Source: Nereida ignava
GTDB lineage: Bacteria > Pseudomonadota > Alphaproteobacteria > Rhodobacterales > Rhodobacteraceae
Assembly: GCF_001049735.1 (NCBI RefSeq)
Contig: NZ_CVPC01000002.1
Location: forward strand, 1-64,000
Length of the DNA: 64,000 nucleotides
Reading direction: 5' to 3'
The notes beneath the pieces were generated by a model. That model was not told the DNA's origin and searched no databases. It saw only the letters and a program-made list of their open reading frames with translations. A program made the translations under genes and the position numbers. Numbering within the stretch: position 1 is the stretch's first letter; each line of letters starts with the position of its first letter. Below are positions 1 to 64,000 of the stretch, one piece after another.

Positions 1-453
1 ATCGCCTTTAACTTCAAGCGCATAGTGATGACCGTTTCCCGACAGCATTGTTCCGGGCACAGCCACGTTGTGCGAGGCATGTTGGATCGCTTCAATCGGT
101 ACACCGGCGGCAATTTTACCCATTACAGGTAGTTCAACTGCTTGAATTTGCACAGATTGCGCCCGTGGTGGCGTCTGATCAGGTCGGTCACCATCAATAA
201 CTTTGGGTGTGAAGCCGGCAGTAGGGGCGCCGCCCATGCTTTCGGGCAGTTTCACAATTTCCAACGCACGGGCTTTGTGGGCCAAGCGGCGGATAAAGCC
301 GCGCTCTTCAAGGGCGGTGATCAAGCGGTGAATGCCCGACTTTGACCGCAAATCCAGCGCTTCTTTCATCTCATCAAAACTGGGGGGGACGCCGTCTTTT
401 TGAACACGTGCTTGAATGAACTCAAGTAAATCCAACTGTTTTTTAGTCAGCAT
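1..453 (-). CDS. lexA: LexA repressor, N-terminal part (cut by window edge)
   Basis: Only the first 151 codons are present; the rest lies beyond the left edge. LexA represses the SOS DNA-damage regulon and cleaves itself when RecA filaments form. The protein begins [14 protein letters not shown], and the winged helix-turn-helix fills about residues 1-65 ([13 protein letters not shown], then [10 protein letters not shown] as recognition region). A polar linker follows, then [11 protein letters not shown], whose Ala-Gly pair is the expected self-cleavage site; the catalytic Ser and Lys lie outside the window. The ATG at 453 gives the family's usual N-terminus. It follows moeA on the same strand after a 64-bp gap that holds a LexA box, so an autoregulated promoter of its own is likely. 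Confidence 0.95.
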
Positions 454-485
454 AATGCACCCCTGTAAGCGTTTTGTTTACAGAT

Positions 486-500
486 GTTCTATCGATGTTC
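486..500. promoter_or_regulatory. LexA (SOS) box of the alphaproteobacterial type
   Basis: The plus strand reads GTTC-TATCGAT-GTTC, an exact match to the direct-repeat operator GTTC-N7-GTTC known for alphaproteobacterial LexA. It lies 33-47 nt upstream of the lexA start and downstream of the moeA stop, which fits autorepression of lexA. The match is seen directly; binding is inferred. Confidence 0.85.
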
Positions 501-517
501 CTGTTTTGTGTCAATCT

Positions 518-1690
518 TTAGATCAAGATGATCTCAACGGGCGCACCAACGGCGATCTCGGGTGCGTGTGGCGCGCGTTTTATCAGGCAATTCGCGACGT
601 GAAGAACTTTGAGTAAACTGCTGTCTTGGCGATCAAATACTTTAACGGTGCCGTCACGGTAACGCCCACGCATATAGTGTTCACGCGGACCATTTGCCGG
701 AATGATTTTGTTGGTTGGCGCCGTGATTGTTTCGCGCGCAGTAGCAGGCAGGCCCAGCATCTGATCAACTAATGGCTTAAGAAATATCTCACCGCAAACC
801 ATGGCTGACACGGGGTTTCCAGGCAGGCCCAGCATCGCGATGCCGTTTATCTTACCAGCCATAAGTGGTTTACCCGGACGCATGGCGACTTTGTAAAACG
901 CGCGTTCAAGTCCCATGTCAGCGGCCACAGCGCCCACCAAATCATGATCCCCAACAGAGGCGCCACCCACAGTCACGATCAGATCGGCACCGCGCGCCAG
1001 ATCGAACGACTGGCGCAAAGATGCCTCATTATCGCGCGCGATTGGCAACATTCGGGCGGTTGCGCCCGCGGCTTCCAACATCGCTGCAAGGCCAAAGGTG
1101 TTCGACGCGATGATTTGTTCATCGTTCGGCGCTTCACCGGGCATGACCAGCTCGTCACCCGTGGCCAACAATGCCACTGCGGGTCTGCGGCTCAGAGTTA
1201 CCTCGGCGATATTCATTGAGGCCAAAAGGGCGATGTCAGCGGGTGTTAGCCGTTTGGGAGCTTTAACAACGTGGCCCTGTTTGAAATCACCACCGGCGGG
1301 GCGGATATGTGTTGCCGCCTCAAGAGACGCCCCAAGCGTGATGCTGCTGTCGCGCCCAGTTACATCTTCCTGAATAACGACGCGCGTTGCGCCGTGGGGT
1401 AACGGCGCGCCGGTGAAAATACGTACTGCCTGACCTTGCTGAACGACGCCTTCAAATCGGTGTCCTGCCGCGGCTTCGCCGATAACGCGCAAGGTGTTGC
1501 CCGCAACATGGTCGGCGTCCTGAATGGCGTAACCGTCCATGGCGGAGCTGGAAAAGGGCGGCTGAGCGCGCTCGGCCGTGACTGCTTCGCGCAGGACGCG
1601 GCCCGATGCGTGGCGTAGTGGGACCACTTCGGTATCAAGCGGCGTGCCAAGGGAAAGCACCGCCTCAAGTGCTTGGGCAACGGTTATCAC
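518..1690 (-). CDS. moeA: Molybdopterin molybdotransferase MoeA
   Basis: MoeA inserts molybdate into adenylylated molybdopterin, the last step of molybdenum cofactor synthesis in the cytoplasm. The 390-residue protein has the family's usual length and motifs: [12 protein letters not shown] near residue 45, [12 protein letters not shown] near 90, [11 protein letters not shown] near 175, [13 protein letters not shown] near 240 and [10 protein letters not shown] near 285, the last three lying in the MoCF-binding domain. Its ATG overlaps the moaC stop by 4 bp, so the two are probably translationally coupled. It is the penultimate gene of the trpGDC-moaC-moeA-lexA run. No unusual residue was noticed. 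Confidence 0.96.
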
Positions 1691-2169
1691 GGCGCGGTAA
1701 ACCTGCCTGACTTGCCGCCGTCTTTCAGCGTGACGCGGACCGCGCCAATTTCCATGTCTTTTTGAACGGCCTTGAGCATATCGTAAGCGGTAAGCCCTGC
1801 GACGCTGACGGCGGTCAGCGCTTCCATTTCAACGCCGGTTTGCCCTTTGGTTTTGACCTCAGCGGTGATGCGCAAGCCGGGTAGGGACGCATCAGCTACC
1901 AAATCGACAGCAACTTTGGTGATAGGGAGCGGGTGACACAGTGGTATCAGAGCAGCGGTTTGTTTTGCGCCCATGATGCCCGCAAGACGTGCGACAGAAA
2001 TCACATCGCCTTTTTTGGCCCGTCCTTCGTTCACAATTTCAAGGGTTTGGGGTGACATCTTAATGTAGCCCTCGGCCACGGCGATGCGCGATGTTTCAGC
2101 TTTGTCCGACACATCGACCATCTGCGCGCGGCCTTCGGTGTCAAAATGCGTGAGCTTCGCTTGGGTCAT
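1687..2169 (-). CDS. moaC: Cyclic pyranopterin monophosphate synthase MoaC
   Basis: MoaC converts the MoaA product (3',8-cyclo-7,8-dihydro-GTP) into cyclic pyranopterin monophosphate, the first stable intermediate of molybdenum cofactor synthesis. At 160 residues it is full length. Family motifs are visible: IPLCHPLP near residue 75, [10 protein letters not shown] near 110 and [12 protein letters not shown] near 128. It overlaps trpC upstream and moeA downstream by 4 bp each, so it is expressed as part of a tryptophan/molybdopterin operon. That pairing is usual in Rhodobacterales, and the sequence shows no metabolic reason for it. Confidence 0.96.
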
Positions 2170-2978
2170 GACGACACTGGTGGAGCGGGATTGCCAATCA
2201 GCGCGTTGGTGGCAGCGGCCACATCTGACTGGCGCATCAGGCTCTCACCAATCAAGAACGCACGCGCGCCATAGCTTGCCATATCGGCCAACTCGGCGGG
2301 GGTGTTCAGGCCACTTTCACACACGATTGTGCGGTCCGCTGGCACCATTTTTGACAGGGTGCGCGTTGTATCAAGAGTGGTCTCAAACGTTTTGAGGTTG
2401 CGGTTGTTGATGCCCATCAGCGGGGATTTCAGCAAGCAAGCGCGCTCAAGCTCTTCGGCGTCATGGACCTCAAGCAAAACCGACATGCCCCATTCGGTCG
2501 CGGCGGCCTCAAGCTCGGCCGCTTGGTCGTCTGATACGGAGGCAAGGATGATCAAGATACAGTCCGCGTGAAGCGCGCGCGCCTCCACAACTTGGAACGG
2601 ATCATACATGAAGTCCTTGCGCAATGCGGGCAGAGTGGCCGCACCGCGTGCCGCGGTCAGGAATGCGTCAGCGCCCTGAAAGCTTGGCCCGTCGGTCAGC
2701 ACAGAAAGACAGGTCGCGCCGCCGGCTTCATAGGCTTGGGCCAAGGCGGGCGGGTTGAAGTCTTCGCGGATCAACCCTTTTGAGGGGGAGGCCTTTTTGA
2801 TCTCGGCGATCAGCCCATAACCGGTTTTGGTGGCAGCAATCACGTCACCTGCAAAGTCACGCGGCGCAGGCGCGTCTTTGGCCAGCGCTGTTACGGCTTC
2901 AAGGGTGGTTTCGGCTTTGCGCGCGGCCACTTCTTCAAGTTTGTAGGCTTTGATTTTATCCAGAATGGTCGTGCTCAT
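2166..2978 (-). CDS. trpC: Indole-3-glycerol phosphate synthase
   Basis: TrpC closes the indole ring, turning 1-(2-carboxyphenylamino)-1-deoxyribulose 5-phosphate into indole-3-glycerol phosphate in tryptophan synthesis. The 270-residue TIM barrel shows [10 protein letters not shown] near residue 59 (with the catalytic Lys), [11 protein letters not shown] near 120, [11 protein letters not shown] near 190 and VCESGLNTP near 220. It is a stand-alone TrpC, not fused to TrpF. The start overlaps the trpD stop by 4 bp (ATGA) and the stop overlaps the moaC start in the same way, so translation along the operon is coupled. Confidence 0.97.
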
Positions 2979-3994
2979 GCGGCCTCCGACGTGAGCTTTG
3001 CAAGCTCGGTAAGTTTTGATTTTGCAGCACCGCTATCGATGCTTTCGCGGGCCATTTCAACGCCAGTTTTCAGACTGTCAGTTTTCTCCGCAACAATCAG
3101 CGCCGCGGCAGAGTTCAACAACACCGCATCGCGGTACGCTGACGGCTGTCCATCAAGAAGCGCGCGGAACGCAGCGCCGTTTTCTTCCGGTGTGCCGCCC
3201 AAAATTTCAGCAAAGCGGTGCACGGGCAGGCCTGCGTCTTCGGGGTGCACTTCGCGAGATGTGATCTTGCCGTTCTCTAGGGCAGCCACAGCCGTGGTGC
3301 CACAGATGGTCAACTCATCTGTCCCGTCCGAGCCATGCACAAGCCACGCTTTTTCACTACCAAGCTGTAGCAGTGTTTCGGCCATCGGCATGATCAAATC
3401 GGGGGCGAACGCACCGGTCAGTTGCCGCGTAACACCTGCGGGGTTTGTCAGCGGGCCCAAGATGTTGAAGATCGTTTTGCACCCAAGTTGCTGACGCGCG
3501 GGCATGACGTGTTTAATCGCAGGATGATGCATTGGTGCCATCATAAAGCCGATGCCAATTTGCGCGATGGCCCGTTCCACCACATCCGCTCCGACCAGGA
3601 CGTTGATGCCCATTTGCCCAAGTGCATCCGCCGCACCGGACAGTGATGATAAGTTGCGATTGCCGTGTTTGGCCACAGGCACCCCTGCGCCTGCAACAAC
3701 AAACGCCGTGGCCGTTGAAATGTTGAGCGTGCCCATGCCATCACCACCGGTGCCCACGATATCCATCGCGCCGGCAGGGGCTTTGACCGCGTTACATTTG
3801 GCGCGCATGACCGCCGCACCGGCGGCGTATTCCGAAACAGCTTCGCCGCGGGCGCGCATGGCCATCAACAGCCCGCCGATTTGCGCGTCTGTGGCCTGTC
3901 CCTCAAACAACAACTCAAACGCCGCTTCCGCCTGCGTCCGGCTTAGCGGGCCTTCGGAGGCCCCGAAAATCAGGGGTTTCATCTGGTCGCTCAT
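2975..3994 (-). CDS. trpD: Anthranilate phosphoribosyltransferase
   Basis: TrpD joins anthranilate to PRPP to give phosphoribosyl anthranilate, the second committed step to tryptophan. The 339-residue protein has the glycine-rich PRPP loop [17 protein letters not shown] near residue 80 and [17 protein letters not shown] near 108, both diagnostic of the family, and [11 protein letters not shown] near 177. It overlaps trpG and trpC by 4 bp on each side. It is separate from TrpG, unlike the TrpG-TrpD fusions of enteric bacteria. Confidence 0.97.
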
Positions 3995-4602
3995 GGGTGT
4001 GCTTCCTCGGCGGTGAGTGTTTTGGCACTGCTTGGCAGCAGGTCAGTGAAGTTTTTAAGCAACGCCATACCGTGTTCAGATCGGATTGATTCCGGATGAA
4101 ACTGCACCCCGTGGATTGGCAATTGGCGGTGTTGTAGCCCCATGATCGTGCCGTCCTCAAGGGAAGCAGTCACCTCAAGCGCATCGGGCAGGCTTGGTGC
4201 ATCAACCACAAGCGAGTGATAGCGCGTCGCCAGAAAATTCTGGGGCAGTCCTGCAAAGAGACCTTTGTTTTCGTGTTGGATCGTGCCCATTTTGCCGTGC
4301 ACAATCTCTGAGTGGCGCACAACTTTGCCGCCAAACGCCTCGCCAATGGTTTGGTGTCCAAGACAGACACCCAAAAGCGGCAATTGCGCGGCGGCGGCGG
4401 CCTCTGTCAGCGCAAGACAAATGCCTGCTTGGGCCGGATCACACGGCCCGGGCGAGAGTAAAATCCCTTCCGCGCCCATTCTCATTGCCTCATCAACAGT
4501 GATCGCATCATTGCGCACGACCTTCACATCCACCCCAAGACCGCCCACATAATGGACAAGGTTGTACGTGAAGCTGTCGTAGTTATCGATCAAGAGCAGC
4601 AT
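3991..4602 (-). CDS. trpG: Anthranilate synthase component II (glutamine amidotransferase)
   Basis: TrpG hydrolyses glutamine and passes ammonia to TrpE for anthranilate formation. The class I amidotransferase triad is visible: nucleophile Cys in [15 protein letters not shown] near residue 80 and His-Glu in [13 protein letters not shown] near 170. I start it at the ATG at 4602, which gives [15 protein letters not shown], the normal family N-terminus, and has GGAGG about 8 nt upstream; an in-frame ATG at 4635 would add 11 unlikely residues. It heads trpGDC-moaC-moeA. The 154 bp upstream, shared with a divergent gene, contain no tryptophan-codon leader peptide that I can find. Confidence 0.96.
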
Positions 4603-4756
4603 CGCTGCGCCTCCGTGGGGCAAAAGGTTGAGCACCGAAAAGGGGTTACGCGGCGCATGGCTGTGGGGTTATAGATGGTCAGGGAATAAGACTGAGGTCA
4701 AGACGGGCGAGGGCGGAATGCGCCGGTTTGGGCAAGAAATTAGAGGATCTTGAGAC

Positions 4757-6118
4757 GTGGCACGCGGATTATTGGCAGGAACCTTTTGGGGCACGGCGAT
4801 TGGCGCAGCGGGCTTGCTTGGTGCGCATCTTGCGTTTCCGGTTGCCACAACGCCTCCGACTGCAGTGCCAACTGACGCGCCCGCACCTGTGGCCTCTGCG
4901 CCAGTTGTGGGTGATGTGGCCCCAACTGTGCTGCCGCCCGTTCTTGATACGCCAAGCGATGCAGCCCCAACGGTGAATGTCCCCGAGGCCCAAGTGGCGG
5001 CACCGGATGCAGACACGCAGACCGCAGCGCGCCCTGTGATCGGGGGGCAAAGTGGTGGCGTCGAAGGCCCCGCTGCAGTAGCGCCCCTTGGTGTTGAAGT
5101 ACAGGTTGAGGCACCCGTTCTGCCCGCGCCGCAAGCGGCTGCACCGACTGCGCCAAGTGACGAGGATGGTTCCGCGCTGATTGCGGTTGATACTCAAAGC
5201 AGTGCCGCGCCAGCGGATGAAGCTCCGGTTGAGGCACCCGAAACTGATGAAGCACCTGCGCCCGAGGTAACTGAAGCACCTGAAATCGTTGATCCGCCCA
5301 GCGACAAACCTGAGGTGGGCTTTGAAAGCTCTGGTGGCACAATCGGTGATCTGGCCGAAGGTGTGAAAGTGAACCGCTCTTCCGAGCAAGACACCGCCCC
5401 TGAGGATGATGTTGCAGCCAGCGCCTTGCCTCAAGTCACCCCAACGGGCCGCGCGATTGTTGATTTTGCAGCCCCTGCTGACGTTGATCCCACCAAACCC
5501 TTGATGGCGCTGGTTTTGCTGGACGATGGCACCTCAACGCTTGATTTGGCGGGGATCAACAGCTTTCCGTTCCCCGTGTCGTTCGGGGTGAAAGCAACGG
5601 CGCCCACGGCAACTGCACGCGCCGCTCTCTACCGCAGCGCGGACCTTGAAGTGCTGTCGTTGGTTGATGTTTTGCCCACGGCCACGCCCGCAGATTTGGA
5701 AGTGGCCTTTGAAGCGGTGTCACAAGCTGTCCCCAAAGCCGTTGGCATTTTTGAGACAAGCGACGGTGTCTTGCAGCGCGCTGAGGATTTGCGCGACCAA
5801 GTGACAGATATTGCGGTGGACAAAGGCTGGGGCGTGATGACCTATCAAACGGGTCTAAACAGTTTTGGTCGTGTTGCTGCGCAAAAGGATGTCCCCACGG
5901 CACAGGTCTTCCGCGATCTTGATCCTGACGGGCAAGACGGTGCGGTGATCCGCCGTTTCCTTGATCAGGCGGCGTTCAAAGCAGCCCAAGAAGGTGCGAT
6001 TGTTTTGGTTGCCCGCGCGCGCCCCGAAACTGTTGAGGCGATTTTGCAATGGGGGCAGGGACAACGCGCTTCGCGTGTCTCACTGGTGCCTGTCTCCGTG
6101 GTGCTGCAAGCCCGATAA
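4757..6118 (+). CDS. Divergent polysaccharide deacetylase family protein
   Basis: A 453-residue protein with one N-terminal membrane or signal-anchor segment (about residues 4-29), then about 200 residues very rich in Ala, Pro, Asp and Glu, probably an unstructured periplasmic spacer. The C-terminal domain (from about residue 245, KPLMALVLLDDGTS onward) resembles the divergent polysaccharide deacetylase (YibQ) family. The substrate is unknown and the catalytic residues of classical NodB enzymes are not obvious. It starts with GTG at 4757, with AGAGGA about 9 nt upstream. It lies on the opposite strand between trpE and trpG, its end only 24 bp from the end of trpE. The family call rests on overall resemblance. 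Confidence 0.8.
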   Translation: MARGLLAGTFWGTAIGAAGLLGAHLAFPVATTPPTAVPTDAPAPVASAPVVGDVAPTVLPPVLDTPSDAAPTVNVPEAQVAAPDADTQTAARPVIGGQSGGVEGPAAVAPLGVEVQVEAPVLPAPQAAAPTAPSDEDGSALIAVDTQSSAAPADEAPVEAPETDEAPAPEVTEAPEIVDPPSDKPEVGFESSGGTIGDLAEGVKVNRSSEQDTAPEDDVAASALPQVTPTGRAIVDFAAPADVDPTKPLMALVLLDDGTSTLDLAGINSFPFPVSFGVKATAPTATARAALYRSADLEVLSLVDVLPTATPADLEVAFEAVSQAVPKAVGIFETSDGVLQRAEDLRDQVTDIAVDKGWGVMTYQTGLNSFGRVAAQKDVPTAQVFRDLDPDGQDGAVIRRFLDQAAFKAAQEGAIVLVARARPETVEAILQWGQGQRASRVSLVPVSVVLQAR

Positions 6119-6142
6119 AGACAGCGGCGCTGAGTGACGCCC

Positions 6143-7651
6143 TTAGCTGTTGCCTGAACCGAACCGTGCTGCATCGGCGGCCGCTTTGCGGATGGCGTTC
6201 GATTTGTGAACGGTCTCTTGATATTCAAATTCGGGGTCAGAGTCGTAGACCACACCGCCCCCCGCTTGGATGTATAGTTTTTGATCTTTGATGACGGCTG
6301 TGCGCAGGGCGATACACATGTCCATATCGCCGCCCGCCGAGAAATACCCCAAACCGCCGCCGTAGATGCCGCGCTTTTCGGGCTCTAACTCGTCGATGAT
6401 TTCCATCGCCCGTACTTTGGGCGCGCCGGATACAGTCCCCGCTGGCATACCTGCAAAAAACGCCGATAGCGCGTCATGTTCAGGGGCAAGTTTGCCCACA
6501 ACGTTCGACACGATGTGCATGACGTGGGAATAGCGCTCGACGATGAATTCTTCGGTGGGGCGCACAGTTCCAATTTGGCTCACGCGACCCACGTCGTTGC
6601 GGCCCAGATCGAGCAGCATCAGGTGCTCTGCCAATTCTTTTTGGTCCGCCAAAAGATCATCTTCGTTTGCCTGATCTTCGGCAGGTGTTGCACCGCGTGG
6701 ACGGGTGCCCGCAATGGGGCGGATGGTAACTTCATCGTCAAAAACGCGCACCAGAATCTCGGGCGAGGCGCCGACAATTTGAAAATCACCGTGGTTGAAA
6801 AAGAACATAAACGGCGATGGGTTGGTGCGGCGCAAACTGCGATAAAGCGCAAAGGGCGGCTCTTTGAAGTCTTGGGTCCAACGCTGTGAAGGCACGCATT
6901 GGAAGATGTCGCCCGCACGGATGTAATCCTTGGCGGTTTCCACGGCGGCCTTGTAATCGTCTTTGGCAAAGTTCGACACAGCATTTGCCGGTGCAGGTTG
7001 GTCGCGCATTTGACGTGTGTCTGCGGGTAAGGCGCGGTCCAGATCGCGCAGCGCATCTTGGACACGTTCAGCTGCTTGGGCGTAAGCCGCGCGGGCGGAC
7101 AGACCGCTTGAGACCCACGCAGGGGAGACCAGGATGACTTCGCCTTTCACTCCGTCGAGCACCGCCACAACAGACGGGCGTAGCATGATCGCATCGGGTA
7201 CGTTCAACGGGTCGGGGTTGATGTTTGGCAGGTTCTCAACCAGCCGGATCATGTCATAGCCAAGATACCCAAAAAGCCCCGCACAAGCCGCAGGCAAGTC
7301 ATCAGGCAGATCAATCTTTGAGGCGGCAATCAGCGCGCGCAAAGATGTCAGCGGATCATCAACTTCTGCCATAAAAGCGTCGTCATCAAAGCGTGCCTCG
7401 CGGTTGATGGCAGCCTTTTGGTCTGTGCAGCGCCAGATCAGATCAGGCTTCATCCCAATGATCGAATATCGTCCGCGCACTTCACCGCCAGTGACGGATT
7501 CCAACATAAAGCTATTGGTTTGCGCCCCCCCAAGTTTCAGCATCAATGACACGGGCGTATCAAGATCAGCCGCAAGGCGCGTGTAGACCAGTTGGTTTTT
7601 GCCGGCCTCAAACTGTGCCGCAAAATCATCATAGCTTGGGGTCAGGGTCAT
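6143..7651 (-). CDS. trpE: Anthranilate synthase component I
   Basis: TrpE makes anthranilate from chorismate with ammonia supplied by TrpG. The 502-residue protein has the N-terminal domain that usually carries feedback inhibition by tryptophan, then the chorismate-binding domain (about 225-490) with VGASPEILVR, IRPIAGTRPRG, LLDLGRNDVGRV and GMPAGTVSGAPKVRAMEII. It is encoded 91 bp behind the PpiD-like gene and is cut off from trpGDC by an oppositely oriented gene, so the two subunits of one enzyme come from different transcripts. The 91-bp gap shows no leader peptide with tandem Trp codons. Confidence 0.97.
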   Translation of the reverse strand: MTLTPSYDDFAAQFEAGKNQLVYTRLAADLDTPVSLMLKLGGAQTNSFMLESVTGGEVRGRYSIIGMKPDLIWRCTDQKAAINREARFDDDAFMAEVDDPLTSLRALIAASKIDLPDDLPAACAGLFGYLGYDMIRLVENLPNINPDPLNVPDAIMLRPSVVAVLDGVKGEVILVSPAWVSSGLSARAAYAQAAERVQDALRDLDRALPADTRQMRDQPAPANAVSNFAKDDYKAAVETAKDYIRAGDIFQCVPSQRWTQDFKEPPFALYRSLRRTNPSPFMFFFNHGDFQIVGASPEILVRVFDDEVTIRPIAGTRPRGATPAEDQANEDDLLADQKELAEHLMLLDLGRNDVGRVSQIGTVRPTEEFIVERYSHVMHIVSNVVGKLAPEHDALSAFFAGMPAGTVSGAPKVRAMEIIDELEPEKRGIYGGGLGYFSAGGDMDMCIALRTAVIKDQKLYIQAGGGVVYDSDPEFEYQETVHKSNAIRKAAADAARFGSGNS

Positions 7652-7742
7652 GATGGTGTCCTTTGCGCATATCTAAAGCGCACGGTGTTAAATGGGGGTG
7701 GGGCCGCGCAGGTGCGCAGCCACTGGTGTTTTTGGGCCCGCT

Positions 7743-9587
7743 TTAGTTGAAGCCTGCGTGGATCGCGTTGATTGCACCTTGGTCCAGCTGCACGCGGGCA
7801 TCTGCTTGCACGGCAGCCGTAAACGCATCCAGCACGTCTTGGCTGATATCTTGGCGTGCTGCTGTCTCAACTGCGTCGCGCAGGGCCGTGATTTCGGGGT
7901 TGTCCGCATCGGGGCCATTCACCGCATCAAGACGCACGATATAAGTGGCACTTTCGCCTTCAATCGTGCGCACATCACCGATGGCCATTTCGAAAGCGGT
8001 CTGCACCAGTTCAGGTGCCGCGCCGGGGATGGTGTCGCTGCGGGTCAGGTCCTGTTCAATCACTTCATCAAGACCAAGATCAGGCAGGGCAGTTCCCGCG
8101 CGCAGGCTATCTGCTGCGGCGTCTGCTTTGGCTGCACGGGCCGCGGTGCGCTGTGCTTCTTGCCACGCAAGGGTCGCTTGTTGTTGAACATCGCTTAGCG
8201 GTTGCAACGTGGGCGGAATGACCTCGTCAAGGCGCAGCGCAAAGATACCACCGTCTTCAAGCTCAGCAATCTCCGGGAAGTCTTCGGCGCCAACAATACG
8301 TGCGGCCTGACGGAACCCGTCGTAGGCGGCGATGTCTTGCTCTGCGTCCGGTGTCCAGTCAATCGTCCCCAGGGTCAGATCGCTTTCAGCGGCCAGATCC
8401 TCAAGCGTAGCGCCAGAAGCCAATTCCTCGTCAAAGCCACGGGCTTGGTCCTGAATTTGGCGCGCTGCACGGTTGGCCAGAATGTCACTGGCAAGATCGT
8501 CACGGGCCTCAACAAAGGGTGTTTCTTGAGCGGTCAAAATAGCGTTCACACGGAAGATTGCCGGACCAAGATCGGTCTCGACCACTGCGGTGACGCCCGT
8601 ATCATCAAGGGCAAAAACGGCTTCTGCCGCACCGTTCAAATCAGCTTGGGCGACAGGACCCAGATCAATATCCTCAAGGGTAAGGCCGCGATCAAGCACC
8701 AGTGTTTCAAAGCCACTTGGATCAACGGCAAGCTGCGCAGCGGCGGCTTCGGCGGTGTCTTGATCTTCAAATACCAGTCGCTCAACCAAGCGGCGCTCGG
8801 GCTGGATGTATTGATCGATGCGCTCTTCATAAAGTTCGCGCAGGGTGGCGTCATCGATCTCGATCGTATCGGCCAGCATGGCGGGTGTGAGCCACACATA
8901 AGTTAGCCGCTTTGCCTCTGGGGTTGTGAAGGTGGCGGGGTTGGCCTCATAGACCGTCTGAAGCTCGGCCGGCGTGGGCACGGCCAGAGGCGTCTCAAGA
9001 TCGGTCTCTGCCACAGTTCCCCACGTGATATTACGGCGCTCCGCAAGGTAGGAGAACATCAAATCCACATAGGCATCAGAGGGCGCGGTGTCCGTGGTGA
9101 TGGCGGCTTGCAGCAGGTTGCGTGCAGCTTCGCTGCGAATGTCGGCTTCAAACTCGGCCTCGCTCAGGCCAGCGCGCTCAAGGGTAAAGGCATAGGCTTC
9201 GCGGTCAAATTGGCCGTCGAGGCCGCGGAACGTCTGCACTGCGCGCACTTGCTCGGCCACCTCCGCATCGCCCACAGACAGGCCAAGGCGCATGGTCTCA
9301 TTATCAAGAGCGGTCTGTGCGATAACGCGTTGCAATACGGATCGGTCGATGCCGAATTGCTGTGCCTGAGCGAAGGTGATGTTCTGGCCGAATTGTGCGC
9401 CGAGGCTGCGTAATTCTTGATCCAGCGCGCGGGCATAATCGTTTGCGTCAATCGTCGTATCACCGACTTTGCCGATGCTTGAGATGTTCGTGCCAAAGCC
9501 GCCGGTGCCAAAGCCAATCAGCGAAACCCCCAACAAACCGAGTAGGGCAGTGCCCAGAAATTTCGATGCTTTTTTCTTCTCGGCCAT
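7743..9587 (-). CDS. PpiD-like periplasmic peptidyl-prolyl isomerase / foldase
   Basis: A 614-residue protein with a short basic N-terminus (MAEKKKASKF), one membrane anchor (about residues 10-30) and a long periplasmic part, the layout of PpiD/SurA-like folding factors that help exported proteins at the Sec translocon. The N-terminal region (about 35-190) matches the SurA_N chaperone module, followed by a parvulin-like centre that is poorly conserved by eye. Many acidic and alanine-rich stretches are typical of the rhodobacterial version. GAGG lies about 10 nt before the ATG. It precedes trpE on the same strand and may be cotranscribed with it. Isomerase activity is not assured. Confidence 0.85.
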   Translation of the reverse strand: MAEKKKASKFLGTALLGLLGVSLIGFGTGGFGTNISSIGKVGDTTIDANDYARALDQELRSLGAQFGQNITFAQAQQFGIDRSVLQRVIAQTALDNETMRLGLSVGDAEVAEQVRAVQTFRGLDGQFDREAYAFTLERAGLSEAEFEADIRSEAARNLLQAAITTDTAPSDAYVDLMFSYLAERRNITWGTVAETDLETPLAVPTPAELQTVYEANPATFTTPEAKRLTYVWLTPAMLADTIEIDDATLRELYEERIDQYIQPERRLVERLVFEDQDTAEAAAAQLAVDPSGFETLVLDRGLTLEDIDLGPVAQADLNGAAEAVFALDDTGVTAVVETDLGPAIFRVNAILTAQETPFVEARDDLASDILANRAARQIQDQARGFDEELASGATLEDLAAESDLTLGTIDWTPDAEQDIAAYDGFRQAARIVGAEDFPEIAELEDGGIFALRLDEVIPPTLQPLSDVQQQATLAWQEAQRTAARAAKADAAADSLRAGTALPDLGLDEVIEQDLTRSDTIPGAAPELVQTAFEMAIGDVRTIEGESATYIVRLDAVNGPDADNPEITALRDAVETAARQDISQDVLDAFTAAVQADARVQLDQGAINAIHAGFN

Positions 9588-9657
9588 AACGCGCGCGCCT
9601 CAATGTTTAGGGTGGCAGGGCTGGTACACGCCCGCCGCAGTGATGTTCAAAAGATGT

Positions 9658-10842
9658 CTATGCGCGAAGGGGCAGACCTTCAAGGGCGCTGAGCCGTGCA
9701 AAAAGGGCCGCAATGCCGCTTGCGTCAATATTGGCAAAAGCGATGCGCATTTCTTGCGCGCCTGCGGGGTCGTCACTAGGCCGGAACATGGTGCCGGGCA
9801 GGGCAAGGATTTGGGCGTTATGGACCAGCCACTTGGCCAACTCATCAGAGGGCATTGCATAGGGGTGCCGCAGATAGGCAAAATACGCGCCGTTGCCCAA
9901 CAGGGACCAACCTTTGGCCTCAAGCGCGGGCATGTTTTGCCCAATTGCTGCGCTGCGGTTCAGGATTTCCTGCCGCTCGCCTGCAAGCCAGTCGCTAAGG
10001 TTTTGAAGGCCCCAAAGGGCTGCTTTTTGACCAAGCTGGTTGGGACAAATAGCAACTGTGTCGAGGAATTTTTCCGCTTCGGCCAAAAACGCAGGTGACG
10101 CCATCATGGCACCCACGCGGTGACCGGTCAGCCGGTAGGCTTTGGAAAAGCTGTAAAGCTGGACAAGGGTCTCATCCCAATCAGGTAGCCCGACAAGGGT
10201 ATGGGGCGCGCCGTCGCGGCTGTCAAAGTCGCGGTAGGTCTCGTCAATGAGCAGTTTCAGCCCGTGCGCTTTGGCCAGATCATAGAATGCACGCACAGTT
10301 TCACTGCTATACTCGGTGCCCGCAGGATTATTGGGGGTTACCAGCACGATGGCCTTTGTGCGCGGCCCGATCAGGGCTTTGGCCGTTGCGACATCCGGCG
10401 TCAAATGAGCGCCTGTATCAAGCGGCACCGTCGTGACGCCTGCCATATCAAGCCACATTTTATGATTGAAATACCAAGGGGTTGGCAGCAGAACTTCATC
10501 CCCTTCGGCGCAAATTGCCGAAATCGTTGCTGAGAACGCCTGATTGCACCCCGATGTGATGGCAACCTGCGCCGGTGACACTGTGCCCTCAAAGTGGCGC
10601 GCCCATTGGCTGGCAAGTTCGGTGCGCAGCGCATCGTTGCCCAACACCGCCCCATAAAGATGCGTGTCATCTTCTTCCATCATGGCCGCCATCGCCGCAC
10701 GCATTTCGGCGGGTGGCGGGTTCACGGGGGCAGCTTGTGAAACGTTGATCAGGGGCTGTTCGCTGAAATCAGCAGTCTCAAGCCAACGGCGGGCCTCCAT
10801 AACGGGGGGCGCAAAAGTGGTTTGTGTTCGAGACTGTGACAT
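9658..10842 (-). CDS. Pyridoxal-phosphate aminotransferase, class I/II
   Basis: A 394-residue fold-type I aminotransferase. Features seen: TSGCNQAFSATISA near residue 95 (phosphate and ring contacts), VTPNNPAGTEYS near 170, LLIDETYRDF near 200 and YSFSKAYRLTGHRVG near 235, in which the Lys should carry the pyridoxal phosphate, and a late Arg in MRIAFANID that would bind the substrate carboxylate. The amino donor and keto acid cannot be read from the sequence. AGGAG lies 7 nt before the ATG. It lies in a leftward block with gpt and the PpiD-like gene. It is not a recognisable member of a named biosynthetic subgroup. Confidence 0.9.
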   Translation of the reverse strand: MSQSRTQTTFAPPVMEARRWLETADFSEQPLINVSQAAPVNPPPAEMRAAMAAMMEEDDTHLYGAVLGNDALRTELASQWARHFEGTVSPAQVAITSGCNQAFSATISAICAEGDEVLLPTPWYFNHKMWLDMAGVTTVPLDTGAHLTPDVATAKALIGPRTKAIVLVTPNNPAGTEYSSETVRAFYDLAKAHGLKLLIDETYRDFDSRDGAPHTLVGLPDWDETLVQLYSFSKAYRLTGHRVGAMMASPAFLAEAEKFLDTVAICPNQLGQKAALWGLQNLSDWLAGERQEILNRSAAIGQNMPALEAKGWSLLGNGAYFAYLRHPYAMPSDELAKWLVHNAQILALPGTMFRPSDDPAGAQEMRIAFANIDASGIAALFARLSALEGLPLRA

Positions 10843-10875
10843 CAGCTAAGCTCCTGAAAGAAGGGCAGTTTTGGA

Positions 10876-11376
10876 TTAGACGCCGCGGTAGGGCTCCACA
10901 TATTGTAGGGCCATATCCCACGGGAAAAAGATCCACGTATCTTGAGAAACACCTGTGATGAACGTATCGACTTGCGGCTCGCCTTTTGGTTTGGCGTAAA
11001 CAGTTGCGAAATGCGCGTTGGGGTACATTTCACGAACCAGTTCAAGGGTTTTGCCGCTGTCGACCAGATCATCGATAATCAAAATGCCCGTGCCATCGCC
11101 CATCATATCAGCGTCTGGACGTTTGAGCACAGAAGCCTCGGATTGGTCTTGGTGCGAGTAGGATTTCACGCTGATCGTATCAACGGTCCGCACGTCCAAC
11201 TCGCGCGCAACGATCATTGCCGGGGCCATGCCGCCACGGGTGATTGCCACGATCGCGCGCCAGTTTCCATCGTCCGGCCCTTTGCCATCAAGACGCCACG
11301 CCAATGCGCGGCTGTCACGGTGGATTTGGTCCCATGAGATGTGAAACCCTTTTTCGTGCGGCAAACGATCAGTCAT
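10876..11376 (-). CDS. gpt: Xanthine-guanine phosphoribosyltransferase
   Basis: Gpt salvages guanine, xanthine and hypoxanthine by joining them to PRPP. The 166-residue protein has the phosphoribosyltransferase PRPP loop [13 protein letters not shown] near residue 100, [20 protein letters not shown] near 45 and a C-terminal [16 protein letters not shown] that contributes to purine binding. Length and motifs match the Gpt family rather than Hpt. AAGGA lies about 7 nt before the ATG. It is one of five leftward genes between fabI and trpE. Confidence 0.94.
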
Positions 11377-11397
11377 GTGGTGGTCCTTTCGGCGGAA

Positions 11398-12006
11398 TTA
11401 AGTGAAGGCGACCTTAAGGCCCAACAGGGCAAGGATGCCCCCAAAACCGCGGTCAATAATGTATTTGAGGCGGAGGTATCCGCGGCGAATGTGCTCAATA
11501 GAAAACAACCGCGCCACAATCGTGCAGCAGGCAAACTCGTTGATCAAAATAGCGCCAAGCAGGGCCAGCACCCAAAGCGGCGAGGCGTCTGTTGGAATGG
11601 TGCCCACGAAAATCGCACCAAAGAAAACGGCTGGTTTGGGATTGGCCAGCTGTGTCGCAACCCCGCACCAAAAGGCAGCAAACGGGGTGGGTGTTTTGAT
11701 ATTTTCGGGGGTCTCAACGTCCGCATCTGCGTCGCGCCACATTTGTAGCGCGAGCCACATCAGAAACAGACCCCCTGCAAGTTTGAAGCCCCACATCAGG
11801 CCCGGCGCTGCGCGAAACAAAACTGCCAGACCAAAAAGGGCCGCAACGGCCCAAAACAAAGCCCCAACAGCGATGCCAGCAGCCAAAAAGACAGATGTCT
11901 GCATCCCGTCGCGCAGCCCGACACGGGCCGCCATCAAAATAGCAGGGCCCGGTGAGGCCGCCGCGACAAGATGCAGAAAATACGCCGTCATAAAGGCCGC
12001 AATCAT
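11398..12006 (-). CDS. LysE/RhtB family exporter
   Basis: A 202-residue inner-membrane protein with about five or six hydrophobic segments, matching the LysE family of amino-acid exporters. The N-terminal signature AASPGPAILMAARVGLRDG is at about residues 15-35, and the second conserved block is FWCGVATQLANPKPAVFFGA near 107. Members export basic or neutral amino acids or homoserine lactones; the substrate here is unknown. It begins 10 bp after the fabI stop, so cotranscription with fabI is likely. Confidence 0.9.
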   Translation of the reverse strand: MIAAFMTAYFLHLVAAASPGPAILMAARVGLRDGMQTSVFLAAGIAVGALFWAVAALFGLAVLFRAAPGLMWGFKLAGGLFLMWLALQMWRDADADVETPENIKTPTPFAAFWCGVATQLANPKPAVFFGAIFVGTIPTDASPLWVLALLGAILINEFACCTIVARLFSIEHIRRGYLRLKYIIDRGFGGILALLGLKVAFT

Positions 12007-12016
12007 GAGCGCGCCG

Positions 12017-12823
12017 TTATTCTTTGGACATATCGGGGGCGTCGACGGCTTTCATGCCGACCACGTGATACCCTGCGTCGACGTGCAGGTTCTCGCCTGT
12101 GACGCCACTGCCCAGATCAGACAGCAAGTACAGCGCGGATTTCCCCACGTCTTCGGTGGTCACATTGCGGCGCAGGGGCGAGTTATACTCGTTCCACTTC
12201 ATGATGTAGCGGAAATCACCGATTCCAGAGGCCGCAAGCGTTTTGATTGGACCCGCAGAGATGGCGTTGACGCGGATGCCGTCTTTGCCGAGGTCTTCGG
12301 CCAAGTATTTCACGGACGCTTCAAGGGCCGCTTTGGCAACCCCCATGACGTTGTAATGGGGCATCACTTTTTCTGCACCATAATACGTCAGCGTCAGGCA
12401 CGAGCCTCCGGGGTTCATGATCTTTTCGGCGCGCTGCACGACGGCTGTGAATGAGTAAACGGAGATATCCATGGACATTGCAAAGTTGCCGCGTGTCGTA
12501 TCAACGTACCGGCCGCGCAATTCATTTTTGTCAGAAAAACCAATAGCATGTACGACGAAGTCAATCTTGCCCCACGCTTTTTCAATCTCGGCAAAAAGCG
12601 CGTCAATTGAGGCTTCATCGCCCACATCGCACGGGATTACCATGTCAGAGCCAAGCTGTGCTGCAAGAGGGCCCACGCGTTTAAGCAGGGCGTCACCTTG
12701 ATATGAGAAAGCAAGCTCGGCGCCCGCATCGGCGCAGGCTTTTGCAATGCCCCACGCAATAGATTTATCGTTGGCCAGGCCCATGATGAGACCGCGTTTG
12801 CCGGCCATGAGTTGGTTTGACAT
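12017..12823 (-). CDS. fabI: Enoyl-[acyl-carrier-protein] reductase (NADH)
   Basis: FabI reduces the enoyl-ACP double bond at the end of each fatty-acid elongation cycle. The 268-residue short-chain dehydrogenase has the FabI nucleotide loop GLANDKSIAWGIAKA at residues 15-29 and the Tyr-X6-Lys catalytic pair in MPHYNVMGVAKAALE near 157, preceded by TLTYYGAEK. An AAGGGG sequence lies just before the ATG at 12823. It is divergent from pdxH across 204 bp that probably hold both promoters. It heads the leftward block. Confidence 0.96.
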   Translation of the reverse strand: MSNQLMAGKRGLIMGLANDKSIAWGIAKACADAGAELAFSYQGDALLKRVGPLAAQLGSDMVIPCDVGDEASIDALFAEIEKAWGKIDFVVHAIGFSDKNELRGRYVDTTRGNFAMSMDISVYSFTAVVQRAEKIMNPGGSCLTLTYYGAEKVMPHYNVMGVAKAALEASVKYLAEDLGKDGIRVNAISAGPIKTLAASGIGDFRYIMKWNEYNSPLRRNVTTEDVGKSALYLLSDLGSGVTGENLHVDAGYHVVGMKAVDAPDMSKE

Positions 12824-13027
12824 TGTTTTCCCCTTGGGTAGTGCTGGCGCTTGACCGCCTCTGTGTGAGGTTTACGTCAGCCCTAAGCGAGCGGCAAGGC
12901 TCCGTGCTGTGTTATCTTGGGCAATTGCCGGTTCAACGGGCAACGGCAGGGGCCCAAATGCACAAAACGGCGCAAGCGTGATGCAGACAACAGACATTAA
13001 CCACCTTTTTGAGGACGTATTCTTACT

Positions 13028-13633
13028 ATGACCGGACGCAGTGGAATTTTCGCGGGCGATGACCCGTTCGAGCTGGCAAAATTATGGATGGCCGAGGCCG
13101 AGCAAAGCGAGATCAATGATCCTAACGCCATAGCACTTTCGACAGTGGATGCAGACGGGATGCCGAATGCGCGCATGGTGTTGCTAAAAGATGTCGAGGA
13201 CGCGGCATTTGTTTTCTACACCAATTATACCTCGAAAAAGGCGCAGGAAATTGATGGGGCCGAAAAGGCTGCGTTTGTAATGCACTGGAAGTCTTTGCGC
13301 CGCCAAATTCGTGTGCGCGGTCATGTGACCAAAGAAGATGGGCCGCAAGCGGATGAATATTACAACTCCCGCTCGCTCAAAAGCCGCCTTGGCGCGTGGG
13401 CCTCGGATCAATCCAAACCATTGGCATCACGGGCAAGCCTTATGGCAGAAGTGGCAAAAGTGACGGCCAAGATGGGCGCAAATCCGACGCGGCCACCTTT
13501 TTGGGGCGGCTACCGGATTACGCCGATCGAGATTGAGTTCTGGGCCGATGGGGAGTTTCGCTTGCACAACCGGTTCCGCTGGACCCGTGCAGCACCGGAT
13601 GAGCCATGGGATGTAGTGCGTTTGAATCCTTAG
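13028..13633 (+). CDS. pdxH: Pyridoxamine/pyridoxine 5'-phosphate oxidase
   Basis: PdxH oxidises pyridoxine or pyridoxamine 5'-phosphate to pyridoxal 5'-phosphate using FMN and oxygen. The 201-residue protein has the family blocks [20 protein letters not shown] near residue 45, [13 protein letters not shown] near 85 (FMN and substrate phosphate contacts), [11 protein letters not shown] near 120 and a C-terminal [14 protein letters not shown] with FRWTR and VVRLNP. Length is normal. It is transcribed away from fabI. Confidence 0.96.
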
Positions 13634-13677
13634 ACTTTTACGTACTTAAACCAAAGATAGCACAGCGTTCCTAAAGA

Positions 13678-13715
13678 GGCCGTCGGTACTCCGCAGATAA
13701 ATTGCACCGACGGCC
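13678..13715. promoter_or_regulatory. Perfect 10-bp inverted repeat upstream of the cold-shock gene
   Basis: GGCCGTCGGT at 13678-13687 is followed after 18 nt by its exact reverse complement ACCGACGGCC at 13706-13715. There is no T-run after it, so it is not an ordinary intrinsic terminator for pdxH. It ends 39 bp before the first possible cold-shock start. It may be a structured 5' leader of the cold-shock mRNA, or a Rho-type end or pause for pdxH. The repeat is seen; the role is open. Confidence 0.6.
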
Positions 13716-13753
13716 CGTAACCTGCAGCACAGTAATCAGTAGTGTAATTACAG

Positions 13754-14341
13754 ATGGAGCGTCCCCAAAGCGGGATGGTTATGTGCAAAATGCAAGAACA
13801 GCAGAATATTGAGAAAGTAGACGTCGAAGAAGAAGAAATCGTATTTGGCGTCGTTAAATGGTTTGACCCGGTTAAGGGTTTTGGATTTGTTGTGGCTGAC
13901 GACGGTGGTCCCGACATTTTGTTACACGCAAATGTTTTGCGTAATTTCGGCCAAGGCTCCATCGCGGAGGGCACAGAAATTGAGATCGCAATTCAACACA
14001 CAGATCGCGGCGTGCAGGCGGTTGAGGTCCTTGAGATCACACCACCAGAAGACGACGGCACCAGCACACTGGGCGAGTTTGTTCACGTCAGCCCCGAAGA
14101 GCTACAAAAGATCGAGCTTGAGCCGTCCCGCGTTAAGTGGTTCGACAAAACCAAAGGTTTCGGTTTTGCGAATGTGTTTGGCTTTGACGAAGACATCTTT
14201 GTGCATGTTGAAGTACTGCGCCGTTCTGGTCTGGCAGATCTGCAAAGCGGCGAAGCCGTTGGCATCCGTGTCATCGACGGTGAGCGCGGCAAAATGGCAG
14301 CGCAAGTCTGCACATGGGATTTCGCTGTCGAGCGTCAGTAA
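13754..14341 (+). CDS. Cold-shock protein with two tandem cold-shock domains
   Basis: Two nucleic-acid-binding cold-shock domains sit in one chain of about 195 residues. The first (about 30-95) has GVVKWFDPVKGFGFVVADDG and DILLHANVLR; the second (about 120-190) has SRVKWFDKTKGFGFANVFG and DIFVHVEVLR. RNP-1 and RNP-2 aromatic residues are present in both. An acidic tract (VDVEEEEI) precedes domain 1. In-frame ATGs at 13754, 13775, 13781 and 13790 leave the exact start uncertain; family members usually have a short N-terminus, so 13790 is a serious alternative. A strong terminator follows. Tandem-domain forms are usual in Rhodobacterales and are not necessarily cold-induced. Confidence 0.92.
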   Translation: MERPQSGMVMCKMQEQQNIEKVDVEEEEIVFGVVKWFDPVKGFGFVVADDGGPDILLHANVLRNFGQGSIAEGTEIEIAIQHTDRGVQAVEVLEITPPEDDGTSTLGEFVHVSPEELQKIELEPSRVKWFDKTKGFGFANVFGFDEDIFVHVEVLRRSGLADLQSGEAVGIRVIDGERGKMAAQVCTWDFAVERQ

Positions 14342-14363
14342 TTCCATCTTTAGAACGATTTTC

Positions 14364-14399
14364 AAAAAGCACGTAGCGATGGCCGCTGCGTGCTTTTTT
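14364..14399 (+). terminator. Intrinsic terminator after the cold-shock gene
   Basis: A 15-bp stem (14364-14378 with 14384-14398, one G-T wobble) closes a 5-nt loop, ATGGC, and runs into a T-tract at 14394-14399. It starts 22 nt after the cold-shock stop codon. It overlaps the beginning of the DUF192 reading frame, and the first in-frame ATG of that gene lies in the loop. The structure is read directly from the sequence. Confidence 0.85.
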
Positions 14400-14831
14400 G
14401 TTGTGCTGCCGTTTGGCGCACAGGCCGCGTGTTCCGACAGTCAGATCGAATTGCGCGGCACATGGGGCAAGGCGGTTTTTGACGTCGAAGTCGTCGCTGA
14501 CCCCGCTGAGCGTGCCCAAGGGTTGATGTTTCGCGAAACCATGCCGCGTGGGACAGGGATGCTATTCGTGTACGAGCGTCCACAAACCGTTGCGTTCTGG
14601 ATGAAGAATACGTTGATCCCCCTCGATATGATCTTTGCCAGTGAAGACGGGGTAGTGCGCAAAGTGCATTCAAACGCGATTCCTGGTGATCTGACACCGA
14701 TCCCCGGGGGCGATAACATCATGTATGTGCTCGAAATTAACGGCGGATTGTCCGAGATTTACGGGATCAACGCGGGTTCTGAGATGCGGCATGAGATTTT
14801 TGACAAAGAAGTTGCATCTTGGCCCTGTTAG
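14379..14831 (+). CDS. DUF192 domain protein, exported
   Basis: A 150-residue protein whose mature part is a DUF192 domain: [18 protein letters not shown] near residue 34, [28 protein letters not shown] and the ending YGINAGSEM. The function of the family is unknown. The N-terminus looks like a signal peptide ending AQA before CSDSQ. The ATG at 14379 gives no basic n-region and sits in a terminator loop without a clear ribosome-binding site. The same frame stays open upstream through a stretch carrying Arg and two Lys, so the true start may be a non-ATG codon further upstream. The coordinates are therefore the minimal gene. Confidence 0.82.
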
Positions 14832-14874
14832 GGGCTTTTCATTTGCGCAAAGGCGGATTAAACGCAGCATCAGT

Positions 14875-14951
14875 CGGGGCGTAGCGCAGCCTGGTAGCGC
14901 GACGGTTTTGGGTACCGTAGGTCGCAAGTTCGAATCTTGCCGTCCCGACCA
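14875..14951 (+). tRNA. tRNA-Pro (anticodon UGG)
   Basis: A 77-nt cloverleaf can be drawn. The acceptor strand CGGGGCG pairs with CGTCCCG, followed by A and an encoded CCA. The anticodon stem ACGGT/ACCGT closes the loop TTTGGGT with anticodon TGG, and the T-loop is TTCGAAT. It lies 43 bp behind the DUF192 gene. No integrase or att-like duplication is next to it. Confidence 0.96.
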
Positions 14952-15262
14952 CTTCACAACATTATTTATTGAGCCAGTGCCCCAAGGGTAGTCTGTAGTG
15001 CTGTCACACATTTAGTCATGTGTTGAGAAGGGCGGCTGTCTTTTGCGTTATTCCCTGCAAATCGTAGTGGTGCTAGATTCGGAGTGGTTTATTGAATGTG
15101 TGCTACATTTAGTGGCAAAGGCTGTGCGCCTTTCCACATTTGCTATCATCTGCGGAATAATTGATACTTTTGATACTGATCGGCTTGGCTAATTTTCCTC
15201 TTCAGGAAAATAATTTTAGCGATCCATTAACCCAAGTACGCTGGCCGTAAATTCTGCCATCC

Positions 15263-15378
15263 TGTGGAAAAGCGTCTGGATAAAGTCTGCTGATTTCTTA
15301 AAGAGCCGCGATAAAACTGCGGGAATAAAAGGAAAAATTCGGTTGTTCATGTTGCGGGCGAAATCACAGTTATCCACA
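15263..15378. promoter_or_regulatory. DnaA-box-like sites upstream of nrdJ
   Basis: TTATCCACA at 15370-15378 is an exact consensus DnaA box. On the other strand, 15263-15271 reads TTTTCCACA, which fits the relaxed form TTWTNCACA. A third site with one mismatch (CTTTCCACA) is at 15130-15138. One exact 9-mer is expected by chance about every 130 kb per strand, so clustering in one intergenic region is suggestive but not proof. Confidence 0.4.
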
Positions 15379-15475
15379 GCCTTCGCGCACATGAATCACA
15401 TGATTGTGTCTGGCCCATACTAGGCCCCTTACCGTCAATACCATTTTGAGACTTTGATTAATAAAAAACCGTTGA

Positions 15476-15487
15476 CCACCTAGGTGG
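15476..15487. promoter_or_regulatory. Perfect 12-bp palindrome CCACCTAGGTGG
   Basis: The palindrome is centred 47 bp upstream of the centre of the NrdR-like box and overlaps a TTGACC hexamer at 15472-15477 that could serve as a -35 element. It shares CCAC/GTGG ends with the NrdR-like box but is 4 bp shorter, so it may be a diverged partner site or belong to another regulator. Confidence 0.4.
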
Positions 15488-15520
15488 AACTACGTCAGGT
15501 TGTGCAGGCTGACATGGTGG

Positions 15521-15536
15521 CCACTACATATAGTGG
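15521..15536. promoter_or_regulatory. NrdR-type box upstream of nrdJ
   Basis: CCACTACATATAGTGG is a 16-bp sequence with perfect outer arms CCACTA/TAGTGG around CATA. It resembles the NrdR box (approximately ACACTATATATAGTGT), differing at three positions. NrdR represses ribonucleotide reductase genes when ATP or dATP is bound. It contains a TATAGT hexamer that could be the -10 element, so bound NrdR would block the promoter. The gene it controls should be nrdJ, starting about 200 bp downstream. Confidence 0.7.
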
Positions 15537-15733
15537 CGCGCAGGTTGGTGGGGACAGGTTCAAAAGACCACAACAAATATAGGATGTGCGCGGCGCCACT
15601 TGCCAAGACGCACTCCGTCAGAGCTACGGATAACCGAGGCGCTGAGCAGAAGATTTGTCCCTATCAGCATCAGCCAAGACGCGCCGCTGCGTGTTTTGCA
15701 GTTAAACATTTTACAGGGACAGGGCTCCGAGAT

Positions 15734-18700
15734 ATGAAAATTGACCGCACATTTACCGCCGCCGGCAAAGACGCATACGCCGAACTGGACTTTATCAAAA
15801 CAGTTTCGGAAATCCGGAACCCCGATGGCACGATTGTGTTTCAACTCGAAGATCTGGAAGTACCCTCCAGCTGGAGCCAAGTTGCCAGCGACGTGATTGC
15901 GCAGAAGTATTTCCGCAAAGCGGGCGTGCCGTCCAAAATTGAAAAAGTGGCCGAGAAGGATGTCCCTGAGTTCCTTTGGAAGTCCAAACCAGCAAAAGGT
16001 GCGACCTTCGGCGGCGAGACATCAGCGAAGCAAGTTTTTGATCGTCTGGCGGGTGCGTGGACATACTGGGGTTGGAAAGGTGGGTATTTCACCACTGAAG
16101 CTGACGCCCGTGCGTATTTCGACGAGATGCGCTACATGCTGGCGACACAGCGCGCCGCGCCGAACAGCCCGCAGTGGTTTAACACGGGCCTGCACTGGGC
16201 CTACGGTATCGACGGACCTGCCCAAGGCCACCACTATGTAGACCACAAGACCGGCAAGCTAACCAAATCCACCAGCAGTTATGAGCACCCACAGCCACAC
16301 GCGTGCTTTATTCAATCTGTTGCGGATGATCTGGTAAACGAAGGCGGCATCATGGACCTTTGGGTGCGTGAAGCGCGTTTGTTCAAATACGGCTCTGGCA
16401 CAGGCACAAACTTCTCAAGCCTGCGTGCCTCGGGTGAGGGGCTCTCTGGCGGTGGTAAATCATCTGGCCTGATGGGCTTTTTGAAAATTGGTGACCGTGC
16501 AGCTGGTGCGATCAAATCTGGTGGCACAACACGGCGCGCGGCCAAAATGGTTATCGTGGATGCGGACCACCCCGATATTGAAGAATTCATCGAGTGGAAG
16601 GTGCTTGAAGAGCAAAAAGTAGCGTCCATCGTTGCTGGCTCAAAGATGCACGAGCAAAAGCTCAACGCGATTTTTGCGGCGATCAAAGCGTGGGACGGTG
16701 CGCAAGAGGATGCCTATGATCCAAAGGTTAACCCACAGCTGAAAGAAGCGGTAAAGTCAGCCAAGAAAGTTGCGATCCCCGAGACGTACATCAAGCGCGT
16801 TCTAGATTACGCAAAGCAAGGCCACACCTCAATTGAGTTCCCAACATATGACACGGATTGGGATTCAGAAGCCTATAACTCTGTCTCCGGTCAGAACTCG
16901 AACAACTCAATCCGGGTGACTGATGCATTCCTGAAGGCCGTTGAAGCAGATGGCACATGGGATTTGATCAATCGCACAGACGGCAAAGTGTTCAAGACCG
17001 TCCAAGCGCGCGATTTGTGGGAAAAAGTAGGCCACGCAGCTTGGGCCTGTGCCGACCCGGGCATCCAGTACCACGACACAGTCAACGCGTGGCACACATG
17101 CCCAGAAGACGGTGAAATTCGCGGCTCCAACCCGTGTTCAGAGTACATGTTCCTTGATGACACGGCCTGTAACCTTGCATCCATGAACCTGCTGACGTTC
17201 CTCAAAGACGGTGTGTTCCAGTCTGAAGACTACATGCACGCGTGCCGTCTGTGGACAGTCACCCTTGAGGTGTCTGTGATGATGGCGCAGTTCCCATCCA
17301 AAGAGATCGCGCAACGCTCATATGACTTCCGCACACTTGGTTTGGGCTATGCAAACATCGGTGGTTTGCTGATGAACATGGGCTACTCTTACGACAGCGA
17401 TGAAGGCCGCGCGCTTTGCGGTGCGCTGACTGCAATCATGACCGGCGTCAGCTATGCAACATCTGCCGAAATGGCCGGTGAGTTGGGCCCGTTCCCAGGG
17501 TACAAAAAGAACGCAGACCATATGCTGCGCGTCATCCGTAACCACCGCACAGCAGCCTACGGCAAGACAGACGGCTATGAGAACCTTGAAATCAAGCCAG
17601 TCGCGCTGGACCACGCGTCTTGCCCAGACAAAAGCCTGATCGAACTGGCGCAATCCGCATGGGACGAAGCGCTGAGCCTTGGCGAAGCCCACGGTTACCG
17701 CAATGCCCAAGCCACAGTTGTTGCGCCGACAGGCACAATCGGCTTGGTCATGGACTGTGACACCACAGGTATTGAGCCAGACTTTGCACTGGTGAAATTC
17801 AAGAAGCTTGCGGGGGGTGGTTATTTCAAGATCATCAACCGCTCTGTTCCAGCAGCCCTTGAAAAGCTTGGCTACGGCAGCGCGCAGATCGAAGAGATCG
17901 TCAGCTACGCCGTTGGGCACGCCTCAATGGGCAATGCGCCGGGCATCAACCACACCGCCCTGATTGGTCATGGTTTTGGCCAGGCCGAGCTTGAGAAAGT
18001 GGAAGCTGCGTTGGCATCAACGTTCGACATCCGCTTTGTGTTCAACCAGTGGACCTTGGGCGCAGAATTCTGCACCAATGTTCTGGGCATTCCGCAGGAT
18101 AAGCTGGCTGATCCAACGTTTGATCTGTTGACACACTTGGGTTTCACCAAAGCGGACATCAACGCAGCCAACGACCACGTTTGCGGCACGATGACCCTTG
18201 AGGGTGCGCCACACTTGAAGAAAGAGCACTATGCGATCTTCGATTGTGCCAACCCGTGCGGCAAGAAAGGCGAGCGTTTCCTGAGCGTCGACAGCCACAT
18301 CACCATGATGGCCGCAGCGCAGTCGTTCATCTCTGGCGCGATCAGCAAGACGATCAACATGCCAAACGACGCAACGATCGAGGATTGTCAGAAAGCCTAT
18401 GAGCTGTCTTGGTCTTTGGGTGTGAAAGCGAATGCGCTCTACCGTGACGGCTCAAAACTCAGCCAGCCGCTTGCTGCGGCCTTGGTCGAGGATGATGATG
18501 AGGCGGCTGATGTGCTTGAGAACGGCTCCACCATGGAGAAAGCACAAGTCATCGCCGAAAAAATCATCGAGAAGGTTGTGGTCAAAGAGGTCATCAAATC
18601 ACACCGCGAAAAGATGCCACAGCGCCGCAAGGGCTATACCCAAAAAGCTAACGTGGGCGGGCACAAAGTGTACCTGCGCACCGGAGAGTATGCAGATGGC

Positions 18701-19387
18701 AACCTTGGTGAAATCTTCATCGATATGCACAAAGAGGGGGCGGGCTTCCGCGCCATGATGAACAACTTCGCCATCGCGGTGTCTGTTGGTCTGCAATACG
18801 GTGTGCCGCTCGAGGAGTTCGTGGATGCGTTCACCTTCACCAAGTTTGAGCCCGCTGGCATGGTCCAAGGCAACGACAGCATCAAGAACGCTACATCTGT
18901 GCTGGACTACATCTTCCGCGAATTAGCTGTTTCCTATCTTGACCGCACCGATCTTGCCCATGTGAAGCCTGAAGGCGCCACATTCGATGATATCGGCCGC
19001 GGTGAGCAAGAGGGCGTGAGCAACGTCAAAGAAGTGTCTGACACCGCTGCGACGCGCACCCTTGAAGCGCTCAAGACGATCAGCTCAACAGGCTATCTGC
19101 GCAAGCGTTTGCCCCAAGAGTTGACTGTGTTGCAGGGCGGCCAAATGGGCATGACCGAGACAGCGTCAGTGGCGCCAGTGGCCCCTGTGGTGGCTGATGG
19201 CACAACCGGCGTTGCCGTAGCCGAAGCCGCTGTTACAGGTGGCGGTGTACAGATGGACGCTCGTGCCAAAGCGAAGATGCAAGGCTACGAGGGTGAGGCC
19301 TGCGGTGAGTGCGGAAACTACACGCTGGTGCGCAACGGCACCTGCATGAAGTGCAACACCTGCGGCGGCACATCCGGCTGTAGCTAA
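15734..19387 (+). CDS. nrdJ: Vitamin B12-dependent (class II) ribonucleoside-diphosphate reductase
   Basis: NrdJ reduces ribonucleotides to deoxyribonucleotides with adenosylcobalamin as radical source and so works with or without oxygen. The 1,217-residue protein shows [19 protein letters not shown] near residue 195, [12 protein letters not shown] near 217, the active-site region [20 protein letters not shown] near 460, [20 protein letters not shown] near 658, a TSCPD domain (about 970-1090) and a Cys-rich tail with [16 protein letters not shown] and SGCS that probably regenerates the active-site disulphide. I start it at 15734 ([15 protein letters not shown]); the frame is open to 15500 but that extension has no family resemblance. 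It is monocistronic, with a terminator downstream. Confidence 0.97.
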
Positions 19388-19497
19388 AGAGATGCGGCGG
19401 CCCCCTGCGCGAGCAGGCGAGGGCCGCCCATGACGATCAGGCCGCAGGCATAAAACAACGTAAGAGCGGTAAATTATACGAGCCTGATTGAACAAAC

Positions 19498-19525
19498 TGG
19501 GGCGCCTATGGGCGCCCCATTTTTG
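19498..19525 (+). terminator. Intrinsic terminator downstream of nrdJ
   Basis: A perfect 9-bp GC-rich stem TGGGGCGCC/GGCGCCCCA with loop TATG is followed by TTTTT and G. It lies 110 bp after the nrdJ stop. A further GC-rich hairpin without T-run lies closer to the gene (19396-19428: GGCGGCCC and CCTGC arms with a GCGA loop), which may protect the 3' end. Confidence 0.88.
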
Positions 19526-19606
19526 TTCGGTGTGTTGGTTTGGGTAAACAGAAGGAAACACTGTTTTTGCAGGCATTCATCCGGTGGGGCGCTGCCCCAC
19601 ACCCCG

Positions 19607-19627
19607 GGATATTTTTCAACAAAAGAA
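19607..19627 (+). repeat. Dispersed 21-bp element, copy 1
   Basis: It reads GGATATTT-TTC-AACAAAAGAA. It lies between the convergent nrdJ and ilvN genes, 17 bp before the ilvN terminator. It is preceded by GTGGGGC-GCT-GCCCCAC and ACCCCGG. It shares 19 of 21 positions with every other copy in this window; only positions 9 and 11 vary. Confidence 0.85.
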
Positions 19628-19641
19628 CTTGTGCTGAAACT

Positions 19642-19678
19642 AAAAAGCTCCTCGCGCTTGTTCAGTGCGAGGAGCTTT
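19642..19678 (-). terminator. Intrinsic terminator of the ilvBN operon
   Basis: On the minus strand a perfect 12-bp stem (arms 19644-19655 and 19667-19678, AAAGCTCCTCGC and its complement) with an 11-nt loop ends in a run of T residues followed by A. It lies 34 bp beyond the ilvN stop. Confidence 0.87.
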
Positions 19679-19711
19679 AGCTTTAATCTGTAACTTATTG
19701 GAAATTATTGC

Positions 19712-20275
19712 TTACTCTGGGCCGCGAGAAAGGGCTGCCACGCCCGTGCGGGCCATTTCTATCAGGCCGATGGGGCGCATCAGATCGGCAAATGCATCGA
19801 TTTTCCCGACGTCACCGGTGATTTCAAAAACGAAACTATCAAGGGTGCTGTCCACCACGTTGGCGCGGAAAATCTCGGCCAGACGCAGTGCTTCGATGCG
19901 CTTGTCGCCGGTACCCGTAACTTTGAACAGGGCCAGCTCACGTTCAACGGCGGGGCCCTCGACGGTAAGATCGTGCACGTCGTACACAGCCACAATCCGG
20001 CCCACTTGCGCTTTGATTTGTTCAATCATCTGCGGGGTTCCGGTTGTTACGATCGTGATGCGCGACAGCTGCTTTTCGTGATCCACTTCCGCAACTGTCA
20101 GGCTTTCGATGTTGTAGCCGCGCCCTGAGAAAAGTCCGATGACGCGGGCCAGAACGCCCGCTTCGTTGGCGACCAATACCGCAAGGGTGTGGCGTTCTTC
20201 TACGTCAGAGAAGGTTGGGCGAAGGTTGTAGGCGCTGTGGCTTGATGCGCCTTTCTTGAGTTTTAGTGCAGCCAT
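19712..20275 (-). CDS. ilvN: Acetolactate synthase, small (regulatory) subunit
   Basis: IlvN binds the catalytic subunit IlvB and confers valine feedback control on acetolactate synthase. The 187-residue protein has an N-terminal ACT domain (RHTLAVLVANEAGVLARVIG at about 29-48, then FSGRGYNIESLTVAEVD) and a C-terminal regulatory domain. I use the ATG at 20275 (MAALKLKKGASSH), which fits the family; the frame is open further upstream to 20404 but overlaps the ilvB end. It follows ilvB by 94 bp and is closed by a strong terminator. The ilvH name is also used for this family. Confidence 0.95.
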   Translation of the reverse strand: MAALKLKKGASSHSAYNLRPTFSDVEERHTLAVLVANEAGVLARVIGLFSGRGYNIESLTVAEVDHEKQLSRITIVTTGTPQMIEQIKAQVGRIVAVYDVHDLTVEGPAVERELALFKVTGTGDKRIEALRLAEIFRANVVDSTLDSFVFEITGDVGKIDAFADLMRPIGLIEMARTGVAALSRGPE

Positions 20276-20369
20276 TGGGTGTCTCAGTTCATGTATGTTT
20301 TGTGTGGGCCTGACGCGCCCGTTTTGTTGGGGTGCATCAGGCCAATAAGAGCGAAGGGTAGTGCGGATG

Positions 20370-22121
20370 TTAGACCAGCACGCTGCCTTTTGCATCGATC
20401 GCACCTTTGGTGCTGGCGTCGCCCAAAAGCATCTCGTTATGTGCCTTGCCCGATGGGATCATGGGGAAACAGTTTTCGTGCTTTTCAACAAGGCAATCAA
20501 AAATGACCGGACCGTCGTAGGTGATCATTTCCATGATGGCATCATCCAAGTCCGCAGCATCTTCACACAAAATGCCCTTGGCACCGAAAGCTTCGGCCAG
20601 CTTTACAAAGTCGGGCAGGGCTTCTGACCAGCTTTGTGAATAACGCTCGCCGTGCAGCAATTCTTGCCACTGGCGGACCATTCCGAGCCGTTCGTTGTTC
20701 AGAATGAATTGCTTTACGGGCAAGTTGAATTGCACCGCTGTGCCCATTTCTTGCATGTTCATCATCCACGAGGCTTCACCCGCCACGTTGATGACCAGCG
20801 CATCACGGTGCGCGGCTTGCACACCGATTGAGGCAGGGGTGCCGTAGCCCATTGTGCCCAAACCACCGGACGTCATCCAACGGTTTGGGTCTTCAAACCC
20901 CAGGTACTGCGCCGCCCACATCTGGTGCTGGCCGACTTCGGTTGTAATGTAGCGGTCGTATTTCTGGGTCAGAGCTTCAAGGCGCTCAAGAGCGTATTGC
21001 GGCTTGATGACTTTGCCTTCTTGCTTGAACGACAGACAGCGCACGGCGCGCCAGTCTTCAATCTGGCTCCACCACTTGGTGAGCGCTTCTTTGTTTGTCT
21101 GGCGACCTTTTGATTTCCAAACGTTCAGCAGGTCCTCAAGCACATGAGCCACATCACCAAGGATCGGCATATCCACATGGATGACTTTGTTGATCGATGA
21201 GGCGTCGATATCAATGTGCGCCTTTTTCGAGCCGGGCGAGAACGCATCGAGGCGGCCCGTGATCCGATCATCAAAACGTGCGCCGATGTTGATCATCAAA
21301 TCGCAATCATGCATCGCCATGTTGGCTTCATAAAGCCCGTGCATGCCCAACATGCCCAGCCAGTTGTCACCGGACGCAGGGTAGCAGCCCAGTCCCATTA
21401 GGGTTGAGGTGATGGGGAAGTTTGTTGCCGCCACCAACTCGCGCAAAAGCTGTGACGCCGCGGGGCCAGAGTTGATGACGCCGCCACCCGAATAGATGAT
21501 CGGGCGCTTGGCCTTGGCCATCGCGTCGGCCAATTCCTCAATGGTGGCCATGTCGCCTTTCACTTGGGGCTGGTAGTGCGACTTGGTGGGCGCGGCAGAC
21601 TGATACTTGCCCTTGGCGAATTGGACGTCTTTGGGAATGTCCACAAGCACAGGGCCCGGACGGCCTGATGTCGCAACGTGGAACGCCTCGTGGATTGTGC
21701 CAGCAAGCTCATCGGTGTCTTTCACAAGCCAGTTGTGTTTGGTGCACGGGCGCGTGATGCCAACGGTGTCGGCCTCCTGAAATGCGTCAGACCCGATCAT
21801 GAATGTGGGCACCTGACCGGACAAAACGATCATTGGGATGCTGTCCAAAAGCGCATCCGTAAGGCCTGTCACCGCGTTTGTGGCACCGGGGCCCGAGGTA
21901 ACCAAAACAACACCGGGTTTGCCTGTCGCGCGGGCATAGCCTTCTGCGGCGTGGGTCGCACCTTGCTCGTGGCGGACCAAAATGTGGTTAATGTCGCTTT
22001 GCTGAAAAATCTCGTCATAGATCGGCAGCACCGCGCCACCGGGGTAGCCGAAAATCGTGTCGACGCCTTGTTCTTTAAGGGCTTGGATAACAATTTGGGC
22101 GCCTGTCATGGGTGCGGGCAT
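20370..22121 (-). CDS. ilvB: Acetolactate synthase, large (catalytic) subunit
   Basis: IlvB condenses two pyruvates (or pyruvate and 2-ketobutyrate) with thiamine diphosphate, the first common step to valine, leucine and isoleucine. The 583-residue protein has the catalytic Glu in LVRHEQGATHAAEGYARATG near residue 50, the FAD/central domain with GARFDDRITG near 280 and the TPP domain with GGLGTMGYGTPASIG near 420. The diphosphate-binding block reads VAGEASWMMNMQEMGTA, with Glu-Ala where many homologues have Asp-Gly. I start at the ATG at 22121 because GGAGAG lies 7 nt upstream; an ATG at 22142 is less likely. An attenuator-like leader precedes it. Confidence 0.96.
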   Translation of the reverse strand: MPAPMTGAQIVIQALKEQGVDTIFGYPGGAVLPIYDEIFQQSDINHILVRHEQGATHAAEGYARATGKPGVVLVTSGPGATNAVTGLTDALLDSIPMIVLSGQVPTFMIGSDAFQEADTVGITRPCTKHNWLVKDTDELAGTIHEAFHVATSGRPGPVLVDIPKDVQFAKGKYQSAAPTKSHYQPQVKGDMATIEELADAMAKAKRPIIYSGGGVINSGPAASQLLRELVAATNFPITSTLMGLGCYPASGDNWLGMLGMHGLYEANMAMHDCDLMINIGARFDDRITGRLDAFSPGSKKAHIDIDASSINKVIHVDMPILGDVAHVLEDLLNVWKSKGRQTNKEALTKWWSQIEDWRAVRCLSFKQEGKVIKPQYALERLEALTQKYDRYITTEVGQHQMWAAQYLGFEDPNRWMTSGGLGTMGYGTPASIGVQAAHRDALVINVAGEASWMMNMQEMGTAVQFNLPVKQFILNNERLGMVRQWQELLHGERYSQSWSEALPDFVKLAEAFGAKGILCEDAADLDDAIMEMITYDGPVIFDCLVEKHENCFPMIPSGKAHNEMLLGDASTKGAIDAKGSVLV

Positions 22122-22213
22122 CTTGGTCTCTCCGGTTTTCAACGTTTGCGCGGCTGGTTTCGCGTCAAATCAATAGCTAGCTCGTTTCAGGTTCAGAAAA
22201 GAAAAGGTGACAT

Positions 22214-22312
22214 AAAAAAACCCCCGATTGTGTCGGGGGCGCATGGTTTCAAAACTGGATGATCTTACGATCCCATGCGCATCTTTCGGCAAATCACGAC
22301 GACGTCTTTCAT
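22214..22312 (-). promoter_or_regulatory. Transcription attenuator of ilvBN
   Basis: Reading leftward: a ribosome-binding purine run, a 15-codon leader peptide rich in Val and Ile codons (22312-22265), arms GCGCATGG (22280-22273, inside the peptide) and CCATGCGC (22246-22239) that can pair perfectly, then an intrinsic terminator with stem CCCCCGA/TCGGGGG (22239-22233 and 22227-22221), a 5-nt loop and seven T residues (22220-22214). It lies about 90 bp before ilvB. This is the layout of ribosome-mediated attenuation responding to charged tRNA-Val/Ile. The two hairpins share only one base, so the exact antiterminator is uncertain. Confidence 0.78.
22265..22312 (-). CDS. ilvBN leader peptide (15 residues)
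   Basis: An ATG at 22312-22310 opens a short frame encoding MKDVVVICRKMRMGS and a TAA stop at 22267-22265. The run Val-Val-Val-Ile uses GTC, GTC, GTG and ATT. A ribosome stalled there for lack of Val- or Ile-tRNA would cover the RNA up to the first pairing arm. A purine-rich stretch (GAAAGGG) lies upstream at ribosome-binding distance. The peptide itself has no expected function. It is too short for ordinary gene finders, and its position before a terminator and a branched-chain amino-acid gene is the main support. Confidence 0.75.
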   Translation of the reverse strand: MKDVVVICRKMRMGS

Positions 22313-22486
22313 AGCCCGCCCTTTCTTCACAATTGCCACGGACATTATGGCGGGCATTCAGGGGCGTCAACAGCCGCACAGCAGTTTTTTGGCTGTTTTG
22401 GATAATTAAATAGCGATTTGAGTGATGAATTTTGAAACTATCGGAAAGTATGGGGGTATTTTTTTGGCATTTTATTGGATGCTGGC

Positions 22487-23140
22487 CTACAAATTAGCCC
22501 CTGTGCCCTGCAGAACCCCGTGCTCAAGCGCGTAGCGGGTCAGCCCTGCGGTAGATGAAATACCCAGTTTACGTTTGATATTCTTGCGGTGGGTCTCAAC
22601 TGTGCGCACAGAAATATCCAACACGGCTGCGACGTCTTTGTTGGATTTCCCACTGGCAAGTTGCAGCAAAATGGTCTGCTCGCGCTCGGTCAGGATTTCG
22701 CGCCTGCCCGCAACCGCCGGTTCAAGCGAGCCTTTCGCGCCTGTGCACAAATACCGTCCACCAGACAACACCACATCGATGGCAGTTTTGATTTCTTCGG
22801 TGGGGACATCCTTCAGTAAATAGCCATGCGCGCCATAACTCAGCGCCGTTGAAATATATTCGGGCGTGTCGTGCATCGACAGGATCAGGATGTGGGTGTC
22901 GGGGTGTTGCTCAAGGATAATCTCGGTCGCGGAAAGCCCGCCCATGTTGGGCATGTTCAGGTCCATCAACACCACGTCCGGCTGCAACGTGCCTACTTGC
23001 GCGATGGCCTCTTGTCCGGATGATAGCGTCGCGACCACTTCAAGATCGTCATACGTCTCAAGGATCGATTGCACCCCTTGGGCAACCATCGGGTGATCAT
23101 CGACAATCATAACGCGGGTGAGCGGCGGTGTTTGGGTCAT
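22487..23140 (-). CDS. NarL/LuxR-type response regulator
   Basis: A 217-residue two-component regulator: receiver domain (about 8-125) with acidic pocket IVDDHPM, phosphoacceptor Asp near residue 60 in DVVLMDLNMPNMGG and the late Lys in GYLLKDV; then a LuxR helix-turn-helix (about 150-212) with LTEREQTILLQLASGKSNK and VRTVETHRKNIKRKLG. Its ATG overlaps the end of the histidine kinase gene by 4 bp, so they form a cognate pair. By position it should control the divergent TRAP transporter. It appears intact, although its partner kinase is truncated. Confidence 0.93.
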   Translation of the reverse strand: MTQTPPLTRVMIVDDHPMVAQGVQSILETYDDLEVVATLSSGQEAIAQVGTLQPDVVLMDLNMPNMGGLSATEIILEQHPDTHILILSMHDTPEYISTALSYGAHGYLLKDVPTEEIKTAIDVVLSGGRYLCTGAKGSLEPAVAGRREILTEREQTILLQLASGKSNKDVAAVLDISVRTVETHRKNIKRKLGISSTAGLTRYALEHGVLQGTGANL

Positions 23141-24300
23141 TGGGTAATCTTCGCTGGTGCTTCGGGACTGAGAAGGTGGGTAAGCGGCACAGTCGCCTCG
23201 ATGGTGGTGCCAGAGGCGGTGGACGCGATGTTCAGCGTGCCGTCAAGTTGCTCGATCCGCTCGGCCATATTGCGCAGACCAAGCCCCAAGCTGTTGCGAC
23301 CGCGTCCTGATTTCAGGCCAATACCGTTGTCCTTTACCATCAACGTCGCCCCTTGGCGGTGACCGGCCAGGCTCATCACCATTTTCGAGGCATCGGCGTG
23401 CCGCTCAATGTTGGTCAGAGCTTCTTGGGCAATGCGGTAAAGCGCAATCTTGCTGTCGGGATCAAGACGGTTGCGAAAGACGACAGTTTCAAACGTGCAT
23501 TCGATGCCCGTGCGCGCCTCAAAGTCATCGGTCAGCGATTGCAGGGCAGGGCCAAGCCCCAAGTCGTCCAAGATGCCCGGCCGCAAGTCACGGCTGATAC
23601 GGCGGACCTCACCAATGGCGGTGTTCAGCCCGTCGATCCCTGCACCAAGGCTGTCACCGGCGGCGGCATCGCCTTTGTTGAAACGTCTGCGCGCAAGCTC
23701 AAGTGAATAGCGTACGCCTACCAAGATCTGGCTGATGCCGTCATGCAACTCACGGGCGACGCGGCCACGTTCTTCTTCTTGGGTATCAAAAATTCGTTCC
23801 GTCAGTGCCTTTAGCTTGGTATCGGCCAAGCGCCGCTCTCGGATGTTTAGCACCATGCCAGAGGCAAAAACCGCCAAAAGCGCACCAAGCGTGATGAACA
23901 CAATATACTGGAACGTCCGATCGATGCGGTTCTCTACATCTGCGCGCGCTGCGGCCACCGTGCTTTGGATGTCATCGACAAAAATGGCGGTGCCGATGGC
24001 CCACTGCCAATCTTGCAGACCCAGCACATAGCTGATCGCGGGTTCTTTGGTGCCGGTGCTTGGCTTGGTCCATAAAAACGAATGATACCCACCACCCGTG
24101 CGCGCAATATCAATCAGCTTGTCGGTAACGGGCACGTCTTCGGGATCGGTCAGTCCGCTCCAGTCTTTGTTGATCAGAACAGTCTGACGCGGCGCCACAA
24201 GATTTGTGCCGTCGTAATCAAACACAAAGAAATAGCCGTCTTGGCCGTAGACCATCGCTGCAAGGCGCTGCTTTACCACGGCAACGGCGCGGCTCTGCAC
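23137..24300 (-). pseudogene. Sensor histidine kinase, 5' end missing
   Basis: The remaining 375 or so residues hold the second half of a periplasmic Cache sensor domain (from QRLAAMVYGQDGYFFVFDYD), one membrane segment (about 132-153 of the open frame), a HisKA_3 dimerisation domain with phosphoacceptor His in RVARELHDGISQ, and an ATPase domain with ALTNIERHADASK, VKDNGIGL and GLGLRNMAERIE. The N-terminal anchor, the first membrane helix and the start of the Cache domain are absent. The frame only begins at an arbitrary GTG at 24300 that already overlaps dctP sequence on the other strand. Recognisable kinase sequence ends near 24270. Either a deletion or an assembly error explains this. Confidence 0.85.
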
Positions 24301-24975
24301 GACGAGTTGGGCGAAATCTTTGGCCTGAAATCATTCTTGGGCGGCAACACAGGCGCACAAGCAGGTGGTTGGTTCCGTAAAGAAATCACCTCAGCTGCTG
24401 ATTTCAACGGTCTGAAATTCCGTATGCCAGGCCTTGGCGGTAAAGCACTGGGTAAACTGGGCGCATCTGTTCAGAACCTTCCAGGCGCAGAAGTGTACCA
24501 AGCTTTGGCATCTGGCGCGCTTGACGGCACCGAGTGGATCGGCCCATGGGCAGACGAAAAAGCCGGTTTCCAGGAGATCACAAAATTCTACTACGCTGCG
24601 GGCTTCCACGAGCCAGGCGCAGGTCTGTCAGTTGCAACAAACCGCGACGTATTCGACAGCCTGTCACCAGCGCACCAGAAGATCATCGAAATCGCATCTG
24701 CTGAAACACACCAGTGGAACCTTGCACAGTTCCTTAACAACAACGGTTCAGCGCTTCAGCGTCTGCAATCCGGCGGTGTTAAAGTTCTCGAATTCCCAGA
24801 TGACGTTTGGGATGCATTCGGTAAAGCAAGTGAAGAAGTCCACGCCGAAAACCTCGGTGATGACCTCTACAAAAAGGTCCACGATGATTACCAGGCGTCG
24901 CTCAAAGCGTCATCTGGCTGGATCAAGCAGTCTGAAAGTGCATACCGCACACAGCGCGACCGCGTTCTGGGCTAA
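24271..24975 (+). pseudogene. dctP: TRAP transporter substrate-binding protein DctP, 5' end missing
   Basis: Only the C-terminal 234 or so residues remain, from YHGNGAALHDELGEIFG through GNTGAQAGGWFRKEI, the ligand-binding Arg region FNGLKFRMPGLGG, GTEWIGPWADEKAGF, to the stop at 24975. Family members are about 350-370 residues, so the signal peptide and roughly a third of the protein are gone. The frame continues upstream to an ATG at 24082, but that part is antisense to the kinase gene and not DctP-like. Codon use (AAC, TTC, CCA) suggests a once highly expressed gene. It should supply solute to the DctQ/DctM permease behind it. Confidence 0.85.
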
Positions 24976-25192
24976 TCGCTCGATTGCAGGGGGGAGGGCG
25001 CGCGCGTCCTCTCCCAAGCGTTCGCATCTTTGGGTCGGCCAGCATGCGTTGGCCGCTCCAACTTTTACCGCATTATGATCTGACTGCATCCGCAACCATG
25101 GCCGATGGGCATTGGGGTTGCGTGGCACATCATAACTGCGCCGAAATTATTACGAGCCGCCGCTCCACGACTTGAAGGCTTAGGGGAATATC

Positions 25193-26107
25193 ATGCTCGA
25201 CGGGATCATCTGGTTTTTTCAAAACATCGCTTTGGCGTTTTACAACATCGGCTACGCGCTGTTGAACACTTCAAGCTGGCTTGACTGGCTGACGTGGGAC
25301 AACACCACCGAGGACAAACAATCCCTGATGCGGTTCATCTATTATGGCGGCTCTGTTGAGTTGTTCTTCGCGATCTTCACCCTGTTCATCTGTGTGACCA
25401 TCGCGGGCTTGCTGTACCGCCCATTCATGTGGGGCTGCGTGCGGGTATTTGAAGGGTTCGCCAACGCCGTGGGCCGTTTCTTTGCATGGGCCGGCCTTTT
25501 GATGGTGCTGCAACAGATCGTCATTGTATTTATGCAGCGTATTTTTGCAGCTTCTGAGTTGTCATTCGGGTTTGGCAAAAGCTTTGCCTTTGACATCAGC
25601 TGGTGGTCCGAAGAGTTGAAATTCTACAACGCCATCGTGGTGTGCCTGTGTGCGACCTATACATTTGTGCAGGGCGGCCACGTGCGTGTTGATTTGGTCT
25701 ACTCAGCCGTTTCCTTCCGCACCAAGCGCATCATTGATATGGTGGGCAGCATCATCTTTATGATGCCAGCGGCGGTGCTGACGTGGATGTATGGTTGGTA
25801 TTTCCTGTGGCGTCACCTTGTGGTGCCGAACCCATCCGCCTCCGACAGCCTTGACCGTTTGGTAAACAAAGCTCGCGCGCTGCGCTGGAATGTTGAGACC
25901 ATCGGTTTCTCGCCCAACGGGTTCAACGCATATTTCATGTTCAAGATTTTGCTGATCGTCTTCACGGCGATGGTCTTCTTGCAGGCGATTACCTTCTTTT
26001 ACCGCAGCTACCTTGAGTTGCGCGAAGGCCCCGAGGCCGAAGGCAAAAACCTTGACCGTGATAAACTTGGCGATGCTGACGCAGAGCTCGCCGCGAACAT
26101 CCATTAA
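25193..26107 (+). CDS. dctQ: TRAP transporter small permease DctQ, long form
   Basis: DctQ is the small membrane subunit of a TRAP (sodium-driven, binding-protein-dependent) transporter. At 304 residues it is much longer than the usual 160-200. Hydrophobic segments are seen near residues 10-25, 45-75, 95-115, 140-160, 178-205 and 245-270. A GGGGA sequence lies just before the ATG. The 217 bp after dctP contain no gene but a GC-rich inverted region near 24990-25015. It precedes dctM by 20 bp. It looks intact even though dctP is truncated. Confidence 0.88.
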   Translation: MLDGIIWFFQNIALAFYNIGYALLNTSSWLDWLTWDNTTEDKQSLMRFIYYGGSVELFFAIFTLFICVTIAGLLYRPFMWGCVRVFEGFANAVGRFFAWAGLLMVLQQIVIVFMQRIFAASELSFGFGKSFAFDISWWSEELKFYNAIVVCLCATYTFVQGGHVRVDLVYSAVSFRTKRIIDMVGSIIFMMPAAVLTWMYGWYFLWRHLVVPNPSASDSLDRLVNKARALRWNVETIGFSPNGFNAYFMFKILLIVFTAMVFLQAITFFYRSYLELREGPEAEGKNLDRDKLGDADAELAANIH

Positions 26108-26127
26108 GTTAAGAAAGATCTAGAGAC

Positions 26128-28482
26128 ATGTTATTCGGACTTGATGGCGTAGAAGTCGGCCTGATCATCGTATTCCTGACGCTCTTTGCGGGCATTTTGT
26201 CAGGCTTTCCCGTGGCTTTTGCAATCGGTGGCTCGGCCGTGATCTCATTCGGGATCATCGCGGCACTCGATAGCAACGGCCTGCTTATTCACCAAGCAAT
26301 CGACAAAGACAGCGCGCAATACGCGGCCCTTTTGGCCGAAGGGATACGCCCTGAGGCGGTCTCGATTTTCCGCTACCCTGAGTTGCCGCGCATCGGTGAG
26401 CCTGTGTTCTTGCAAGGGTGGGAAGTCGCCCTTGATCGTAATGTGTCGTTCATTGTGAACCGCATCAACGAACGCGTTTTGGCGGGCCAATCCATTGAAA
26501 CACTGTTGGCTGTTTTGATGTTTGTTCTGATGGGCATCACCCTTGAGCGGTCTAAAATTGCGGATGATTTGCTGAAAACCATGGCACGGGTTTTTGGCCC
26601 GCTGCCCGGTGGTTTGGCGGTGTCCGTGGTTGTGGTTGGTGCTTTCCTTGCGGCGTCCACAGGTATTGTGGGGGCAACCGTTGTGACCATGGGGCTTTTG
26701 TCTTTGCCCACAATGCTCAAGAACGGATATTCGCCGCAGCTTTCAACAGGTGTGATTGCCGCCTCTGGCACATTGGGTCAGATCATTCCGCCGTCCATCG
26801 TGATTGTGTTGCTTGGGACATTGGCGGGGGACTTGTATTCGGCAGCCCAAGAAGAGCGTGCCCAATTGGTGGGATGTTCTGATGCGCTGACATATCTGGG
26901 TGAGCCTGCGGTTGTATCCGTGGGCACGTTGTTCCAAGCGGCGCTGTTGCCAGGTATTTTGCTGGCGATGCTCTATGCGGGCTATGCGTTTGTCTACGCG
27001 CTTTTCAACCCGTCCAAAGCGCCAGCGGTCCAGATGGGCAGCAGCAACAGTGAGCCGATCACCCGCTCTGACGGGCTGACATGGTTCTTGGGTGCGCCGA
27101 TCATGTTGATCGGTGGTTTGATCTTGTTCGTGAACATCGGCCTTGTCGGCAGCCAGTCCACAATCGTTGACAGCTACACCGACGCGGGCACTACCGCAGA
27201 CCTTCGTACGTCTGTTGGCCCTGAATGTGCCGCGGCCATGATTGATCTGCACGGTCAAGCCGAATGGGACGAAGCGGTCGCACAACAGCAAGCCATCGAC
27301 GATGCGGGCGGAGTGCAAGAAAGCCGTCAGCTGACATCGGAAGAGCGTGAGACGCTGATCCTTGAAAAGATCGAAGCTGCTGCGCCAATCGGCACAGGTT
27401 TGGCTGTTTCAATGATGTTGCTGGGTCTGGTTCTGACCACTGCACGCGGTGTTGCACCATCAGCAGGACGCTTGCCGCTGATCGCAGGAACACTTGGCGC
27501 ATTGGGTGTGCTTTTTGTTGACGTCGCTCTTTTGGGGCCCACCACATCCGCCGGTGCGCGGCTGTTGCTGATCGCATTGCCTCTGGGCCTTGCCCTTTGG
27601 GGATGTGCGGGAGCGATGAAGATGCTGGCTAAAAATGAGTTGCTGCGCGTTGTCTTCCCGCCGTTGGTGTTGATCATTGCGGTGCTTGGCTCAATCTTGG
27701 GCGGCATCACCAACCCGACACCTGCTGCGGCACTTGGTGCGGGTGGGGCGATCATGCTGGCCGCGTATCGCCGCCTCGCGGATGAGGGGCGTTCGGGCAA
27801 GATGATCTTGATGACCACTTTTGCGATCATCGTGTTGATCCTTGTGGGCGTGAACTTTGATCTGCGCTTGGGCACAGGCGACACCAGTGTCGAAACCGTT
27901 TTGGCGTTCATCGTGGCTAAGGCTGCGTATCTATTCGCGATGTTCGGTATCCTGTTTGCCTGTTGGGTGCTGTTTACGGGCGGGGTCCTTAGCCCCGTGG
28001 TGCGCGAAACCGCCAAAGTCACCTCGATGGTGTTCACCATTTTGATCGGCTCACAGCTGCTTAACCTTGTGGTGATTTCATTTGGCGGCGAGCACTATAT
28101 CCAACAGTTCTTGCGCTCGTTCGACAACGAATGGACGGTGTTCTTGTTGGTTATGTTGGTGTTGTTCATTTTGGGCTTTGTTCTGGATTTCCTAGAGATC
28201 ATCTACATCGTCATCCCGATTGTGGGGCCGGTCATCTACGGCGGTACGATGGATCCGAAATGGGTAACAATCATGATCGCTGTGAACTTGCAGACCTCGT
28301 TCCTGACACCCCCGTTTGGCTTTGCGCTGTTTTATCTGCGCGGCGTGGCCCCGAAGGAAGTCACCACTGGCCACATCTACCAAGGTGTATTGCCCTTCGT
28401 GTTGATCCAAGTGGCAGGGCTGGCGCTGTTGGCGGCGTTCCCAAGCGTGGTGACAATTGTGCCGAACCTGATTGGTAACTGA
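26128..28482 (+). CDS. dctM: TRAP transporter large permease DctM, extended form
   Basis: DctM forms the transport channel. Classical DctM has about 430 residues; this one has 784. Recognisable DctM blocks are the start (residues 1-45), GITLERSKIADDLLKTMARVF to SGTLGQIIPPSIVIVLLG (about 130-225), SILGGITNPTPAAALGAGG near 525, and LDFLEIIYIVIPIVGPVI to SFLTPPFGFALFYLRG near 690-740. Between them are additional soluble stretches at about 50-115, 230-260 and 345-420 and several extra membrane segments. A long DctM paired with a long DctQ is a subtype found in marine alphaproteobacteria; the substrate is unknown. A terminator follows. Confidence 0.92.
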   Translation: MLFGLDGVEVGLIIVFLTLFAGILSGFPVAFAIGGSAVISFGIIAALDSNGLLIHQAIDKDSAQYAALLAEGIRPEAVSIFRYPELPRIGEPVFLQGWEVALDRNVSFIVNRINERVLAGQSIETLLAVLMFVLMGITLERSKIADDLLKTMARVFGPLPGGLAVSVVVVGAFLAASTGIVGATVVTMGLLSLPTMLKNGYSPQLSTGVIAASGTLGQIIPPSIVIVLLGTLAGDLYSAAQEERAQLVGCSDALTYLGEPAVVSVGTLFQAALLPGILLAMLYAGYAFVYALFNPSKAPAVQMGSSNSEPITRSDGLTWFLGAPIMLIGGLILFVNIGLVGSQSTIVDSYTDAGTTADLRTSVGPECAAAMIDLHGQAEWDEAVAQQQAIDDAGGVQESRQLTSEERETLILEKIEAAAPIGTGLAVSMMLLGLVLTTARGVAPSAGRLPLIAGTLGALGVLFVDVALLGPTTSAGARLLLIALPLGLALWGCAGAMKMLAKNELLRVVFPPLVLIIAVLGSILGGITNPTPAAALGAGGAIMLAAYRRLADEGRSGKMILMTTFAIIVLILVGVNFDLRLGTGDTSVETVLAFIVAKAAYLFAMFGILFACWVLFTGGVLSPVVRETAKVTSMVFTILIGSQLLNLVVISFGGEHYIQQFLRSFDNEWTVFLLVMLVLFILGFVLDFLEIIYIVIPIVGPVIYGGTMDPKWVTIMIAVNLQTSFLTPPFGFALFYLRGVAPKEVTTGHIYQGVLPFVLIQVAGLALLAAFPSVVTIVPNLIGN

Positions 28483-28504
28483 TTAAATCAGACCTGAAAA
28501 AGAC

Positions 28505-28541
28505 AACGGCCCTGCAGGAAACTGTGGGGCCGTTTTCTTTT
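28505..28541 (+). terminator. Intrinsic terminator of the TRAP operon
   Basis: A 13-bp stem (28505-28517 with 28522-28534, two G-T wobbles) closes a GAAA tetraloop and is followed by TTCTTTT. It starts 22 bp after the dctM stop. Confidence 0.88.
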
Positions 28542-28598
28542 GGTTGAGAGGATGGGGGGCGATCAGGCAGCCTTAGTCAGCCGCCTTCATACCGCAAA

Positions 28599-29414
28599 CT
28601 ATACTTTTGAAGACAGCGTATCAGGCAGCGAGATATTTGCGACTTGTTCGGCAATAGGATCAATGGACAGCGGGTGCGTCTCTTGCTCAAAATCGGCCAC
28701 GTTGTTCATGGTTTCCCACGCGCCACCACGGTAGACCTCAAGGCCCGAGAATTTCGCCTTGTAATCCATTTTGGGCGATCCAGGCACCCAATACCCAAGG
28801 TAAACATATGGCAGGCCTGTTTCCCGCGCGATCTCGATATGATCAAGGATGATGTGCATCCCGGGCGAGCTTGGCGCCGCATCAGGCGCAAAAAACGAAT
28901 AGACCATGCTCAGCCCGTCATCGAGCAGATCGGTCAGGCAAACAGCGGTCAAAACCTCGTCGCGGGTGTATTCAATCACGCGGCTGCGCACGGGTGTTTC
29001 TTCGACCATGGCGGCGAACTCGAATATGTCCATATCAGCCATGCCGCCATCTGCATGTCGCGTATCCAGATACGCGCGAAACAGGGAAAATTGCTCTTCG
29101 GTGGCCCAAGGGCTTGTCACGCGGCGGCGCATATCTTTGTTGCGGCTCATCACGCGTTTCTGGCTTTTGCTCGGCTTGAAATCAGCCACTTTGATGCGGG
29201 CGGACAAACACGCGGTACAATCAGCACACGACGGCCGGTAAAGCACATTTTGTGAGCGGCGAAAGCCTTGCTTGGACAGCCCGTCATTCAGCTTTTCTGC
29301 GCTTTCACCCTGCAATGCGGTAAACAGTTTACGCTCCATCCGACCCTCAAGATAAGGGCAGGGCTGCGGTGCGGTCACATAAAACTGTGGTGCAATTGGC
29401 AGGGTGTGGCGCAT
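28599..29414 (-). CDS. bpt: Aspartate/glutamate leucyl-tRNA-protein transferase (Bpt)
   Basis: Bpt attaches leucine to proteins with N-terminal Asp or Glu and so marks them for ClpAP degradation (bacterial N-end rule). The 271-residue protein has the ATE/Bpt signature: [16 protein letters not shown] near residue 19, the Cys pair in [18 protein letters not shown] near 60, [10 protein letters not shown] near 87 and [15 protein letters not shown] near 210. I use the ATG at 29414 ([12 protein letters not shown]), the usual N-terminus. It is convergent with dctM. Confidence 0.93.
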
Positions 29415-29488
29415 TAATAATCCAATTCTTGAATACGCAAACCCTAGCAAGCGAAAACAGTCTCGCCAACCCCTGTCTGCGTGGTGCG

Positions 29489-29956
29489 TTAACGCGAATG
29501 TGCAGCGTGGTTAATGGCCACGGTCCCCAGCAGATGGTCAGTCGCTCCTTGGCGCTTTTCGCTGATCAACATCAAGATGATCGAGATCAACTGTAACACC
29601 GGCACTGCAAATGAGATGACATATCCCAATGTGTGTAAAAACGCGGTTCCCGCATCAAACTTGGTGCCCTTGGCGGTGCGAAATTCAATTGCCACCACCC
29701 CCATGCCCACCGTGGCTGAGCGGCGCGTCAACGTGACAACGCGGTAGATGAAGCTGACGGAAAAGAAGACTGCAAAGAAGATGAAAAAGCCGACCCCAAG
29801 CGTAAGCAGACAAAGCGCGATCGATATGGCCGCGATGATCAGCGTATCAATCCCCCACGCCAGTAAGCGTTTCAGCGGTACATCGGCGTAGAACTCTGCT
29901 TGATCGACGGGATCGGGAAGGGCGATGTACATAGGCGGATATCCGTGTGGTTTCAC
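29489..29956 (-). CDS. RDD family membrane protein
   Basis: A 155-residue membrane protein with three hydrophobic stretches and the family's RDD-like block: [19 protein letters not shown] near residue 23 (Arg, Asp positions), a helix pair near 40-75 and [20 protein letters not shown] near 110-130, ending [10 protein letters not shown]. The RDD family is of unknown, possibly transport-related, function. It lies upstream of bpt on the same strand (74 bp) and divergent from glnE. Confidence 0.88.
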
Positions 29957-30067
29957 TTGTTATGGGCATTTATGTGATTGTTTGGGGCCTTTCGATCAAG
30001 GGCATCCGCTCTTTTTGACCAATTGTTGTCCTTGACCAATCACGGCGCGCGTATCACGTTGTTTTAT

Positions 30068-32917
30068 ATGAAGTTTACAGATGCCATCACCCGCATGCCA
30101 CGCGCCTTTGACCCTGATCGCGGGGCCGAACGCGCTGTTTTGTTCGATGGCCAGTTGGCGGATGTGGTTGCCGGTGCCGCAGGATGTAGCCCGTACCTTA
30201 GCGGGCTGATCAGTAAGCATAATGAGTGGCTACAGGGCGCTTTTGCAGACCCTGAAGCGGCCCTGCGCGCCGAATTGGCGGCAGTGGCGGGCTATGCCTC
30301 AAACATACCATTGAGTGAGCTAAGCCCGTCTTTGCGCCGGTCAAAAGGACGGATTGCCTTACTTACGGCACTTGCGGATCTGGCCGGTGTCTGGCCGCTG
30401 GAAAGTGTCACAACGGCGTTGACCCACCTTGCGGACGCAGCACTTCAAACGGCCCTTGATGCAGAGTTTGCAGCCCGTTTCAAAAGGGGGCATCTGCCAT
30501 GGTTGACCGAGGATGATCTGGCCACAAACGGTGGCTTGGTTGTGCTCGCCATGGGTAAGATGGGCGCGTTTGAATTGAATTACTCAAGCGACATTGATCT
30601 GATTTGCCTCTTTGATGACAGCCGCTATGCCCGCGATGATGTGGCCGATGTGCGCCACGCATTTGTGCAGATTATCCGTGCAGTGACCAAAACGATCAGC
30701 GCCCAAACCCGCGATGGTTATGTCTTTCGAACAGACCTGCGGTTGCGCCCTGATGCGGCGGTGACGCCCGTGTGCATGTCGATGTCCGCAGCAGAGCTTT
30801 ATTACGAGGCTGAGGGGCGCACATGGGAGCGAGCGGCCCATATCAAGGCGCGGGTGTGCGCAGGCGATCATAAAGCCGGAGAGGCTTATCTTGAGCGTCT
30901 TCGACCTTTCGTCTGGCGCAAGCATCTGGATTTTGCAGCGATCCAAGACGCCCATGACATGCGCCTCAAGATTTGGGCACATAAAGGGCTGGCAGGGGCT
31001 ATTTCATTGCCCGAGCATAACGTGAAACTGGGCCGTGGCGGTATTCGCGAGATTGAGTTTTTCACCCAAACGCAGCAGTTGATTGCAGGCGGGCGCGATC
31101 CTGATTTGCGTGTGCGTGGTACCTGTGCAGGGCTAGACGCTATTTCCGCAAAAGGTTGGATTAGCAATGAGTTGGCAGGCGATCTTAAAGTAAAATACCG
31201 CGGCCTTCGTGATGTTGAGCACCGCTTGCAAATGATTGCTGATGCGCAAACCCACGTGTTGCCCCGCGATGAAGAAGGCTTCTGCCGGCTTGCCGCCATG
31301 ATGGGCGAGGACGTGGCACCGCTAAAGCAACGATTGCAGGACCTATTTGAGAGCGTTCACAGCCGTACAGAGGCGTTCTTTGCGCCAGAAGCGCCTGCCG
31401 AAGATGGTGCTATCGCCAGTCTCAACATGACAGAGAACAGAAGCGACACAGCTACAGTTCCGAACGATTTTGGCCAAGAAATAATTGCCCGTTGGCCCAG
31501 CTACCCCGCAATGCGATCTGCCCGCGCCACGGAAATTTTCAACCGCCTGCGCCCGTCTATCGTGGCTAAATTGGCTCAAGCCGCACGCCCCGAAGAAGCG
31601 CTTGCGCATTTCGATGGGTTCTTGCGCGGCTTGCCGGCAGGTGTGCAGGTATTTTCTCTTTTTGAGGCCAACGCCCCGCTGGTGGATTTGCTTCTTGAGA
31701 TTTGCGCGACGTCACCTGCGCTTGCGGCGTATCTTGGTCGTAATTCCAACGTGCTGGACGCGGTCATTGCGGGTGATTTCTTTGCGCCGTTCCCAAGTGA
31801 TGCGCAGCTAAGTGACTTAATTTCCGATGCTCTAGCGGCCTGTGGGGATTATGAGGCGGTGCTGGATACGGCGCGACGGATTAAGAAAGAATGGCACTTC
31901 CGGATCGGCGTGCATCATCTGCGCGGTGTGATTGATGCGCAAATTGCAGGTGCGCAATACGCGTCCCTTGCCAAGGCGTTGGTTGGCGCCCTCTGGCCGC
32001 GGGTCACGGCTGAGTTTGCGTCAAAGCATGGCGCGCCGATGGGGCGCGGAGCGGTTCCAATTGCGATGGGGTCTCTGGCCGCAGGTCAGTTAAACGCGGG
32101 CTCGGATCTGGATTTGATTTTGATTTATGATGCGGACGCTGATGCGATGTCTGATGGTCCAAGGCCGTTGCAGACGCGAACATATTTTGCCCGCCTTACC
32201 CAAGCGTTGATCACGGCGTTGACGGCGCAATTGCCGGAAGGGCGGCTGTATGAAGTTGATATGCGCCTGCGTCCTTCGGGGCGGCAAGGGCCTGTGGCCA
32301 GTGGTTGGGCGTCTTATGCGAGCTATCAGAAAGAAGAAGCATGGACGTGGGAGCATCTTGCCCTGACGCGCGCGCAAGCACTTGGTGATGGGGCGCTGGC
32401 AGAGGACTGGAACGCTTTGCGCGATGATATTTTGCGGCACACGCAAAAAGACGTGCTGAGTGATACAAGCGATATGCGGGTGCGTTTGGCCGGCGCGAAA
32501 CCTGCGAGTGATCCGTGGGACGTCAAAAACGGTGCGGGCGGCGTGCAAGATATTGAGCTGTTCGCCCAAGCCAGTGCGCTGAAAGCGGGGCTTGATGAGG
32601 TACCTCGCGATACGTCGACGCAATTGGCGACAACAGTCGCAAACGGATGGCTGAATGACGCGGACGCGCGCGCCATCACCGCAGCTTATAAGACCCTATG
32701 GGCCGTGAAAGCGATGCAGGCTGAGTTGAGCCTTGGGCCGTTTGATGCAGCAAAAGTCGGGACGGGCGCGGTTGGCGTTCTAAATGGTATTTTGGCTGCT
32801 GGCTCCGAGGACGAGGCGCTGGCAAAAGTGGCTGAGGCGCGGCAAACGGCGCGTGCATGTATTGAACGGATTATGCCCCTTGGGGGCGCAAAAGATGGGG
32901 CAGGCGGCAATGATTGA
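30068..32917 (+). CDS. glnE: Bifunctional glutamine synthetase adenylyltransferase/deadenylase
   Basis: GlnE adds AMP to glutamine synthetase under nitrogen excess and removes it under nitrogen limitation, under the control of PII proteins. The 949-residue protein has two nucleotidyltransferase domains: the first with LNYSSDIDLICLFDD near residue 170, the second with LNAGSDLDLILIYDAD near 675, each followed by the helical domain containing KLGRGGIREIEFFTQ near 318 and VKNGAGGVQDIELFAQ near 818. The ATG at 30068 (MKFTDAITRMPRAFDP) is the best start; a TTG at 29978 would add 30 residues without resemblance. No clear Shine-Dalgarno sequence precedes it. Confidence 0.95.
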   Translation: MKFTDAITRMPRAFDPDRGAERAVLFDGQLADVVAGAAGCSPYLSGLISKHNEWLQGAFADPEAALRAELAAVAGYASNIPLSELSPSLRRSKGRIALLTALADLAGVWPLESVTTALTHLADAALQTALDAEFAARFKRGHLPWLTEDDLATNGGLVVLAMGKMGAFELNYSSDIDLICLFDDSRYARDDVADVRHAFVQIIRAVTKTISAQTRDGYVFRTDLRLRPDAAVTPVCMSMSAAELYYEAEGRTWERAAHIKARVCAGDHKAGEAYLERLRPFVWRKHLDFAAIQDAHDMRLKIWAHKGLAGAISLPEHNVKLGRGGIREIEFFTQTQQLIAGGRDPDLRVRGTCAGLDAISAKGWISNELAGDLKVKYRGLRDVEHRLQMIADAQTHVLPRDEEGFCRLAAMMGEDVAPLKQRLQDLFESVHSRTEAFFAPEAPAEDGAIASLNMTENRSDTATVPNDFGQEIIARWPSYPAMRSARATEIFNRLRPSIVAKLAQAARPEEALAHFDGFLRGLPAGVQVFSLFEANAPLVDLLLEICATSPALAAYLGRNSNVLDAVIAGDFFAPFPSDAQLSDLISDALAACGDYEAVLDTARRIKKEWHFRIGVHHLRGVIDAQIAGAQYASLAKALVGALWPRVTAEFASKHGAPMGRGAVPIAMGSLAAGQLNAGSDLDLILIYDADADAMSDGPRPLQTRTYFARLTQALITALTAQLPEGRLYEVDMRLRPSGRQGPVASGWASYASYQKEEAWTWEHLALTRAQALGDGALAEDWNALRDDILRHTQKDVLSDTSDMRVRLAGAKPASDPWDVKNGAGGVQDIELFAQASALKAGLDEVPRDTSTQLATTVANGWLNDADARAITAAYKTLWAVKAMQAELSLGPFDAAKVGTGAVGVLNGILAAGSEDEALAKVAEARQTARACIERIMPLGGAKDGAGGND

Positions 32918-33182
32918 CTTCAAGTTTTTGGACCCACGCGGATTGATCCAAGAAAGCTATAAAATCGACGGGATCAGCGCGCCTGAGTGCCGCTCGATCT
33001 TTCTGGACTGGGCGCTTGGGCTGCCCGCGGGTGTTGCGATGCAAGATTATATCAAGCCGCTTATTGACCACTACGGGCAATCAAACGGGGATCATCCGAT
33101 GACACAGACGCTGCGCGAAGGCCTTGAAACGGCCCCCGCCACAGGACGGCGCGGCGGGCGTGCCGCGCGTGTAGCTGAATAA
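32910..33182 (+). CDS. Conserved small protein of unknown function behind glnE
   Basis: A 90-residue soluble protein starting MIDFKFLDPRGLIQES, with a helical middle (PECRSIFLDWALGLP) and a basic C-terminus (GRRGGRAARVAE). I do not recognise a domain. Its ATG overlaps the last codons of glnE (8 bp), and GGGGCAGGCGG lies just upstream, so it is translated from the glnE message. The overlap, the sensible composition and the upstream purine run support it as a real gene. The frame is open further left but only antisense-like sequence is added. Confidence 0.8.
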   Translation: MIDFKFLDPRGLIQESYKIDGISAPECRSIFLDWALGLPAGVAMQDYIKPLIDHYGQSNGDHPMTQTLREGLETAPATGRRGGRAARVAE

Positions 33183-33194
33183 ACAGCTAAGTGA

Positions 33195-33839
33195 TTACCG
33201 CTTAAGTGCTGCGGCTTCGCGCGCCAGCTCTTCAATCGCGGCCCAGTCCTTTGCGGCGATCAGATTGGCAGGGCAGACCCAGCTTCCGCCAACGCAAAGC
33301 GTGTTGGACAGCCCAAGGTATGTAGGTGCGTTTTCGGGTGTGACACCACCCGTTGGGCAAAATGAGACCTGTGGCAAAGGCGCGCCAATTGCTTTGAGTG
33401 CGGGAGCGCCGCCATTTGCCTCGGCCGGGAAGAATTTCTGCACCGAATAGCCAATTTCGAGCAGCGCCATGGCCTCGGACGCGGTGGATGCACCGGGCAA
33501 CAGCGGCAGCGCTGAGATTGCGCAGGCCTCAAGCAATTTTGGCGTGGCACCAGGTGAGACACCGAACTGCGCGCCGGCTTCTTTTGCGGCTTCTACGTCT
33601 GTGGGCGTCAAAAGGGTTCCGGCGCCAACGGTGCCGCCTTCAACTTTGGCCATCTCGCGGATCGCATCGAGGGCTGCGGGGGTTCGCAACGTCACTTCAA
33701 GGGCGGGCAATCCGCCGGCCACAAGTGCTTCGGCCAAAGGACGCGCGATTGCGGCGTCGTGGATGACGAGCACGGGCACAACCGGTGCCAGTTCACAAAT
33801 TGCGCGGGTGTGGTGGCTGGCGTCGAGTGGGCTCATCAT
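33195..33839 (-). CDS. eda: 2-dehydro-3-deoxy-phosphogluconate (KDPG) aldolase
   Basis: Eda splits KDPG into pyruvate and glyceraldehyde 3-phosphate, the last step of the Entner-Doudoroff pathway. The 214-residue class I aldolase shows ALEVTLRTPAALDAI near residue 45 (catalytic Glu), GAGTLLT near 72, the Schiff-base Lys in SVQKFFPAEANGG near 132 and CPTGGVTPENA near 160. It lies 237 bp behind edd on the same strand; that gap holds two copies of the dispersed 21-bp element. It is convergent with the glnE operon. Confidence 0.95.
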   Translation of the reverse strand: MMSPLDASHHTRAICELAPVVPVLVIHDAAIARPLAEALVAGGLPALEVTLRTPAALDAIREMAKVEGGTVGAGTLLTPTDVEAAKEAGAQFGVSPGATPKLLEACAISALPLLPGASTASEAMALLEIGYSVQKFFPAEANGGAPALKAIGAPLPQVSFCPTGGVTPENAPTYLGLSNTLCVGGSWVCPANLIAAKDWAAIEELAREAAALKR

Positions 33840-33896
33840 GATGGTATCCTCTTCGGGGTATTAGGTGCCGGAAAGTGACGTGGATGCCTCCGGCGG

Positions 33897-33917
33897 GGAT
33901 ATTTCTAAACAAAAGAA
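33897..33917 (+). repeat. Dispersed 21-bp element, copy 2
   Basis: It reads GGATATTT-CTA-AACAAAAGAA on the plus strand, preceded by GCCTCCGGCGG. It lies in the edd-eda gap, inverted relative to copy 4 about 130 bp away. Together the two could form a long-range stem in an edd-eda transcript. Confidence 0.85.
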
Positions 33918-34044
33918 TTGAAACAGTAAATTAACTTAAGCTTTGTATTCGGGAGCGGCAGTACAGGCGGGGACGCCGATGGCTGTAACAAGAGAAGGCC
34001 CCACGGGACTTTTGCGCGCATGCGTATTGTCTCGGGGGCTGATC

Positions 34045-34065
34045 TTCTTTTGTTCATAAATATCC
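34045..34065 (-). repeat. Dispersed 21-bp element, copy 4 (inverted)
   Basis: On the minus strand it reads GGATATTT-ATG-AACAAAAGAA. It begins 12 bp beyond the edd stop. Including flanks (34044-34072), it matches copy 3 at 27 of 29 positions, starting GGGATTT and ending in G, so copies 3 and 4 form a subtype. Confidence 0.85.
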
Positions 34066-34076
34066 AAATCCCGCGT

Positions 34077-35882
34077 TTACACAACAACACCGGCGCCAGA
34101 GCTGGCAGGGCCAACGTTGGCGCGAAATACCTCAAACATCTCGCGGCCAACGCCGAATGTGTTGCCTTCAAGGTTTGGTGTGGCTGCGGCTCGTGCGTCA
34201 ACGCCTTCGGTCAGCACATCCAAAGTGCCGTTTTGCGCATCGACCCGAACGATATCGCCGTCTTGCAGTTTCGACAAAAGACCGCCGTGAAGCGCTTCGG
34301 GCGCTACGTGGATCGCTGATGGAACTTTGCCTGATGCGCCGGACATCCGGCCATCTGTAACAAGCGCCACTTTAAGGCCACGGTCTTGCAACACTGCCAA
34401 CGTCGGGGTGAGCGAGTGCAACTCGGGCATGCCGTTTGCCGCAGGGCCTTGGAAGCGCACTACGACAATGGTGTCTGATGTGAACTCGCCCTTTTGGAAG
34501 GCCGTTTTTACGTCATGCTGATCTTCGAAAACACGGATGGGGGCTTCGACAATCTGACGTTCGGGTGCGACGGCGCTGACTTTCATCATGCCGTGCCCAA
34601 GGTTTCCGCGCAGCTGCTTTACGCCGCCTTCAGGCTGGAATGGATTTGAGACAGGGCGGAGAATCTTCTCATTCTCACTTTTTGCAGAGCCTTCGCGGTA
34701 CTCAAGTTTGCCGTCCTGCAAAACAGGCTCTTGTGTGTAGTGTGACAATCCTTTGCCGACGATTGTATCTACATCGTCGTGCAGCAGGCCAGCGTTCAAC
34801 AACTCACCGATCATGTAGCCGAGCCCACCTGCTGCGTGGAAATGGTTCACGTCTGCGAGGCCGTTGGGGTATACTTTTGCCATCAATGGCACCAACGCCG
34901 AGATATCCGCAAAGTCCTCAAGCGTAAGTTCAACGCCTGCCGCGCGTGCCATTGCAGGCAGGTGCAGCACAAGGTTTGTTGAGCCCCCCGTCGCCATCAG
35001 CCCGACGATGCCATTCACAAACGCCTTTTCTGAGAGCACATCGCAGGCGGGGGTGTAATTATCGCCCAGTCCTGTGATGCCCAGGGCCGTTTTCGTAGCA
35101 TGTTCGGTAAGGGCTGCGCGAAGTGAGGTGTTGGGGTTCACGAAAGATGCGCCAGGCAGGTGCAGCCCCATGAATTCCATCAACATTTGGTTGGAATTCG
35201 CCGTTCCATAAAACGTACAGGTGCCCGGGCCGTGGTAGCTTGCCATTTCGGCGGCCATCAACTGGCTGCGGTCAATGTCGCCGGTTGCGAACTGTTGGCG
35301 CACACGGGCTTTTTCGTCGTTGGGCAAGCCACTGGTCATCGGGCCTGCTGGCACAAAGACTGACGGGATATAGCCGAATGTACCGGCAGCAATAATAAGA
35401 CCCGGCACGATTTTATCACACACACCCAAATACATCGCCGCGTCATAAGTGTTGTGTGACAGACCAACGCCTGCGGCTAATGCGATCACATCGCGCGAAA
35501 ACAGCGACAACTCCATGCCCACTTGGCCTTGGGTTACGCCATCACACATGGCCGGAACGCCCCCCGCAACTTGGGCAGTGCCGCCGTGGGTGGCTGCGGC
35601 CGCTTTGATCAGATCAGGAAATTCTTTGAACGGCTGGTGGGCCGAAAGCATGTCATTGTAGGCGGTAATGATGCCAATGTTGGGGGACTGCTCATCAAGT
35701 AGGCGGTCCTTTGCGTCGCCCATCGCCGCATAGGCGTGGGCTTGGTTGCCGCAGCTCAGGTGGCCGCGTTTGGGGCCAATGTCTGCGGCTTTGCGCATAC
35801 GCTCAAGATATGTCCCGCGCCGCTTTTCTGATCGGGCAATGATGCGGTCTGTCACGGCTTTGAGGGTTGGGTTTAGCGACAT
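34077..35882 (-). CDS. edd: 6-phosphogluconate dehydratase
   Basis: Edd dehydrates 6-phosphogluconate to KDPG, the first committed step of the Entner-Doudoroff pathway, using an iron-sulphur cluster. The 601-residue protein of the IlvD/Edd family has [17 protein letters not shown] near residue 42, [20 protein letters not shown] near 110 and [17 protein letters not shown] near 150 (cluster Cys residues), [14 protein letters not shown] near 305 and [17 protein letters not shown] near 510. Rhodobacterales rely on this route for sugar breakdown, since they usually lack phosphofructokinase. It is divergent from the methyltransferase gene. Confidence 0.96.
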
Positions 35883-36036
35883 GTGGCAGGCTCCATCGGC
35901 TTAGACGTCTATTATTCACCCGCGTTCTAGCGATGTTTGCGCTAACAAGTCCAGCAGTTTCAGTATGTGGGACACAGTTTGCCGCAGTTTGCTATGATGC
36001 TTGGCCAATTCAATCGTGTGCTTTAAGGGAGGCATC

Positions 36037-37266
36037 ATGACACAAACCACCACAGATGTGCCCGCTTCACCCAGCGATCTTCCCGTAGTTCGACTGAAAC
36101 CAAAATCCGACGCCCGTGCCATCAGGTTTGGCGCGCCGTGGGTCTATGCAGAGGATTTGGTGACGGATCGGCGCACCAAAGCCTTAGGCGCGGGCAGCTT
36201 GGCCATTTTGGAAGACGCAGACCGCAAGCCATTGGGCCTTGTGGGGGTCACACCAGACAGCCAGATCATCGCGCGCATGCTTGATCGCGATGTAACTGCC
36301 ACGATTGATCAGGCGTGGTTTGAGGCGCGCCTGCAGACGGCGTTCGAGCACCGCGAGCGGATGTTCGATGCGCCATTCTACAGGCTGATCCACGCAGAGG
36401 CCGATGGGCTGCCCGGTGTTATCATTGACCGGTTTGGCGATATTGCAGTGGTGCAACCTAACGCCGCTTGGGCCGATGCGCGGATTTCGCAGCTGTCAGC
36501 CGCACTGCAGTCGGTGACGGGCGTGAACTGCGTGATCAAAAACGCCTCGGGCCGTGCGCGCGGGCTGGAAGGGCTTGATGATGTGTCCGAGGTCCTTGCA
36601 GGCACTGCGCCGGACGCGCCATTGGAAGTGCCGATGAACGGCGCCATTTATCTGGCGGACGTTATGGGCGGTCAAAAAACTGGTCTGTTCTTTGACCAAC
36701 GCCCAAACCACGCGGTAGCGGCGCGGCTGTCGAAAGGCGCACGGGTGTTGGACGTATTTTCCCATGTTGGCGGTTTTGGGCTTGCGGCGTTGGCGGCGGG
36801 TGCGCAAAGCGCCACGTGCGTTGACGGTGCACAGCCCGCGCTTGACCTGGCCCAAGGCGGGGCGGATGCAATGGGTATGGGCGACAAGCTCAGAACGCGC
36901 AAAGGGGATGCATTTGCCGTTCTTGAGGCGCTAAACGAAGAAGGCGCGAAGTTCGACGTGGTGGTCTGTGATCCGCCCGCGTTTGCGCCGTCGAAAAAAT
37001 CGCTCGATCGTGGGTTGCGCGCCTATGAGCGGGTGGCAAAACTGGCGGCACCACTTGTGGCCGAGGGCGGATATCTTGTGCTGTGCTCATGCTCGCACGC
37101 AGCGGATGTGCATAAATTTGCGCGCTCATCGGCGCGAGGTATCGGGCGGGCAGGACGCCGTGCCCAGCACATTCACACAGGGTTTGCAGGACCAGATCAT
37201 CCGTTGATGCCACAGCTTTCGGAAAGTGGATACTTGAAGGCGCTGTTTTATCGGTTGCTGCCGTGA
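36037..37266 (+). CDS. RlmI-like class I rRNA methyltransferase with PUA domain
   Basis: A 409-residue SAM-dependent methyltransferase of the RlmI family, which in E. coli makes 5-methylcytosine in 23S rRNA. N-terminal PUA domain (about 20-95: RLKPKSDARAIRFGAPWVYA), a middle EEHEA-like domain (DGLPGVIIDRFGD near 130) and the Rossmann methyltransferase domain (about 205-395) with KTGLFFDQRPN, VLDVFSHVGGFGLAALAAGA, VVCDPPAFAPSKKS and LVLCSCSHAADVHKF. The start at 36037 has GGGAGG 5 nt upstream. The exact modified base cannot be read from the sequence. It overlaps the PIN gene by 4 bp. Confidence 0.9.
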   Translation: MTQTTTDVPASPSDLPVVRLKPKSDARAIRFGAPWVYAEDLVTDRRTKALGAGSLAILEDADRKPLGLVGVTPDSQIIARMLDRDVTATIDQAWFEARLQTAFEHRERMFDAPFYRLIHAEADGLPGVIIDRFGDIAVVQPNAAWADARISQLSAALQSVTGVNCVIKNASGRARGLEGLDDVSEVLAGTAPDAPLEVPMNGAIYLADVMGGQKTGLFFDQRPNHAVAARLSKGARVLDVFSHVGGFGLAALAAGAQSATCVDGAQPALDLAQGGADAMGMGDKLRTRKGDAFAVLEALNEEGAKFDVVVCDPPAFAPSKKSLDRGLRAYERVAKLAAPLVAEGGYLVLCSCSHAADVHKFARSSARGIGRAGRRAQHIHTGFAGPDHPLMPQLSESGYLKALFYRLLP

Positions 37267-37805
37267 AAGCGCTAATCGACGCCTGCGTTCTTTATCCAAC
37301 CGTGATGCGCGAGGTGGTCATTGGTGCCGCCCGCGCGGGGCTGTTTGAGCCGCAGTGGTCTGAACGGCTGTTGGAAGAATGGGCCCGCGCTGCGGCGCGC
37401 CATGGGGCAAGTGACGAGGTCGCTGCGCGGTCTGAGGCGGTGATGCTGAATGCGCATTTCGCACGCGCCCAGATACGGCCCAAAGACGGTGATTTGGCAC
37501 GGCTTTGGCTGCCTGACCAGAACGATATTCATGTGTTGGCAGCGGCTATCGCAGGCTCGTCTGATGTGATCATTACCAACAACGCAAAAGATTTCCCGCG
37601 CAATATTCTGGCCGAAGAAGGCGTTTCGCGCGCAGATCCTGATCAATTCTTGTTGGGGCTTTGGCATGCCAACACTGAGGTCATGGCCGACGTCGTTGAA
37701 GGGGTGCGCGCCCAAGCAGACAAGCTGTCAGGCAGTACATGGACCACGCGGGGGCTGTTGAAAAAAGCGCGTCTTCCGCGATTGGGCAAAGCGCTTCAGT
37801 CTTAA
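37263..37805 (+). CDS. PIN domain ribonuclease-like protein without a partner antitoxin gene
   Basis: A 180-residue protein with a PIN fold: early acidic residue in MKALIDACVLYP, DQNDIHVLAAAI near residue 88 and SDVIITNNAKDFP near 102 provide the expected metal-binding Asp/Asn set. VapC toxins of this fold are about 130 residues and are preceded by an antitoxin gene. Here the GTG start overlaps the methyltransferase stop (GTGA), and no small DNA-binding protein is nearby. Coupling to an rRNA methyltransferase suggests an RNA-processing role rather than a toxin, but this is inference. An orphan PIN family of this type is known in Rhodobacterales. Confidence 0.88.
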   Translation: MKALIDACVLYPTVMREVVIGAARAGLFEPQWSERLLEEWARAAARHGASDEVAARSEAVMLNAHFARAQIRPKDGDLARLWLPDQNDIHVLAAAIAGSSDVIITNNAKDFPRNILAEEGVSRADPDQFLLGLWHANTEVMADVVEGVRAQADKLSGSTWTTRGLLKKARLPRLGKALQS

Positions 37806-37828
37806 GGGGGCTTCCGCCTTATTAGGTG

Positions 37829-38518
37829 TTACTTTTGCACCGCATCCCATTTGGCGACATTGGCCTCAATCGCCTTGATCCGTTCTTCGGTTTTAGGGTG
37901 GCTGAGCAACCACGCAGGGCTGCCGCCGCGCGCACCCGTTAGTTTTTCAAGCTTGGTGAAAAGCGTCTTTTGCGGTTCAACCCCGATGCCGGATTTATGC
38001 AACAACGCTGAGGCATATGCGTCCGCCTCATATTCATCGGTGCGTGAAAGCCGTGCTGCGATCAGCGATGTCAGCATCCCCGCAATCCACGGGCCGACAC
38101 CCGGAATAAAGCGCCCCAAAACCATGGCCAATGCTGTGCGCAGCGCATTTTGGCCCGAAAAGTCAATCATTCGGCGGCGCGAGTGACCCAACGCGACGTG
38201 TCCCAATTCATGTGCGATGACCGATGCCATTTCGGCGCCTGTGACCTCACCGGCCTGAAATTTTTGATAAAATCCGCGTGTGATGAAAATACGCCCGTCA
38301 GGTGCGGCCAACCCATTGACTGGCTCAATCTCGTAGATGTGCACGCGGATGCGCGGGATATCGAGCGCCTTGGCCATTGCCGCTGTGTGGGTTGTCAAAA
38401 TGGGATCAGCAAGCTCGGTGCTGTTACGATCAAGCTCGCGGGCCGTGCGCCACGCAGAAAAGCGCACCATGACATAGCCATAGGCAAGCGCCAAAAGGAT
38501 GGGTGCAAATTTCAACAT
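37829..38518 (-). CDS. M48 family zinc metalloprotease
   Basis: A 229-residue membrane-associated protease. An N-terminal hydrophobic segment (MLKFAPILLALAYGYVMV), the zinc motif HELGHVALGH near residue 125 and the third ligand Glu in RTDEYEADAYASAL near 178 are all present, with a further hydrophobic stretch between them. Relatives (HtpX, BepA, LoiP) clear misfolded membrane or outer-membrane proteins. I start at the ATG at 38518; an upstream in-frame ATG at 38581 would add an unlikely extension. Convergent with the PIN gene. Confidence 0.92.
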   Translation of the reverse strand: MLKFAPILLALAYGYVMVRFSAWRTARELDRNSTELADPILTTHTAAMAKALDIPRIRVHIYEIEPVNGLAAPDGRIFITRGFYQKFQAGEVTGAEMASVIAHELGHVALGHSRRRMIDFSGQNALRTALAMVLGRFIPGVGPWIAGMLTSLIAARLSRTDEYEADAYASALLHKSGIGVEPQKTLFTKLEKLTGARGGSPAWLLSHPKTEERIKAIEANVAKWDAVQK

Positions 38519-38577
38519 GCTCTTTATATGGGGCAGTGTGGGCGGGCTTGCCAGTGTTTGGTGCAAACTTCTGTGCG

Positions 38578-38685
38578 TCAATAAAAAGCGCCCTCGCTGA
38601 AGATGGCGAACCCAAAGGCTGGCCTTTCAACAAGGGCGCGGTAACGGCGATACTTTTTGCGACGGCGCAGCAGCTTTAACCGCAC
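38578..38685 (-). CDS. Possible 35-codon basic peptide
   Basis: A GTG at 38685 opens a frame of 35 residues, very basic at first (LKLLRRRKKYRRYRALVE) and hydrophobic-aromatic at the end (FGFAIFSEGAFY), with the stop at 38578. It sits between an exported small protein and the M48 protease on the same strand. There is no good ribosome-binding site, and the second half coincides with a hairpin structure that ends in T residues. I do not recognise it. It may be an accident of a structured terminator. Confidence 0.25.
   Translation of the reverse strand: MRLKLLRRRKKYRRYRALVERPAFGFAIFSEGAFY
38583..38639 (-). terminator. Branched hairpin with T-run downstream of the 109-residue exported protein
   Basis: On the minus strand GCGCCCT (38639-38633) pairs with AGGGCGC (38594-38588) and is followed by TTTTTAT. 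Inside, AAAGG-CCAG-CCTTT (38627-38614) and a 4-bp TCGC/GCGA hairpin can form two further arms, giving a three-way junction. This would end transcription of the upstream small exported protein. Confidence 0.55.
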
Positions 38686-38703
38686 GCGCCGTCCGGGGGG
38701 ACG

Positions 38704-39033
38704 TTAGAACCGCCGTTGATCAAACAGGTGCTCACCTACTTTTGCTTCACGGGCCGAGACTGTCAGCACAAATGCTTGGGCAGGGTCGGCTTTCTTGGCG
38801 TTTGCTTCACGCAAAATATGCGTCAGCTGCGCTGTGTTGTTATCGGCTTTGGCTTGCACGATTTGCATCAAAACAGCTTTTGGATAGACGCCTGGCTCAA
38901 CACCTGCGGAACGCGCAAGCTGATCTGCGCTGACGACGGTTGTCGCGCCAAGGGATGCGCCCAATCCAAGCACCAGTGCAAGGGCTGCGTTTTTGAATGA
39001 GTGACCATTAAGAAGGGTCTGTGAACGTGTCAT
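38704..39033 (-). CDS. Small exported protein of unknown function
   Basis: A 109-residue protein with an N-terminal signal-like segment (about residues 13-33, AALALVLGLGASLGATTVVSA) and a mature part of about 75 residues containing DQLARSAGVEPGVYPKA and LTHILREANAKKADPAQAF. I do not recognise a domain. The start at 39033 (MTRSQTLLNG) has GAGGA 7 nt upstream. A 6-bp inverted repeat (CTGTCA-GG-TGACAG) lies 42-55 bp upstream of the start. Confidence 0.7.
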   Translation of the reverse strand: MTRSQTLLNGHSFKNAALALVLGLGASLGATTVVSADQLARSAGVEPGVYPKAVLMQIVQAKADNNTAQLTHILREANAKKADPAQAFVLTVSAREAKVGEHLFDQRRF

Positions 39034-39252
39034 CGTGAGGTCCTCGTTGTACATTTGTTGGGCCAACTCCGGCACTGTCAGGTGACAGGCGGGGTGGTCT
39101 TACGTGTGAACCTGCATCAGCATATGGGCTGCAAAATGCGCCCTGTCAACCTGCGCCACGGCCTTGTGATCCGTGCAGGGCTGCACATCACAGTTTTGTG
39201 TGGGAAATGGCGTTAAGGCGCGTTGATTGTGACGAAAAAAGCCTGTGACAGC

Positions 39253-40434
39253 TTAGCCAAGCAGCTTCATACCGCGTGTTAGCCCCTCGGGGGTCATTGG
39301 CACCATTTGGTTTTCGAATATCTCGCGGATCATTCCGATGGATTGGGTATAATCCCAGTAGGCCTCGGGCACAGGGTTGATCCAGAGGTGATCGGCCCAT
39401 TGCGCGCGCGCGCGGTTGAGCCATGTGTGACCGGCCTCATCGTTCCAATATTCGTTCGCGCCGCCGATATAGGCGATTTCATAGGGGGACATGCTGGCAT
39501 CGCCGACGAAGATGCATTTGTAGTCGGGGCCATATGTGCGCAGTATTTCAGCCGTTGGAATTTTATCGTCCCACCGACGCGCGTTGTCGCGCCACACGCT
39601 TTCGTAAAGACAGTTGTGGAAGTAAAAATGTTCAAGCTGTTTGAATTCGGATTTTGCGGCACTGAACAGCTCTTCGACCACTTTGATATGGGCGTCCATT
39701 GATCCACCAACATCAAAGAACAGCAATACTTTTACGGCATTGCGCCGTTCGGGGCGGGTTTTGACATCAAGGTAGCCTGCGGTGGCCGTGGCGTTGACGG
39801 TACCGTCCAGATCAAACTCTTCACTGGCGCCATCACGCGCCCACCGTCTTAGCCGTTTGAGGGCGACTTTGATGTTGCGGGTGCCCAATTCGACACTGTC
39901 GTCGAGGTTGCGAAACGTGCGCTTATCCCAAACTTTGACTGCACGTTGGTGGCGGCTTTCGTTTTGCCCGATGCGCACACCTTCGGGGTTGTAGCCATGC
40001 GCACCAAAAGGCGAGGTGCCCGCAGTGCCGATCCACTTGCTGCCCCCTTGGTGGCGGCCTTTTTGTTCTTCAAGGCGCTTTTTCAGTGTGTCCATCAACG
40101 CCTCAAATCCGCCAAGCGCATCAATCTCTGCGCGCTCTTCGGGGCTAAGGTGCTTTTCGGCCATCTTGCGCAGCCATTCGTCAGGGATATCAACTGCGTT
40201 TAGGACGTCTTGGGCACTGATCTCATCAAGGCCGGAAAAGCTGGCGGCAAAGGCACGGTCGAACTTGTCCAGATGCCGTTCGTCTTTGACCAAGGTAAGC
40301 CGCGCCAGATAGTAAAACCCGTCTGCGTCATATGTGGCAAGACCCGCTGCCATACCGTCTAGAAACGCCAAAAACTCGCGCAGGGTCGCAGGGACCCCGT
40401 GGCGTCTTAGGTTTTCGAAAAACGGCAGAAACAT
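39253..40434 (-). CDS. VWA-domain (CoxE-like) protein
   Basis: A 393-residue cytosolic protein of the type that partners MoxR ATPases. The N-terminal helical part begins MFLPFFENLRRHGVPATLRE; the C-terminal VWA domain starts near residue 225 with KVLLFFDVGGSMDAHI, where the metal-binding motif is Asp-X-Gly-X-Ser rather than Asp-X-Ser-X-Ser. A Gly/Lys/Arg-rich hinge (QKGRHQGGSKW) lies between. I use the ATG at 40434 because it shares its A with the stop of the small membrane protein upstream; longer frames upstream are not family-like. Such pairs act as chaperones that insert metals or mature complexes. Confidence 0.88.
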   Translation of the reverse strand: MFLPFFENLRRHGVPATLREFLAFLDGMAAGLATYDADGFYYLARLTLVKDERHLDKFDRAFAASFSGLDEISAQDVLNAVDIPDEWLRKMAEKHLSPEERAEIDALGGFEALMDTLKKRLEEQKGRHQGGSKWIGTAGTSPFGAHGYNPEGVRIGQNESRHQRAVKVWDKRTFRNLDDSVELGTRNIKVALKRLRRWARDGASEEFDLDGTVNATATAGYLDVKTRPERRNAVKVLLFFDVGGSMDAHIKVVEELFSAAKSEFKQLEHFYFHNCLYESVWRDNARRWDDKIPTAEILRTYGPDYKCIFVGDASMSPYEIAYIGGANEYWNDEAGHTWLNRARAQWADHLWINPVPEAYWDYTQSIGMIREIFENQMVPMTPEGLTRGMKLLG

Positions 40435-40607
40435 CAGCGCGCGGCGAGCGTTCCGCCCACAGTCATGATGATAAATGCAATGACGCCCCACACGAAAAAG
40501 TAGTGCACCATGTCTTTGCGCGCACCGCCGCGCAGTTTGGCAATGATCGCGCCAAATATGCCGCCAACGATGAATGCCAAAAGCATAAGAAGGGGGAATG
40601 AGATCAT
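40434..40607 (-). CDS. 57-residue membrane protein in the MoxR-VWA cluster
   Basis: A short frame encodes MISFPLLMLLAFIVGGIFG, a basic loop KLRGGARKDM and a second hydrophobic stretch VHYFFVWGVIAFIIMTVGG, ending LAAR: two membrane helices with a positive loop. GGAGG lies about 10 nt upstream, overlapping the DUF2927 stop region, and the TGA stop overlaps the ATG of the VWA gene. Tight packing on both sides argues that it is real. I do not recognise a family. Confidence 0.78.
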   Translation of the reverse strand: MISFPLLMLLAFIVGGIFGAIIAKLRGGARKDMVHYFFVWGVIAFIIMTVGGTLAAR

Positions 40608-40613
40608 CGGGAA

Positions 40614-41975
40614 TTATCCTCCGCTGCGCCAAATCTGTGGAGAGAGCGAGGCGATCTCTTTGAGGCGCGCGCTCACTTCTTTCTCTGTGCCAAACCCGTA
40701 GCGCGCCCACCCCAAACTGTCCACCCTGACAAGCTGTGCTGCCGATGCGCGGCCCTGCTGGCTAAGACCTTCAGCCTTTAGCATCATGAGCGTCGCCAAA
40801 AGCGCCGCATTTTCAGAGGTTTGTGCGGCGTTTAAGTGACGATCAACCCACGCCACGGCAGCTTCGCCGTCCCCTTGGGTGAGCGAAAACGCGGCCATGT
40901 GGACGCCAACATGGGCGCGTTGTAGTGCCGCATCAGGAAGGGTGGCATAGATCGCATCCGCTTGGCGGAAGTGGCTGAATGCACGAGCATTGTCGCTTCC
41001 CATGTGCAGCCTGCCTTTGATGAAATGGCCCAAGGCACTGCGGGCATCGGTCCAGCCTTCTGCTTGTGCAATGCGCATGGCCTCATTGATGGACTTGATA
41101 CGCGCAGGCACGCTGCTGCGCCGCGACAGCGCCGTGGTGACAGCGTCGCTCCATGTGCGCGGCGTTGATGTGCGTTGGCGGTTGCCAATGCCTTGCCCGC
41201 GCGGGTTGAGGCGGGCCAGAATAGCGGGCAGTCTTGCGCGTACTTGGGCGGGGCTCATGCCGCTGCGCAATTCGGGCGCGTAGGTCGCACGCAGGATCAG
41301 CATGTCAAAACCGGTCAAAACCGTATGAAAGTTGTCATCGTTAAAAGTGCTGTCTGAAAGGCGGTAAAGGTCGTTCAGCGGGCCAAGGCCTTGGGCCACT
41401 TCTTCATGCAAACAGTCGCGTATTTCTTGGGGACTGGTGCCTGATGGCAAAAAGACCGCAATGCGCGAACGGGTCTGTAGTTGCGTCCAATCAAGGGCGT
41501 CACTGCGGCGCGCCTTTTTATAGGCGTCCCACGTCGCAACGCCCGGCACCACAAAACACGCAGCATTCGGCACAAGGCTTTTCAGTTGGCGGGCAGGGAT
41601 GATTTCGATGTTGATCTGCGCGTTGTCTGTGTCAGTGCGGCTGATCGGGATGCCAGCCTCATTACGCAGGCGGCGCAGCAATGTCTCAAGATCACGGGTG
41701 ATGGTGGCGGGCAGATCGTCGCCGGACAGGCGTACCTCAATAGGGCCCTCAAACCGCGTGAAAACCGGCACCGTGCGGCCACTTTCAAGCCGGAACGTCA
41801 GGTCCATGAAATCACGCGCAATCTCGCGGTTTGACCGAACTGGGCGGCGCGGGCGCGGCGTGGCAAAGACCTTAACCGCAGGCATATCGACTGCCGCACG
41901 GCTGGTGACTGAATTTGTATTGGTCGGGGCACAAGAACTAAGGGCAAACAAGCCCGCAAACACAATTGACCGCAT
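40614..41975 (-). CDS. DUF2927 domain lipoprotein
   Basis: A 453-residue protein with a lipoprotein signal peptide (VFAGLFALSSCAPT, lipobox LSSC) and a DUF2927 domain at about residues 45-250 containing ACFVVPGVATWDAY and the hallmark CLHEEVAQGLGPLNDLYRLS followed by STFNDDN. The rest (about 270-450) is helical and could hold TPR-like repeats (GRLHMGSDNARAFSHFRQAD, LNAAQTSENAALLATLMML). The function is unknown; the His-Glu-Glu-X-X-Gln element recalls metalloprotease helices but lacks a second His. It stands between moxR and the VWA gene, so it may be a client or envelope partner of that pair. Confidence 0.85.
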   Translation of the reverse strand: MRSIVFAGLFALSSCAPTNTNSVTSRAAVDMPAVKVFATPRPRRPVRSNREIARDFMDLTFRLESGRTVPVFTRFEGPIEVRLSGDDLPATITRDLETLLRRLRNEAGIPISRTDTDNAQINIEIIPARQLKSLVPNAACFVVPGVATWDAYKKARRSDALDWTQLQTRSRIAVFLPSGTSPQEIRDCLHEEVAQGLGPLNDLYRLSDSTFNDDNFHTVLTGFDMLILRATYAPELRSGMSPAQVRARLPAILARLNPRGQGIGNRQRTSTPRTWSDAVTTALSRRSSVPARIKSINEAMRIAQAEGWTDARSALGHFIKGRLHMGSDNARAFSHFRQADAIYATLPDAALQRAHVGVHMAAFSLTQGDGEAAVAWVDRHLNAAQTSENAALLATLMMLKAEGLSQQGRASAAQLVRVDSLGWARYGFGTEKEVSARLKEIASLSPQIWRSGG

Positions 41976-42154
41976 TCAGGTAACGCCCCGCAACATAACA
42001 ACTACGATGGGCGAAATGGTCTTGGATTGAGGCAATTCTGGGGTGCCCGCGCGATCATGACGCGGCATTTGGACAAAGCTGTCGGCTTTTTGGGGTGGGC
42101 CCGCGTGTGACGCTCTGCGCCGTGTTAAATGAAGGTCCGCGCCGCGCACGATGC

Positions 42155-43003
42155 TTACCGCCGCCCTGTTTGGCTGCGAGCCATAAACGCGAGCCGTTCG
42201 AACAAATGCACGTCTTGTTCGTTTTTCAAAAGCGCGCCGTGAATTTTTGGCAGCGCATTGGCACCGTCGCGTTTCAGGTCCTGTGCCGTCAGATCTTCGG
42301 CTAAGAGCAGTTTTAGCCAATCCAGCACTTCCGAGGTTGATGGCTTTTTCTTCAGCCCGTCCGTTTCGCGGATTTCATAGAACTGCGTAAGAGCCGCGTT
42401 CAGCAAATCACCTTTGATCGTAGGATGGTGCACCGCAATGATCTGTTTCAGCGTCTCGGGGTCTGGAAAGCTAATGTAGTGGAAAAAACAGCGGCGCAAA
42501 AACGCGTCTGGCAGCTGTTTTTCGTTGTTTGATGTGATGATGACGATGGGCCGGTGCGTGGCCTGAACGGTTTGGCCGGTCTCATAGACGTGGAACGCCA
42601 TTTTATCGAGTTCTTGCAGCAGATCATTGGGGAATTCGATGTCTGCTTTGTCGATTTCGTCAATCAACAGCACCACCCGTTCGGGGGCGTCAAAGGCCTC
42701 CCAAAGCTTGCCTTTGCGGATGTAATTGCTGACGTCATTTACTTTCGGATCACCCAACTGGCTATCGCGCAGGCGGCTAACTGCATCGTATTCGTAAAGC
42801 CCTTGTTGGGCACGGGTGGTGGATTTGATGTTCCACTCGATGATCGGTGTTTTCAGCGCGCGCGCAACTTGAAGGGCCAGCTCCGTTTTACCGGTGCCTG
42901 GTTCGCCTTTAACCAAAAGGGGACGCTGCAATGTGACCGCCGCATTTACCGCAACAGTCAGGTCGTCCGTGGCAACATAGCCATCGGTGCCTGTAAATTT
43001 CAT
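42155..43003 (-). CDS. MoxR family AAA+ ATPase
   Basis: A 282-residue AAA+ ATPase. Walker A LLVKGEPGTGKTELALQ near residue 30, Walker B VLLIDEIDKAD near 105, sensor 1 in PIVIITSNNEKQLPDAFLRRC near 150 with the arginine finger, and the MoxR-type lid domain follow in order. MoxR ATPases act with VWA proteins as chaperones or metal-insertion factors. The start at 43003 gives MKFTGTDGYVATDDL, normal for the group. It is 179 bp upstream of the DUF2927 gene and, with the small membrane protein and the VWA protein, probably forms one operon. It is divergent from dksA. Confidence 0.92.
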   Translation of the reverse strand: MKFTGTDGYVATDDLTVAVNAAVTLQRPLLVKGEPGTGKTELALQVARALKTPIIEWNIKSTTRAQQGLYEYDAVSRLRDSQLGDPKVNDVSNYIRKGKLWEAFDAPERVVLLIDEIDKADIEFPNDLLQELDKMAFHVYETGQTVQATHRPIVIITSNNEKQLPDAFLRRCFFHYISFPDPETLKQIIAVHHPTIKGDLLNAALTQFYEIRETDGLKKKPSTSEVLDWLKLLLAEDLTAQDLKRDGANALPKIHGALLKNEQDVHLFERLAFMARSQTGRR

Positions 43004-43037
43004 ATCTGCCTCATGTATCGCGCGATTTTCGCGTCGT

Positions 43038-43046
43038 TGTGGATAA
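43038..43046. promoter_or_regulatory. Exact DnaA box in the moxR-dksA intergenic region
   Basis: The plus strand reads TGTGGATAA, the complement of the consensus TTATCCACA, 35 bp upstream of the moxR start. A single exact 9-mer is near chance level in 64 kb, so only its intergenic position speaks for it. Confidence 0.25.
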
Positions 43047-43242
43047 CTTATCAGTTTAGTCCATTCAGGCAACAAAAAGGTTGCGCAAACATTCAGATAT
43101 TAACTTGTTATCAAGGGCTGTGATGCAGTTTTTGCCCGAATTCGACCTTGGCAGGCGGGGGCGTTTGCGCTAGATGGGCACGTGAACCGCTGGCCTTTAC
43201 ATGTATCAGGGTCGCGGCATGATTACTGAGGGAAGCTTTACT

Positions 43243-43665
43243 ATGAAAGCAGAGACCTTTCTGCCAGACGACTATCGTCCCGCCGAGGACGAGCCTTTCA
43301 TGAATGACCGTCAGCTTGAGTATTTCCGCCGCAAGTTGCTTGCGTGGAAGCACGATCTGCAATCTGACACACGCGACACCATCGAAGGTTTGCAAGATGG
43401 CACGCGCAATATTCCCGATGTAGCCGACCGTGCGTCCGAGGAAACAGACCGCGCGCTTGAACTGCGGACACGTGACCGTCAGCGCAAATTGGTCTCCAAA
43501 ATTGACGCTGCTTTGCGCCGTATCGATGAGGATGAGTTCGGGTATTGCTCTGTTACTGGTGAGCCGATCAGCCTTAAGCGCCTTGATGCGCGCCCGATCG
43601 CAACCATGAGCCTTGAGGCGCAGGAGCGTCACGAGCGTCGCGAAAAAGTACACCGCGACGATTAA
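43243..43665 (+). CDS. dksA: RNA polymerase-binding transcription factor DksA
   Basis: DksA binds in the secondary channel of RNA polymerase and, with ppGpp, resets promoters during starvation. The 140-residue protein has the coiled coil with the tip residues in IPDVADRASEETDRAL near residue 58 (Asp-X-X-Asp-X-Ala pattern shifted to DVADRA) and the globular end FGYCSVTGEPISLKRLDARPI near 105. Only one Cys of the usual four-Cys zinc finger remains, as known for rhodobacterial DksA. The start at 43243 (MKAETFLPDDY) has GAGGGA upstream. A strong terminator follows. Confidence 0.94.
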   Translation: MKAETFLPDDYRPAEDEPFMNDRQLEYFRRKLLAWKHDLQSDTRDTIEGLQDGTRNIPDVADRASEETDRALELRTRDRQRKLVSKIDAALRRIDEDEFGYCSVTGEPISLKRLDARPIATMSLEAQERHERREKVHRDD

Positions 43666-43698
43666 GGCAAAGCGCCGCCTGATCGGTAATTTATAATG

Positions 43699-43736
43699 AA
43701 AAGGCATCACCGGTAGTTCGGTGGTGCCTTTTTCTT
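43699..43736 (+). terminator. Intrinsic terminator of dksA
   Basis: A 14-bp stem (43699-43712 with 43719-43732, one G-T wobble) with loop GTAGTT runs into TTTTTC. It starts 34 bp after the dksA stop. Confidence 0.88.
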
Positions 43737-43779
43737 TTGCCGCTTTGCACCTGCACGAAGCGCAGGCTATGACGGGGTG

Positions 43780-44949
43780 ATGAAAAGTGAACTTCAGCAC
43801 ATGCAGATCGATGTCGTTGGCGGCGGCGTAGCGGGGCTTGCCACAGCGCGCGCCGCAGCGATGTGCGGGGCAAACGTGCGCGTGTTTGAGCAAGCACCCG
43901 AGATCCGCGAAGTGGGTGCGGGTTTGCAGCTAAGCCCGAACGGCATGCGCGTGATTGATGCGCTTGGGCTTGGCGTGGCACTTCGCGACACATCCCTTGA
44001 GGGGCGCGGGGTTGTTTTGCGCAACCAGCGCGGCAAACAAGTGCTGCGCATGGATTTGACCGGCGTCGATGGCACGTTTTTGATGGCCCATCGCGCGGAC
44101 CTGATCGCGGCTTTATCACATGATTTGGCGGACTTAGGGATTGAGCTTAATCTGAATGCACGAATTGAGGCGGGCAGTGCGCGTCGCACAGAGCGGGCAC
44201 TCACAGTTGCGGCTGACGGCGCGCGTTCGGGTCTGCGGGCGGCTCTTGGCGGTGATGCCGCGCCGTTTTTCACGGGGCAAGTTGCGTGGCGCGCGATCAT
44301 TGATGCACATCCTGATGAGCCCGCCGAGGCGCAGGTTTTCATGGGCGCTGGTAGGCATTTGGTGAGCTACCCGCTGAAAGGGGGGCGGCGCAATATCGTG
44401 GCCGTGCAAGAGCGCAGCACGTGGGCCGCAGATAGTTGGAGCACGCCTGATGACCCAGAGGCGCTTCGTGCGGCGTTTGCAGACTTCGGCGGCCCCGTGC
44501 CAGAATGGCTGTCGCAAGTTGAGAAGGTGCATATCTGGGGGTTGTTTCGGCGGCCTGTTGCGCGGAAATGGTATGGTTCTGTCAATGGTGCATCTGCGGT
44601 TCTGGTCGGGGACGCGGCCCATCCAACGCTACCGTTTTTGGCCCAAGGCGCGAACCTTGCGCTGGAAGATGCGTGGTGTTTGCCGGCGGCGTTGGCACAA
44701 TCTCTATCGGTGGATCAATCTGGCGCAGGGGTGCAGTGCGGTTTGCAATTGTTCCAAGACACCCGCCGTGCCCGTGTTATGCGCGCAATTGAGGTGGCAA
44801 ATGCTAATGCGCGAAACTATCACATAGAAAACAAAGCGCTACAGGCCGTAGCTCATGCAGTTTTACGAGGTGGTTCCGTCATTGCGCCATCTGCGGCCGC
44901 CCGAAAGTTCAATTGGCTCTATGGCTATGACGTGACAGCGGCATTTTAG
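43780..44949 (+). CDS. FAD-dependent monooxygenase (salicylate hydroxylase-like)
   Basis: A flavoprotein of about 389 residues of the aromatic-hydroxylase group. FAD-binding GxGxxG in DVVGGGVAGLATARAAAM near residue 12, an Arg/Asn-containing block GLQLSPNGMRVIDALGLG near 50, the DG element AADGARSGLRAALGG near 145 and the GD element VLVGDAAHPTLPFLAQGANL near 280. The substrate is unknown; single-component hydroxylases of this type act on phenols, quinones or nicotinate-like rings. ATG 43780, GTG 43777 and ATG 43801 are all possible starts. No catabolic genes are next to it. Confidence 0.88.
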   Translation: MKSELQHMQIDVVGGGVAGLATARAAAMCGANVRVFEQAPEIREVGAGLQLSPNGMRVIDALGLGVALRDTSLEGRGVVLRNQRGKQVLRMDLTGVDGTFLMAHRADLIAALSHDLADLGIELNLNARIEAGSARRTERALTVAADGARSGLRAALGGDAAPFFTGQVAWRAIIDAHPDEPAEAQVFMGAGRHLVSYPLKGGRRNIVAVQERSTWAADSWSTPDDPEALRAAFADFGGPVPEWLSQVEKVHIWGLFRRPVARKWYGSVNGASAVLVGDAAHPTLPFLAQGANLALEDAWCLPAALAQSLSVDQSGAGVQCGLQLFQDTRRARVMRAIEVANANARNYHIENKALQAVAHAVLRGGSVIAPSAAARKFNWLYGYDVTAAF

Positions 44950-44973
44950 CCGCTCTGCCAGATAATGACTTGC

Positions 44974-45753
44974 CTAGATGTCCAGCTCGACCCAAATCGG
45001 CACGTGGTCTGAGGGCTTTTCGCGGCCGCGTACATGGGCGTCTACCTGACAATCTGTCAGCAGGTCAGCGGCTTGGGGCGACAGCAAAAAGTGGTCAATC
45101 CGGATGCCGTCATTGCGGTTGTAGGCGCCCGCTTGGTAATCCCAAAACGTGTATTGTTCGGGGGCCGCGTTGCGCGCACGAAACGCATCTGTCAGGCCAA
45201 GGGCGCACAGTTCGCGAAATTTGGTACGGCTTTCAAGACGGTAAAGCGCATCATCCGCCCACGCCGCAGGGTTAGCGCAGTCTTCGGGTTGCGGGATAAT
45301 GTTGTAATCACCGGCCATCAAAAACGGCATATCTTGGCGTAACATATTCTTTGCATGGGCAATCTGACGGTCCATCCACGCAAGTTTGTAGTCGTATTTC
45401 GGCCCAGGCACCGGATTGCCATTGGGCAGGTACAGCCCGCAGATACGGATCGCCTGCTTGCCAACAACAGTCGCTTCAATCCACCTTGCTTGCTCGTCGG
45501 TCTCGTCTCCGGGTAGGCCGCGTTGGATGTCCTCAAGCGGTAGTTTTGACAAGATCGCCACGCCGTTGAACGACTTTTGACCGTGGGTTTCCACGATGTA
45601 GCCAAGGTCTTCGATTGGCTCGCGGGGGAATGCCTCATCCACGGATTTGATCTCTTGCAACACGGCCACATCGGGCTGTGCCTCGGATAGCCAATCAAGA
45701 AGGGCGGGCAGTCGGGCTTTGATCCCGTTGATGTTGAAGCTTGCGATTTTCAT
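44974..45753 (-). CDS. xth: Exodeoxyribonuclease III
   Basis: ExoIII is an apurinic/apyrimidinic endonuclease and 3'-5' exonuclease in base excision repair. The 259-residue protein starts MKIASFNINGIKARLPAL and shows the catalytic set: LQEIKSVDEAFP (metal Glu), NGVAILSK, MAGDYNIIPQPEDC near residue 150 (Asp and Asn), RIDHFLLS and SDHVPIWVEL (final Asp-His). The start at 45753 is the canonical N-terminus; a longer frame to 45906 is not family-like. Convergent with the monooxygenase. Confidence 0.95.
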   Translation of the reverse strand: MKIASFNINGIKARLPALLDWLSEAQPDVAVLQEIKSVDEAFPREPIEDLGYIVETHGQKSFNGVAILSKLPLEDIQRGLPGDETDEQARWIEATVVGKQAIRICGLYLPNGNPVPGPKYDYKLAWMDRQIAHAKNMLRQDMPFLMAGDYNIIPQPEDCANPAAWADDALYRLESRTKFRELCALGLTDAFRARNAAPEQYTFWDYQAGAYNRNDGIRIDHFLLSPQAADLLTDCQVDAHVRGREKPSDHVPIWVELDI

Positions 45754-45832
45754 GAGGCACTTGTGCCACGGGCCACGGCGGGCGGAAAGCGCTTTTTGCG
45801 CATCTGACGGGCCATATAGCGCGGATTGATCG

Positions 45833-46189
45833 CTACATTGAAAAGCTGGTGCCACAGCCGCATGAGCTGGTCGCGTTGGGGTTGTTGATGACGAACCGCG
45901 CGCCAATCAATTCTTCTTCGAAATCAATTACCGCATCGGCCAAAAACGGCAAAGATACCGGATCAAGCACCACGCTTTCGCCCGCGCCGCTGAGCACCAG
46001 ATCATCGTCTTTGGGGGTGTCGAGGTCGATCTCGTATTGAAACCCAGAGCATCCGCCGCCCTCAACCGCGATGCGCAGCACTTTACCGTTTGCGGCAGCG
46101 CCAATTTCAGCAAGGCGTTCAAACGCGCGGGGCGTGACGGTGGGGGGCAGTGTGAGCATGGCAAAGGCACCTGTTGTGACATCAGACAC
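45833..46189 (-). CDS. erpA: Iron-sulphur cluster insertion protein, HesB/IscA family (ErpA-like)
   Basis: A 118-residue A-type carrier that delivers Fe-S clusters to apo-enzymes. The three conserved cysteines are present: VEGGGCSGFQYEI near residue 47 and the C-terminal SSCGCGTSFSM. The start at 46189 has GAGG 7 nt upstream; an internal ATG at 46159 is an alternative without one. It is divergent from the dGTPase-like gene (47 bp). The ErpA name rests on the C-terminal motif. Confidence 0.9.
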   Translation of the reverse strand: MSDVTTGAFAMLTLPPTVTPRAFERLAEIGAAANGKVLRIAVEGGGCSGFQYEIDLDTPKDDDLVLSGAGESVVLDPVSLPFLADAVIDFEEELIGARFVINNPNATSSCGCGTSFSM

Positions 46190-46236
46190 CTCACCATATA
46201 AGACCGCAGGCAGGCATCACAAGAGACGGCAGACAC

Positions 46237-47370
46237 ATGACGGCACTTTACGCGTCCACCCCCGGCGATAGCCGCGGCAGGTTGGTCTTTGAACAGGAAT
46301 ACGACTTCCGGTCTCCTTTTCAGCGCGACCGCGACCGCATCATTCACGCCAGCGCATTCCGCCGCCTCAAACACAAAACCCAAGTTTTTGTAGAACACGA
46401 AGGAGATGCGTATCGCACGCGGCTGACCCACACGATTGAGGTGGCACAGGTGGCGCGCACGATGGCGGGGGCACTGGGCCTTGATCTTGATCTGACCGAG
46501 GCGATCGCGCTGGCCCATGATCTGGGGCACACACCGTTTGGGCACACAGGCGAAGACGCGCTGGACGCTTTGATGCAACCTTACGGCGGGTTCGATCACA
46601 ACGCGCAGGCGCTTAAAATCGTGACCTCGCTTGAGCGGCACTATGCTGAATTTGACGGGCTAAACCTGACGTGGGAGTGTCTTGAAGGGATTGCAAAGCA
46701 CAACGGCCCCGTGCCGCAGCCGTGGCCATTTGCGCTGTCGGATTACACCGCGCGTCACGATCTTGAGCTGCACACCCACGCCAGCGCCGAAGCACAGGTT
46801 GCGGCCCTGTCGGATGATATTGCCTACAACAATCATGATCTGCACGATGGTCTGCGCGCGGGGCTTTTCACCGATGACGATATTTGTGCGTTGCCGATTG
46901 TGGGGGATGCTTACGCTCAGGTGGATGCTGCCTATCCGGGGCTTGCGCCTAAACGGCGTCGTCACGAGGCGCTGCGCCGCGTTTTTGGCGTGATGGTCGC
47001 TGATGTGATCAAAACCTCACGCGGGTTGTTGGAGGGGATAACATCTGCCGATCAAGTACGCAGCAACGGCGCCCCTGTGGTGCAGTTTTCTGCCGGTTTG
47101 TGGGCGGATTTGAAAGTTATCCGCGCGTTTTTGTTTAAACAGATGTACCGCGCGCCCGAAGTGGTTGAAATGCGCAAACGTGTGACGCGCGTGGTTGAGG
47201 GGCTATTCCCGCTCTATATGGCCCGCCCCGAGTTGTTGCCCAAAGAGTGGGCCGAGGACGTGGCCGCCGCGACCCAAGATGTGGAGCGCGCCAGATTGGT
47301 GGCCGATTATATCGCGGGTATGACAGACCGTTTTGCCCTGGCCCAAGCCGAGGCGCATTTGGAACTTTAA
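46237..47370 (+). CDS. dgt: Deoxyguanosinetriphosphate triphosphohydrolase-like protein
   Basis: An HD-domain enzyme that splits dNTPs into nucleosides and triphosphate and so trims the nucleotide pool. The 377-residue protein matches the shorter dGTPase-like type: FQRDRDRIIHASAFRRLKHK near residue 28, RLTHTIEVAQVARTMA near 62 (first His), LAHDLGHTPFGHTGEDALD near 88 (His-Asp), and SDDIAYNNHDLHDGLRAG near 190 (last Asp). Substrate preference is not predictable. It precedes argS by 155 bp. Confidence 0.92.
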   Translation: MTALYASTPGDSRGRLVFEQEYDFRSPFQRDRDRIIHASAFRRLKHKTQVFVEHEGDAYRTRLTHTIEVAQVARTMAGALGLDLDLTEAIALAHDLGHTPFGHTGEDALDALMQPYGGFDHNAQALKIVTSLERHYAEFDGLNLTWECLEGIAKHNGPVPQPWPFALSDYTARHDLELHTHASAEAQVAALSDDIAYNNHDLHDGLRAGLFTDDDICALPIVGDAYAQVDAAYPGLAPKRRRHEALRRVFGVMVADVIKTSRGLLEGITSADQVRSNGAPVVQFSAGLWADLKVIRAFLFKQMYRAPEVVEMRKRVTRVVEGLFPLYMARPELLPKEWAEDVAAATQDVERARLVADYIAGMTDRFALAQAEAHLEL

Positions 47371-47525
47371 CAAAGCTGTATACGCGGCGTAGCGCGCGAT
47401 TTGTTGACCCTAGCGTGCAGCGTGGTAAGGGAATGCTAACGCGCCGTGCCGCCTAATTTGCGCCGCTCGCCATTGGTGGGCGCGCCCGAGTGAAGACACC
47501 GGAAGATACCCGAAGGAACTGCCCT

Positions 47526-49265
47526 ATGAATTTGTTTGCTGATATTCGCGCCCTTGTTGTGACGTCACTTGAGGGGATGGTGCAGGCAGGTGTTCTGGCC
47601 GAGGGCCTGAGTTTCGACAATGTCACCGTAGAGCCGCCCCGTGACGCAAGCCACGGTGATATGGCCACGAATGCCGCCATGGTGCTGGCCAAACCGTCTA
47701 AGATGAAGCCGCGTGATATTGCTGATGCACTTGCAGCAGCGTTGCTGAACGATCCACGGATAGAGGCCGCCGACGTGGCGGGCCCCGGGTTTTTGAACCT
47801 GCGTTTGTCCAAATCTCTGTGGCAGGGCGTGGTAAAGTCCGCCCTTGTTGATGCGCAGTTTGGTCAAAGCAATCTTGGCGGCGGCAAAAAGATCAACGTA
47901 GAATACGTCAGCGCAAACCCAACGGGCCCGCTTCACGTGGGCCACACCCGCGGGGCGGTTTTTGGTGACGCGCTTGCCTCACTTCTGGCGTACGCAGGCT
48001 ATGACGTGACCCGCGAATACTACATCAATGATGGGGGCGGGCAGGTCGATGTTTTGGCGCGTTCGGTCTATTTGCGCTACCTTGAGGCGCATGGACAGCA
48101 GGTCGCCTTTGAGGACGGCACGTACCCCGGTGATTACCTGATTGAAGTGGGCATCGCGCTCAAAGACAAAGTGGGTGACGCCTATGTAGATCAGCCCGAA
48201 GAGGTCTGGCTGGCTGAGCTACGACTTTTTGCAACGGATGCGATGATGGCGATGATCCGTGATGATCTGGCCGCTTTGGGTGTCTCCATGGATGTCTTTT
48301 TTAGCGAAAAGTCGCTTTATGGCACGGGTCGCATTGAAGACGCGATTGAGGATCTGCGCAGCAAAGGGTTGATCTACACAGGCACCCTTGAGCCGCCCAA
48401 AGGCAAGCTGCCAGAAGATTGGGAACCGCGCGAGCAGACCTTGTTCAAATCCACCGACTACGGTGATGATGTGGACCGTCCGGTGCAAAAATCTGATGGG
48501 GCATGGACTTATTTCGCCCCTGACATCGCTTATCACTATGACAAGATTACCCGCGGCTTTGATGGCCTGATCGACGTGCTTGGCGCGGATCACGGCGGTT
48601 ACGTCAAACGGATGAAAGCGGCGGTTTCAGCGTTGTCTGACACGCAAGTCGCCCTTGATATCAAGCTGTGCCAATTGGTGAAGCTGATGAAAAACGGTGA
48701 GCCGTTCAAAATGTCCAAACGGGCAGGGACTTTCGTGACCCTTGCGGATGTTGTTGAAATGGTCGGCCCGGACGTGACGCGCTTTGTGATGCTGACGCGC
48801 AAAAACGATGCGCCGCTTGATTTTGACATCGACAAAGTGACCGAGCAATCCAAAGACAACCCCGTTTGGTATGTCCAATACGCCAGCGCGCGGGTGCATC
48901 AGGTGATGCGCAAAGCCGCCGAGGCGGGCATCGCGGTGGATGACGCCACCCTTGCTGGCGCGGACCTGAGCCTGTTGGATCACGCGGCAGAAATCGCCAT
49001 GGCTCAAAAGCTTGCAGAGTGGCCCCGTTTGGTCGAAGTGGCCGCGCGCACCCATGAGCCGCACCGCGTCGCGTTCTATCTGTATGACTTGGCCAGCGAG
49101 ATGCACAGCCTCTACAACCGTGGCAATGATGACCACTCATTGCGCTTTATCCAAGACGATGCTGCAGTGTCACAGGCGAAAATTGCGCTGATTAGGGCTG
49201 TTTGTGTTGTTATTTCTCACGGTTTAGGTATTCTAGGCGTAACTCCTGCGACCGAGATGCGCTGA
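47526..49265 (+). CDS. argS: Arginyl-tRNA synthetase
   Basis: ArgRS charges tRNA-Arg. The 579-residue class I synthetase has the HIGH-type motif [20 protein letters not shown] near residue 125, a KMSKS equivalent in [18 protein letters not shown] near 400, and the C-terminal helical DALR anticodon-binding domain ending in [16 protein letters not shown]. The ATG at 47526 ([11 protein letters not shown]) has AAGGA 9 nt upstream and is the normal start. It leads a rightward series with the SPOR protein, nagZ and scpAB. Confidence 0.97.
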
Positions 49266-49373
49266 TCTAACAAGCCGCACCGTCCGCTAATTGCCCATTT
49301 GGGTGAGGGGGTTTGAGGCAAGTTTAGAGACCCGAATGACCCATAAAACAAGGGCGACGGGCAGTGAGGCAAC

Positions 49374-50417
49374 ATGTTTGAACAATCCCATTCCGTGGGT
49401 GCTGGGCCGGCTTTGCGTGGGCGTGATGCTTATGCTGGGCAGCAGCACTATTATGGTGAAACTGGCTACGGTGAGACCGGTTCTGGCGCGGGAAGCGCCT
49501 CCTCAAAACCCCATTTGATCGTAAACGCGGCAGGTGCGCTGACTTCGATCGCCTTGGTGATTGGCGTCGCAGTCTGGAGCTATAATCTGATTTCGCGCGA
49601 CGTCAGCGGTGTTCCCGTGGTCAAAGCCCTCGAAGGTCCGATGCGCATCCAGCCTGAAAAACCCGGCGGCACCCCTGCGGCACACCAAGGGTTGGCCGTG
49701 AATGAGATCGCTGCATTGGGATCGGCTCCTGCGGCCCCTGACCAGTTGATGCTTGCGCCTGCGCCTGTAGAAATTACGGCTGATGATGTTGCGGGCGTTT
49801 TCGTGCCTACGTCCAACGGTGCTGCTGCAAAAGCGCCTGTGACGGCAGCGCCTGAAACAAACGATGTGACTGCGAACAATGAGACGGACAGCAGTTTGTC
49901 CCTCAGTAATGTTCAGCAAGTCAGTGCGGTGGCCCGAAATACGCCAGCAACCAAAGCCGCTCTGGATGAGCTGGTTGCCTCAATCGCTGCAAACACACCC
50001 AGCCTGACACCCGTGGCACCAGCGCCCAAAGTGACTGTCGTAAAGGGCGGCATTGGCACCTCTTTGCGCCCAAAAGCCCGCGTAATGCGCGGCAACGTCA
50101 TTCAGGCCTCGGCCCCTGCAAATATCACATCAACAGGTGTTGAGGTTGACCCTGCGTCTGTGCCGTTGGGCACGCCTTTGGTCCAACTTGGCGCATTCGA
50201 CAGCGCAGAAGTGGCGCGGGGCGAGTGGAACCGCTTGGCGAAAACTTTTGACGGCTATCTGGCCACGAAAAAACGCGTCATTGAGCGGGCTGAGAAGAAC
50301 GGAAAAACCTTCTACCGCTTGCGCGCGTTGGGGTTTGATCAATTGGCAGACGCACAGCGTTTTTGTTCCGCACTTGAAGCTGAAAACGCGCGGTGTTTGT
50401 CGATTGTTAAGCGCTGA
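49374..50417 (+). CDS. SPOR-domain cell-envelope protein
   Basis: A 347-residue bitopic membrane protein: cytoplasmic Gly/Tyr-rich N-terminus (residues 1-45), one membrane helix (about 50-70, AAGALTSIALVIGVAVWSYN), a long Ala/Pro/Thr periplasmic linker and a C-terminal SPOR domain (about 265-345: PLVQLGAFDSAEVARGEWNR and YRLRALGFDQLADAQRFC). SPOR domains bind denuded peptidoglycan at division sites. It lies between argS and the muropeptide hydrolase nagZ, in keeping with a role in cell-wall turnover. Specific partner unknown. Confidence 0.9.
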   Translation: MFEQSHSVGAGPALRGRDAYAGQQHYYGETGYGETGSGAGSASSKPHLIVNAAGALTSIALVIGVAVWSYNLISRDVSGVPVVKALEGPMRIQPEKPGGTPAAHQGLAVNEIAALGSAPAAPDQLMLAPAPVEITADDVAGVFVPTSNGAAAKAPVTAAPETNDVTANNETDSSLSLSNVQQVSAVARNTPATKAALDELVASIAANTPSLTPVAPAPKVTVVKGGIGTSLRPKARVMRGNVIQASAPANITSTGVEVDPASVPLGTPLVQLGAFDSAEVARGEWNRLAKTFDGYLATKKRVIERAEKNGKTFYRLRALGFDQLADAQRFCSALEAENARCLSIVKR

Positions 50418-50465
50418 TAGCAAGGCCGTTAATCCTGTGCCGTTTCACGGTGTGGGGGCTGTTTG

Positions 50466-51482
50466 ATGTCACAGGGCTTAATATCGCATGGCGCGTTTAC
50501 CCTTGGTTGCTCAGGCACTGAGCTTACTCAGGCTGAGGCGCGGTTTTTTCGTGAAGCGGACCCTTGGGGCTTTATCCTATTTGCGCGCAATGTTGAAACG
50601 CCGCAGCAGTTGCAACGCCTAACCGCGGAGCTGCGCGAGGCGGTCGGGCGCGACGCGATCATCACTGTTGATCAAGAAGGTGGCCGCGTTCAGCGGTTAA
50701 CGGCGCCCCAGTGGCGACAGTGGCTGCCCCCGTTGGATCAATCTGCGCAAGTTGCGGAAAATGGCAAAGACGCAGCCCGCGCGATGTATCTGCGCTACCG
50801 CATCATTGCTGCTGAATTGCGTGCCTCAGGCCTTGATAGCAATTGCGCGCCCATGGTCGATATCGCAACGGCCCAGACCCATCCGTTTTTGCGCAATCGT
50901 TGCTACGGCGAAAACTTGCAAACTGTGGTCGCCTTGGCCCAAGCGGCAGCTGCGGGGCTGTCGGACGGTGGGGTTGTTCCTGTGGCCAAGCACATGCCGG
51001 GCCACGGCCGCGCAACTGTCGACAGCCACAAGGCGCTGCCGCGGGTAACTGAAACAGCACAGGTGCTGCGGCGCGAAGATTTCGCCGCTTTTGCCGCCGT
51101 GGGGGATTTGCCCATGGCGATGACCGCACATATCGTGTTTGAGGCGTTTGACGAGGCACCAGCCACGACCAGTCCTGTGATGCAAAAGATCATTCGCGAT
51201 GAAATCGGGTTTGGCGGTCTGCTCATGACCGATGATATCAGCATGCAGGCGCTTAGTGGCACGGTGGCCGCGCGCGCGCGGGCCTCGCTTGATGCGGGCT
51301 GCGATGTTGTTTTGCATTGCAACGGTGATCTGGCCGAAATGACAGATGTAGCCGCGGCAAGCGGTTTAATGACCGACAAAGCAGCGCTTCGCGCCACAAA
51401 TGTCGTTGAAAGCCGCCGCACGCCTGATGAGGTTGACATCGCGGCCCTTGAGGCCGAATTTAACGCACTGTTAACGTCCTAA
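50466..51482 (+). CDS. nagZ: Beta-N-acetylhexosaminidase (glycoside hydrolase family 3)
   Basis: NagZ removes N-acetylglucosamine from anhydro-muropeptides during peptidoglycan recycling in the cytoplasm. The 338-residue protein has VDQEGGRVQRL near residue 66, the signature VAKHMPGHGRATVDSHKALP near 175 and the nucleophile Asp in LLMTDDISMQAL near 252. The ATG at 50466 is preceded directly by an in-frame TTG. It follows the SPOR protein by 48 bp and precedes scpA. Confidence 0.94.
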   Translation: MSQGLISHGAFTLGCSGTELTQAEARFFREADPWGFILFARNVETPQQLQRLTAELREAVGRDAIITVDQEGGRVQRLTAPQWRQWLPPLDQSAQVAENGKDAARAMYLRYRIIAAELRASGLDSNCAPMVDIATAQTHPFLRNRCYGENLQTVVALAQAAAAGLSDGGVVPVAKHMPGHGRATVDSHKALPRVTETAQVLRREDFAAFAAVGDLPMAMTAHIVFEAFDEAPATTSPVMQKIIRDEIGFGGLLMTDDISMQALSGTVAARARASLDAGCDVVLHCNGDLAEMTDVAAASGLMTDKAALRATNVVESRRTPDEVDIAALEAEFNALLTS

Positions 51483-51521
51483 GCTGCCTGAGGGCAGTGC
51501 CCGACCAAAAAGGCCTCTTGC

Positions 51522-52328
51522 GTGTCTGCCGAAAACCCCGCCCAAAACGATTTTGAATTTGACGCCGAGCGCGTGGCCGACCGCGTTGCGGCCGAGGCGC
51601 TTATTGTTGATGTGGACGGCTTTGAAGGGCCGCTTGATTTGTTGCTGACCTTGTCGCGCACCCAAAAAGTTGACCTGCGTAAAATTTCGGTGCTGGAACT
51701 GGCCCGCCAATATCTGGCGTTCATCGACAAAGCCAAGGAACTGCGTCTTGAACTGGCGGCGGATTATCTTGTGATGGCGGCGTGGTTGGCGTTTTTGAAA
51801 TCACGCTTGTTGCTTCCGCCTGATCCCGCGCAAGAGGGCCCTTCAGGCGAGGAGCTTGCCGCGCATTTGGCGTTTCAGCTTGAGCGTTTGGCCGCCATGC
51901 GGGACGCTGCGGCAAAACTGATGGCGCGCGACCAAAAGGGCCGTGATTTCTTTGTGCGCGGCATTCCCGAAGATGTCACCCGCGTGCGCAAAGTGATTTA
52001 TTCCGCCACATTGATGGACCTGATGCAGGGCTACGCGCGCACCCGCACCAAAGATGAATTCCGCCCCTTTGTGATGGACCGTGAAGCCACTATGACCCTT
52101 GAGCAAGCTCTGGAGCGGATGCGCGGGCTGATTGGGTACGCAGGCGAGTGGACGGATTTGACAAGTTACCTGCCCGAAGGGTGGGAAATGGATCCCAAAA
52201 AGCGCCGCTCTGCCACGGCGGCCAATTTTGCAGCAACCCTTGAGTTGGCCAAAGCGGGTAAGATTGAGATACGACAGGGCGAGATTTTCTCTGCCATTCA
52301 GATCAGGAAACGTGACCATGACGGATGA
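51522..52328 (+). CDS. scpA: Segregation and condensation protein A
   Basis: ScpA is the kleisin that bridges SMC heads in chromosome condensation. The 268-residue protein has the N-terminal block VDGFEGPLDLLLTLSRTQKV near residue 32, KISVLELARQYLAFI near 53 and LAAWLAFLKSRLLLP-type sequence near 85, all typical. It starts with GTG at 51522. Its end overlaps scpB by 11 bp. Confidence 0.95.
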   Translation: MSAENPAQNDFEFDAERVADRVAAEALIVDVDGFEGPLDLLLTLSRTQKVDLRKISVLELARQYLAFIDKAKELRLELAADYLVMAAWLAFLKSRLLLPPDPAQEGPSGEELAAHLAFQLERLAAMRDAAAKLMARDQKGRDFFVRGIPEDVTRVRKVIYSATLMDLMQGYARTRTKDEFRPFVMDREATMTLEQALERMRGLIGYAGEWTDLTSYLPEGWEMDPKKRRSATAANFAATLELAKAGKIEIRQGEIFSAIQIRKRDHDG

Positions 52329-53019
52329 TGTGAACGCCGCTGACCAGCCTGAAAAAGATCAGGTCGATGCGCCAACTGAGACGCAGGACGAAAGCCTGTT
52401 TGATGCCCCGCCAATGGCAGAACAGGAACGGATGGTTGAGGCGATTTTATTTGCGACTGCCGAGCCGTTGAGCCTGAAAGATATCGCCTCGCGCCTGCCG
52501 ATGGGATGTGAGCCGCAAACGGCACTGGTGCATTTGGGCAAACGCTACGACGGGCGGGGCGTGAACCTTGTGCGCGTGGGCGAGGCATGGGCGCTGCGCA
52601 CGGCGCCAGACCTTGGGTTCTTGATGCAACGCGAAACCATTGAGCACCGCAAACTGTCACGCGCGGCTATCGAGACCCTTGCGATCATTGCATATCATCA
52701 ACCAATTACGCGCGCCGAGATTGAAGAAATTCGCGGTGTCGCCGTAAGCCGCGGCACGGTGGATCAGTTGCTTGAGATGGATTGGATCCGCTTTGGCCGC
52801 CGCCGTATGACGCCAGGCAGACCTGTAACATTTGTGGTCACGCAGGAGTTTCTGGACCACTTCGGCTTGGAAACCGCCCGTGATTTGCCGGGCCTGAAAG
52901 AGCTTCGTTCGGCTGGGTTGTTGGACAATCGCCCACCGCCCACGGATATGCCGGGGCCCGGTGAGGCCGAAGACGAAAGCCAAGACGACGAAGAGCAAAC
53001 GGAGCTGTTTGAGGAATAG
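52318..53019 (+). CDS. scpB: Segregation and condensation protein B
   Basis: ScpB dimers bind ScpA in the SMC complex. The 233-residue protein has two winged-helix domains: MVEAILFATAEPLSLKDIA near residue 39 and LSRAAIETLAIIAYHQPITR near 110, with GVAVSRGTVDQLLE and WIRFGRRRMTPGRP. The C-terminus is a highly acidic tail (DESQDDEEQTELFEE). The start at 52318 overlaps the scpA end by 11 bp, so translation is coupled. Confidence 0.95.
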   Translation: MTDDVNAADQPEKDQVDAPTETQDESLFDAPPMAEQERMVEAILFATAEPLSLKDIASRLPMGCEPQTALVHLGKRYDGRGVNLVRVGEAWALRTAPDLGFLMQRETIEHRKLSRAAIETLAIIAYHQPITRAEIEEIRGVAVSRGTVDQLLEMDWIRFGRRRMTPGRPVTFVVTQEFLDHFGLETARDLPGLKELRSAGLLDNRPPPTDMPGPGEAEDESQDDEEQTELFEE

Positions 53020-53094
53020 GTCCATGTCATTAGGGTCGAAATTTCGCCGTATTGCTCCTATATCGATTTTACGTAACGAGTTTGGAGTGATGGC

Positions 53095-53256
53095 ATGAAC
53101 CAGATTGTGAACATGGTAATGCGCATGGTGATGCGGCGCGTGATCGGCAAAGGTATAAGTGCGGGTATGAACGCGCTGAGCAAAGGCAAAAGCGCACCGC
53201 GCGGGGCAGGCCGTTCTGCGCCGCCGCCCACATCCAAAGACCGCGAGAAATACTAG
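53095..53256 (+). CDS. 53-residue basic peptide downstream of scpB
   Basis: A short frame encodes MNQIVNMVMRMVMRRVIGKG, then a Gly/Ser/Lys/Pro-rich tail ending SKDREKY. The N-terminal half could form an amphipathic Met- and Arg-rich helix. GGAG lies 7 nt before the ATG. It starts 75 bp after scpB. I do not recognise a named family; similar small peptides occur near scpB in relatives as far as I recall. Confidence 0.65.
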   Translation: MNQIVNMVMRMVMRRVIGKGISAGMNALSKGKSAPRGAGRSAPPPTSKDREKY

Positions 53257-53287
53257 GGCCGGTTTGCGGATTTACCCTGTGGGACTT

Positions 53288-53308
53288 GGATATTTTTGAA
53301 CAAAAGAA
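53288..53308 (+). repeat. Dispersed 21-bp element, copy 3
   Basis: It reads GGATATTT-TTG-AACAAAAGAA. It lies between the 53-residue peptide gene and the convergent dcd gene. With flanks (53281-53309) it matches copy 4 at 27 of 29 positions. Confidence 0.85.
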
Positions 53309-53327
53309 GTGCTGTGCCGCGCCAAGT

Positions 53328-54404
53328 TCAAGGCGTTTTGAAGTGCTTTGACAGCTTCAACCCTTGGCCCTGATAGTTGCTGGCGATCCCAGTGCCGTAA
53401 AGCTGATCTGGGACATCTGCCATGCGTTCATAGACCAAACGCCCCACAACTTGACCGTGTTCCAGCACAAATGGTGCCTCATGGCAGCGCACTTCAAGAA
53501 CGCCGCGCGAGCCTTGTCCACCTGCGTTTGCATGGCCAAACCCGGGATCGAAAAAGCCTGCGTAGTGTACGCGGAATTCGCCGACCATGGCCAGATAGGG
53601 TGCCATTTCGGCAGCGCAATCAGGCGGAATGGTGACGGCCTCACGGCTTACCAGAATGTAGAAAGCACCGGGATCAAGGATAATCCGTTCGTCCGTGGTG
53701 TAGATCGGCTCCCAATAATCGGCGGGCGGATAGTGCGCGATTTTATCAAGATCAATGACACCCGTATGAGGTTTTGCACGGTAGCCAACCAGACCTGTTG
53801 CAGTTGGTTTCAGATCAACCGAAAAGCCCAGACCGTTGTCGATATGGGCAGGGCCGTCCACAATGGGATCTTCTGCGTGCAGCTGTTTCAGCTCAATATC
53901 AGATAGGACCGAGGGCATTGCATCGCGGAAACGGATTTGGTTAAGCCGCTGTCCCGGGCGCACCAAAACGCTGAAGGAACGTGGACAGATTTCTGCATAA
54001 AGCGGTCCTGAGTAGCCCGCCGCAATGCGGTCGAACTCAACACCGCCATCTGTGATTGTGCGCGTCAGAAGATCAAGGCGGCCCGTGGATGATTTGGCGT
54101 TGGCCACAGCGGTGATGCCCGCGGGCAGATCAAGCGCCTCCATCAAGGGGACCACATATACCGCGCCTTTTTCAAGAACAGCACCGTCGGTCAGATCAAT
54201 GCGGTGCATCTCAAACTCGGCCAGCCGGTCAGCAACTGTGTTGCCTTCACCGGCCAAAAACGAGGCGCGAACACGGTAGGCAACAGTACCAAGACGCAAA
54301 TCAAGGCTGGCTGGTTGCAGTTGGGCGGGCAGAATCTCGGGCGATCCGATAAGCGCTTTGTCTTTGATCAGCTGTTCGATGTTTTGGCTGGCTAGAACGC
54401 CCAT
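53328..54404 (-). CDS. dcd: dCTP deaminase, long double-domain form
   Basis: Dcd deaminates dCTP to dUTP on the route to thymidylate. The 358-residue protein is about twice the usual 190, in line with the tandem DCD form of alphaproteobacteria. The first half has LQPASLDLRLGTVAYRV near residue 32, AVANAKSSTGRLDLLTRTI near 104 (conserved Ser-Arg) and YAEICPRSFSVLVRPG; the second half repeats the fold with LDPGAFYILVSREAVTIP near 245, EMAPYLAMVGEFRVHYAGFF and VLEVRCHEAPFVLEHGQ. I use the ATG at 54404 (MGVLASQNIEQL). Confidence 0.92.
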   Translation of the reverse strand: MGVLASQNIEQLIKDKALIGSPEILPAQLQPASLDLRLGTVAYRVRASFLAGEGNTVADRLAEFEMHRIDLTDGAVLEKGAVYVVPLMEALDLPAGITAVANAKSSTGRLDLLTRTITDGGVEFDRIAAGYSGPLYAEICPRSFSVLVRPGQRLNQIRFRDAMPSVLSDIELKQLHAEDPIVDGPAHIDNGLGFSVDLKPTATGLVGYRAKPHTGVIDLDKIAHYPPADYWEPIYTTDERIILDPGAFYILVSREAVTIPPDCAAEMAPYLAMVGEFRVHYAGFFDPGFGHANAGGQGSRGVLEVRCHEAPFVLEHGQVVGRLVYERMADVPDQLYGTGIASNYQGQGLKLSKHFKTP

Positions 54405-54471
54405 AGTATTGATCCTTATACACAAAACGCCCGCGCGACGGATCGCACAGGCGTTTTAATGTGGGTTGTTT

Positions 54472-54548
54472 TGGTCGGGCTAGCAGGACTCGAACCTGCG
54501 ACCTTCCGTCCCCCAGACGGACGCGCTACCAGGCTGCGCCATAGCCCG
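54472..54548 (-). tRNA. tRNA-Pro (anticodon GGG)
   Basis: On the minus strand a 77-nt cloverleaf forms. The acceptor strands CGGGCTA and TAGCCCG pair fully, then A and an encoded CCA. The anticodon stem CCGTC/GACGG closes a seven-base loop TGGGGGA-like with GGG, and the T-loop is TTCGAGT. It is the second proline tRNA of the window; D-arm and variable region match the UGG gene closely. Confidence 0.95.
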
Positions 54549-54656
54549 CTCACAGGGTCTATAGCGTCAAGAATGGGGCGGACACAAGCGTCATTTGCAC
54601 GAATATTGGCAAAGCACGGGCACGGGTTCGTCAGGGGCATGTGACTGGTCATGAAC

Positions 54657-55490
54657 CTACTTGGCCGCATCCATTTTCGCGGCAAGGGCGGCGAGACGGT
54701 CATGAAGGGGGCGTATGGATTGGGCTTTGCCACGCAAAGCGTTAGGTGATGTTTGGGCAATGAGCCCGCCAATTGTTGGTCCTTGCGCAAGCTCGGTGTC
54801 CGTTGGATCCGCAGGCGTCTGAACTGGCGTGATTTGTGCTTTTGCAGGCTCGTTTGGTGTTTGCGCATCAAGCGAAGCGGCCGCAGGAAAGCTGACGATG
54901 TCAGCCTCGGGGGTAGGGGTTTCGTCGATAACAGGCACATCAATCGCAGCGGGCGCCTCGGTCGTGGGGGCTGGCTTTGGTTCAGCCTGAGGCGGAGCGT
55001 CCGCTGCGTCATTAGGCCCAACCTGATTATCGGTTGGCTCATCGGGGAAGAACGACGCTTGTAGTCCAGCAGGGGTGTCTTCCACGCGGAAATCATTCGG
55101 TTGCTCTGCCGCGGGCTCTATTTCTTGGGGTGCCTCAGCGGGTGTGGGGTCTGGTGCGTGCGGGGGTGTAGATGTGCTTGCTTGGGGGGCGGCAATCGCC
55201 TCGCCTTGCTCAAATGGGAGCGGGCGGGAGTGTTCGGAAATGGTATTGGCGCCGCTCTCGGACATCATCTTTTGAACGCCCTTGATGGTCATCCCGTCAT
55301 CATGCAGCAATTTACGTACGCCGCCCAACACACGCATATCTGCGGGGCGATAATACCGGCGTCCGCCTGCGCGCTTTACGGGCTTTACGGCCGCAAATTT
55401 ACTCTCCCAATAGCGCAGCACGTGAGGGGCCACGTCAAGCCACTCAGCCACTTCCGAGATTGTGCGAAATGCGTCTTTGGTTTTGGCCAT
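54657..55490 (-). CDS. MerR family transcriptional regulator with long Pro/Ala tail
   Basis: A 277-residue protein: N-terminal MerR helix-turn-helix (about 8-78: [40 protein letters not shown] and [12 protein letters not shown]), then about 160 residues of Pro/Ala/Glu/Thr-rich low-complexity sequence and a short conserved end [15 protein letters not shown]. No metal-binding Cys residues are present, so it is not a metal sensor. It follows ihfA on the same strand by 12 bp, the usual place in the rpmF-plsX-fabH-ihfA cluster. Its target is unknown. Confidence 0.9.
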
Positions 55491-55502
55491 CGGGCCGACC
55501 CC

Positions 55503-55805
55503 TTAGGATTTGTTGCCGTCTGCGACACGCGCTTTCATCAGATGCGAGGGGCGGAACGTCAAAACACGGCGGGGCGGAATAGCGGCAGCCTCGCCTGTTT
55601 TGGGATTACGGCCTTCACGGGCGGCTTTTTCGCGGACGGAAAATGTACCAAACGAGCTGATTTTCACTTGCTCGCCACGCACTAATGCGTCGGACATTTC
55701 ATCGAGTACGGTTTCGACAAGGCCTGCGCTTTCGTTACGTGAAAGACCAACCTCGCGGAACACAGCCTCAGATAGATCCATGCGCGTAAGTGTTTTATCG
55801 ACCAT
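55503..55805 (-). CDS. ihfA: Integration host factor, alpha subunit
   Basis: IHF is a sequence-specific DNA-bending heterodimer. The 100-residue protein has [20 protein letters not shown] near residue 6, [20 protein letters not shown] near 47 and the beta-arm [20 protein letters not shown] with the intercalating Pro, typical of IhfA rather than HU. It lies 90 bp behind fabH and 12 bp before the merR gene. Confidence 0.95.
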
Positions 55806-55895
55806 TTATACGTCCCCCAGACTTATGAGAGCGACTTTGACCCATGGTAATTTGTGAGTCAATAACAACAGCTTAGAACAGGCAGCTGAGGCGCT

Positions 55896-56876
55896 TTACC
55901 AGCGCAATACAACTGACCCCCACGCCAAACCACCGCCAATGGCCTCTGTGACCAGCAAATCACCCGCTTTGATCTGACCGCGCTCAACGCCCACAGATAG
56001 CGCCAGCGGGATAGATGCGGCTGATGTGTTGCCGTGATCAGGCACTGTTACCACAACACGCTCCATGGGGAGGCCCATCTTGGTGGCGGTGGCTTTGATG
56101 ATGCGTAAATTGGCTTGGTGGGGCACAACCCACGCGACGTCATCTGCGGTTACGTCGCATTTCGCCATAGCGGTGTGTGCGGTGGCGGCCAGTTTTTCAA
56201 CGGCGTGGCGGAAGACTTCCTTGCCTTCCATGCGCAGCTTGCCCGCGTCGGGCGCATTAACACCGCCGTCTACGTAAAGGATGTCGCGGTAGCTGCCGTC
56301 GCTGTTCAGGTCCGTGGCCAGAATACCGCGGTCGGCTTTGGTGCCATCCCCTGTGCTGCGCTCAATGATCAGCGCACCTGCGCCGTCGCCGAACAGCACA
56401 CAGGTGCCACGGTCGGTCCAATCCATAATGCGACTGAATGTTTCCGCGCCGATCACCAATACACGTTCCGCTTGCCCAGAAATCACCAGCGCGTTGGCAT
56501 TGGCCAGTGCAAAGACAAAACCCGCACAGACCGCTTGGATGTCAAACGCAAAGCCGCTTTTCATGCCCAGTTCGGCCTGAACCATGGTGGCGGCAGACGG
56601 GAAAGTCAGGTCAGGCGTAGATGTGGCGACGATCAGCGCGTCAATGTCGCTTGCTTCAAGGCCTGCCATTTTAAGGGCATTCTGCGCAGCAGCAGCAGCC
56701 ATTTGCGAGGTCGTCTCACCCTCAGCGGCAAAATGACGGCGCTCAATGCCGGAGCGTGCTTTGATCCACTCGTCTGTGGTGTCTAGCGTTTTCTCGAACT
56801 CAGAGTTTGGAACAACGCGGGTCGGCAGGTAATGACCAACCCCTCGAACAACAGCACGGACAGTGTCTTGGGTCAT
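55896..56876 (-). CDS. fabH: 3-oxoacyl-[acyl-carrier-protein] synthase III
   Basis: FabH starts fatty-acid synthesis by condensing acetyl-CoA with malonyl-ACP. The 326-residue thiolase-fold enzyme has the catalytic Cys in IQAVCAGFVFALANANAL near residue 113, His in VVPHQANLRIIKATA near 245 and Asn in VPDHGNTSAASIPLAL near 275. It begins 3 bp after plsX ends, so they are coupled. Confidence 0.96.
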   Translation of the reverse strand: MTQDTVRAVVRGVGHYLPTRVVPNSEFEKTLDTTDEWIKARSGIERRHFAAEGETTSQMAAAAAQNALKMAGLEASDIDALIVATSTPDLTFPSAATMVQAELGMKSGFAFDIQAVCAGFVFALANANALVISGQAERVLVIGAETFSRIMDWTDRGTCVLFGDGAGALIIERSTGDGTKADRGILATDLNSDGSYRDILYVDGGVNAPDAGKLRMEGKEVFRHAVEKLAATAHTAMAKCDVTADDVAWVVPHQANLRIIKATATKMGLPMERVVVTVPDHGNTSAASIPLALSVGVERGQIKAGDLLVTEAIGGGLAWGSVVLRW

Positions 56877-56879
56877 GCG

Positions 56880-57974
56880 TCAGCTTTCTTCTTTATCCAG
56901 ATCAGCCGCAAGCTCATTTGCAGTGGCGATGCGTTTGGCAAGTTTGCGGTTGAAATCCGATTGTGACAAGCGCGATGCAAGATGAATTGCGCTGGCCATG
57001 CCAAGGACGTCGGACGAGCCGTGGGATTTCACAACTGTGCCGTTAAGCCCCAAAAACACACCACCGTTCACGCGGCGCGGGTCAATCCGGCGCGCCAATC
57101 GGCGCAGCGAGGGCAGGGCCAAAAGGGCTGCAAGGCGCGAAAGAGGCGTGTGCCGGAAGGCCTTGCCCAAAAAGTCGCGGATCAGGCTGGCGGTCCCTTC
57201 ACCGGTTTTCAGCGCAACATTGCCCGTAAAACCATCGGTCACAATCACGTCCACTTTGTCAGACGGAATATCGCCGCCCTCCACAAAACCCACGTAATCA
57301 AGTTTTGACTTTTTCGCAGCACGGCGCAGCAATTCATGGGCGACTTTTAGTTCGGCGCGGCCCTTATGTTCTTCGGTGCCGACGTTCAAAAGCCCCACAC
57401 GCGGGGTTTCAAGGTCCAGACCGTTACGGGCATAGGACGCGCCCATCATGGCGTATTGCAAAAGATCATGTTCGTCGGCGCGAATATCTGCACCTACATC
57501 CAGCATTACGTTAAAGCCGGAGGGGTTCCGTGAGGGCCACAAACACGCAATCGCGGGGCGGTTCACCCCATCGACTTTGCGCAGACGGATCATGGAAATC
57601 GCCATAAGCGCGCCGGTATTGCCGCATGAAACTGCAACATCCGCGTCACCTGTGCGCACCGCTTCAATGCACGACCACATGGAGGTGTCTTTACCGCTGC
57701 GCAAAACTTGTGAGGGTTTGTCCGCCATTTCGACCACGCCCGCACAATCGCGCAGCTCAACCACATCGCCAAGACGGCGGCGATCAAGCAGGGGGGTCAG
57801 GACGCTGGCTTGGCCGTGCAAGATAAACCGCAAAGACGGATCTTTCTTGGCACAACGTGCAAGACCCGCAACAACAGTCGCGGGTCCATTATCGCCACCC
57901 ATGGCGTCAACTGAGACAACCGTGTGACTGCGTGTGGTATCCTCGATCTGTTTGATCTGGGGTTGGTCGGTCAT
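56880..57974 (-). CDS. plsX: Phosphate acyltransferase PlsX
   Basis: PlsX makes acyl-phosphate from acyl-ACP, the acyl donor for PlsY in phospholipid synthesis. The 364-residue protein shows VVSVDAMGGDNGPATVVAGL near residue 18, AVSCGNTGALMAISMIRL near 110, NVGTEEHKGRAELK near 200 and VTDGFTGNVALKTGEGTASL near 240. It lies between rpmF (51 bp) and fabH (3 bp), the standard order. Confidence 0.96.
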   Translation of the reverse strand: MTDQPQIKQIEDTTRSHTVVSVDAMGGDNGPATVVAGLARCAKKDPSLRFILHGQASVLTPLLDRRRLGDVVELRDCAGVVEMADKPSQVLRSGKDTSMWSCIEAVRTGDADVAVSCGNTGALMAISMIRLRKVDGVNRPAIACLWPSRNPSGFNVMLDVGADIRADEHDLLQYAMMGASYARNGLDLETPRVGLLNVGTEEHKGRAELKVAHELLRRAAKKSKLDYVGFVEGGDIPSDKVDVIVTDGFTGNVALKTGEGTASLIRDFLGKAFRHTPLSRLAALLALPSLRRLARRIDPRRVNGGVFLGLNGTVVKSHGSSDVLGMASAIHLASRLSQSDFNRKLAKRIATANELAADLDKEES

Positions 57975-58025
57975 ACCGCCTCACACGCGCCTTTGGTTAA
58001 TCGGTTTGGTTTACTGAAAAGCAGC

Positions 58026-58235
58026 TTACGCCGCGTCTTCGTCATCCAACTCGATTTCTTCAACCAATGCCACAACTTCTTTGTCGTCGTAGTGGCCGCA
58101 CGAAGCGCAAACGTGGTGTGGACGCTTCAGTTCGCCACAGTTTGTGCACTCGTTCGGGTTGCCAGCAACCAACGCGTCATGTGCGCGGCGGTTGTTGCGA
58201 CGTGATTTCGAAATCTTATTCTGGGGGACAGCCAT
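58026..58235 (-). CDS. rpmF: 50S ribosomal protein L32
   Basis: A 69-residue ribosomal protein starting [20 protein letters not shown]. It has a CxxC pair CTNC and a second pair CASC around KRPHHV, so it is the zinc-binding form of L32. The acidic C-terminus ([12 protein letters not shown]) is typical of alphaproteobacteria. It heads rpmF-plsX-fabH-ihfA-merR. The DUF177 gene that usually precedes it is 2.8 kb away with a terminator of its own. Confidence 0.96.
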
Positions 58236-58647
58236 GTCTCAACCTCAGGTGTCTGCGGACGGCCCGCAGGGCGCCCTAGGTAAATATTCAATCTGCTCTG
58301 AGCGGCGCGATAGGGGATTCCCGAGCGACTGTCCAGACGATGTATGTTTCAGAACCGCGACGTATAGTCAGAAATTGCATTGGCGCAAGTATTTTCGCAC
58401 GCATTTCAGCGCAGTACCTCGCGGCATAGGCTGTCTTTATGGTCTTGGCAGCGCAAAGCGGGTCTGGGTTGCCAAAGTTAAGCCCTGTTTTGGCGGCCCT
58501 TGCCTACAATTTGCGAATGCTAACGCGGGAATTAGTATCTGGCAATGTCTGGTCAAACGCCTGATCTGGGGTAGGTTAGTGCCCAAGTGCGCATCATATT
58601 TTCGGTGCGGCTCACGTATTTTTACCCTTGGTAAAGGACCATATCGA
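58236..58647. other. 412-bp intergenic region between rpmF and the ABC binding protein
   Basis: The region separates two divergent transcripts and must contain the rpmF promoter and the promoter of the binding-protein gene. I see no credible gene, repeat or RNA in it. One long open frame from 58144 crosses it in frame with the binding protein but lacks a resemblance to anything and overlaps rpmF on the other strand. Confidence 0.6.
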
Positions 58648-60225
58648 ATGACTAATTTTGCGACCAAGACAACGCTTGCGGGGGTGCTGGCGCTTAGCAC
58701 CGCGTTTGGCGCGCAGGCCGAAACGTTTCGGTGGGCGGGCAACACTGATCCACAAACCATGGACCCTCACGCGGTAAACTCTGCGCCGGTTCTGGGCTTT
58801 TTGAACAACGTCTACGAGGGCCTTGTGCGCCGCGGCAAAGATATGGCGATCGAGCCTGCGCTTGCCACGTCATGGGAGCCGATCGGCAACGGCGAGGGCT
58901 GGCGGTTTAACTTGCGTCAGGGCGTAAAGTTCCACGGCGGCGAGGATTTCACCGCTGAGGATGTGCTTTTCAGCTATCAGCGCGCCTCAGGCCCGTCTGC
59001 GGATACCTCAAGCTGGTTCTCGCCTGTCTCTGACGTGAAAGTCGTGGATGACTTCACTGTCGACATTATGACCAAAGCGCCCAATCCGATTTTCCCCGAC
59101 AGCATCGCTAACTGGATGATCATGGACAGCGGATGGGCCGAGGCAAATGATGTGGTCGCCCCCACGAAAGAAGGCGAAAACCACGCCACACTTAACGCCA
59201 ACGGCACCGCCGCCTTTATGCTGACCGAGCGTCAGCCGGGCCTTCGCACTGTTCTTACGCCATTTGACGGATGGTGGGGCGAGGCAGAGCATAACGTGAC
59301 TGAGGCGGTATTTACGCCCATCCAAAACAGCGCAACGGCCGTGGTCGCGTTGTTGTCGGGTGACGTGGACATGATCAACCCCGTCCCGATCCAAGACGCC
59401 AGCCGCCTTTCCGGTGACGCCAATGTAAAAGTGATCCAAGGCATTGAGGCCCGCGTTATCATGCTGGGCGTGCCCCACGCGGCGGATACGCTGAAATACG
59501 GCACTGACGCAGGTCAGCCGAACCCGTTCAAAGACGTACGCGTTCGCAAGGCGGTTGCATCGGCCATCAACGTACCGGCGATTTTGCAAACCATCATGCG
59601 CGGCAACGCAGAGCCCGCCAATCAGTTGGTGAGCCCCGCAATGCGCGGCTATACCGAAAACCTTGGTGCGACAAACGGTGCTGCGGTGGGTGATGCCAAA
59701 GCGTTGCTTGCTGAGGCGGGCTATGCGGACGGGTTCTCGTTCGGCCTGAAATGCCCCAATGACCGCTATCTGAACGATGAGGCGGTCTGTCAGGCGGTCG
59801 TTGGTATGCTGGCGCAAATCGGTCTTGATGCGCAACTTGAGGCAATGCCCGTGCGCAACTACTGGCCAGAGCTACGCGAAGATAACTTTGACATGTATCT
59901 TCTGGGCTGGTCGCCCGGCACTTTTGACGCAGAGCACCCGATCCGTTTCCTTGCCAGCACACCTAATGCTGAGAAAAAGCTGGGCAGCTGGAACTTTGGT
60001 GACTATTCAAACGCGCGCGTTGATGCGCTGTTGCCAATGATCCAATCGGAAATCGACGATGCAAAACGCCAAGCGATGCTGGACGAAGTGGCGACCATCC
60101 TGAAGGATGAGCAAGCCTATGTGCCGCTTTATGTGCAACCGCTTGTTTGGGGTGCGCGCAGCAACATTGAGCTGACACAACGCCCCGACAACTTCTTTAT
60201 CCTGCGGTGGGTAAGCGTGAACTAA
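58648..60225 (+). CDS. Peptide/nickel-type ABC transporter substrate-binding protein (orphan)
   Basis: A 525-residue periplasmic binding protein of family 5 (SBP_bac_5). The signal peptide is about residues 1-23 (LAGVLALSTAFGAQA, cleaved before ETFRW). Typical blocks follow: DPQTMDPHAVNSAP, FLNNVYEGLVRRG, WRFNLRQGVKFHGGEDFTAE near 90, NPFKDVRVRKAVASAIN near 292 and EQAYVPLYVQPLVWGARS near the end. AAAGGA lies about 9 nt before the ATG at 58648. No permease or ATPase genes accompany it; a terminator follows directly. The ligand (peptide, metal chelate or other) is unknown. Confidence 0.93.
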   Translation: MTNFATKTTLAGVLALSTAFGAQAETFRWAGNTDPQTMDPHAVNSAPVLGFLNNVYEGLVRRGKDMAIEPALATSWEPIGNGEGWRFNLRQGVKFHGGEDFTAEDVLFSYQRASGPSADTSSWFSPVSDVKVVDDFTVDIMTKAPNPIFPDSIANWMIMDSGWAEANDVVAPTKEGENHATLNANGTAAFMLTERQPGLRTVLTPFDGWWGEAEHNVTEAVFTPIQNSATAVVALLSGDVDMINPVPIQDASRLSGDANVKVIQGIEARVIMLGVPHAADTLKYGTDAGQPNPFKDVRVRKAVASAINVPAILQTIMRGNAEPANQLVSPAMRGYTENLGATNGAAVGDAKALLAEAGYADGFSFGLKCPNDRYLNDEAVCQAVVGMLAQIGLDAQLEAMPVRNYWPELREDNFDMYLLGWSPGTFDAEHPIRFLASTPNAEKKLGSWNFGDYSNARVDALLPMIQSEIDDAKRQAMLDEVATILKDEQAYVPLYVQPLVWGARSNIELTQRPDNFFILRWVSVN

Positions 60226-60250
60226 TCACGCATAAGCTCTGAAATTTTAG

Positions 60251-60286
60251 ACGGGCGTCTCATGTGTGGGGCGCCCGTTTTCTTTT
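60251..60286 (+). terminator. Intrinsic terminator after the ABC binding protein
   Basis: ACGGGCG (60251-60257) pairs with CGCCCGT (60272-60278), extended inward by weaker pairs, then TTTCTTTT. It starts 25 bp after the stop codon. Confidence 0.8.
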
Positions 60287-60298
60287 GTGCAGAGCGCC

Positions 60299-60925
60299 TC
60301 AGACGCCGCGGTTTTGCACCAAATGTGCAAGGTCAGTCGCACCAGTTTCCGCCAAGCCGCGCTCAACGCTGCTGCGGTCTGCGGGTGTTTTGTTCTGGCT
60401 CATTTTCCACGTGCCTTGCAGATCATCGATGATAATCTCAAAGCCCACCAAACCGCGCAGCATCCGCGCCACATAATCATCAGGGGCGTCGGTCACAGCC
60501 CACGGTTGGGGGCGGTTTTGCTCATGGGCGTCGGTCAACTCATGCAGATGGCGCATCAACCATTCGGGATCGCGCTTGAACGTCAGGGTCCCGCGGGCGT
60601 GTACGCCCCCGTAATTCCACGTGGGCACTACTTTGCCGTGCTCTTTTTTTGAGGCATACCACGCAGGCGTCACATAGGTTTGCGGCCCTTGGAACAGGCA
60701 AAGCACCTCAATAGGGCCGGACGTTTCGCGAAAAAGCGGGTTCGACACAGCAATATGCCCGTGCAGCGCACCTAAGGGATCGACACTGCTGTGCACCACA
60801 AGCGGAACGTGATCGGCGCTTAGGCTGCCTGTGGCGTGCGACACGACCGCGGCAAAAGGGTGCTCGGTCATCATCGCGTGCATCACGTCAACGCGGGTCT
60901 CGCTGAATGCCTCGGGCTGGCGCAT
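60299..60925 (-). CDS. PaiB-like FMN-binding negative regulator
   Basis: A 208-residue protein of the PaiB family, split-barrel proteins that bind FMN and were first described as repressors of sporulation and protease genes. Family blocks are ADHVPLVVHSSVDPLGALHG near residue 37, HIAVSNPLFRE, YVTPAWYASKKEHGKVVPTW near 82 and NYGGVHARGTLTF near 102, with FEIIIDDLQGTWKMSQNK near 162. Whether it regulates genes here is unknown. Convergent with the ABC binding protein. Confidence 0.9.
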   Translation of the reverse strand: MRQPEAFSETRVDVMHAMMTEHPFAAVVSHATGSLSADHVPLVVHSSVDPLGALHGHIAVSNPLFRETSGPIEVLCLFQGPQTYVTPAWYASKKEHGKVVPTWNYGGVHARGTLTFKRDPEWLMRHLHELTDAHEQNRPQPWAVTDAPDDYVARMLRGLVGFEIIIDDLQGTWKMSQNKTPADRSSVERGLAETGATDLAHLVQNRGV

Positions 60926-61022
60926 GGGGTGTCCTTACTGTGGCTACTGGGCAATTTGGTACTGCTGTGAGATGGTTAGCAGCCCTGTGGCTGCTCGCCA
61001 AATATTTATGATAAAGCGTCGC

Positions 61023-61053
61023 AAAAAAAAGCAGGGGGCAGGTTTCATCCCCC
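61023..61053 (-). terminator. Intrinsic terminator of the DUF177 gene
   Basis: On the minus strand GGGGG (61053-61049) and CCCCC (61038-61034) with a 10-nt loop are followed by TGC and eight T residues (61030-61023). It lies 14 bp beyond the DUF177 stop and separates this gene from rpmF. Confidence 0.75.
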
Positions 61054-61066
61054 AACAAAAAACGCG

Positions 61067-61636
61067 TTAGTCTTTGGTGCCCTTAAGCAAATCTGCAAGC
61101 CCCGCGAACGGCTTTGCCTGCTCGTCGGTCATGGCTTCTTTTTCGGGTTCAGTCACCGCAATTTTCACCGGACCTGAGCCTTCGATGCGCGGAAATGCGG
61201 GCACCGATAGGGTCAGCGCCTCGAACAAGACATGCATCAGATCAACCGCTTCGGGCAGGGGCTCAATGCGGTCGTCCTCGGGCATCTCAATTTCTGTGGC
61301 TTCATCAACGGCGGGTGGGTTGGCCGTGTAAATCCGCTCAAGCGGCTCATCGATGCGGGTGGTCACGGGCTCAAGCGTCGCCACGCAGGGTTGCGTAACG
61401 GTCGCGCCAAGCTGTGCGGTCAAATGCCAGTCGTTCTTGCCTTTGGGGGTGATTTTCCCCTCAAGGCGTACTTTGCGAAGGCTCTCCACCCCAAGATCGG
61501 CGCGCAGATCAGCCAACAGCGCGTCGTGATCCGCACCTGTGGGCGTGACGGTGAAATGCGTGGGCTTGCGCGAGGCCAATTCTGACAGGCGCAAAATATG
61601 GGCCGCGGGTGGGGTAGGCTGGTCTGGCGCAGTCAT
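61067..61636 (-). CDS. yceD: DUF177 (YceD) family protein
   Basis: A 189-residue acidic protein of the DUF177 family, linked in many bacteria to 23S rRNA processing and usually encoded directly before rpmF. Conserved parts are RLEGKITPKGKNDWHLTAQL near residue 60, TVTQPCVATLEPVTTRIDEP with its single Cys near 88 and AVDLMHVLFEALTLSVPAFP near 130. I use the ATG at 61636. Here it has its own terminator and is not followed by rpmF. Confidence 0.88.
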   Translation of the reverse strand: MTAPDQPTPPAAHILRLSELASRKPTHFTVTPTGADHDALLADLRADLGVESLRKVRLEGKITPKGKNDWHLTAQLGATVTQPCVATLEPVTTRIDEPLERIYTANPPAVDEATEIEMPEDDRIEPLPEAVDLMHVLFEALTLSVPAFPRIEGSGPVKIAVTEPEKEAMTDEQAKPFAGLADLLKGTKD

Positions 61637-61732
61637 CGGGATTTCCATTCTTGAACACTCGAGTGTGCCGATATAGGTCTATTAACACAGAACGCCAACC
61701 CACGCGCGCTCGGATAAAGGGTCACACTGGTT

Positions 61733-62182
61733 ATGCATCTTTTCAAAGCCACAGTCATCGCAGCCGCTGTTTTCACGGTTACGGCGTGTTCCGAACGGTT
61801 TCGCAACCACGGGTACGCACCCACAGATGGGGATCTGGCCGAAGTGGCCGTTGGGGTTGATACGCGCGATTCTGTGATTGAACGCTTTGGCCCGCCCACA
61901 ACAGGCGGTGTGCGCACGGACAGCGGCATCTATTACGTTCAAAGCCAGTTCCGCCTTTATGCCTACCAAGCCCCAAGCGAGATTGACCGCGAAGTTGTGG
62001 CAATTAGCACAGATGCAGACGGCGTGGTCAGCAATATTGAGCGGTTTACGCTTGAGGACGGCCAAGTGGTTGCCCTGTCGCGGCGCGTCACAGACAGCAA
62101 CATCGAGGGCGTAAGCTTCTTGCGTCAGCTGTTGGGTAACTTGGGCAATCTTGATGCAGGATCACTGCTGGATGACGCTTAA
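61733..62182 (+). CDS. bamE: Outer membrane assembly lipoprotein BamE (SmpA/OmlA)
   Basis: BamE is a small lipoprotein of the BAM complex that folds beta-barrel proteins into the outer membrane. The 149-residue protein has a lipoprotein signal (ATVIAAAVFTVTACSERFR, lipobox VTAC) and the SmpA/OmlA domain (about 35-115: VAVGVDTRDSVIERFGPPTT, GIYYVQSQFRLYAY). It is divergent from the DUF177 gene, a pairing seen in many alphaproteobacteria. Confidence 0.9.
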   Translation: MHLFKATVIAAAVFTVTACSERFRNHGYAPTDGDLAEVAVGVDTRDSVIERFGPPTTGGVRTDSGIYYVQSQFRLYAYQAPSEIDREVVAISTDADGVVSNIERFTLEDGQVVALSRRVTDSNIEGVSFLRQLLGNLGNLDAGSLLDDA

Positions 62183-62198
62183 ACCCCGGCAAACCGCA

Positions 62199-62726
62199 TT
62201 ATTTGTTCAGTGTATTGCGCAATGCACGTTGCATAATCACTGTGTCTACCCATTGACCCAGCTTAAAGCCCACAGCCTGAAGCGTGCCGGTCAGGTGGAA
62301 CCCACGTCCTGCGTGTAGCTGGATCGAGCCGTGGTTTTCGCTGTTCCCTATGACGGCCACCATTTGTGCCCATTCTTTGTCTTCACAGGCCGCGACTAAG
62401 GCCGCTAGCAACGCGCGCCCCACACCGCGCCCCCGGGCGGCAGCATCCACGTAGACAGACGATTCGATAGAATGACGATAGGCAGGGCGCACCCTGTATG
62501 GGCCCGCATATGCGTATCCCATGACCACTCCGTCAATTTCAGCCACCAAATAGGGAAATCCGCCCGCGCGCAGGGCATCAAAGCGGCCGGTCATCTCCGC
62601 TTCGTCGGGGGGTATTTCTTCAAATGTGGCAAGCCCGTGCAGCACCTCATAGGCGTAGATTTGCGTCACAGCAGCCATGTCAGCGGCGGTTGCGGGGCGG
62701 ACAAGCGGTGCGGTGGAGGTGCTCAC
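62199..62726 (-). CDS. GNAT family N-acetyltransferase (phosphinothricin acetyltransferase-like)
   Basis: A 175-residue acetyltransferase with the acetyl-CoA loop ARGRGVGRALLAALVAACED near residue 97, VRPATAADMAAVTQIYAYEV near 9, YAYAGPYRVRPAYRHSIESS near 72 and HAGRGFHLTGTLQAVGFKLG near 137. This set is typical of the Pat/MnaT group acting on amino-acid analogues such as methionine sulphoximine or phosphinothricin. The true substrate is unknown. It lies 6 bp behind msrB on the same strand; both relate to methionine chemistry, but a functional link is speculative. Confidence 0.9.
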   Translation of the reverse strand: MSTSTAPLVRPATAADMAAVTQIYAYEVLHGLATFEEIPPDEAEMTGRFDALRAGGFPYLVAEIDGVVMGYAYAGPYRVRPAYRHSIESSVYVDAAARGRGVGRALLAALVAACEDKEWAQMVAVIGNSENHGSIQLHAGRGFHLTGTLQAVGFKLGQWVDTVIMQRALRNTLNK

Positions 62727-62732
62727 GTTGGG

Positions 62733-63131
62733 TCAGGCCTCGTCTTCGGCGTGAAAAGATAGCGATACGCCGTTGATACAATAGCGCAGACCCGTCGGCG
62801 CAGGCCCGTCAGGGAATACATGGCCCAAATGCCCGTCACAGCGCGCGCAGTGTACTTCTGTGCGGCGCATAAAAAAGCTGTTGTCTGATTTTTCACCGAC
62901 CATTTCTGTATTAATCGGTTGGTAAAAAGAGGGCCATCCTGTGCCGCTTTCAAACTTGTGGGCTTGATCAAAAAGCGGCGCGCCGCAGCCTTTGCACAGG
63001 TAAATACCATCGTCCTTGGGGAAGTTTTCGTTGCTGCCCGCGCGCTCTGTGCCGTGTTTGCGCAGGACTTTATACTCAAGATCATTAAGTTGGGCGCGCC
63101 ATTCCGCGTCGGTTTTGATGACTTTATCCAT
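62733..63131 (-). CDS. msrB: Peptide-methionine (R)-S-oxide reductase
   Basis: MsrB repairs oxidised methionine residues in proteins. The 132-residue protein has the two structural zinc Cys pairs (YLCKGCGAPLFD and VHCARCDGHLGH), SGTGWPSFYQPI near residue 68 and the catalytic Cys in GLRYCINGVSLSF near 117. The start at 63131 (MDKVIKTDAEWRAQL) fits the family; a longer open frame to 63398 does not. It is divergent from olsB. Confidence 0.95.
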   Translation of the reverse strand: MDKVIKTDAEWRAQLNDLEYKVLRKHGTERAGSNENFPKDDGIYLCKGCGAPLFDQAHKFESGTGWPSFYQPINTEMVGEKSDNSFFMRRTEVHCARCDGHLGHVFPDGPAPTGLRYCINGVSLSFHAEDEA

Positions 63132-63243
63132 GGGCTGTCTCCTTGAACGAGGGGCGTTTGGGGGGTGGGTCATGTTTGGTGATGACCTTCGCTTGCAACA
63201 GACATAGGGTGAGCGGGCTGCTTCGCCAAGGAGGGTCGAACAC

Positions 63244-64000
63244 ATGCAACCCCGCGATGCATCTTTTGATGAACCGCTCAGCCCTGCGCCGCCAACGCGC
63301 AGCGCGCCGCGTTTTATCGCGCGGCCTGCATCAGGACCTGCAGAACTGCATGCATTGCAGGCCCTGCGCCACCGCGCGTTTTTTGGCAGTGCGGGCATTG
63401 ATGCAGACCCGTTTGATGCGCTGTCTCAGCATCACGTTGTGGTGGATCATCAACAAGACGGCCGCATTGTTGGGGGCTTTCGAACCCGTGTGTTGCAGCC
63501 AGTGACCACGCCCCAAGGTGCGGCAAGCTATGCAGACAGCTACACAGGCGGCTTTTACGATTTGCGCCCCTTTGCAGAGCGTGGCGATACGGTGCTTGAG
63601 CTGGGCCGTGTTTGCGTGGACCCGAATGTACAAAACGCGGATGTGTTGCGACGCGCGTGGGGGGCGCTGGCCCAGTTGGTGCGTGTGGCAGATGTGGATG
63701 TGATTATCGGGTGTTCAAGCTTTGAAGGCACAGAGATAGCGCGCCACACGGATGTGCTTTGCCACCTTTTTGCCAAACATGGCCGTCAGGGGCATGGCAC
63801 GCCGGTGTTATTGGATGGGCAGGCGGGTGAGATCGCAGGTGGCAAGGCGGTGGCTCTGGCCTCACTTACGCCAACTGGCCAAGTTCTGCGCCCCACAGAT
63901 GTGCCGCCGCTTTTGCGGACCTACCTGCTGATGGGTGGTTGGATCGGGGATCATGCGGTGATTGATCCGCATATGAAGACCACCCATGTTTTCACCGCAC
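63244..64000 (+). CDS. olsB: L-ornithine N-alpha-acyltransferase OlsB-like (cut by window edge)
   Basis: The first 252 codons of a GNAT-type acyltransferase that makes lyso-ornithine lipid from 3-hydroxyacyl-ACP and ornithine; the end lies outside the window. The visible blocks are ELHALQALRHRAFFG near residue 37, DGRIVGGFRTRV near 75, YDLRPFAERGDTVLELGRVC near 107, IIGCSSFEGTEIARH near 160 and YLLMGGWIGDHAVIDP near 230. The ATG at 63244 has GGAGG 8 nt upstream. Ornithine lipids are abundant in Rhodobacterales membranes, replacing phospholipids under phosphate shortage. olsA, often adjacent, would be to the right. Confidence 0.88.
   Translation, partial: MQPRDASFDEPLSPAPPTRSAPRFIARPASGPAELHALQALRHRAFFGSAGIDADPFDALSQHHVVVDHQQDGRIVGGFRTRVLQPVTTPQGAASYADSYTGGFYDLRPFAERGDTVLELGRVCVDPNVQNADVLRRAWGALAQLVRVADVDVIIGCSSFEGTEIARHTDVLCHLFAKHGRQGHGTPVLLDGQAGEIAGGKAVALASLTPTGQVLRPTDVPPLLRTYLLMGGWIGDHAVIDPHMKTTHVFTA

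Follow-up and report, generated by a model that had tools for sequence, protein, structure and literature searches.

A junction truncating a divergent MctS-like sensor kinase and TakP-like TRAP binding-protein gene pair in a draft genome of Nereida ignava

The stretch of DNA analyzed here (the window) covers positions 1–64,000 of contig 2 in a Nereida ignava genome of 2,884,784 bases and 69 contigs, and very probably represents the CECT 5292T assembly or a trimmed form of it. At window positions 24260–24276, the interior of an MctS-like histidine kinase gene on the minus strand abuts the interior of a TakP-like TRAP binding-protein gene on the plus strand. The features of the locus are as follows:

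22487–23140, minus strand: MctR-like response regulator of the NarL/LuxR type, intact, overlapping the kinase end by 4 bp
23137–24276, minus strand: MctS-like sensor histidine kinase, 3' remainder, with part of sCache_2, HisKA_3, and HATPase_c kept
24082–24975, plus strand: chimeric open frame of 297 aa, in which antisense kinase sequence leads in frame into the DctP remainder; regarded as a chance product
24260–24276, no strand: putative deletion junction; the kinase side stops between 24260 and 24276, the DctP side begins at 24274, and ~930 bp are absent relative to MMG025
24274–24975, plus strand: TakP-like DctP solute-binding protein, 3' remainder, 233 residues versus 361 in MMG025
25193–26107, plus strand: DctQ small permease subunit, intact
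26128–28482, plus strand: DctM large permease subunit, intact, 784 aa

Within the genus, the locus was compared with that of Nereida sp. MMG025, the other of the two Nereida genomes in the collection (one being the window's own). A blastn comparison with 13 kb of MMG025 (L022) recovers colinear matches at window 20370–22152, 22500–24260, 24274–24975, 25183–28470, and 28618–29414, with others further left, and synteny is preserved on both flanks of the junction. Kinase homology on the minus strand extends to 24260 at the nucleotide level and to 24274–24276 at the protein level, while DctP homology on the plus strand begins at 24274. The anchors that lie 13 bp apart in the window are separated by 942 bp in MMG025, so that approximately 930 bp are missing. 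In MMG025, the DNA of this gap consists of the N-terminal coding part of the kinase, at least 170 bp between the ORFs, and the first 128 codons of dctP; the called MMG025 kinase ORF is probably too long, which would make the real intergenic gap larger than 170 bp. An earlier note, made from the DNA letters and their translations, had proposed a junction cutting both the kinase and the divergent DctP gene, together with the loss of a shared promoter region. The homology limits and anchor spacings bear out the first proposal, and the second holds for the region as intergenic DNA.

The kinase remainder has lost its start codon, its first hydrophobic stretch (as judged by eye), and approximately 90–98 N-terminal residues, the exact value depending on which MMG025 methionine is the start. 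A second hydrophobic stretch is kept (also by eye), as are positions 37–151 of the 155 in the sCache_2 Pfam profile. The earlier claim that the first membrane helix is gone agrees with this, but the Cache domain has lost about a quarter of its profile rather than half. The open frame of the kinase continues past the junction and into the DctP part, as far as a GTG at 24300. Among protein families, the intact MMG025 kinase scores highest against MctS (NCBIfam NF052443, 548 bits) and the window response regulator against MctR (NF052445, 268 bits); neither reaches the curated cut-offs of 700 and 300 bits, and the genes are therefore named only as MctSR-like. In contrast to MctS, the window kinase is cut.

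On the other side of the junction, the DctP remainder lacks residues 1–128 of the 361 in MMG025, including a Tat-type signal and the N-terminal part, in agreement with the proposed loss; the intact MMG025 protein carries a twin-arginine signal. Over residues 1–352 (E 4e-69), full-length MMG025 DctP aligns with Rhodobacter sphaeroides TakP (PDB 2hzk; also 2hzl), a TRAP binding protein for alpha-keto acids. In the TakP structure as described, the contacts to pyruvate and its cation come from Tyr100, Gln156, Arg177, Glu214, Trp215, and Glu240, with domain I contributing only Tyr100 (PMC1839085). By alignment, the equivalents of Gln156, Arg177, Glu214, Trp215, and Glu240 fall within the part that the window DctP keeps, whereas the Tyr100 equivalent and the signal sequence are absent from it. 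With no signal and a broken domain I, the product of the remainder should not work. The Pfam DctP model matches ten places in the genome, and the window copy is the sole one without its N-terminal part. The locus thus retains the binding protein, DctQ, and DctM in one cluster, as expected of a TakP-type TRAP system, but with an incomplete binding protein that lacks the residues needed for export and one of its ligand contacts. The response regulator, DctQ, and DctM are all full length, as had been claimed. DctM is long (784 aa), and its Pfam DctM match is split in two stretches; because the MMG025 DctM is nearly equal in size (783 aa), its length is not a defect of the strain.

A broader comparison drew on 88 loci: the best 80 of 213 from a search of the collection, plus eight stretches of relatives' genomes. 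Two of these (L102, L104) are duplicate contigs, leaving 86 distinct loci. A divergent DctP gene lies upstream of the kinase in 86 of the 88 loci (84 of the 86 distinct), the exceptions being L033, where the contig ends, and L062. In these 86 loci, drawn from the best 80 of 213 and the eight stretches, the distance between anchors ranges from 868 to 2580 bp (83 of 86 within 868–1275) with a median of 927.5 bp. In the same set, the kinase frame remains open upstream of its anchor for at least 97 further codons in all 88 loci, and the DctP frame for at least 127 further codons in all 86. The window is thus the exception among these loci. It could be argued instead that the short arrangement is ancestral and that the relatives gained extra DNA. 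No supporting point was found for this reading, and with the long divergent arrangement in 84 of 86 distinct loci and frames open far upstream of the anchors, its probability is negligible. The truncated pair therefore has an intact, syntenic counterpart both in a close relative (MMG025) and in the great majority of the distinct loci, as expected of a pseudogene pair generated by deletion.

The two ends can be placed within a few bases of each other. At the protein level, the kinase side extends to a valine codon (24274–24276) whose valine is conserved in 78 of 80 relatives. Two residues on, the relatives carry Q in 56 of 80, and four residues on they carry L in 80 of 80; the two window residues in between (K, R) occur rarely or not at all in relatives. 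The DctP end reads the same three bases, 24274–24276, as a tyrosine, which is shared by 71 of 78 usable matches (78 of the 80 loci being usable). Relatives encode this valine mostly by GTC (41) or GTG (32), so the true overlap of the ends is probably ~2–4 bp. Within the first 400 kb of contig 2, one 14-mer but no 16-mer from the 80 bases surrounding the junction occurs a second time, and a 1,001-base query over the junction has its own position as the single match in the assembly at E up to 0.001. With MMG025 as a stand-in for the ancestor, the longest word common to the 90 bases round each end is a 7-mer, situated away from the junction. Judged from relatives, these ends fit illegitimate joining, and not homologous recombination or repeat collapse. 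The earlier note gave an assembly collapse as its main alternative; collapse on a repeat was rejected, since no repeat that could mislead an assembler was found at these ends over the ranges just given. The microhomology suggested there, GCGCTGCT, was likewise rejected, as it lies entirely on the kinase side.

Searches of the assembly with DNA, the DctP N-terminus, and the kinase did not recover the missing segment at any other place. With 1,101 MMG025 bases covering the gap as query and E up to 10, a DNA search recovers 15 places. The flanks themselves account for two and are the only ones with E below 0.1; the other 13 are matches of 16–28 bases with E of at least 0.12. The DctP N-terminus finds four paralogues only (24–36% identity), and the full kinase finds only the truncated gene itself at E up to 0.01. 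According to its genome announcement, the CECT 5292T draft was assembled from MiSeq reads (ERR833218) with MIRA 4.0 at 77x average depth, and its 69 contigs (2,888,349 bp) include only those above 1,000 nt (PMC4770636). An orphan contig of 930 bp would have been dropped under that rule, and its absence therefore proves little. This bears on the possibility that the strain is intact and that the draft, through an assembly or library artefact, joined two unique sequences ~930 bp apart and lost the segment between them. A short-read draft of this kind, in which a lost piece would not show, lends that reading some plausibility, as does the reliance on a single assembly; the reported depth and the lack of any repeat found at the ends count against it. 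We regard an artefact as unlikely, but as the most serious competitor to a deletion in the strain. An independent assembly of the same type strain (DSM 16309T), FORZ01, is described as having 36 contigs, 2,837,944 bp, and 369x depth (PMC11943960).

The contig was also compared with MMG025 for similar junctions. The first 400 kb of contig 2 (L133–L152) are shorter than MMG025 by 400 bp or more at 20 places, against two in the opposite direction, counting matches on the colinear strand; this imbalance is consistent with a smaller genome. Nine of the 20 places were inspected, and eight are intergenic by inspection, the ninth being the junction reported here. In an ORF scan, 229 ORFs of MMG025 contig 1 had a relative on contig 2 at 60% identity or more, and 13 of them have coverage below 0.8. 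Two of these 13 are the kinase/DctP pair, and nine look like over-long starts, shadow ORFs, or the ends of contigs or fetched stretches; the others (G001:C1 322512 and 437410) are unclassified. The reverse scan places nine of 234 ORFs below 0.8 coverage, the chimeric frame at 24082 among them. Apart from the two unclassified cases, no second clear junction cutting conserved genes on both sides appears among the 229 ORFs, which argues against an artefact. A run of similar truncations along the contig is thus rejected within what was examined, namely nine of the 20 gaps and the ORF scan of 400 kb.

The age of the truncation was approached through sites conserved in at least 98% or 90% of the 40 most similar outgroup loci, counting changes found only in the window against those found only in MMG025. 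At the 98% level, the kinase remainder shows two versus zero changes (125 sites) and the DctP remainder zero versus zero (105 sites); at the 90% level, the counts are two versus one (192 sites) and three versus three (148 sites). Comparison genes at the 90% level (window/MMG025) give 3/3 for the response regulator, 5/4 for DctQ, 0/2 for DctM, 10/4 for ilvB, and 3/1 for the gene at 28599 (32 outgroups). No excess of amino-acid change is significant in any of the seven tests (lowest p = 0.18, for ilvB), and none of the translated genes contains a stop. The excess of conserved-site changes that would mark relaxed selection after inactivation was therefore not found. With dS to MMG025 of ~0.8–1.4, a rough expectation for remainders left unselected along the whole window branch is a few hundred amino-acid changes at the 230 sites of the 98% level, versus the two observed. 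By this rough arithmetic, which assumes equal branches, inactivation would date to about the final few per cent of the branch. The absence of both stops and excess change points either to a very recent loss, which may have happened in culture, or to an artefact; the lack of any sign of decay in the five genes fits the one as well as the other.

The same conservation could be read as a sign that the truncated products are still used, with a shortened kinase, translated from a new start, acting as a soluble or wrongly inserted regulator, and a paralogous binding protein serving DctQM. Both remainders are indeed open and well conserved (dN/dS relative to MMG025 of about 0.18 for the kinase and about 0.07 for DctP), a GTG is available at 24300 in the kinase frame, and there are nine other DctP genes in the genome. 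However, recency explains the conservation equally well, even the nearest paralogues share only about 32% identity with intact MMG025 DctP, and the DctP remainder lacks both the export signal and the equivalent of the Tyr100 described for TakP (PMC1839085). Continued use is accordingly very improbable. Slightly less probable again is a selected change, in which the truncated kinase would act as an unregulated signalling protein and drive the intact MctR-like regulator, so that the circuit is rewired and not killed.

Recent bacterial pseudogenes formed by short deletions show clean breakpoints, no repeat, and no further decay. The window resembles them in its clean breakpoints, in the absence of any repeat found at the ends, and in the lack of further decay; it differs in that one event would here disable both members of a divergent gene pair as well as the intergenic region between them. 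The explanation we favor, and hold to be probable, is a recent non-homologous deletion in the sequenced culture that inactivated a keto-acid-type TRAP system along with its regulator. A single, very recent event of ~930 bp would have removed the start of the MctS-like kinase gene, the start of the TakP-like gene, and the intergenic region between them. In the kinase, the first membrane stretch and a portion of the sensor domain would be gone; in the binding protein, the export signal and much of the N-terminal domain. The response regulator and permease genes, though intact, would have lost their partners and probably their promoter, rendering the locus inactive. Because the response regulator and kinase overlap by 4 bp and dctQM follows dctP, the lost intergenic region probably held the promoters of all five genes. 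The earlier description of the regulator and permease as orphaned is thus correct as to their lost partners, and may understate the damage, as promoter loss is also possible. Comparison with relatives supports the single deletion of a divergent pair put forward in that note. The junction in the assembly, the missing segment, and the intact relatives are shown directly; the deletion's presence in the living strain, illegitimate joining as its mechanism, and the loss of function are inferred.

Such an event is ordinary, a gene-inactivating deletion. It is best explained as the recent loss of one TRAP system in a genome that its announcement describes as poor in TRAP genes, with 34 versus an average of 60 (PMC4770636). 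If the deletion is real, the Nereida type-strain draft represents an organism without a working keto-acid-type TRAP system and its regulator, and metabolic models or annotation transfer should regard neither DctQM nor the response regulator as functional. Should it prove an artefact, the locus is a warning that clean, repeat-free deletions can arise in such drafts. None of the matches listed in a full-text search for a published report of the truncation names the species; this search was not thorough, and no claim is made that the truncation is unreported.

Two minor observations concern gene calling in the window. The chimeric frame at 24082–24975, a product of the junction, may be called as a gene by an automatic annotator. 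At window 1–453, a gene on the minus strand corresponds to residues 1–151 of a 231-residue MMG025 ORF; it is cut by the contig edge, not by a deletion.
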